38,953 nucleotides of DNA, taken from the NCBI GenBank assembly GCA_025349905.2, contig MU624627.1, positions 1 to 38,953 of the forward strand, written 5' to 3'. Position numbers and translations under genes: made by a program. The DNA is from Blastocladiella britannica (Eukaryota > Blastocladiomycota > Blastocladiomycetes > Blastocladiales > Blastocladiaceae). Positions 1 to 38,953 of this stretch are shown one piece after another. A model generated the notes under the pieces. The model made no database searches. It worked only from the letters and a program-made list of their open reading frames with translations, and had not been told where the DNA came from. Within the stretch, counting starts at the first letter, position 1. Each line of letters opens with the position of its first letter.

Positions 1-444
1 TGGTCGTATTATCAAATTTTACCTTCCATCCGAACGGGACGCCTACGGTCCACTCCGGAGACCCGAAGACTATGGCGCCCCTTGGACGGGAAACCGGAGC
101 AACCGTGCCTACCCTAAACCTTTCGTGTTCAGCCAGCCGCCTTCCCCTGTCTTGGCTCGGATGCCTCCAACACGTCAGTATTTGCATGACCGTCTTGAAC
201 TCTGGCAATTAAAATCACTGCCCTCTGCGACAAGGGTGCCTCACACGCGTCGAGTGTCCGCTCTCAGCACCCCAACCCTGACTGCTATCCTGTTCCTACC
301 TCAAGTGGCGACCGCAAGCGTCCCCACAGCGGCGCATCGCCTGGCAGCGACGGGGAGAATTCTCGTGCGGATGGCGACGGCAACAAGAGCGATGATCAAG
401 GCGGTCCTTCGAAGCGGACGCGGGCGGCACGAGCCCGGAAGTGA
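1..444 (+). CDS. 3' end of an unrecognised gene (partial, truncated by window edge)
   Basis: The last exon reads in frame to a TGA at 442-444. It ends in a hydrophilic, basic tail (GGPSKRTRAARARK) rich in Ser, Gly, Asp and Lys/Arg, which looks disordered and possibly nuclear. Upstream, a different frame is open from base 2 and has natural composition (IIKFYLPSERDAYGPLRRPE). A 128-nt intron from about 178 (GTATTT) to 305 (CTCAAG) joins the two frames, but this junction is only the best of several. I do not recognise the protein. The 5' part lies outside the window. Confidence 0.4.
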
Positions 445-488
445 CCAAGGTTATGGTTTCTCTTTGGAAATATCAAAAAATATAAAAA

Positions 489-1421
489 ATGAGTATGACA
501 ATACCGCTGGTCGTGGACCGGATTTTGGTCGCAGCCATCCGCCGCCATGACAGGGCCGACACGGTCGGAATCCTGCAATACGTGCTCGTGTGCACCGAAT
601 TATATCAAACTCCATCCGGCGCACTCACTCGCGCCGATCAACTGACCGCCAACAACGCTTCCCTGCACGGTTACCTCGGCGCGTTGGAACGCCGGTGGGA
701 AATGCACGTCCACCACGCTGGCGATGGCGAGGACCCGCTCGAATACTCCAAGGATGCCACCGACAATGCGTCTGAAGCAGGACGCCTAGAGGTGCTCCAA
801 TGGTTTTGGGCCAAGCACCGGGACCACGGGATCGCGTTCCCGTATACCAAGTGGGCGATCATGTACGCGAGCAAGTACAATCGGCAGCAAATCCTCGACT
901 GGTGGTGGGATCGGCACATCCACGACGGCCTCGAGTTTCGCTACGACTATAATGCGACCATGGCCGCCTCTGGCGAGGGAAATGTCGCGATTTTGGACTG
1001 GTTTTGGAACAAGTACGAGACGGACAATTTACACTTTGACTACGTCGAGGGCGCCGTCAACCGCGCCTCGGGTGGTGGGCAGATAAAAGTGCTCCAGTGG
1101 TTTTGGGCCAAGTACCGCGACCACGGCCTCCCGTTCCTGTACGGCACCGTTGCAGTTGAGCTAGCTTCTGTCGGTAATCACGTCCGCGTACTCGACTGGT
1201 TTTGGCATATGCACCTTGCCGAGGGGATCGAGTTCAAGTACAACCATACCGCAGCCACGGAAGCCTATAAGGAGGGTTGTCTTCAATCATTGGACTGGTG
1301 GTGGGCCAAGCAAGTGGCCGGCGACCTCAAGATAAAGTATGCGGTGCTGGTGACGATGAATCCTGACCCGCGCGTCCAAGCGTGGTGGCAGGATCGTGGG
1401 TTGGGAAGCTCCAGTTTGTGA
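489..1421 (+). CDS. W-rich ankyrin-like repeat protein (310 aa)
   Basis: This is a single-exon ORF starting at an ATG after an A-rich leader. From about residue 95 it holds six units, each centred on a core such as VLQWFW, ILDWWW or ILDWFW. The cores I counted are exactly 33 residues apart, which is the ankyrin period. Each unit carries a small A-S/A-x-x-G motif before the core and a 'DHG-x-x-F-x-Y' motif after it. The Trp clusters replace the usual Leu/His positions, so this is a divergent ankyrin-type solenoid. No signal peptide, membrane span or enzyme domain is visible. Related proteins lie at 18207-20207 and 33147-34859. A role in protein binding is inferred from the fold; substrate and pathway are unknown. 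Confidence 0.85.
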   Translation: MSMTIPLVVDRILVAAIRRHDRADTVGILQYVLVCTELYQTPSGALTRADQLTANNASLHGYLGALERRWEMHVHHAGDGEDPLEYSKDATDNASEAGRLEVLQWFWAKHRDHGIAFPYTKWAIMYASKYNRQQILDWWWDRHIHDGLEFRYDYNATMAASGEGNVAILDWFWNKYETDNLHFDYVEGAVNRASGGGQIKVLQWFWAKYRDHGLPFLYGTVAVELASVGNHVRVLDWFWHMHLAEGIEFKYNHTAATEAYKEGCLQSLDWWWAKQVAGDLKIKYAVLVTMNPDPRVQAWWQDRGLGSSSL

Positions 1422-1479
1422 ATAAAAATAGACTTCAAAGTTTTTCGGTGCATGGTCTCTCTCTTTCAAACGAACAATC

Positions 1480-3117
1480 ATGCCAGGAACGCAATGCCCC
1501 GCATTAACCGCCATATTGGACGCGGTCCACTATAATGGTAACCGCTCATCGACTGACTGCTGCGACTGGCCGGGCATCTTTTGCAACGAGGACGGGACCG
1601 TGAATTGGCTGTATGCGTATACTATTTTCAATGTATACCGTCATTCTCCGACATAGTATTATTATTTCCCAGGTCGCTTTCAAATAACCAATTGACTGGA
1701 TCTATTCCAGACCTGACCAATCTGACCCGATTGACTGAAGTGCACGTATTATTATGTTGTTAAAAATCCGGTGCAACATCTAACCCGACGCACATATATA
1801 CAGCGGCCTTAACAACAACCAACTGACTGGCCGAGTTCCAGAGAGCCTGGGTAAGATGACTAAGCTCACTGGGATGTGCGTACTGACGGTCATTTTATAA
1901 ATTCATAAGGAAGAGCGCTCACCATCCATGCACCTCATAGCTGGCTGGACAGGAATCGCTTGAATGGTCCGATCCCCGACAGCTTGAGCCAGCTGCCTAA
2001 TCTTGAGTGGTTGTGCGTGTGGTTCATGGTTCGTGCTCATGATTTCGGAATAGACTCCTCACACACATTTGCTTTTTCTGGACAGGCACCTCTATAACAA
2101 CCAGCTTAATGGCTCCATCCCCGAGGGCCTGGGTAAGCTGTCTAATTTGTTTTCGCTGTGCGTTTTCTTGCTATACATCCTTGTATTTCGCTGATCATTT
2201 CCTTTTTATTATTAGACACCTCGCCGGGAATGAGCTCACTGGGACGATTCCGGAGAGTTTGAGCGAGCTCAAGAGTCTTTCTGTTCTGTACGATCGTTCT
2301 TTTTCGTCATGATCTGCTCTTGATTCACTCAATCTGCCTTGAGCGATCAGCGTGCTCTCCAACAACTCGCTGACTGGGACGATCCCGAAAGGTTTAAGCA
2401 AGTTGTCAAAACTCACCGAACTGTACGCGCCTACTCAATTTTATCATTGACGAATGTGGTGGTTGCTCACGATAATACTTAACAGATACTTGATAAACAA
2501 CCGGCTGGACGGCCCTATCCCGAATATCCAGGCAAAGTGCGTCAATACTGTGCCATCCTTGCCCTTTCCTCAATTTACTAAACAAAATATTTAGTACCAA
2601 CTGCTCGATCCTCCCTCAAACTGGGGTTCAACCGCTTTGCTTTTCTGGAAACTCGGGCTTGTGCTACGACGATGTCAAAGTATCAATAAGCACATGCCCT
2701 GGTTCGATACCGAGCGTTTCAAATGTTGATGTTCCGAGCCAGACGCCTTCCAGCATCCCTTTGATCCCAGTCGTTCTGGGTGTGGTTGCGACCCTTGTGG
2801 TTCTTGCAGCAGCAATCGCCATTTTCATGATCCGCCGTCGCCGCCCTGAGAAGCCGGCCGCACTCGATACCTCAGCCCTCCTGAAATCGCCCAGTAGTTC
2901 GAGCAAGCTGGCGGTACAGGATGCGATTCTTCCAGCATTCCCTGTGATCGTGGAGCAGGAAGATATGTACCTCCCCACACACAGCAATTTGGGATCCTAT
3001 GTTGAAGTCGCCGAGGACGATGGAAGAGAGGGTTCACTGTATCTTCCCTCGCAGGTGGGACTTCATGACACCTTTGGATCGACGCTGGTCGGGACACGCG
3101 GCCCTTGTTCAAAATAA
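1480..3117 (+). CDS. leucine-rich-repeat receptor-like membrane protein, nine exons (about 377 aa)
   Basis: Exons are 1480-1610, 1673-1741, 1804-1875, 1941-2012, 2086-2157, 2216-2287, 2351-2422, 2486-2536 and 2595-3117; all introns are phase 2. The first exon encodes an LRR N-cap-like segment (DCCDWPGIFC). Each middle exon then encodes one plant-type LRR (L-x-x-N-x-L-x-G-x-I-P). A Cys-containing cap follows (CSILPQTG to GLCYDD). Next come a Ser/Pro stalk, one transmembrane helix (IPVVLGVVATLVVLAAAIAI), a basic stop-transfer RRRRP, and a roughly 95-residue acidic cytoplasmic tail with several Tyr (MYLPTH, LYLPSQ). There is no kinase domain. No signal peptide is seen at this start, so a further 5' exon may be missing. 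Intron 2 appears to be GC-AG. Recognition of an extracellular ligand is inferred. Confidence 0.8.
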
Positions 3118-3211
3118 ACAGAACAACAACTTTAACTCCATCGTCTTTCAAGAGGGGACTTGTTGGGAATTTTTTGGAGTTTGAAAAAAAAAAGTTGATG
3201 TCCGTGCGCCG

Positions 3212-3324
3212 ACATTGTCGAGGACGTAGAACGAGAGGAGTCCTTGTATCTCCCCACACAGGTCCCTCTTGATGACATCCTTGGATCGCCGCTACTCGAG
3301 GAGCCCAGTTGTGCATCATTAAAT
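3212..3324 (+). repeat. decayed duplicate of the LRR-gene C-terminal tail
   Basis: Right after the LRR gene, one frame reads VEDVEREESLYLPTQVPLDD and then ILGSPL. This aligns with the end of that gene (VAEDDGREGSLYLPSQVGLHD, then TFGSTL). The copy has no start codon and runs past the position of the original stop. It looks like a local tandem duplication of the terminal exon, or possibly an alternative 3' exon. Source bases are about 3001-3116. Confidence 0.6.
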
Positions 3325-3369
3325 ATATTCCTCCTCTTCCAAAAAAATTAAAGAAATACAAGTCAAAAA

Positions 3370-5651
3370 ATGTTGTTCAATAACTCCCCGCAAGAAACAG
3401 CGGCAGCAGCAGCAGACATGCCAGCACCACCAAAGAAGCCCTACAACCGTCGGTTCCGGTTCCCGCCGGACGCCATGCAGCCCGATTTCTTTGCCAATCT
3501 TCGCGATCCCGGATCCGTGCTCCCGAAATGGTCCACGTCGTCCGCATCCGCTTACCAGGGCCTTCCTGCCGCACAAGTTAGTGCTTCGGTCGCTGCCACT
3601 GGCACCGTTGCGCGATCCGTCATGGATTTCAACGAGCAGTCCCATTTTGCCCTCACTCACAGCCTGCCCGATCGATGTGGTTATGGTGGTGCTGAAAACG
3701 ATGGTTTGGCTACTGCATCATCACAACATCAGAGCGATCTGCTCGCCCAGCAGCAGCAGCAGAGCATTACGCAGCGCGACTACATCGCCCATGAGCTGCC
3801 CGACACGCACGACTATGTGAATCATAACAATCGGGTAATTTTATTATTCTACGTCCATGTATTCCGACTGCATACTCACATACAACTAACAAAAAAACAA
3901 AAGTACCCGCCCATCTACCGCGACGAGGCCCATGTTACCATCTCTTCCAAGACGTTGTACAGCGACACGTACCGCGGTGTGAATGACGAGGCCCTGGTGC
4001 CCGCGAATGCCACCCCATCGGCCAAAGCGCGCCGCCAGCGCCTGACTTACGACTGCATTGTCCTGGGCAGCGGCGATCCGCCCCCGATCCACACTCGCAC
4101 CAGTCGCTCGACTACCTCGCTGGTTGGTAAACCAGCACCAACCGCTGCCAACGACAGCGGGGATGCGAATCATCCGTCCGATCACTGGTTGACGGTTACT
4201 CGGAAAGAGTTTGTGGCCTTGGACTTGGCATCCGCCAATCCCGAACGAATTGCCGCTGCCGAAATGCGAGCGCGCGAAAAGCGACCATCGCGGGTCCTGG
4301 AAAACCCGGACGGGGAAACGGCGGAGCGGTGCAGCACCGTTCGCGCCGATTTTGGGCCCAAGGCGTACGAGCCGCCAGATCTTTCATTTAAAGCGGATCT
4401 CGAAGGAACGCACTTGTCGGTACGCACGCTCCTTATTTGTTTGCTACAATAAAGATACTAACACCATAATGAAAGCTAGCGACAGGGTACACGGTTCCAG
4501 CGGCATCCCAGTACATGGCCAACTATGTTCCGCACCACCCGTCGCGGCCCGCGCGCATCTCTTTCCCACGCACGGTGCTGCTGCAGGAAGAGGACCCGCA
4601 CAACCCGAGCGGCAGTGTCCCCGCGCAATCGACCGCAGCCACCAGCTATCCAGCGCACGCGGTAGTGCGGCACGTTCCCGTCGCCCGGCGCGACATTTCA
4701 CGCGTGTTCCAGGGCCAACAGCCGCACTTGACGCCAACGGACGACGAAACAACAGCAACAGACGCCAGAACAGTGGCCACTCCGCCGCCGCAGTCAGTGA
4801 CCCGGCGCGACTTTGCCGGGTTCGCGCACTCGGCCACCACCGGCACACAGGCGATTCGGCCGTCGCCGTACTCGCACGTATTGCGTCCCGAGGACCCGGG
4901 GCCAGCAGCGGATACTCCCGTCGGGCCCGAGTCGCGCGCGGCGTACTCGAAACCCACGGGCGTATCGGCGGCAGCGTTCCGAGCGACTCGCGCCGCGACC
5001 CGTGCGCGCGTGGCCGCCATTTCCACGTCACACTTTGAGCTCGGGACCGACGAGGACGGGATCAGCGGGTCTGCGTCGTTGACCACGGCGCAAGCACACC
5101 ATGGCGCGACGGCAGTCGCGGCGGCCTTGCTCCGGAGCACTGGTGCTGCCACCGATTCGACTCGTGTGGGCGACAACAACCGCGACGATGACCCGATCCG
5201 CCGCCGGCCCGTGATCCCAGACCACTCGTTTGCCACGTCTCTGCGCAACACGGTGCACGGCGACGACGGCGACGGCGGTGTCCCGGCCCGATCGGTTGTG
5301 GGCACCAGTGTCTCGCGCGACACGTACGTCGAGCACTCGGCCGCGGCGGTCGCGCGCGCCGACAACTCTCCTCGTCATCGGCAGCACGGCAATAGTAATG
5401 CCGATGCAGCTGCAGGTGTTGGTCGGGGTGGTGGGCGGATGCGTGGGCGCGCCGACGGCAGCGTTGCTGGTGGCGGCGTCGATCACTGGGTGCTTGACGA
5501 TCGCGTCTCGGATATCACGGGGGCCACCTGGAAGGCCATGCCGGGTGGGAGTAGTACCGGCGGCACTGGAGGCGATTGGTTGTCCACCACGCACCGCGTG
5601 CACGTGCGTATGCCTGCCGAGGCTTTGTTGCCCGAGGGGTTTGGCCAGTAG
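3370..5651 (+). CDS. three-exon protein, possible axonemal microtubule-associated protein (SAXO4/PPP1R32-like)
   Basis: Exons 3370-3834, 3904-4419 and 4476-5651 give about 718 aa with both introns in phase 0. The protein is basic, hydrophilic and low in helix-forming content. It repeats short motifs of the type S-[IV]-T-x-R-D-[FY] (SITQRDYIAHE, SVTRRDFAGFAHS), T-G-Y-T-x-P, and SKPTG. It also has a short poly-Gln run near residue 130 and a Gly-rich region near the C-terminus. Short tyrosine/phenylalanine motifs of this kind are known from flagellar microtubule-inner proteins such as PPP1R32/SAXO4, which would fit a zoosporic fungus. The match is by motif style only, so the name is tentative. 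The ORF and splice phases are well supported. Confidence 0.6.
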
Positions 5652-5757
5652 TTTTTCGTTGATCCCGTATGCTTTCGATTGCTAATCGTGCAAGGCACTC
5701 CAGAATCGCCAAACCAGCTGAGAGCAAATATATAACAAAGAAAATATTCATTCAATC

Positions 5758-6999
5758 TCAAAGGCTCGACAACCGCTCCTCGCACTGCGTGCACGGCGGC
5801 TCGCTGTGCCCTGACGAACTCGAGATAAACCGGGGACATGCGCTCGCAACCGCGTCCACAACCTTTTGTCGAAGCTCCATCAATCTCCGGCTTGGACCGG
5901 TTCCCGTCAAGTGCGGATCGAGTACATCAAGCAATGCCCTCATGAGCCGCAGGTGCGACCTCAACAACAACAGCTGGTCGGGCGAAGAGGAACGCAACGC
6001 TTCCAATTTCTCAGCCAATTGAGTGTCGCCCGAATACGCAAGGATGGAGGTGACTTGGGCCAAGCATTCATCCGAGACGATTCGTTCATGGACAAATAGC
6101 TCAACGAGCTGGGCACACCACCGTCGAGAGGGAGCCGTGGTCATGGCATCGATAAAGTCCGGCCCACCATCACAACCAAAGCACTAGCAAGCGATTGCAG
6201 GAAAGGGAACCGTGGTCAAAAAGTCCAGCATCCATTCCCATCCACCCAGAGTGGCAATAGCGCCTCCGCATTGGGAAACCAAGTTTTGACTCACGTTTCG
6301 ATACATCAAGTTGATTGGCAGCGCCAACGCGCTCAAGAGGACGTAAGAAACGCGTCCATCAAGGTCGACAGAAGCGATAGCACCGGCCAAAAACGCAGGA
6401 ACGTCCATCTGCCCCAAAAACAAGGACATCACCATCGATGTTGGATTCTCCAACAATCTTTCAATGAAAATGACCACCTGCCGTGTTTCCGAGTTTGTGT
6501 TCCGGCACAATGCAACCGTCGCGCTCGCAATGTCGAGAGCAACGCCAGAGCTCACGGTTTCCTTGCAAAGAGCATCCACGGCAATTAGGGCGCCAACCAG
6601 GCGGGACGTTTTGGCAGCGCGCCACCATGTTTTTTTTAGGAAATCCGAGCTTGTAATGTCGTGCACATATCGGGGTCGGCCGGCACCAAAGAGTTCGACG
6701 ATTTGCCATAAATTCCAAATGTTGGTTCCGTCAGTCGCGGTGGTGAGAGAAAGCGCTTGCACCAGACCAGAGGCAACACCTGGTTAAGCGAGCGCGTCGT
6801 CAACGTCGACATTGTTGTCAACAACGCGATTCATCAGACCTGCTCCAAACGAGATGAGGTGCGGAGCGCTGCTGCAAACGAGGGACATGATCCAGTTGAA
6901 GCCGCCGAGGGGAACGACGAGGGACTCGTAGGGGTTTCCAAATCTATTTGCAAGTTGAGGGGTTATTACACGGCTGAGTGGGCTTTCGAAAGTTTCCAT
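5758..6999 (-). CDS. ARM/HEAT-like helical repeat protein, interrupted by an in-frame TAG
   Basis: One minus-strand frame runs from the ATG at 6999 to the stop at 5758. A TAA at 6784 lies inside a 60-nt in-frame intron (GTCTGA...AACCAG), which joins SFGAG directly to VASGLVQ. A TAG at 6184-6186 then interrupts the frame. It is either a real nonsense change or is removed by a 111-nt phase-0 intron with a GTGAGT donor and a TTGCTAG acceptor, which would delete a repeat-like segment. The product is rich in amphipathic helices with recurring GG-[FW]-x-W-[IM] turns, like armadillo repeats. It may be a continuation or paralogue of the upstream F-box gene at 7075-8188. Function unknown. Confidence 0.5.
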
Positions 7000-7074
7000 C
7001 TCACCAGCGATCTCGTCCGCTATGCGGGCGCTACACCAATTGTGCGACTGGTGCAGCAGAGAGTGGTAACCGTT

Positions 7075-8188
7075 TTAGGTTCCGGGAGTGTAAAAGGGGG
7101 GAAAAAAACTACGGCCCGGCGATGCCGCCGCCTTGGCCGCCGCCGTCTCGGCCGCCTTGATCTTGGCCACTGACTTGGCCTCTTGCGCCTCAACCCGCGC
7201 GCCAACAAGACTCTCCACCGCGGCGACCAGCTTGGGAGCCCACGCCTCGCCCGCCTCCATCGCCACGTACATCCGTCGGGTCGCCCACTCGTGGTACAGG
7301 CTGCACCAGGCCATGTCGGCCTCGGATTTGCCTTTCCAACCAGCGAGCTCCCTGCCGCCACGCTCTTCACACTCGGCCAGTAGCGCCTTCCACTGCCGAT
7401 TGCAAAGTTCTTGAATCGCGGCGAGCTCGGCAAGGATACCCTCCAAACCGCCCCAAGTCCGCGCGCATTCGAATGCATTTCGAGCCCAGTCCATGTCAGC
7501 ATAGGGTGCGGCAAGTTCCATAAAGCCGTTTGCGATATCATTAGACATGTTCTCGAGACGGTCGTCCTCCAATTCGCCGAAATTCGTCATGGCGGCATAC
7601 ATGCCCAGCGCATAGCCCACATCACTTCCGTTGTCAGCAATGATGCCCATGACCCAGTTGGGACCAGTCAGGCCAAGCAGACCGACCAGGTGCAGACCCA
7701 TGGGCGGCGATACTTTGAACACTCCATGCAACAGCTGGACAAGCCCATCGCTGTCGAGCCCATAGTCGAGGTGGTGCACGAGGTCGCGAATGATCTTTGG
7801 GAGCGTCAAGAGCATGAGCGAATACCGTCGGTTGCGGTGTGGGCGGCACACCAGCCGGTGCACCACCTGGCAAGCAAGGTAGCGAGCGTGATCCAGGTCA
7901 TGGAGCCCCTTGAGAATGGCGTCGGCGCTTTCAGCAGTGCCACTGCCAACAATGGCCATGAGTGCACGAGTGGTAGGGTCGTGCTCGAGCATGATCGGGG
8001 GTCTGGTTGTCCAGGCATTTTGAGGCGGCGCGATAGGCCAATATGGCCAATATGGCCGGGGGGGGTCCAGAAACGTCGAGACGCGGACGAGGAGCTCGTC
8101 GGGCAAGGTCCACGGACTCCACGGACGCTACATTGCCTTTTGTGACCATAATACGCGGGCGAAATGGTCATCATGAGCATGCCACCAT
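7075..8188 (-). CDS. F-box / helical-repeat protein, start uncertain
   Basis: The protein opens with an F-box-like segment (LPDELLVRVSTFLDPP). About 250 residues of leucine-rich helical repeats follow, then an Ala/Lys-rich coiled tail (EAKSVAKIKAAETAAAKAAA). F-box proteins bind Skp1 in SCF ubiquitin ligases, and the repeats would bind the substrate; this is inferred from the family. No in-frame ATG precedes the F-box. Two explanations fit. One is a 58-nt intron right after an ATG at 8186-8188 (acceptor AATGTAG). The other is a one-base frameshift after a start at 8149, whose frame reads MVTKGNVASVESVDL and would join the F-box. A similar layout is seen at 34886-35975. Confidence 0.6.
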
Positions 8189-8406
8189 GGGCACCCTCAA
8201 GGAAATCGGGAGCCGGCTTGGGCGACTCAAGAACCTCGCCAGTGCCGTCGACACTGCCGATGAAAACCAACTGCTCGTTTCGACGCTGCACCAGCGAGCA
8301 ACCGACCTCTGCGATCATCTGCGATTTCGCAAAGTAAAGAGCGTCAATCCAATCGACTTCAAGCACATGCACTGCGCCAAACGAACATGGAGGACCAAAA
8401 ACCATC

Positions 8407-9143
8407 ATGCCCATCAATCCCCGAAAAGTCACTGTCGAACGCACTTGCATGGGCTGCATGCCATGTGCGCACTTGGCTCCTCTATTCGACGAGGAGCGGT
8501 CCTGATCAAGGAAAAAAAAATCTCCCCCCAGATCGCCAAGGTGTACGGTTGCTCCAGGTCGTCCAGCTGCTGTATGCCATTTACAGTCTTGCGCTGGGCA
8601 TATTTATCTGTACGACCATTGATAAAGACCCCACTACCAAGGGCGGCGCGATCCAGGCCCTTGCCAACACGAGGTTTGGCAAGACTGATAGTTCCGTGCG
8701 CGTCTTTGCCTACATATTGACCGGCCTGCTTGCCCTCGAAGTGACCGTTGTCTTGGTTGGCATTTACTCGGTTGTCAAGCGCATTGTTGGTGACTTCAAA
8801 GTGCGTTGTTTTTGCTTCTTGTTGACTCTGGAGACATATGGAGAAAATGGTCTGGCTAATCATATCTTTGCAGTTTTTCGCGTACGCTGGCATATTCCTC
8901 TCGATCATTGAGCTCGGATTCAGCATTGGTCGAGGATTCTACGTTCTGCGCGAGCTCCCTGTCGTGTTCGCGGCTGTCTGTTTCTACCTCTACAGGCCGT
9001 ACATCAACACTATGAAGGTTGAGAATGCGGAAATCGAGGACGAGGCGGCAGTGGTGGTGGCGACGCTGGTAGCAGCAAGAGCCGTGGTCGCAGCAGAGGC
9101 GGGAGAGAGGCCAAATGTTGCCGTGGCCACCGTCTCGACCTGA
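8407..9143 (+). CDS. four-helix membrane protein (about 198 aa)
   Basis: Exons 8407-8464, 8532-8800 and 8874-9143 join in frame (phase 1, then phase 0). The first intron is 67 nt with a GTGCGC donor and a C-rich tract before CAG. The N-terminus is PRKVTVERTCMGCMPYRQGV, a Cys-rich cytoplasmic motif directly before helix 1. Four hydrophobic segments follow, near residues 24-42, 80-105, 110-130 and 140-158. The tail is acidic and Ala/Val-rich. The layout resembles small fungal tetraspan proteins of unknown function, but I cannot assign a family. It converges on the copper-fist gene with only 33 nt between the two stop codons. Confidence 0.7.
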
Positions 9144-9176
9144 AGAAAAAAAAAAGAAAAACTGCATCCCATGTAC

Positions 9177-11085
9177 TCACTGGCCCGCAGATGAGGAGGC
9201 GGCAGGGGCAGCAGCAGCAGAAGCGATAGCAGCGGCCGGATCCCAACCGACAAAGAACCGGTCGACACACACGTCCTTGGAGCAATCGCCGCAGTCGCGC
9301 GCGGGCTTGACGCATCCGCACGTGCACACGGCAGCGCGGGTCCCTGTGGCGGAGGTAGCCCCATCGCCTCGGACCACCACCCGGACTTTGCGAGCGCGGC
9401 CGTTCCCATCTTCTTCGTCCCCATGAGAAAGACCCATACACAGCGGCCGGTCTTCCATGTCGCGGCGCGTGCGCTTCTTGGCGCGCGCACAGCACTGGCC
9501 GCCGCAGCTGGTGGAGGCGCTGCACGGGCAAGATATGGCGCAGTCGCCGCACGACGAGGATGATGACGTTGGTCCGCCGGCCGAGCAGCAGCACTGCTCT
9601 GGCGCCGGAACGGGGGGAAGAGGAGGGGAGATCGGTGCTTCCATTTCGCCGCCGCTGCAGCACGAAGGGCCGCAGGTGCAGCCAGACTCGGACGAGCAGC
9701 ACCCGGACGCAGTCTCCCCGCCAGCTGCGGTAGTCGGGCCGCAGCAGCTCGAGGTGGACGGAACCGAGACCGCCATCATAGCGTTGGGGGTGGTAGAGCA
9801 GCAGGAGCTTTGGGTGGGTGAGGTCGGTTTCGCACAGCAGCTGCCAGCAGCCGGAGGTGCGGGTGCCGGAGTCTTTTTCGTGCAGCAAGAGGATCCCACC
9901 GTAATGGTCTCCGGCGGCGACGTGGACGGTGTGGGCAATCCCAGGGCAATAGCTGGCAGCGTCGACCACACGGACGACGGCAACGAGTCCGCGCCTACCG
10001 CCCCAAGATCCGACATTGACGTTAAAGGGAACGGCAACGGAGGCAACGACTCAACCGGGAACAAGCCGGTGGTGATGGGTGACTGCAGCGACGCCGGGAT
10101 CGGCAGCGCGTACGGCAGAGCCTGGCCCGCGGCCAAAAAAACGCTGGTGATCGGGATCGGGCGCGGAGGGGCCGGGGACGGCGCGGTGATGAAACCAGCG
10201 GATGACGCCGATGAGGGAGCCAGCAGCATGCCGAGTGACCCGAGCACGCTGTGAGCGCAGGCGCAGTCCATTGAGGAGCATCCGGTCGGGGTGGGCGCGG
10301 TCGGATTGTCAGTGGCGGTGCAGCACAGGCAGCGCACGCCGGTCTTGGAGAAGCAGGTGCAGGGGTTGAGGAGGGCGTCGACTTTTTTTGGTGTGTTTTG
10401 GTGGTGAGTCCTTTTGTTTTTGCTGTTTTGTTGAACAACGACAAAACGTACGTGAGAAGCCAGGCGAAGACAATGAGACTGCTGCCAAAGAAGAAGCTGG
10501 TGGTTCCGGGTCGGCACTAGCTCGACTTCCACCACAGCACCCGCCAGTGGGCTTGGGCGAAGGAACAGCACTGATGGCACCAATTGTCTGGGTCCGAGGG
10601 GAGGGTTCCTCCGGCTGCACAGTCTGCTCGGGCTGCACGGACTCGGACGACGATGGGAGCGAAGAAGAGGCCGCCGGGGGCAATGATTCCGAAGAAGTAG
10701 AGGGAGGCACCGGTGCGGCAACGCCGCGGGGTGCACGTTTACCCTTGGCGGCCTTGGTGCTCGCGTCCAGGTACTCCCAGGTCACACCTCGGGCAAACGC
10801 GGCCGCGGCCACTTCGGCCGATTCCGCAGAGAGCATGGTCACTTTTTGGCCCAGTCCACCACCGGTGTTGTTATTATTATTGCCAGTGTCGCGATGGAGC
10901 ACCGTGGGGACGGCGATGGCAGGCGGGATGGCGGCAGCGGCCCTCGCAGAAGCGGACGCAGATGGGCGGCCTTTTTTACGGATCTCAAACAACTCCCGGT
11001 CGGCGTGTGCGCAGGTGGAGGTGCGGTGGCCGCGGATGCATGCGTCGCAGCTAAAGCGCAGCGGCAGGTCGGGGAGGACGAGCAT
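9177..11085 (-). CDS. copper-fist transcription factor with Cys-rich C-terminal half (about 612 aa)
   Basis: Exons 11085-10452 and 10381-9177 are joined by a phase-1 intron (GTACGT...AAAAAG). The N-terminus is a copper-fist DNA-binding domain: C13-x2-C16-x8-C25-x-H27 with the RGHR motif and KKGRP, which contacts the minor groove in this family (Ace1/Cup2, Amt1, Mac1). The usual Cys after GRP is absent (GRPSAS). Starting at the ATG five residues before the fist region fits the family, whose fist is always N-terminal. The second exon is packed with Cys clusters: CTCFSKTGVRCLCC, repeated SSCC or GSCC, CTCGPSCC, and CTCGCVKPARDCGDC. These are likely Cu(I)-binding switches in the nucleus. The gene is divergent from the biotin gene with 65 nt between starts. 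Confidence 0.85.
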
Positions 11086-11150
11086 GGCCTTTATGTGAGT
11101 TGGTTTGTCAGTACCAAAGACGTCTCTCATTATGTCTTGGACTTGAAAAA
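11086..11150. promoter_or_regulatory. 65-nt divergent promoter between copper-fist and biotin-synthesis genes
   Basis: The ATG of the copper-fist regulator (minus strand) and the ATG of the biotin fusion (plus strand) are separated by 65 nt. All upstream control of both genes must therefore be shared or lie inside a coding region. I see no clear TATA box. No copper-fist binding site is certain by eye. Confidence 0.45.
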
Positions 11151-13934
11151 ATGATCGCATCCATCGCAAGACATCGCAGTAGAGGGCGGACGCTGGTGTC
11201 TCTGTCTCTGGCAGCAGCACAGCAGTCGGTCCGGCCCGCACGTCACCTGCCGTTCCTCAATGCGCCCCACCTGGCCCCGACCATGGTGTGGGGAGCCAAC
11301 ACTGATGGTACTTGATACTTTATATTTGTTTCGGCAAGACCGACCACATTATTAACGAATGACTTAAAGTCGGCAAGACCCTGCTCTCGGCCCTTCTCTG
11401 CCGATCCCTCACCCTCAATGACACGCGCGGCCCCTCGTCGTCGTCGTCTGCCACCATGCCGCTCGTGCACTACATCAAGCCGGTGCAGACCGGGTTCCCG
11501 GCCGACTCGGACGCGCGCTTTGTTGCCCGGTTCGCACCCGCCACCCACCGCACCCACGTCATGCACACCTTCCGGGATGCCGTTTCTCCACACCGCGCCG
11601 CTGCCGCCGAGGGCCGATCGCTCTCGGACGCGCAACTGGTGGCTGATCTGGAGCATGAGCTGGGAAAGACCGAGGCCATTGCGCGCGCGTCGGGATTCGC
11701 GCACTCGGGTCGCGGATGGGCGATCGTCGAGACCGCGGGCGGCGTGCTCAGTCCCGGTTGCTCTGGTATGGTCCAATATGGCGTTGGGGAACACTGGCGT
11801 TTATCTCACCCCATAAGGGACAATAGGCGCAACCCAGGCCGATATCTACCGGCCCCTCCGGCTCCCGGCAGTGCTGATCGGTGATCCGCACCTCGGCGGC
11901 ATCGCCACCACCTTGTCTGCCGCCGAGTCGCTCCTGGCCCGCGGCTACGACCTGGACGCGGTGCTCCTGTTCTCGGGCGACCACGCCAACCACGCGATCT
12001 TGCCGCGACACTTGCCGGCCACCACTGCGGTGCTGGCGATCCCGCCACCGCCGCCGCGAATTACGTCCGATCCCGATGCCGATGCTGTAGTGCTGGAAGA
12101 GTACTTTGCAGCGGTAGCGGCCGCCGAGGGTCAGGACGCGGTGCGGGTGCTGGAAGACGCACACGCGCGCCGGATGGATGTGTCGCGGACCATGGCCCGC
12201 CGCGCCGCCGACGTGGTGTGGTACCCGTTCACGCAGCACGCGACCGCGGGTCCGCCGCAGGTTGTTGACTCGGCGTACGCCGACGATTACTTGGTGCACG
12301 AGCCAGTGTCGTCCTCGGCGTGGGGTCGCGACAAGGGTGGGGCCACTCGGCTCACGGACGCGCCAGCCTCGTGGTGGACGCAGACGCTGGGGCACGGAAA
12401 CCCGGCCTTGTCCCGCGCCGCTGCTGCTGCCGCCGCCCGGTACGGCCATGTGATTGCCCCCGACACGGCCCACGCGCCCATGGTCGACTTGGCCATCGCC
12501 GTCCGCAACACGCTGGTGCCTACCAACATGCGCGCCGACGGACGCGTGTTCTACTCTGACAATGGGTCCACCGCCACCGAGGTCGCGCTCAAGATGGCGT
12601 TGCAGTGGACTGCCAAGCAGGCGGGCGATTTGGACGACGCACCATCAAACCAGGAGAATGGACCTCGGCGCCCCCGCCATCGCCGCATCCTCGGCACCAT
12701 GGGCAGCTATCACGGTGACACCATGGGTGCCATGGACGCGTGCGCGCCGTCCGTGTTCAACACCAGTGTGCCGTGGTACGCCCCGAAAGGCGCGTGGATC
12801 GACCCGCCGAGCATGCGGTGGACGCAAGGCCAGCTGGTGGTGACGATTCCGGCGTCGTGGGACCCGGTGTGGGGTGCGCGCGACGTGGTGCTGCTGAACG
12901 AGGACGATTCATTGTCGACCAAGACTACCAGCACTCACCTGGCGCTGTTTGACGAGGAGCGAATCGATACCGACCCGCTGGCGGCCATCTACGCGCAGCA
13001 CGCGCGTGCATTATTGACCCGCGACGCGCGCGAGAACCCGGACGCGCCGCTTGGGGCCCTGATTATCGAGCCGGTGATCCAGGGCGCTGGGGGGATGGTG
13101 TGGGTTGATCCATTGTTTCACCGAGTATTAGTGCGCGAGGTACGCCGCGGCGACTGGAACCCAGAGCGGACCAATGTTCCCGCCGAAAGTGGAGCCCCTC
13201 GTGCAGAAGGAATGGACACGAGCTCAGGAGGGTGGGCCGGCGACATTCCCGTGATCTACGACGAAGTGTTTACTGGCTGCTGGCGTCTAGGCCCAGCATC
13301 GGTTTCGCACTGGCTCGAGCCGCCGGACATTGTGTGCTACGCCAAGTCGCTGACGGGCGGCGTCTTGCCGCTGGCAGTCACCTGTACCACCAGCGCGATC
13401 TTTGACACGTTCCTGGGCGACGACAAACTCAGTGCGCTTCTGCACGGCCACAGCTACACTGCCAACCCGGTGGCGTGCGCGGTGGCACTGGCCACGTTTT
13501 CGGAAATGGCGGCGCTTCCGACATACGACCGCGACACCCACACGGTGACTTCTGTGTGGGATTCAAAGGATGGCCGCGCCGCTGTCACCGCGCTGTCGCG
13601 CGTGCCCGGAATCCGCGGAGTCGTCGCCATGGGCACGGTGCTGGCGATCGAGGTGGCGCCGCTCGGTGGTAACGTGGACGAGGCTGGGTACAATGCCGCG
13701 GGCCACACCGCCGCCGCCGTGCATGCCATCACCACGGGTGCCCGCACTCGCGGAGGGGTATTCCTGCGGTCGCTCGGAAACGTCGTGTACGTGATGGCAT
13801 CGCACACCACACCACCTGCGCACTTGCTCGAAACGGTGGCGATTGTCGGCGCCGAGGTCGCGCGCGCTACGTCCAGTCCAGCGCATACTTCCATGTCGGC
13901 TGCAGCGCCTCCGCTCCACATTCCCATTGTTTGA
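11151..13934 (+). CDS. bioDA: bifunctional dethiobiotin synthetase / DAPA aminotransferase, mitochondrial (about 886 aa)
   Basis: Exons 11151-11307, 11370-11765 and 11827-13934 join in frame. The first 45 residues are Arg-rich and lack acidic residues, typical of mitochondrial targeting. The BioD half has the P-loop GANTDVGKT (about residues 48-56), split by intron 1, then ETAGGVLSP, and QADIYRPLRLP followed by GDPHLGGI. The BioA half starts near residue 300 with WYPFTQH. It has the cofactor-binding SDNGSTATEVALKMA, YDEVFTGCWRLG, and the PLP lysine in YAKSLTGG (about residue 691). Together the halves convert KAPA to DAPA (SAM as amino donor) and then to dethiobiotin (ATP, CO2). The same fusion is known in ascomycetes and plants (BIO3-BIO1). 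The stop is 20 nt from the convergent 7-helix gene. Confidence 0.95.
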
Positions 13935-13954
13935 CTTACTAATACATTCCGCCA

Positions 13955-15232
13955 TCACGTCCACCCGACCTTGAGCAACGCCAGGATCACCCGCCAGTGC
14001 GCAATCACGCACGCAAGGTACACGTGCATGGTCATGTCGGCGATCGCCGAAGACACCAGCTCGCCCTCGATCAGAATCAACCCAACGGTCCCCGCCATTA
14101 GTACCGTGCCCATGGCCGCAATTACCAGCAATAAACGCCGCCACAGTGCTTGAATGTCGCTTTGCTTTCGCCGCGCGCTTAAGGTGTTGCTGCTGGGTGA
14201 CCGCGACGGTATTAGCGTGTTGTTGTTTTTGTTGCTGCCAGGAGTGGCGGCAAGAGCGGCGAGGAGTCGGTTGGACGAAATGGACGTCGGGATCTTCGGT
14301 TTGCTGTGCTGCCCATTTGGTGCGTGCAATGACGATGGAGAGATGGGAAATGGGGGCGGCGCTTCTCCCATAGTGGACGTGGGATGGAACGTCTCGAGAC
14401 CCACCGTCGCTGCTGCTGCCGCAGGGTGGTCCAGGGAGGACCCGATCTGGGATGCCGGAGAGATGGTCGATGGTTCGCGCGAGGAGGCCGGTGATCGCCA
14501 CCCCCATTTCTTCAGGGTCCATGCATTGTCCTTGCCTGGCCGCAAGGGTGGCGAAACGGAGGCGCGGTGTGATGAGCCCATGACCCGCAATACTCGGAAC
14601 GTGGCCAGAGTCAAGATAAAGTCCACGGATCCGCCGATCACCACCGCTCCGGAGGACAGCAGGCTGAAGGTTTTGCCAACAGCGGGATCCGTTAAGAGGT
14701 GCTCGATCAGGGCAAATGCGCAACCCAAGCCGCCCAAAAGCATCACGAGGATGAGCAGGCCGTTGGACAATGTGCGAGTGTACCAGGGTGCGGCGCTGGT
14801 CGCAAAGACTGGATTGGTTCAGTGGATTTAGTGGCAAAACGAAACCAAGTGACAAAACGAGTTTCGTACCGCGAAACCGAATCACACTGCATCCAACCGA
14901 GATCGTCATTGAGATGCTGGCCGAAATGTTCCGGATCCCGTCTTGGACCAGGTATTTCCTTTGTGTATTGGGTTATGATTAGATCCAGATTCACGAGATT
15001 GAGAAAAAATGGACCATTACATCGGAACGGCACCAGTGAGGTAAGCCACGCCAGTCAAGTCCAGGACCAGGAGCGCAAGCATGCAAGCCGCAGCGCCGAT
15101 CGCATATCGGCGAGCCGAAGATCCAGCGGCGGAATAGATATGCAAAAGTGAGACCAGGATACTGGCAGCGGCAATCGCGGTATTCACCGACACAAAAATC
15201 AGGGCGATACTCGATTCGGACGGAGTGGTCAT
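13955..15232 (-). CDS. seven-helix membrane protein, tandem paralogue 1 (about 384 aa)
   Basis: Exons 15232-15021 (212 nt), 14958-14870 (89 nt) and 14808-13955 join in phase 2, then phase 1. Predicted helices lie near residues 9-32, 41-64, 80-98, 116-140, 148-175, 324-347 and 352-379. A polar 150-residue loop between helices 5 and 6 is rich in Ser, Pro and Asn. Conserved family motifs are ARRYAIGAAACMLALL, Q-D-x-I-R-N, APWYTR before helix 4, a VDFxLTxATFR end of helix 5, QALWRRLLLVIA opening helix 6, and MHVYLACVIAHWRVILALL in helix 7. Seven helices with a long third inner loop resemble G-protein-coupled receptors, but no known GPCR family motif is seen. Two paralogues with the same exon plan follow. 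Confidence 0.8.
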
Positions 15233-15339
15233 ATTTTTATATGTGTTCTTATTGTTGTCGCGTTGGATGGACGCATGTCGTTTGGAAGAATGCCGATCCG
15301 CTGGTTTGAATGAATCCAAAATTTAGGGGACAATTGTAT

Positions 15340-16694
15340 TTAATATACTCTCGTCCAACCGACCTTGAGCAACGCCAAGATCACCCGCCAGTGGGCAATC
15401 ACGCACGCAAGGTACACGTGCATGGTAGTATCGACGATCGCCGAGCAAATGAGGTCATTTTCGATCAGGGCCAGCGAGATCCCCCCGGCGACCAGTAAAA
15501 CGCCCATGGTGGCAATGACCAGCAGCAGACGCCGCCACAGCGCTTGAATATCGCCGCTCCGTTGGGTTCGTCGTTGCGCAAGAGCGGTGTTGCTGCTGGA
15601 CGCCCTCGCTGCTGGCAGTGGCGCTTGCGGTTTGGGAGCGAAAATGGCAGTCATGGAAGTCAGCAGCCGGTTGGATGAGCTGGATCGATTGTGGCGCTCC
15701 TTTCCAGTGGGAATGACAAGAGCAGCGGCAGTTGCAGCAGTAGTAGGGTCGAGCAATGGTGGCGATGCGACGACGAGAGAAGGTGATGGAGGTGGTGGAG
15801 GTGGTGGGACGCCTCCTCTCATGGTGGATATGGCCTGGAACGTCTCGAGCCCTACGGCCGATGTCGTTGGCGCCGCGAATTGGGTCGACCGGAAGAATAT
15901 CGATGGCCCGTGCGACAGTTTGTGTTGTGACCGCCACTTTGATGTCAGATTCCATGCACTCGTCCTTGGGGGCGCTGCCAAAGATGGCACGACAGTGTGG
16001 TGCGCTGATCCCATGGCACTGAGGATGCGGAACGTGGCCACGGTTAACACGAAATCCACAATCCCACCCACCACAATCATGCCTGCGGCTAGCATGCCCA
16101 GGAACTTTCCGTCAGAATAGGGGAGTTGCTCGGACTGCTCGATCAGGGCTAATGCGCATGCCACGCAGCCAATGAGCATCACCGCTACGAACAGGATCGT
16201 GGATACTTTGCGAGTGTACCAAGGTGCGGCGCTGGTTGCAAAGACTGTTTTTTTTAGAAGGTCCAGCTATGGGGGTTAACGAAAGTGGGGTAACTGGCTG
16301 ACCAAGGAGTGGCAAATATGCATACCACGAAATCGAGCAATACTGCACCCAACCGAGATCATCATTGAGATGCTGCCCGTGAAATTTCGGATCGCGTCCT
16401 GAACCAGGTAAGTCCTGTATTTGAGTGTGTGATTAAACTTGGGATACATGTATGTTTAAATGATATGCGCAGTGCAAATTACAATCCAAGGAAACCATTC
16501 TTATAAAATATGGCCGTCAAGTCCAGGGCCAAGAGCGCAAGCATGCAAGCCGCGGCGCCAATCGCATAACGGCGTGCGGAAGTTCCGGTGGCAGATCGGA
16601 TGTGCGAAATCGAAACCAAAATACTCCCAACGGCAATCGCCGTATTTGCTGCCACAAAGACCAATTCAATATTTGTTTCTGGTGATGTTGTCAT
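15340..16694 (-). CDS. seven-helix membrane protein, tandem paralogue 2 (about 401 aa)
   Basis: Exons 16694-16483 (212 nt), 16414-16326 (89 nt) and 16244-15340 have exactly the exon 1 and exon 2 lengths and phases of paralogue 1. Sequence similarity is high in all helices: TSARRYAIGAAACMLALLAL, VQDAIRNFTGSISM, TSAAPWYTR, VDFVLTVATFRIL, DIQALWRRLLLVIATMG and MHVYLACVIAHWRVILALL. The loop between helices 5 and 6 is more divergent. It has a Pro run (GGVPPPPPPPSPS) but shares the island VGLETFxxxSTM with paralogue 1. It is clearly a recent tandem duplicate. The conserved loop island suggests a binding or modification site on the cytoplasmic side. Confidence 0.8.
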
Positions 16695-16789
16695 TAATGT
16701 GGTTTATCCAATTGCTACTTGAATGGATGTCAAGAATGTTTTGCATAATAGTGGATCTGTTGAAATGAATTAGGGGTACAAGTATATGT

Positions 16790-18025
16790 TCATGCAGGAA
16801 GGTGCCTTGTCATGATCAGCGCCAACACCAGCCGCCACTGCGCGACCACGCACGCCAGAAACAAGTGCATGGCGGTATCGGCCATGGCAGTTCGCAACGG
16901 ATCATCTTCCATCACCAAGTAACTGGTCAGCCCACTTATCGCCGCCACCGCCATGCACGCTGTTAGCGTCACTAACCGACGCCAGATTGTAGTGGTGGTG
17001 ACGAACGGGACTACGGCCTGGAGCGAGTCCGTTGCCAGCTTGGCCAGGGATGCCGTGAATTGTCGATGTTGGTTCTTTACAGCCGAATGAGACAGATTGA
17101 GCGATGGAGGGTGTCGAAGTCCGCCGCCATTGGAATGCCCAGTCGCGCTCAAATGGCTATTGCTTTCATGGGCAGCAGGAATAGCAGCATGACCTGAGAG
17201 CGAGAGAGGCTGGGACAGATCGCCGCCGCTCCTCCACTCGGACTCGACGGGGGCAAGGGAGCCTGACTTGAATGCCGACATGGACACCAGCATGTGCCGA
17301 TGGTCTCGCGGCGGCCCGTTGTCGCCGGCACCGGCCACTCTCCCTTTATGTTTTCGGTGCTCTTCTATTTGCCGAATCACCAGGAACGTGGCCACCGTCA
17401 ATGTCAAGTCCACGACCGCACAAAGCACTACGCTGCCGGTAGTGAGAATATCGGCGTACTGGGACCATGATCCCGAGTCCAGTGTGAGCGACAGGAGAGT
17501 CACTGTGGCCACGACTGCGCCTTGAAGTAGCATGAGCGCGAGGACCACTATGTATCGCGGCCGCGTGTACCATGGTGCCAGCGTTCCCGAAAAGACTGTA
17601 TGGTTTTATGGTAAGTGTCGGTTGTTGTGGATCTAAAAAAAAAAATATCATGGGAATACCTCGAAATCGAGCAACGCTCAACGACACGGCCATGGTCGAT
17701 GCGGCCGTCGTCATTAAGTTCCGGATCGCATCTTGCGCGATTTGATTCCTGGATTATTTCCACGATCAAATTCCCAGGAGTCAGGACATTATGCCCAGAT
17801 CCAATCCAATAAGAGGAAATAATAATACAAGGCCACCAATCCGGAACCAGCGCTGATTGCAAACAAGTCGTCGGCGAGCAGTGGAACCAGTGCGCATCCG
17901 GCGCCGATCGCGTAAAGACGAGCTGTTGATCGAGTCTGGGATCCATGAACGAACGAGACGATTATAATTGCTGTTGCCAGCACTGCGTTGGTGCATTCGA
18001 CTTCGGTGGCAGCGGAAGAGATCAT
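16790..18025 (-). CDS. seven-helix membrane protein, tandem paralogue 3, divergent (about 363 aa)
   Basis: Exons 18025-17829, 17748-17660 (again 89 nt) and 17595-16790 keep the phase 2 / phase 1 intron plan. Shared motifs are TARLYAIGAG, IAQDAIRNL, LAPWYTR, VDLTLTVATFLVI, TIWRRLVTLTACM and MHLFLACVVAQWRLVLAL. Helix 1 is shorter and helix 4 differs most, so this is the oldest of the three copies. The 5-6 loop is His/Ser-rich. It shares a 181-nt divergent upstream region with the W-repeat gene at 18207. Confidence 0.75.
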
Positions 18026-18206
18026 GGGGTGGGGTCAAATAGTGGGAACTTAAAGAAGTAGGAGATCTTGGATAGTTACAACTGATACTGGTCACTGATC
18101 CGGCCACTCCAGTTCACGATGAAGGGAAACTTCTGCCCCTGGACTCGCCCTGAGGAAAGAAGTACGAGGTGCACGGCGGCCTCTCTTTCGTCAATCAATC
18201 AAAAAA

Positions 18207-20207
18207 ATGATAGAGCTTATTGTTGACCTGGTCTTCTGCCACGCCATAGGCGATGCCAAGTCCGAGACGTACCTCCCACACGCCTGGTTCAACCTGCTCA
18301 TGTCGGCACCTTCAACCACGGTTCCACGGTTCCTCGGCCTGCTTCTCACCCAATGCGGCGCGGTCCTTCCGAAATCCACCTGGGGCCGCAACATCTTGCC
18401 GCTCTCGCTCCTGGACACTGCGCACTGGGTCCTGCCCCGTGATACATTTATTGCGCGCGCGGGCGCCGCCGAGGCGTTTGCGTCGCGGGCAGTCGCCGAT
18501 AATAGTAAGCCACACCTGGATTGGTGGGTCACGCACATGGACCCAATCGCCATCACGGCGTCGATCGTGGACGTGGCGTCGGCTGCTGGGTACCCGGAGA
18601 TGCTGGACTGGGCGTGGGCCGAGTATATGCGCGAAAGCGGTGGTCAAGTGTCGTCGTTCCCGTGCTCCCGCCGAGCGATTGACGGCGCACCCAACACCGC
18701 GACGCTCGACTGGTGGTGGAAAAAGCACAGGCAGCACGGCGCGCCGTTCGTGTACGTGACGGCGATTCACGCGGCGCTCGTGGACCAGAAGATGGATTTG
18801 CTTGGGTGGTGGCAGCAGCAAGAGCGGTGGACGACGACCCAACAACAGCCCAAAGCAGATGACGACGACGAGCCCACGTACGAGCTCACGATTGCCGTGA
18901 TCCGCCGGTACAACCCGTTCGCCGCATATGGGTCGGAACTGAGCGCGACCTCCGACGCCAACATTGGCGACTTGGTGCTGATGGCCGAGGCCGGAAACCT
19001 GGCGTCGCTCGAGTGGTGGGGTAACATGGTCGCCCAGGGCAGGTGCGCGCTCATTTCGCTTGAAACCAACGACGTGTTTTCGAGCCCGCTCGAGACGTGC
19101 GCCGTCAGTGACATTGCGATCTTGGCATGGTGGCTGCGCATGCACGTTCAGGTAAAGCTGCCAATGCCCGATATCCGTACCATGTTGACGGCCGCGACCA
19201 AGGCCGGCCGCGCCGATACCTTGGAATGGATCTGGACGCATGTGGTCCTTGCCGGCGTGGCAGAATTCCGTCATCCACCGATCCTGGAACTGGAACGCAA
19301 CCGGCGCGCAGTGGCCGCGTGGTGGTTTGAAGATGAGCGGATGAATTCCCCTCTAACAGACCAACCACCGCTAGCAATGACCTTGTTATGGAAGTCGACC
19401 CCGACCGACACGCTCGCCGACCTCGAGTGGTGGTGGAACTTGCCGCAGGACTGGCCCGATGTCGTGGCCATCGCCATACACCGGCCGCTTGATTCACCCT
19501 CAGTGGACGTTCTGGAGTGGGCGTATGGCCAGCGGCAGCCTGATGGCTGCAGCATCCTAATTGGATGGGGGGCCGTGTTCCAAGCGGCCTGGGACGGTCG
19601 CATGTTTGACACGCTTGATTACCTTGCCTTGCACCACGCGTCGCGGGTCCGCAACTTGGGCGACTTGGCCGGTACCGCGCCGTCTCGGCTCGAAGCTGCT
19701 GTTATCAAAGGAGGCGACAAAGAAAGTAATGATTTGCTGGAATGGATGTACCGATACGCGGACAAGCTCCCGATCCCACCTGCAGCCATTGCGCACGTCG
19801 TGTACCGCGCGCATCGTCCGGCATCTCAGAGTAGCCCGATCGATCCAAAGACAATGGAGCGGGTTCAGTGGCTTGTGACCCGTACGGCAGCACTCGGAGT
19901 GCGTGTGGACATGGCTTCAGTCACGCACCAGCTGTGCATGGAGTTCTGGGACGACGCGGCGCCGGCGATCCGCACGTTAGAGTGGTGGGCGACTCACGGC
20001 GGGCAGCGGTCCGTGCACGTGTCACGATCGACCATTGAGCAGTTGCTGCGCAGCGCCAGCAATATCGGGCGCCTTGCTGGACTGCGGTGGATCGTGGACC
20101 AGTTGCGTCCTGGTGGGATCGTAACGGTGGATGATCCGACCGATCCTGAGCTGGTCGACAAGTGGGATCAGTTTCGGCGAGTTGAATTGCTCTCGCACTT
20201 AAGGTGA
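18207..20207 (+). CDS. W-rich ankyrin-like repeat protein (666 aa)
   Basis: This single-exon ORF has an N-terminal region resembling the F-box-less start of the 33147 gene (IVDLVFCHAIGDAKSE). It then has many repeats with cores such as LDWWV, MLDWAWAEY, TLDWWWKKH, SLEWWG, ILAWWLRMH, TLEWIW, DLEWWW, VLEWAY, LLEWMY and TLEWWATHG. Small A-x-x-G motifs precede most of them, as in 489-1421. Spacing is less regular than there, with a low-complexity Gln/Asp insertion near residue 215 and some longer insertions. No membrane span or enzyme signature is visible. A protein-binding scaffold role is inferred. Confidence 0.85.
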   Translation: MIELIVDLVFCHAIGDAKSETYLPHAWFNLLMSAPSTTVPRFLGLLLTQCGAVLPKSTWGRNILPLSLLDTAHWVLPRDTFIARAGAAEAFASRAVADNSKPHLDWWVTHMDPIAITASIVDVASAAGYPEMLDWAWAEYMRESGGQVSSFPCSRRAIDGAPNTATLDWWWKKHRQHGAPFVYVTAIHAALVDQKMDLLGWWQQQERWTTTQQQPKADDDDEPTYELTIAVIRRYNPFAAYGSELSATSDANIGDLVLMAEAGNLASLEWWGNMVAQGRCALISLETNDVFSSPLETCAVSDIAILAWWLRMHVQVKLPMPDIRTMLTAATKAGRADTLEWIWTHVVLAGVAEFRHPPILELERNRRAVAAWWFEDERMNSPLTDQPPLAMTLLWKSTPTDTLADLEWWWNLPQDWPDVVAIAIHRPLDSPSVDVLEWAYGQRQPDGCSILIGWGAVFQAAWDGRMFDTLDYLALHHASRVRNLGDLAGTAPSRLEAAVIKGGDKESNDLLEWMYRYADKLPIPPAAIAHVVYRAHRPASQSSPIDPKTMERVQWLVTRTAALGVRVDMASVTHQLCMEFWDDAAPAIRTLEWWATHGGQRSVHVSRSTIEQLLRSASNIGRLAGLRWIVDQLRPGGIVTVDDPTDPELVDKWDQFRRVELLSHLR

Positions 20208-20375
20208 ATGAATTGTAAAAAAACTCGATGTATATATTTTGCGACACGACTGCATACTTTCCACATTTTTTTGAATTGAACGGAGAACGGTATTGAAAAA
20301 GGAAAAGAGGGGGAAAAAAAAGTATATGACAGGAAGGGAAATAACGGAAAAAAGGAAGGAAAAAAAACAGGAATG

Positions 20376-23300
20376 CTAGTGTGCTAATCCGATGGGCATG
20401 GCCGGAGCAACGGCGACGCACGGCGTAACAGGGACAACGACATGCGACAACAAGGTCGACAACACCGCCGCGGGGTTATTGGGAGTGTGCGGCGACGATT
20501 TCGGCTCAGTATCAACTTCACCATCAACTTCATGGTGGGAAGCAGAAGCGACGGCTTCGCCCACGTCGCACGGCAAGTGAAGGGGAGGCTCGTGGTGGCT
20601 CATCGTGGCGGAATCAACGGTCCGATCGGTCTCTGAGACGGCGGTAGACCAAAGTCCGCCACCAGTCGACAGCAACGAAAACAGCTGCAACAACGACGGA
20701 TGCGCAAGGACGGCCAAAAGGGCCGGGTGCGCCAACAAAGCGACTTGGTACGTGGCGACGTACACAGTCTGGACAACGCGGATAATGTGGCCCATGATGG
20801 CGCCAATCGCGGCCATGGCAAGTGCCATCACCACTGGCGCCTGGACGACAGTCGCCTCCATGAACCGCTGCGCCACGGCAACAACGCTGAAGCGCTGCAG
20901 GTGCGACGAGGATACGCGGGACGACTTGAACGGAAGAGAGTACGACTTGCTGATCACGGACAGGTGTTCCGACCGCTCAATGAGAGAGTCGAGCTGCGGC
21001 TGGGTGATACTGTCGCCCGACACATGTTGTTTCGAGACTTGCTTTCGTTTGGACATTGCGAGGTCCGGCTTGGCCAGGACAACGGCGCCGTGCAAGTGCT
21101 GGTCGTCAGTGACCGCGGTCGTCGGCCGCGATGGTGCGGCCGACTGCGGACTGGCATCCAGGACTGCCTCCTCGAACACTTCTTGCTCGAACTCTTCTTG
21201 TTGCTCGTCGTCGCTTTCCAGTTGGAAGGCTTCTTGCTGCTCGTCGTCGCGTAACTCGTCAATCGCATCTTGCTGGTGCTGTTCTTGAACAATCGGGCTC
21301 GTGTCGGGCGACAATGCCGCAAGACGCGGTGCGTCGCCATCATCGACGTCGCCATCACTGCCACCAAGTTGGGCAGTTGGCAATACGATAAGCGGCGCGG
21401 CCGCAGCGGCGGCAACCAGAGCAGATGAGGTCTGTATGGTAGCGGCCTGAGCAGCAATGGGCTGCACAGGCGGCTGCAGGCCATGCTGCGGTTGCTGTTG
21501 TTCGAGTTGCACGTCGTCGTCGCGTAACGATTGGCGCGCCTGGGGTTGGAGTGCGCCAACAAAACCGGGTTCCGGCGGTTGTTGTTGATGCTGAAGTTGT
21601 TGGATCGGTAACGCGACCGCCAGCGAAATGGCAGCACGCTCGGACAATGATGTGGGACCACGAGCATCTTGCTCTTGGATCCGGATTGGCGTACGCACGA
21701 ACCTGATCGGGGTAGCAGGGGGCGCTTGAGTTGCGGCCGCGGAAACATCGGGCAGCCGGGCGCGCTCAGAGAGAGAAACTGCCGTGGCACCGTCGCCGGA
21801 AATGGTGGCGAGGTGTTCTTGCTGGTGTAATTGCTGCTGAGTAGGCGATAATGGCCGGGCAGAAGCGTCCGTCGTGGCAGCTTGAATGGTGGCCTGTGTG
21901 GCCGCCGTGTCGTCCGAAAGCTGCGACGAGGAGAAGCGCGAGCGCCTCGGTCTCGACCTCGACGGCCGTTGCTGCTGCTGGTCTTGTTGTTGTGGTTGCG
22001 CCTGACGCTGGGCAAGTGGACATTGCTGGTCCTCCTGTCCACCGTCGTTGTTGCGGTCTTGCTGCTGTTGGTCGAGTTGGTGACGGTCGACTGCCGTGCC
22101 GGCCGCTGCTGCACCGGGGTTCAACACCGACGAAGTGTCGTCGCCTGATGATGGTGGCGAAGACGAACGTGGTGATGTCAACAGTGACGCCAGCAACGAG
22201 GCACGACCTCGTTCTCGCAGGGCCGCTGGTTCTGAGGCCGGCGCAGGGAGTTGGTGAGCGCCGGCAGTGGCAGCGACTGCGGCCGTTGGGGGTGGAGCGG
22301 CAAATGCGGCCATCGGAGCGGCAGCGAAAGGGGCCATTGTGGCAGCCGTCACCTGAGGAGCTGCAGCCAAGGCGACCGCGCCATTGGCGGGGCCTTGGGG
22401 CTCGGTCGTAAACGCGCCCGCATTGGCTGTCACCGTGCTGTGGCTTCGTGCACCAGATGTTGGTGATGATGCGGCAACGGCCTGAGGTCGACTCGACAAG
22501 TTTGTTGGTCGCAGGGCCGAGGATTGCTGTTGTTGTGTGGTCGGCGTGCGAGGATAAGACACTGCCGACAGCGATGGCGGCAATGGTGCCACGTCCGGCA
22601 ACGGCAATGCTGCCGCTGTAGTGCCAGCAGCGCGACGGCGCTGATCCCAAATGTCGGGGGCCGGTGCGAGCTGACGGTGGACGCCCGACGCGATCATGGA
22701 TGGCTGCACGCGCTGTTGTTGTTGGGCTTGTTGTTGTTGCTGCTGTGAGCGGCCCGGTAACGGCGACGCGGCAAGGGCAGCAGCGGCCTGGTGGTCACGG
22801 CGGCGGCGGCGCGGATCGTCGTCGCGGTCGCGATCATCCTGGTCGCCGTCCCACGGGCCACGGTGGTCGTCGTCGCGATCCGAATCTCGGGGCGGCATGG
22901 GCGCAGCAGCTAGCGCACGGGCGGCAATGGGCGGTGCAGGTAACGCCAGCATTGGGCGATACACGGGCGCGACCGCGGCCGGGAAGGGTCGAGGCGCGTA
23001 CATGGCGGCAAGGGCGGCGTGTTGTTGCTGCACTTGGTAGTGTTGTTGTAATTGTAGCGGCAGTTGCGGCTGAAGCTGGAGCATGTGCTGTTGTTGTTGG
23101 AGTAGCTGCTGCTGCTGAAGTAGCTGCTGTTGCTGAAGAAGCTGTTGCTGGAGCTGTTGAGGCTGCAAGGGCCCAGCGAGTGCCAAGCCTGGAGCCAACG
23201 CATGTTGCTGCTGCTGCTGTTGTTGTTGATGCTGAAGGAGCGGGTGCATCGGACCAAGCACGTGCGGGAGCACGGCCTGGGCCACCGCATAATCAGGCTG

Positions 23301-24483
23301 GCCCTGAGCAACAACTGGATCGGCAAATGCGGCCATAAGCGGCGGCACAAGCGCGCCACCCAACGCGGCGGGCGCGACCAGTAGGGCGGCGGCGGGCCCG
23401 GCGATGGGTGCTGCGGGTGTCGGTGTTCCAGGGTCGCTCAGGTGTAGCTGCTGTTGTTGATGCTGCTGTTGTTGTTCTTGCTGGAATGCCAACTCGCCCG
23501 ACAATGCCACAAGTGCGGCAGACGACGAGGCCGCGGTCGAAGCCGCCGAGGATGAGGACGGTGGCGGTGATGCCACGGTGGTGGGCGAGGGTGGGTTCGA
23601 GTCGTTACTGATGAAACACAACAAGTGACGGAGTTGAGTACTTGTTGAAGGGTTTCTCCGATTTTTTCTTCTTCTTTACTTCCCATTGCCCTGCCAGGTG
23701 CAACGGCAAGGGCAAGGAAAAAAAAAAGTAAAGAAAAACAGGTTATAAAAGTAAAGCGTACCGTGCGCGGGCACGCTTGGCAGTGTGTCGGTGGCGACGG
23801 AGATCCTCCGATTCAATACCGGGCGACGAAGACGTCTCGGAAGTATCGTCGTCGTCCGAGTCCGAGTCCAGCTCGGCGTGTGGGCGGCGGCGGGCCGGGC
23901 GCATCAGCAGCGACGCCGGCACCGTGTCCAGGTAGTCATCCATCAGGGCCGGTGGCGGGACCGGGGTGACTACGGAAGCGGCAGCAGCAGCGGCCGCCCC
24001 AAACAGGAACCCGGGCGGCATCATCGCAAACGAGTCGGGCCGCATGGCAGCGGCGACCGAGGCCAGCGGCACCCATACCGAGGGCGAGTTGGGGCCTGTG
24101 CCGTTCCCGGTGGAACCCTGAGGAGCAGAGACGGCGGTGCGGTCCATGCTGTCGAACCCAAACGCGAACCCGGCCATGGCCATGGGGTCGAGCGAGGGCA
24201 GCTCGAGCAGGTCGCGCTGCAGGTCGAGGTCGCCGGCGGCAGGAACAAAGGGGTCCAGGAGCGGCGACGCGGTCGGGGACGGGGGAGCGGCGCCCTCCAG
24301 GTCCGGCACGTCCGATCCGGCGTCGCTCTCATTGTCCAAGTCCATCATGCCGTCGAGCGTCCAGTCGCCAAAGAACACGGGCGCGGGTTCCTGGGTCAGG
24401 AGCATGTCGGGCTGGCCATCGGCGGCAGCGGCAGCATCAGCAACGGGGTAGTCGAACAGAGTGGCCGCCGGGTCGTTTAGCAT
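20376..24483 (-). CDS. large Gln/Ala/Pro-rich protein with hydrophobic C-terminal segment (about 1317 aa)
   Basis: Exon 1 runs from the ATG at 24483 to 23762 and exon 2 from 23607 to 20376, joined in phase 2 (donor GTACGC, acceptor TTTCATCAG). The 154-nt intron is long for this region, so a small extra exon is possible. Exon 1 encodes an acidic, Asp/Pro-rich, activation-domain-like region (LFDYP, DWTLDGMMDLDNESD), then an acidic stretch DSDSDDDDTSE and a basic cluster RRHRHTAKRARAR that could be a nuclear signal. Exon 2 is hundreds of residues of poly-Gln, Ala and Pro. It ends with two or three hydrophobic segments (VVMALAMAAIGAIMGHII, YVATYQVALLAHPALLAVLA). No folded domain is recognised. 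A transcription-related or membrane-tethered regulator is inferred. Confidence 0.65.
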
Positions 24484-25308
24484 GGGTGATGCAGAAGCGG
24501 CTTGGAGGCAAGGGAGAGTCGGACGGGCCAAGGTCGTCGTTCTCGAAAGGCGGAGAAGAGAGCGCGGCGGGGTCGTCCGCAGCGGGGTTGGGAGAGGCTA
24601 TTATACGGATTTACGGTGTTCAGATTTACGGTGTTCAGTTGCTTTTTTGAATTGAGGTTTATCTCCCTGTTCGCCTGTTCCGTCCCGTCCAAAAGAATAA
24701 AAGATACAAACTAACTTACCTCTGAGCAATGGCCGACAGCCTGAGAACGGATTGAGTGTCCTGACAAGGACGCTGAGGCAATGGTGGGGCGGCCAAGTGC
24801 GACGACAGAAATAGTCGGTTCAACGTGGGCAATTTAAAAATGGTTGAAGAGGGGTGGTTGGTTGGTTGGTTGGTTGGCAGTCGGGTCAAGGCTCACTTGC
24901 TTTCTCCTCTGCTTTCGTCGTTGTTGGTTGGTTGTTGTGGTATATAAAAATTTGTGAAATCAAGAAGAAAAAACAGCGAGAGAGAGAAGAGAGATGGCCA
25001 AAACAGCTTGTTGGATTCCTGAAGGTGGCGTGATTTGACTCACTTGCTAAGCTTTGCTGGAGGGCAGCGTTTTTTTTTTCTCGTCCTTGAGCGTATTGAC
25101 CTCCATCTTTCTGGGTGGTCGATCCTCTCGGCTTTCTCGACCCTGGTCAGCCCTGGCAGAGTGGGATGAATTCAGTTTTGAATTCAGTTTTTACCTCGGC
25201 ACCTTGCCCTCGAGCACCATCTGAGTCCCGCCGTCGACCTCGCGGTAACAGACTAAAAAAAATGCTTTCATACCGACCGACCATCCAAAAGATAAAAAAA
25301 TGAGTTTT
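24484..25308. other. long intergenic region (825 nt) upstream of the Gln-rich gene, with short tandem repeats
   Basis: No convincing coding exon is seen. On the minus strand a consensus donor (GTAAGT at 24719) and an acceptor (ATAATAG ending at 24598) could define a 122-nt intron in the 5' leader of the Gln-rich gene. Short repeats present are two 15-nt copies of GATTTACGGTGTTCA (24608-24637), a GGTT microsatellite (about 24855-24878), and two 12-nt copies of GAATTCAGTTTT (25168-25191). Poly-pyrimidine and GA-rich tracts fill much of the rest. It probably holds the promoter and leader of 20376-24483 and the 3' flank of the ArfGAP gene. Confidence 0.5.
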
Positions 25309-28300
25309 TCAGCCCCACGGGTTCTCCTCTATGCCCGCGCCCGCACCAGCACCAGTGCCAGTACCGCCAATATGGCTCCCGCCGCTGCCCATCGACGTCA
25401 TGCTCATAGCATCCAAGGGCCGCCGCGACAGTGACGCAGGCGATCCGCCGCCCAGGATCGACCCAGGTGTCGCGAGCATAGGACCACCAAAACCGCCGCC
25501 GCCGCCGTGGGCGACGATACCGCCGTCGTCCGCCGCTCCCCACCCACCGTCGCCGCTACCCACCGCGGCCGCTGCTGCTGTCATGGCCGCATGCTGGTTC
25601 GCCACATGCTGATTGTGCGCACCCACCGAGGTGGCTGCTGATGAAGTGGTAGATGGAGAGTCGCCTGGCAACGGCCGTCTCAGCGGCATCACTGGCCGCG
25701 AGATGGGTGACGAGGCTGCTGCTGCTGGCGATGGGGATGCCAGCGGCGCCGATTTGATTGGCGGAGAGACCACGCCGGCCACATCGTCGCGATGCAGCCC
25801 AAACTGCGACATTTGGAGCGCCACCACCGTCTGGGTTGCTGCCTTGTCGCCGCCACTCGGGTCGGCTTGGATGATGGCCATGGCCACGTCGAGTGGCGTC
25901 TGCATAATTTTACAAGTCAGTCACACCCCTCAAAACAAAGAAAAAAAATTGGCATGTACCTGACCACGCACGTCCTTGGCGTCATGTGGAGCACCGGCAC
26001 GCCCCACCAGCCGATAGATCATGCTCGAGTTGGCAGCCGATGCGGCATAGTGCACGGGCGTCCACCCGTCGCGGTCAGCAGCAGACGGACTGGCGCCCCA
26101 TTGCAGGAGGAACTCGGCCGCAACATTGTTTCCAGCGCGAATGGCCTCGTGCAAAGCAGTGCGGTACGCGTGGGTCGGGTGCTGCCAGTCGACGACAGCG
26201 CCGACCGCCAGTAGTGCCAGCGCGCGCGGGAGAGCGCCAGCGCGGATCGCGTCCCAGAACGCCTCGTGGGTAGATGGCGGCCCGCCGCCATCTACGGCCG
26301 ACTGTGCCGACGTGAGCGGCGCCAGCACGTGGTCGCGATCGACCCATTCGCGCGCCACGTATTTTTTACGCAAGTATGCTTCGCGCGTCGCGCGGTCGAC
26401 CGACGGCTCGATCCCGATGACTCCGGCCTGTCGGTGCAAGTACACGGCGTTGACGGCGTCGTTTCCGAGCGCGCACATGATCCCGACAATCTCGTCGTCC
26501 CACTTGTCGAGAATCAGCGACCGCGTCTTGGAGACCGCGGTGCCGAATCCGCGGTGGATCCCCGAGCATTCGATGCACAGAACCACGCCCAGGTTGATGG
26601 CCGCCCATTCTGGGTCGCTCTGCCCGCAGTCGCCGCACACCACGTTGCCCGCGGTGGCCAGGATCTCTGCCACGCGCGCGCGATGGTTGGCGGTCGCACG
26701 GTTGGCCTCGAGAATCGCGGGGGACACTTCCATCGTGCCATTGCCGCTGCTGGCGCTCAATGCGCTGCCGCCGGCGGCTATGCTGCCCGATACTGATCCC
26801 GAGAGCTTGTGCTTGTGCTTGCCGTTTCCGACCCCAAGCATTGGTACATCGGGCGACGTGGCGAACAACGCGCCGCCGATCGCTTTTTGCAGCGCATCGA
26901 TCCATGCCGACATGTCCTCTTCGGACTCGGCTTGCAGTGTATATTGTCTGATTTTTTTTTTTTTTTTTTCGTTAGTTTATTCAAGCGACAAAAGCAAAAA
27001 GTAAACGTACTTGCTGGATGAAATGATTTGGAATGCAAAGCGACGCTCTCCAGCCGCAGGCTCGCACGCCTTGACAGTCGAGAGGCCTTTTTAAGAAATG
27101 ATATCATTGGTGAGGAATTTGATAGCAGAAAAATAAGAGAAATTTGAGCGTACGCAAGTTCACGGCCACAGTCGGCTCTTCCTCCTTGTCTCGCGACTGG
27201 TACACGAGCAGCTCGCCGCGGATCGTGAAATACCGACGCGACCACGTGGTGACGCGCATGCGCTGGCCCTGGTTCTTTTTCAGCAAGTACCCAGCGCGGA
27301 ACACCTGCTCGTCCGGCGGCCGGTCCACCACATCCCAATCGTCCGATTCGTGCGTATCGGCTGGTGACGATGCTCGAAGCGCCGGGGACGCGGATTTGGT
27401 CGGCGGGCTCGGGCCCTTGAACGCATCTGTACACAGGATGTGATCAGCTCCAATTTTTTTTTTTTTTTACTCGTGGTGAAAGTGAATTGATAATGTACCA
27501 AACATGCCCTTCTGGAGCGGATCGTACGAGTTGTCCGCGTTCAGCAGCAGCTTTGCACGCAAGGCCTCGGCCTTGGCCATCTGGGACTGGGCGTCGGCGG
27601 ATGCGCGTCCAGCAGCGGTCTGAAACTGCTCGACACGCGGCTTCATGAGCTGGTTGAGCAGGCCAATAGTCTGCGAGTGGAGTGAGACGCTGATCCCGAG
27701 CCACTCAAACGTCCGGGTCATCAGCTCGGGCTTGCGGGCGGCAGCAGCAGCGTTGAGACGGGTCGCGAACGTGAGCGCAGCCTCGTGGAACGTCTTGCGT
27801 GCCGCGGCCACCTCTTTTGCCGACTTGGGGATCGCTCCGTCCCCGGCTTTCCGGTCCAAGTACTTGTCGAGCGCGGCATCCGCAGCTTCCGACGCCTGGT
27901 TGAACCGTTTCCGCGCGTCCTTGATTCCGGGCGCCGTGTCGGCGACCAGCTTGTCGAGCGATGCGAGCACCACGTTGTTGGTCAGCTCCGCGTAATGCGT
28001 GTACATCGACCGGTACGACTCCAGTTCGTCGGTCAATCGGTTCTGGAACGAGTCCCATTCGGCGTCGCCGTCCGACAGCACCCGCGACGTGCGCAACAGG
28101 TCTTCGGAGAACAAACGGTGCTTTTCGACCAGCACCCGGATCGATTCCAGGTGCGCGCGGCCGCTCTTGGAGACTGACCGAAGCATGGCCTCGTACCGCC
28201 AAAACGCGGCCTCGGCCTCGTCCAGGGTTCGCCGGTGCGTCGGAGGGTCGGTGTAGCAGTCGCGCAAGTTGAGTAACGGCCATTTCAGGGGTTTGGTGTT

Positions 28301-28372
28301 ATTGTATCCGCCAGCGCTCGGCACGGGTGAAGCTGCACCGACTATCCCACCATCGATCGGTGAATTGGACAT
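25309..28372 (-). CDS. BAR-PH-ArfGAP-ankyrin protein (ACAP/ASAP-like, about 933 aa)
   Basis: Exons are 28372-27499, 27426-27154, 27086-27011, 26947-25960 and 25899-25309, all joined in frame. Residues about 25-270 form a helical BAR domain. A PH domain follows at about 333-430 (AGYLLKKN, WSRRYFTI, ending in the WIDALQ helix). The ArfGAP zinc finger is C512-x2-C515-x16-C532-x2-C535, with the arginine finger in CSGIHR (R540). Ankyrin repeats lie at about 640-755 (TALHEAIRAG, GWTPVHYAA, GQTPLDVA). The C-terminal 170 residues are Ser/Ala/Gly-rich and disordered. The protein should sense membrane curvature and phosphoinositides and stimulate GTP hydrolysis on Arf at endosomal or plasma membranes. 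All key ArfGAP residues are present. Confidence 0.93.
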
Positions 28373-28527
28373 TTTTTGTCTTGTTATTGGATTTGGTGCT
28401 TTATTTGCTACCGATATTGGACGAGGCGGGGCGGAGGGTGTACTCGAATACGCTGGCTTTGTGCTCGCTGTAAACTTTTCGGTTGGGAAGAGCGATCGTT
28501 TTTTTACGCCACTCGACCATCACACCA

Positions 28528-30469
28528 TCACAGCGACGAGGACCTAACCAACCGCGCAGCCACCCACCCGAGCACCAGCTCCAGATCGGCCGCCTCGCAC
28601 CGCACCGCGCCGCGCGCCAGTGCTTCGATCGCGTGCAACGCGAGCGGCCGGCCCAGCACCGCGTCGGTTCGGCCCTCGACCGGCGGCGCGCCGTTGGGAA
28701 ACATGAATCCGCTCCACGGATTACTATCATCGGGCACCGCCGCCGCCGCCTCGCTGTTGTCCGCCAGAATTTGATCCAAGAACGCCGCAATGTCAGCCGC
28801 CGGCGGCGGTTTCCGTTCGGGCGGCAGATCTGACGGCGCCAACTGCCTCGTCGTGGTTGGTGTCAGCGACGCGCCGTACTCGGGCACGGCGGCGCGCGTC
28901 CATGCTAAAAACGCGTGTGGATGGGAGGCTGCCCACGCCATGAGCGCCGGGTACGTCGCGGGCGGGTTGTGTCGCGACAGCGCGTACGGGTTGGGTACAC
29001 TTACATCCTCACCCTGTTCTGGCGGAACGGTAGAAGATGATCGTTGCCGCGAGGAAACGGCCCGCGCCGCCAGAACCGCCACCGCGGCCATCACCAGCTC
29101 CGGGTTCCGCGGCGACTCGCGCGGATCCAGGGCGCGGGGGTCGCGGAGCAGCGGTTGCGCTCGGGCCCATTGCAAGGTGCTGTTGTCGGAACCAGAACTG
29201 GTTGGTGGTGGAGGTGCCAATGTGCCGAGAATGGCGGTCGCGGCCGTGAAAAACGGGAGCGGGAGCCGCCACTCAAGCGTCCACCGGTAAAAAATACAGG
29301 CGGCCGGCGGCGACGGGATCGCGATGCCGTAATGATCGCTGAGCAGGTGTGCGAGATCGGTGACGTGGGTGCGGAGGCGCCGCGTTCCTGGCATGTACTG
29401 TTATTTTGTTGTGAGGACTCGATTTTGATGCCTCAGACAACGTAAAAGTACCCATGGCTGCAATGAATGATGGAAGCGGCTCATCAGCGCCTTTTGGAGT
29501 CGCCGCGGCAGCGAGTCGAATGCAGTCAGGTACGGAATGTCGTTGGCCATGCACATCCTATTCAATAGGTTGAGTATTCAGCAAGAAAGGAAAATGATAG
29601 CAAGGAATACCGGTGAATGTCGGCCACAAGCATCGGAATGCGAAGCATGGTGCATGCCAGGTACAGAATAGCCGGCGCCATGGGCAGCGTCAGGGTGGCG
29701 ATCGATGACGATCCGGAGGCAACACTTGCAGTTGTCCTCTCACTGCGCGTTCGTTGCCGGCGCCGCCGTACACCAGCAGTCGACGATGATGCCGACGACT
29801 TACCGCGCCCAATGTGCTCGTTGTCCGCCAACTCAGTATCTGCATCATTTGGATCCAGAGTGTATCCCAGGCGGTCATTGTTGTCCGCATCGCTGTCGCC
29901 CTCGTCCTCGGAATCCGTCACGTCGGCCAGGTTCACAGTCGTATGGGACGATAATGGTCCATTGGCAATAGCAGTTGGAGCGGTAGTGCTGACAATAGGA
30001 GAGGCAGGCCGCGGCATTTCTGGCGGGTTGGCCTCGACGTACAAAAGCCAGATATCGCAGCAGATGGACTGTGTACTTGGCCCAAGTATTCAGTTACCAC
30101 CGCCATATACGATATAAAAAAGGGACGAACCACAAACTCGTCGCCGGCGCCGTATCGAGTTACCAGTGCCAGAGCCATGGACAAGAGCATGTGTCCAAAC
30201 GCTTCGAACGCGAGCATTTTGCCCTCGGCACCATAGACGACCACGACGGCGGTTTTGCGGCGGTGAAGGGCGCGTCCCTGTTGCTTGCGGCCGCGCTTGA
30301 GAAGACGCAGCCCGCCCTGCATCATGGTGTCGTCGTCGGCCGCGTCCTCGTAGTAGCCATGGATCTGGTGGCCGAGCGTGCAGTACAGCGCGCCGTCACG
30401 CTTGCGGAACGTGGTGGTCTGGCAGACCGGGCACGGAGCGCGTTTTCCCTTCTTGCGCGGTTGTTCCAT
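28528..30469 (-). CDS. RRN7: Rrn7/TAF1B-like RNA polymerase I initiation factor (about 589 aa)
   Basis: Exons 30469-30134, 30068-29611, 29557-29452 and 29397-28528 are all in frame. The N-terminus carries the family zinc ribbon C13-x2-C16...C30-x3-H34 (CPVCQTTTF, DGALYCTLGHQ). After an acidic, Ser-rich linker (SEDEGDSDADNND) come the cyclin-fold signatures ILYLACTMLRIPMLVADI and DIPYLTAFDSLPRRLQ, then a second helical domain (FYRWTLEWRLPLPFF). Rrn7 is the TFIIB-like subunit of core factor that recruits Pol I to the rDNA promoter. Length and domain order fit the family. It is divergent from ribosomal protein eS28. Confidence 0.85.
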
Positions 30470-30542
30470 TTGTTTTGCTGGGGAGGACTTGCGGCTGAGC
30501 TATCAAGGTCCTTCCTCTCACGATTAATTTTATTAAATCAAA
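30470..30542. promoter_or_regulatory. 73-nt shared promoter of Rrn7 and eS28
   Basis: Only 73 nt separate the start codons of a Pol I initiation factor and a ribosomal protein gene. The half near eS28 is AT-rich (ATTAATTTTATTAAATC); the half near Rrn7 is GC-richer. Coordinated control of ribosome production from a bidirectional promoter is inferred. I do not recognise a specific factor site. Confidence 0.5.
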
Positions 30543-31136
30543 ATGGTACAACGCATTTTAACTTGTCGACTGGTCACCTCGCATCTGGACGCGGAGGGAG
30601 GAGCATATCTACATTTGCGCCCGCAATGGCACACGAACAACGACGACGACTTGGTCGATGATATATCGTTAAATTCGCGGATGGACTGGCGTGGACACGC
30701 ACCCAAAACCGCAGAATTATCGTACTCCGAGTGCTGTGCTGCTCTGTGCTAGTATACCGTTATTATGCCTCCCCGCTCGACTCCAGAAAGCGAAAAATCG
30801 CTTCAAAAGAAGTAGAAAACGTGAAATACACGCCAGAAACTAACGCCAATTTTTTTTTGTCACAAACCAGGACGCGAAGCAGTCTGCTATCAAGCTCGCC
30901 AAGGTCACCGAGGTGCTCGGCCGCACTGGCTCCCGTGGTGGTGTCACCCAGGTACATAGTTTTATGTAACAAAAGTAACTACAGAAAATATTGAAATTGC
31001 AAAAAAAAAACAGGTCCGCGTTGTCTTCCTTGACGACGACAAGCGTCAGATCATCCGCAACGTGAAGGGCCCCGTCAAGAAGGACGACATCCTGACCCTC
31101 CTCGAGTCCGAGCGGGAGGCACGCCGTCTGCGTTAA
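30543..31136 (+). CDS. RPS28: ribosomal protein eS28 (68 aa)
   Basis: Exons 30871-30951 and 31014-31136 encode a near-complete eS28: [36 protein letters not shown] and the family's C-terminus [12 protein letters not shown]. The first coding exon appears to be the ATG alone at 30543-30545, followed at once by a GTACAA donor and a 325-nt intron ending in a T-rich tract and CAAACCAG. This gives MDAKQ..., the expected length and start. No other ATG upstream of exon 2 can be spliced in this phase. eS28 sits near the mRNA exit of the small ribosomal subunit. Confidence 0.9.
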
Positions 31137-31248
31137 TCTGGTTCCATCTCTGGTCCAGCTCTCCGATTTTGCTTGTTTTGTTCAATAATGCAAGCGACAA
31201 TGGTTCATTTCATTTTCTCTTTCGTTTCATCGACGCAATCAAAAAATT

Positions 31249-31777
31249 ATGTCGCAATTCCGACCTCTCGGTGGTGTTTTGGCGCGATCGTTCCACTCGA
31301 CGGCGATCGCACGCAACTTGGTCCCTCCACCACGCGCCAACGCTGCTCCCAGGTAAAAAAACCACAACAACATCCTCTGGTCCCAGGCTCACCAAAAAAT
31401 GTAATAGCCAGCTCACGGACCGCCAGTACACGCAGCTGGCCGACCAGGAGCTCGACCGGTTCCTAGACGCGCTAGAGCAGCTCGGCGACGAGCACCCGGG
31501 TCTTCCACCGGGCTACGATGTATCGCTCTCCTCCGGCGTGCTCACTTTGCACTTGGGCACTGGCCGCACATATGTGATCAACAAGCAGCCACCAAACATG
31601 CAGCTGTGGCTGTCGAGTCCCATTTCGGGCCCGCGCCGGTTCGATTACCACTCAGAGTTGCGCGATTGGGTCGATGCACGGCCTGGGAACCCCACTGCGC
31701 GACTGTTTCCGTTGGTCGCGGGCGAAATCAAAACGTTGGTCCCGGGCGCAGATATCGCTGCGTACGACGATCAATGA
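31249..31777 (+). CDS. YFH1: frataxin, mitochondrial iron-sulfur cluster assembly factor (157 aa)
   Basis: Exons 31249-31352 and 31408-31777 are joined by a 55-nt phase-2 intron. The N-terminus (SQFRPLGGVLARSFHSTAIA) is a classic mitochondrial presequence. The mature part has the acidic helix 1 (LADQELDRFLDALEQLGDE), then GYDVSLSSGVLTLHL, and the family hallmark YVINKQPPNMQLWLSSPISG. Frataxin modulates cysteine desulfurase in Fe-S cluster synthesis. The length matches the family. The gene converges with the Sgf73-like gene with 96 nt between stops. Confidence 0.95.
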
Positions 31778-31873
31778 ATGCTCCATTTTTTATATTGGTA
31801 TTTTTGGTTGGGATGTGGGATAAGGTGGGGTATGATCTACAACGGTACACACGCTCTTCGAAACGAGAGAGCT

Positions 31874-33111
31874 TCAACTAGCCGACGACGATGCGGCCGA
31901 CGCCGCCGCGGGCCATCCGAGGTACCCGGCCGCTTGCAGCGCCGCCCGCACCTGGTGAAGCGCAGCGCAATGGGACCGATCCTGACGCCAGTCGGGCGTT
32001 GGCGCCGCAATGCTTCGAGCGGGGGCCAGTCGCTTGACGGCCTCCAGTAAATGGACTGCCTCGGTTTCATGGTCCACGCGAGGCAATGGCCGGTGCATTG
32101 GAGTTGTTGATGATGAGGTTCCCATTGCTGCTGCTGCTGAAGTGGCGAGCTCGTGTTGTTGCTTACTGGCCACTATTGTTGCAGGACGTGAGCGAAAGGT
32201 GAAAGGAGGACCAAAAAAAAAAAACGCACATTGGCTCCCGCGCAGCAACTCCAACAACACGCTCAGGTCCTGGGACCGGCCGGTCACTGCGCGCCGCATC
32301 AAGATCGGGTGCTTTTTGCACGTCAGTACGCGACGGCACGGCTCGGTTCCGGGCGGGTCCACCACCCCGCAGTGCTTGTCAGGATCGTACGGCGGCGGGA
32401 TCTTGCCTCCACGGGTGTTGCGGCCATGATTTCCACTCGTCTCGGTCGCTGCTGCAGCATCCTGGGCAGACGAAGAGCCATCGATGGTGGCAGTTCGACT
32501 GCGCTTGGACGGCGGCAGTTGGTGTTGGGCGTCGCTCTCGGACGTGTTTTCTGTGGTTTTGTCAAATGAAAAGACATAAATGAATGAATGCAAATAAACG
32601 CACGCCTCGAGGCAGGCTTCCGCTTCCGAGCAGGTGCCAGTGTCATCTTGGCCACCGCCTGCACGGTCGCCGTAGTAGGGAGATGACTTGGAGCCGGAAA
32701 CGGTGTGGCGTTGCCATTCACACCCATGCCGTTACCGTGACCGTTGCTACCAACCACCACGGCTCCCTCTGCGGTCATGGGCAGGTCAAAGTCCAGATCG
32801 CCCAGCAAGTCGTCCATGGTTGCAGAGAGGGCATCATTATTGTCATTTCTGTCCAGCATGGGCTCGGCCGCGGCCGGGATCGCATTGGCTGGTACCTCCA
32901 TTGCTGTTACCATTGAGCTACTTGGACGATTGAAGGCAGCGATGTTAGTAGATGCTTTGGCTGCTTGTGCACGAGCAACAGCCATGGCGACGGCTCGCTG
33001 GCACCGCTGCCGGTGTCCCGACGCGACCGAGACCAGCAAGGAGCGGTGGCATTGAGCACAGACCAGGATATCGGGATCGGAAATGGCTGCGGCGGGCGGT
33101 CGGGTCGACAT
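31874..33111 (-). CDS. SGF73: Sgf73/ataxin-7-like SAGA subunit (about 375 aa)
   Basis: Exons 33111-32604, 32550-32230 and 32172-31874 join in phase 1 (both donors GTGCGT). An N-terminal C2HC zinc finger (C18-x2-C21...H33-x3-C37) matches the ZnF that anchors Sgf73 in the deubiquitinase module. The SCA7 domain spans about 222-275: YDPDKHCGV, then PCRRVLTCKKHP (zinc ligands C230, C241, C248, H251), RRAVTGRS and a terminal helix. A basic stretch (ARKRKP) separates the two. The protein would tie the deubiquitinase module to SAGA in the nucleus. The second intron is a multiple of three, so the unspliced frame stays open. Its start is 35 nt from the divergent W-repeat gene. Confidence 0.88.
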
Positions 33112-33146
33112 TCTTTAACTCCTCTTTGAAAGAGCTCTTGGTGAAA

Positions 33147-34859
33147 ATGATTACCGACGTCGTCTCCCGTATTCTGGATTTTGCCGTCGCGCGGCCCCGG
33201 AACGCCAGTGACCTGGTCGCGGTCCTGCAAGTCTTGCCGCGTGCCGCCACCTCACTGCAATTGGTCCCAAACGCACTCCGACGTGCCGTCCCAGGCCTCG
33301 ACCCGCAACTAGCCGCCAAACACAACCACGCGCACTTGCTCCCATTGTACCCGCGCGGGCTCGTTATGGACCAATTTGCCGCAGTCCTCGAGTGGATTAT
33401 GGTCCACAACGACTTGGCCATGCTCGAGTGGTGCTTTGCCCAGCTTGGGGAATCACCAGCGCAGTCGGTATGGACCAGCGCACGAATCCGAGACGCAGTC
33501 GGTGCCTCTGGTCACCCTGCCGTCCTTGAGTGGATGCTGGCTCGATTTCCCCAATTGGAAACCGACCGGTTCTGGCACTGTTATGTCCAATCGGCTGCAG
33601 GCTGACAAGGGCATGTCGCCATTCTCGAGTGGTACGAGCAACACCGGCCCGGAAGCTCGTTTTGGATGTATGCAGTCACCTCTGCTTCGAAACTGGGCCG
33701 CATCTGTGTCCTGGAACTATGGTGGCAGGGTTTCCGCCCAGGTGTGCTCAACGCCTCAACGTTCCGAATGGAATGGGAGGAAGCGACTCGGAACCTGCTG
33801 CAGTACTGCCACCTCGAGCTGCTGGATTGGCTGTGGCACCAAGGTTTGCCGGAATGGCGGTCAGCACCCAAGCGCATGGTCGACGTAGCGTGCAGAGGTG
33901 GCCGGTTACACAGCTTGGAATGGGCCTGGGCGCTCTACTTGAGTGTCGACGAGCCGACCCGCAACGGCAGCATTGCCCTAGATCAGGCGACAGCGATCCT
34001 GAGTCAAGGACTCGAGGAGTTGCTTGAGTGGACCGAATTACAATTGCTCAAACATAAACCGGCCCAAATTGTCCCTATGGCACGGTGGTCCAAGCACATG
34101 CAAGTGAGCAGCCAAATGACCGTCGGCTACGCAGAATGGTGGTGGGCCAAGAGCGCGCAGTACTCGTGGTCTCTGGAGTGGGTCAATTCCCTTGTCCATT
34201 TCGCAGCCCTTTTTGGCCGTGTCGACTTGTTGGACTGGGCCTGCTACCGTGCCTCTGCTCTTGTCCGAAAAAGTACTGTCGACCTGGTTTACAATGCCGC
34301 ACTCAATGGAATCACCCCCATGTTGCAGTGGCTACTTGACCATCAACATCAACTTGAGCCCTTTGTGTTCCCGAAACTGTCGCGCGAAATTGCCATCCGA
34401 ACTGCTTGATATGGGAACCTGGAAGCGCTTCGCTGGTGGCACACGCGCCACCGCCCACTGTCGGGTCGCATCCTCATGTACATTGTGCGCGAGGCCACAC
34501 GCTCGTCGTGCTTGCCGGTGCTCGAGTGGTGGCGGGACGAGATCTTGGCTGCGATTCCGCGCGGGACCGAGTGTTATCCGCGGCCGCGCGATCTGAAATT
34601 GGTCCTCGCCAAGTGCACGTCCATTCACACCATCATGTTCTGGAACCAGGTGATCTTGGATCGCGGGTACCGGGTTCCGATCTTTTCTGTTTCTGAGGCG
34701 GTTATGGCAACGAGTCAAGACGATCAGGTCGCGGCGCTCGAGTATTGGTGTATTTCAGCTGGTACCGCGGATCGGAAACTGGTGCAGGTGGCTCGTGAGT
34801 GTGCGTTATCGCAGAACAAGATGGTTGTCGTTGCGTGGTGCAAATCCATTATCTCGTAA
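33147..34859 (+). pseudogene. W-rich ankyrin-like repeat gene with two in-frame TGA codons
   Basis: One frame from the ATG at 33147 to the TAA at 34857-34859 (571 codons) encodes continuous W-rich repeats: VLEWIMVHN, MLEWCFAQL, ILEWYEQHRP, VLELWWQG, LLDWLWHQG, LLDWACY, MLQWLLDHQ, ALRWWHTRH, VLEWWRDE and ALEYWC. It is interrupted by TGA at 33603 (SAAG-stop-QGHVAILEW) and at 34407 (IRTA-stop-YGNLEALRWW). Both stops fall just before the G-[HN] that opens a repeat core. No intron with usable phases and length removes either one while keeping the conserved core. The open frame on both sides argues for a young pseudogene. Readthrough is the alternative. Confidence 0.65.
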
Positions 34860-34885
34860 AAATTGCAAGTGCAAATATATTCTAT

Positions 34886-35975
34886 TTATCTGCCTCCGAT
34901 GAGACTCTCAATGTCTGCCACGACCTGGGCCAACTCTTCATTTTCGTCGTTCTCTGAGCGCTCGACCACTTGTGCCAGCACATTGCAGTACACGCTCGTG
35001 TCGCGCCGCAAATAGTCCACAAGTGACGCTCGAAGCAGGTCCCGCGTGCCCTCGTGCTGCAACCCATGCTTCAGCGCCTGGCACGCTGCCAACTGTACGC
35101 CGCAGCCAACCCCTTCTATGCTGAGAGCCGCCAGCATCCCACCATTTGCGCATTGTAGACGTTGGTGGCACCTTCTTCGAGCATTGGGACCAGGTGCGGG
35201 AGCGGATTGTATTCCAGGACCAGAGAGCAGAGTGGTGACCTGCGATCTACGGCTTTTTTTATCCAGTAAGACATAATAGACTCCCAGATGAAACAAAAAG
35301 ACGTACCCGAGAGTACGAGGAGCAGGACGCGGATCGCAATCAACAGTCCTTCGAGATCATGTCCATCATTTTCCAGCAATACAAACAAGTCAAATGCGTT
35401 GATGTCTGGGTATTTGAGCTTTGGCTCGTATCGGTCGACCATTGCCTGGGAGATGGCACCATGGGAACCGGGAAGTGATTTCACGTGCTCGTATACGAGC
35501 GCCATTCGGAGCACAGGAAGCACGTCTACTTCAGGGCCCCACAATAACGGTGGGTCTTTGTCATCTGACATGCCAACCAATGCAACGATCCACGGGAGCA
35601 TGCAAGGGCAGTTGTGGGTGGCGACTGAAGCGAGGATTTCAGCGGCCATGACTGGGTCAGAGATCAGGAATCCAGACTCGGTAATCAAGGCGACCAGCAT
35701 CGGCCCCAACGACCGCGATCGCACCAGGCGGACTACCAGCTCAGTGTACAGTTCGTTGCGACCGGCCACGGCCCGGAGCAGAACCTTGGAAGCGTTATCA
35801 TTCGCCAAATTCGCGAAAGTATTTGCCACGATGGCCGGGCCCCAAGGAGCGGGCGTGAGGTCAAGATCCAGGGTGAGGCGTGCAGTGCGCGGCAAGTCGA
35901 TCGAAGGGCCACGACGTCGTGCCTATCCAAATATTGTGCGATCGCGGCATGCAGGTCGTTTGGTAGGTCGACCAT
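34886..35975 (-). pseudogene. F-box / armadillo-like repeat gene with an apparent frameshift
   Basis: The gene starts with a clear F-box (VDLPNDLHAAIAQYL, then VVALRSTCRALHAS). The frame must then shift by one base near 35880-35900 to continue in the helical-repeat part (PAIVANTFANLANDNASKVL). After that, two introns restore a continuous frame: one with GTACGT near 35306 (phase 1, acceptor AAAAAAAG near 35255), and a 56-nt intron GTGCCA...GCATAG near 35120-35180. The end is GVQLAACQALKHGLQHEG, then an acidic tail VADIESLIGGR and TAA. The F-box implies an SCF ubiquitin-ligase adaptor. The frameshift may be real decay or a sequence error. Confidence 0.55.
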
Positions 35976-36142
35976 GTTATATATTGTTCCAAAGAGCCCC
36001 GGTACGGCGCCAGCGCCAGTTGCTGGAACGGGAGCCGAGAAAAAGGTTTGAGATGAAATGAAGCATCCTCAAAGAGAGTGATGGAGCCCACCAGACGATA
36101 ATAAAACGATTTATATATACATCTATACAAAAAGAAGGGGGT

Positions 36143-37286
36143 TTAGGCAAGTGCCAAGAACGCGGGCGCAGTCCCGACCTTCTTGCACACGGTACCGCGG
36201 GGCACGGGCAACTGGATCCATGAGTTGAGGTTGCAAATCAGGAGCGCATTGGGGCCCTTGCACGCGAGGTCGTTCTCCTTGCATGGAACGCTTGGCAATG
36301 CGACATTGTCACCGCCGGTGTTGCTGGCAGTGGGCTGGGCCTGGCTCGTAGTCGTTGGCTTGGCGGTGGAGGTCAGTGCAGTAGTCTGCTGTTGGCCGCG
36401 GGTACGGGTCTTTGGCGGTTGCTGTGTGCTTGCTGCTTGGGTGGTGGTGCTGCTTGCCGACGACGATTTCGTGGAAACAGGAACCGACGAAGTGGACGAT
36501 TTGGTGGAAACAGGAGCACCCGACGACGAGGACTTGGTGGACGAGGAAACCGACGACGACTTGGAAGAAGAAGATGGAAAAGGAGATCCAGCGGCTCCCG
36601 ACCCGCGCACGGTGATGATCTTGCGCTGGGCAAACTTTTCGCGGCCGTCAGGAAGCGTGCCGGGGAACTCGGGAAACTCGACGGCCTGTCCAGGCAAGTT
36701 GGCCACCAGCAACTCGGGTCCGGTCAACGATCCCGAAGGTCCCGACCCGCCCGTGACCGTAATGTCCGAGCATCCCATGTAGTACTCGCGGTTTCCAATG
36801 GCGTTGATCCAAGTCCACGCGAAAGTGGCCTTTCCCGAGGGAGCACTGGCCGGGATTTGGACATTAACGTACTGCGGGTTCTGCGTGCGCACGCATTCGC
36901 GAATGATGGTCTCGAGCACCACAAACGTCTTGTCGTTGTCGTACGAGAGCGCAAACTGGCAGTGGCCGCCGTCGTGCTGCGCGCCGCCCGAAATGGAGAC
37001 CGCGACCGATGACCCGGCGGCGACCGTGAGAACTGGGGCCTGTGCCGGGTAGCCCTTGCACGGGTACGCTCCCAGTGGGGCCGTGTACGAGTAGTCAATG
37101 AGTCCACCTGGACCCGGGTTGGTCTTCCATTGGCGCGGGGCGGGGTCTGTTTTGGTTATATGTCTCAGTCTCTCTTTTTCTTGAAATTGATGCGGTAAAT
37201 GCGCGCGTACCAGTCATCATCATGTGCGCATTCGCGGTAGCCGACAGGAAAGCAAGCAGGGCGAGGAGGGATGCGATTGAAGTCAT
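36143..37286 (-). CDS. secreted AA11-like lytic polysaccharide monooxygenase with C-terminal Cys domain (359 aa)
   Basis: Exons 37286-37211 and 37146-36143 are joined in phase 1 (donor GTACGC). The signal peptide ends in SATANA, leaving His21 as the mature N-terminus (HMMMTDPAP), which is the first ligand of the copper histidine brace. The second brace His is in GGHCQF (His87, or possibly His83). The domain continues with the family motifs SYDNDKTF, SAPSGKATFAWTWINAIGNRE and MGCSDITV. A Ser/Thr-rich linker follows. The C-terminal domain has four Cys (VPCKENDLACKG, LICNLNSW, GTVCKK), like the X278 module of AA11 enzymes. AA11 LPMOs oxidatively cleave chitin. Substrate here is inferred. Confidence 0.85.
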
Positions 37287-37315
37287 TTTTTCTTTTTACT
37301 TATATGCGTATTTAA

Positions 37316-37738
37316 GTGCTGGTGCGGATGTGTACTTGCCAAGAAAGGCAGGAGGGCATGCCATGCTATTTGTATGCGCGATGCGCGGGGATGCGCCTCG
37401 GTTGCTTGCTGGGCTTACGTGTTTCGTGTTGCAGTCGTGATGTACGGGTCACGCTAATGTGGATCCACTCCTTTTCGTCACAAACAAGCCCGCTCGGCGT
37501 TGTTGGTGTTATCATCAGTGGTCCAGGGCGGGAGTTGTTCGCGGTCGGCGCACTGTATGTTCGCCCAAAGAACGAAAGTACAATACGATTGGGCATTACG
37601 GGTACGCATTACACAGGAAATGGACGTGCAAATCCCGGTCTCACTGCCTTGCATGCGGAAGTTGAAGCGATGCTCCTGTGGTTTTTGTCCACGATTCGTC
37701 GTCTGGATCCAAGTTGCACCTCCACACCGACTCACTGA
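37316..37738 (+). CDS. hypothetical ORF with an RNase H-like stretch, probably a decayed element
   Basis: The second half of this ORF reads LGVVGVIISGPGRELFAVGA and later NPGLTALHAEVEAMLLWF. This is the strand-1/2 and AExEA helix pattern of retroelement RNase H domains. The first catalytic Asp (usually in a D-G-S motif before G-x-G/V-V-I) is not present; the equivalent stretch reads MWIHSFSSQTS. No reverse transcriptase or long repeat flanks it. The true 5' end is unclear because the upstream part overlaps the LPMO promoter. It is either a truncated relic or chance. Confidence 0.3.
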   Translation: MLVRMCTCQERQEGMPCYLYARCAGMRLGCLLGLRVSCCSRDVRVTLMWIHSFSSQTSPLGVVGVIISGPGRELFAVGALYVRPKNESTIRLGITGTHYTGNGRANPGLTALHAEVEAMLLWFLSTIRRLDPSCTSTPTH

Positions 37739-37838
37739 GAGCAACACCTGGGCCAAACCACACTCGTAGAAAAGAAACACAGCGAGAAAAAAAACGATCC
37801 AATTACATTAAGGTCACATCAAGATCAGGTCGGAAACC

Positions 37839-38795
37839 TTACTCCTGCTATAAAATTACAAAATCAGATATTAGAAATCGCATCAAGAAAAAAAAAAACA
37901 GGAGAATACGCACGGGAACCTCAATATCACCAGCGGCGATCTGGTCCTGGACGTCCTTGGGCGACTGGCCGTCAACGGTGCAGCCAACCGAGAAGGCAGT
38001 GCCGAGGATCTCCTTGACGGTGCCCTCGAGCGACTTGGCCATCGACTTGGAGCGCATCTGGCGGGCAATGTCGACAATGGTGTCGAACGTCAGGTTGCCA
38101 GAGTGGAGGATGTTCTTCTCCTTCTTGCGGTCACGCGGCGGCTCCTTGAGCGCGGCAATCACCAGCGACGAAGCGGCGGGGACAACCGAGATGGCGGCCT
38201 GACGGTTCTGCACGGTCAGCATGACAGTGACACGGATGCCCTTGTACGCCTGGGTGGCCTTGGCGATGTCATCACCAACCTTCTTGGGGGACTGTTTTCA
38301 ATCATTTCATAATTTGTTAGTTTTTGATGATATCCCCATAAATATTTGCGCCCACAAATTTCGCTGCAGCGTCGTACCAGACCGAGGGGACCGATCTTAG
38401 GGGCCAGAGCCGAACCACCGGCAACTTCGCCGCCCGTCACTCGCAGCGTAACTGATTTTAGAGCAGAATTAGTGAGCACGGATGAACAAGATTGGGATTG
38501 AAATCTAATAAAATCCAGCTGGATGAATTTACATCAAACTGGATGTATATGCGTGTCTCAGCCTTAACAAAGGTCCATATTTCGTGTTTCGGAGTCAAAA
38601 TTTGACCATCCAACATGGAAATTGGTTTTAGACCGTTATAAAGGGCGTGGGCGAGTCCAGCACGAGGTAAAAACAAAGTAAACAGTGTACGGACTGTACT
38701 TGACATCTGAAGGGTCAAACTTGGGCGGCACTGAGTAAAAAAAAAAGGTCAGTACCGGTGGGGAGTTGAAAAAATATAAATAAAATGGTCGTACT
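37839..38795 (-). CDS. RPL12: ribosomal protein uL11 (165 aa)
   Basis: Five coding pieces join in frame: the A of the ATG at 38795, then 38730-38695 ([11 protein letters not shown]), 38451-38378 ([21 protein letters not shown]), 38291-37914 ([37 protein letters not shown]) and 37847-37839 (QE and TAA). The total of 165 residues equals the usual eukaryotic length. The start codon itself is split A|TG by a 64-nt intron. The last exon holds only two codons plus the stop. uL11 forms the GTPase-associated stalk base of the large subunit, and the conserved N-terminal KFDP and Pro-rich loop are intact. Confidence 0.93.
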
Positions 38796-38953
38796 TGTGA
38801 AAATTGGTGGGACCTGCAAAAAAGAAAGGTCGATACCGGGAGAGAGAACTAAAAAGTTGTGAGCTGATACTGCAGGGAAATTACAGATTTTGCAGAACAC
38901 CATGAATTGGTGGATATCAAAAATGCGGATGTCAATCGTATGAGACCCCCCCC

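Follow-up and report, generated by a model that had tools for sequence, protein, structure and literature searches.

Chemical cues guide flagellated fungi, and we know of no chemoattractant receptor identified in them. In Allomyces, gametes are guided by a sesquiterpene pheromone, as described in the available portions of PMC7935092 and PMC3834313. The 2025 classification of fungal G protein-coupled receptors (GPCRs), in its available text, reports class C receptors as enriched in Blastocladiomycota and Ste2-type receptors as confined to Ascomycota, proposes DUF6534 of Agaricomycotina as a new fungal GPCR class, and leaves 141,666 seven-helix proteins unassigned in 1,969 clusters, with domains described for the ten largest (PMC12842992). 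Ste2 itself, the class D1 alpha-factor receptor of ascomycetes (PDB 7ad3, 7qbc, 7qa8), is marked in the accessible part of PMC8942848 by an LPLSSMWA motif and a conserved proline in TM7, a proline in TM6 and a glutamine at TM3 position 50. Three adjacent genes of Blastocladiella britannica belong to a family of seven-helix proteins whose predicted fold (one model, of moderate confidence) lies nearest to this class D pheromone receptor. We rate as new a GPCR-like seven-helix family in this organism, GPCR-type receptors themselves being known; the 13-member family may be one of the 1,969 clusters in the available text of PMC12842992.

The tandem array and its wider family

The window is the whole of contig C88 (38,953 bases), one of 624 contigs in a 15.26-Mb assembly that was searched member by member. 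On its minus strand, GT-AG exon models place the array at 13955-18025, exactly where the preliminary description had set its ends, with gene A at 18025-16790, gene B at 16694-15340 and gene C at 15232-13955, three exons apiece:

17829..18025, minus strand: gene A exon 1, TM1-TM2, 197 nt; protein identical to P0004
17660..17748, minus strand: gene A exon 2, TM3, ending ..ARFR, 89 nt
16790..17595, minus strand: gene A exon 3, TM4-TM7 and long loop 5-6, 806 nt with stop
16483..16694, minus strand: gene B exon 1, TM1-TM2, 212 nt; protein identical to P0001
16326..16414, minus strand: gene B exon 2, TM3, 89 nt
15340..16244, minus strand: gene B exon 3, TM4-TM7 and long loop, 905 nt with stop
15021..15232, minus strand: gene C exon 1, TM1-TM2, 212 nt
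14870..14958, minus strand: gene C exon 2, TM3, 89 nt
13955..14808, minus strand: gene C exon 3, TM4-TM7 and long loop, 854 nt with stop; P0003 departs from the frame before TM6-TM7

The common three-exon plan described beforehand recurs in every gene: all introns are GT-AG, of phase 2 and then phase 1, the middle exon measures 89 nt in all three, and a 212-nt first exon is shared by B and C (197 nt in A). Models A and B equal the deposited proteins P0004 and P0001 letter for letter. For C, the deposited P0003 (332 aa) diverges from residue 323 onwards, after DIQAL, with loss of TM6-TM7; reading the frame of C through without interruption gives the better model, since it retains the helices 6 and 7 that B and A also conserve. 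As had been noted, A, B and C have seven hydrophobic peaks in corresponding positions, together with the motifs APWYTR, VDFxLTxATF and LWRRL and the long variable loop between helices 5 and 6, which spans 109-155 residues with 18-26% Ser/Thr in A, B, C and a further member, D. An extra weak hydrophobic window is also seen inside loop 5-6 of A (mean 0.97) and B (mean 1.04).

The array of three stands as first described, and the family extends beyond it, with at least ten further genes on other contigs. It comprises at least 13 members (A-M) and one relic in Blastocladiella britannica, among which A, B and C are the only clustered members found. Member D (C392) follows the same plan, with exons of 215/89/800 nt and phases 2 and 1, and its model also equals a deposited protein. 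Searches with D and A recovered E (C323), in which exon 1 is absent because the contig ends; F (C132), G (C149) and H (C200) were recovered with E as query, and I (C142), J (C112), K (C451) and L (C350) with G or F. The match of M (C15) is weak with G (E 0.016) and is confirmed by the consensus (E 8.6e-6) and the profile (52 bits). The consensus search, whose 35 scored candidates are a lower bound, finds all 13 members, the relic on C305 (28 residues with an internal TGA) and one unclear place on C13 (14185-14346; E 0.014, one TGA) that is left out of the member count; matches on C86 and C220 to the loop part of B are likewise left out of the family. The exon models of E-M were placed in this analysis and are sequence-based predictions.

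The shared intron position and the profile scores indicate that the 13 members share common descent. Specifically, a GT-AG phase-1 intron directly follows R-[FVL]-[RKQ] at the TM3 end in 13/13 members. When each of the 12 members A-L is held out and scored against a profile of the other 11, it reaches 99.5-195.2 bits, whereas the highest-scoring of 2,000 decoys per member, made by local shuffling that retains local composition and hence hydropathy, attains at most 40.9 bits. In the DNA examined (1,787 open frames), no frame from outside the family contigs exceeds a profile score of 7.7 bits, the value for the genome's 7tm_1 locus, and none of the four 7tm_3 loci in that set appears among the best 60 matches. 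Aligned-core identity among A-L ranges from 15 to 66%.

In the tree, A-E (98/94), G-H-I-J (98/98) and B-C (100/100) are supported, the deeper forks are weak, and L, K and M sit on long branches. This topology supports B and C as recent tandem duplicates, and, of the lineage-specific duplication suggested earlier, the duplication is supported by this pair and by a 13-member family with a relic, whereas its restriction to the lineage is putative. The B-C core (dN 0.247, dS 0.761, dN/dS 0.32) is under purifying selection, which is weaker in the loop (dN 0.533, dS 1.222). Together with held-out scores far above the decoys, this core ratio argues that the resemblance within the array is not due to chance. 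The 89-nt middle exon, previously offered as a mark, characterizes the A-D subfamily and not the whole family, since it measures 82 nt in F-K, 83 nt in L and 77 nt in M as placed, E being cut by the contig end. Intron 1 is apparently, if less surely, of phase 0 in F-K (by eye), with untypical donors in F and H. Dispersed loci, strong divergence, the B/C duplication and the relic would fit a birth-and-death mode of evolution of the kind seen in chemoreceptor families.

Topology, conserved sites and database searches

Summed over members, K+R against D+E amount to 29/0 in loop 1-2, 49/4 in loop 3-4, 94/12 in the flanks of loop 5-6 and 18/2 at the C-end, and to 8/20 at the N-end, 16/18 in loop 2-3, 8/22 in loop 4-5 and 6/17 in loop 6-7. 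This alternating charge pattern argues for seven helices with the N-terminus outside and the C-terminus inside. The seven-helix, N-out topology named beforehand as a check is thus borne out by these positive-inside counts over 13 members and by the predicted model of D, which contains seven long helices; structure comparison of this one model, of moderate confidence, tentatively suggests a GPCR-like fold. Member K starts with a signal-peptide-like stretch (by eye), which fits an N-terminus outside.

The arginine at the TM3 end is invariant (13/13), as is an aspartate in TM2 (12/12). TM5 carries aspartate in 10 of 13 members (Asn in H and J, Ser in F), a tryptophan lies near the TM7 end in 12 of 13, and TM1 contains asparagine in 7 of 12. 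The His/Tyr-rich character ascribed to helix 7 is seen in the array and does not generalize for histidine: TM7 holds His or Arg in 13/13 members, with His in five and Arg in eight.

Pfam scans covered A-C, loop-trimmed A-D and their TM5-7, 12 cores, 14 TM5-7 entries (25 of 28 families listed), and the consensus with seven TM5-7 segments. They yielded no convincing match and none above the cut-off wherever one was listed (for the 12 cores and the 14 TM5-7 entries, with the first member only), the best E being 0.0037; that match, E1-E2_ATPase for gene E (17.3 bits, the cut-off being 28.1), is surely chance. At the sequence level, weak matches to receptor families are leads only: Frizzled (E 0.01) and STE3 (0.15) for the consensus TM5-7, Ocular_alb (0.015) for gene E, Frizzled (0.046) for gene K and DUF6534 (0.059) for gene A. 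The whole consensus reaches merely 0.36 for Frizzled, and the Ocular_alb match covers profile positions 31-120 of 403, unlike TM5-7. The PDB sequence search returned nothing at E 10 for query A1 and two irrelevant entries for query A4. In line with the original remark that no known family was recognised, these Pfam and PDB sequence searches matched none convincingly.

Viral contigs searched with query A1 gave 9 pattern matches and zero relatives, and no viral model reached E 0.001 in a Foldseek comparison, in which some of the leading entries carried the name GPCR. A single-sequence AlphaFold2 model of B, a rough control on a different protein, returned no GPCR among its best 50 entries. Protein searches on shared 5-letter words matched only Blastocladiella britannica; they are insensitive, having missed deposited proteins contained in their own query (P0004 in one search; P0001, P0003 and P0004 in another). 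In the literature search, no title or abstract beginning naming the 13-member family was found.

The receptor reading and its rivals

Our preferred reading, to which we assign a probability of roughly 0.6, is that the three genes and their family encode seven-helix plasma-membrane receptors of GPCR type. Its computed part consists of the helices, their orientation, kinship, the conserved cytoplasmic Arg and Trp, and selection. An outside ligand would be bound within the helix bundle, perhaps through the TM2 and TM5 aspartates and the His or Arg of TM7, and the ligand-induced change would be passed to the cytoplasmic face. There, the invariant Arg at the TM3 end, the TM7 Trp and the basic ends of loop 5-6 could engage a heterotrimeric G protein at the TM3/5/6 face, and the variable Ser/Thr-rich loop 5-6 may serve regulation. 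G-alpha matches over the cut-off occur on 9 contigs and 7tm_3 matches on 31, both counted as exon-wise matches and not as checked genes, together with one clear 7tm_1 gene; the putative G-protein machinery needed by such receptors is there. Many chemoreceptor families show large size, divergence, duplication and relics. Because the present family shows these features, and given the biology of flagellated fungi, environmental or mating chemosensing would be the most likely use; expression in zoospores is a guess.

The family looks like an undescribed GPCR group. More tentatively, it could constitute an undescribed, fast-evolving fungal GPCR class of at least 13 chemoreceptor-like genes, structurally closest to Ste2 and perhaps zoosporic kin of class D, supplying candidate receptors for zoospore or gamete attractants (sesquiterpene pheromones, e.g. 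sirenin of the related Allomyces).

The fold comparison bears in both directions on a non-receptor seven-helix protein (transporter, lipid enzyme or scaffold) that would share the bundle shape alone. AdipoR structures score about equal to class A GPCRs, known receptor families give no match, and the intramembrane Asp of TM2 and TM5 with the His/Arg of TM7 could form a polar site. However, the three Ste2 entries stand about 2-4 Z units above AdipoR2, and the N-out orientation with its strongly basic loops on the cytoplasmic side, the invariant TM3-end Arg, the long variable loop 5-6 and the family expansion speak against this explanation, which we consider unlikely. We hold it equally doubtful that the family belongs, as a distant zoosporic offshoot, to the Basidiomycota DUF6534 (PF20152) seven-helix superfamily, a placement that would alter the family tree and hardly the mechanism. 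Asp in TM5, Arg after TM3 and Tyr in TM7 are patterns that would point to DUF6534, and PF20152 is the top match for the loop-trimmed TM5-TM7 of gene A (E 0.059, 15.0 bits), with residues 8-84 on profile positions 2-62 of 80, in the register expected. In the available text of PMC12842992, DUF6534 accounts for 96.22% of the largest unassigned 7-TM cluster and a GPCR function is proposed for it. Nevertheless, 15.0 bits lie far under the 28.2-bit cut-off, the match occurs in 1 of 14 TM5-TM7 entries and in 0 of 12 whole cores, comparably low scores arise by chance for other families, and the genome search with PF20152 was without match, as were its controls.

Two further explanations carry very little weight. 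A truncated deposited model of C (P0003) and the relic fragment with its internal TGA on C305 would suit a gene-prediction artefact or decaying pseudogenes, yet open frames, the same exon plan in four genes and conservation over 13 loci make this highly improbable, and the B-C core dN/dS of 0.32 counts against an artefact of prediction. A microbial-type retinal-binding rhodopsin (PF01036) would likewise have seven helices and the N-terminus outside; lysine, however, is found in 0 of 12 TM7 segments (M left out), which therefore offer no retinal Schiff base. This absence speaks strongly against such a rhodopsin, the least credible reading of all, and Bac_rhodopsin is not among the Pfam matches listed.

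Comparison with Ste2 and other receptor classes

As candidate GPCR-type receptors with gene models, the 13 genes form a defined set that could be de-orphaned in yeast reporter strains. Class A (7tm_1, PF00001) gives no match for A-C, loop-trimmed A-D, the 12 cores or, among the 25 of 28 families listed, the 14 TM5-7 entries. NPxxY is present in 0/12 members, an acid precedes the TM3-end Arg in 1/13 (K only, by eye), and hhalign to the genome's own 7tm_1 protein gives 0.2%. From the TM2 Asp to the TM3 Arg, B counts 40 residues and G counts 38, a shorter distance than in class A. Class C receptors (7tm_3, PF00003) are likewise seven-helix proteins of the same organism, whereas A-D are without a large outer domain; a class C relict is rejected on an hhalign value of 0.1% to the genome's own 7tm_3 proteins (four, from 4 of 31 contigs). 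In the hhalign positive control, the distant member L reaches 77% (E 2e-5) against the A-D profile.

PAQR/adiponectin receptors carry conserved zinc-binding histidines; in contrast, the family has no conserved histidine outside TM7 and His in TM7 of only 5/13 members, and PAQR is not among the Pfam matches listed. DUF6534 is also an orphan fungal seven-helix family, whose consensus GPCR calls all fall in Agaricomycotina in the accessible part of PMC12842992, no common sequence with the 13-member family being shown.

Ste2 shares 5-6% identity with the family across the aligned part. Unlike Ste2, the family has no LPLSSMWA in TM7, lacks a conserved proline in both TM6 and TM7 and carries Arg in place of Gln at the TM3 end (by eye), and it comprises 13 genes in a host that is not an ascomycete. 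The absence of these class A and class D sequence marks lowers the case for a Ste2 and not for proteins that work like a GPCR. If the family is distant kin of Ste2, the class D pheromone receptors, which the available text of PMC12842992 confines to Ascomycota, would reach back to zoosporic fungi.

Gene C: its deposited model and a relic copy

Comparison of gene C (window 13955-15232) with its deposited protein, P0003 (332 aa), shows that the database model departs from the gene's frame at residue 323, so that helices 6-7 are missing from it; this departure is likely an annotation error. Elsewhere in the Blastocladiella britannica assembly, contig C305 carries at 15682-15765 a relic, 28 residues long, that corresponds to the TM7 region; it shares 75% identity with gene C, contains an internal TGA and is apparently a dead copy.

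G-protein and class C receptor matches in the genome

Across the whole assembly, G-alpha matches over the cut-off are distributed over nine contigs (C229, C379, C27, C120, C202, C247, C314, C463 and C107), seemingly many for a fungus. Class C (7tm_3) receptor loci exceed the cut-off on 31 contigs, and so make up a sizeable set within one small fungal genome.

Other loci in the window

486-1421, 18123-20207 and about 32952-34859, plus strand: proteins in which motifs of the WWW / WFW type recur many times
9177-10781, minus strand: frame very rich in cysteine clusters, no Pfam match
10309-11256, minus strand: copper-fist DNA-binding domain (E 4.6e-17)
11363-13934, plus strand: AAA_26 (2.2e-7), then Aminotran_3 (2.2e-41)
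25930-28519, minus strand: a frame with BAR_3, followed by a frame with ArfGap and ankyrin

A Pfam scan of three pieces of the WWW / WFW-motif proteins returned no match for two, while the remaining piece gave an Ank_4 match (E 8.3e-6) above the Ank_4 cut-off; these proteins perhaps form a divergent ankyrin-like repeat family. The cysteine-cluster frame overlaps the copper-fist frame, and may represent the tail of a copper regulator.

The locus with AAA_26 followed by Aminotran_3 resembles a fused biotin enzyme of the BIO3-BIO1 type. The locus combining BAR_3, ArfGap and ankyrin domains, in which a PH piece scored below its cut-off, we take to encode an ACAP/ASAP-like Arf GAP.
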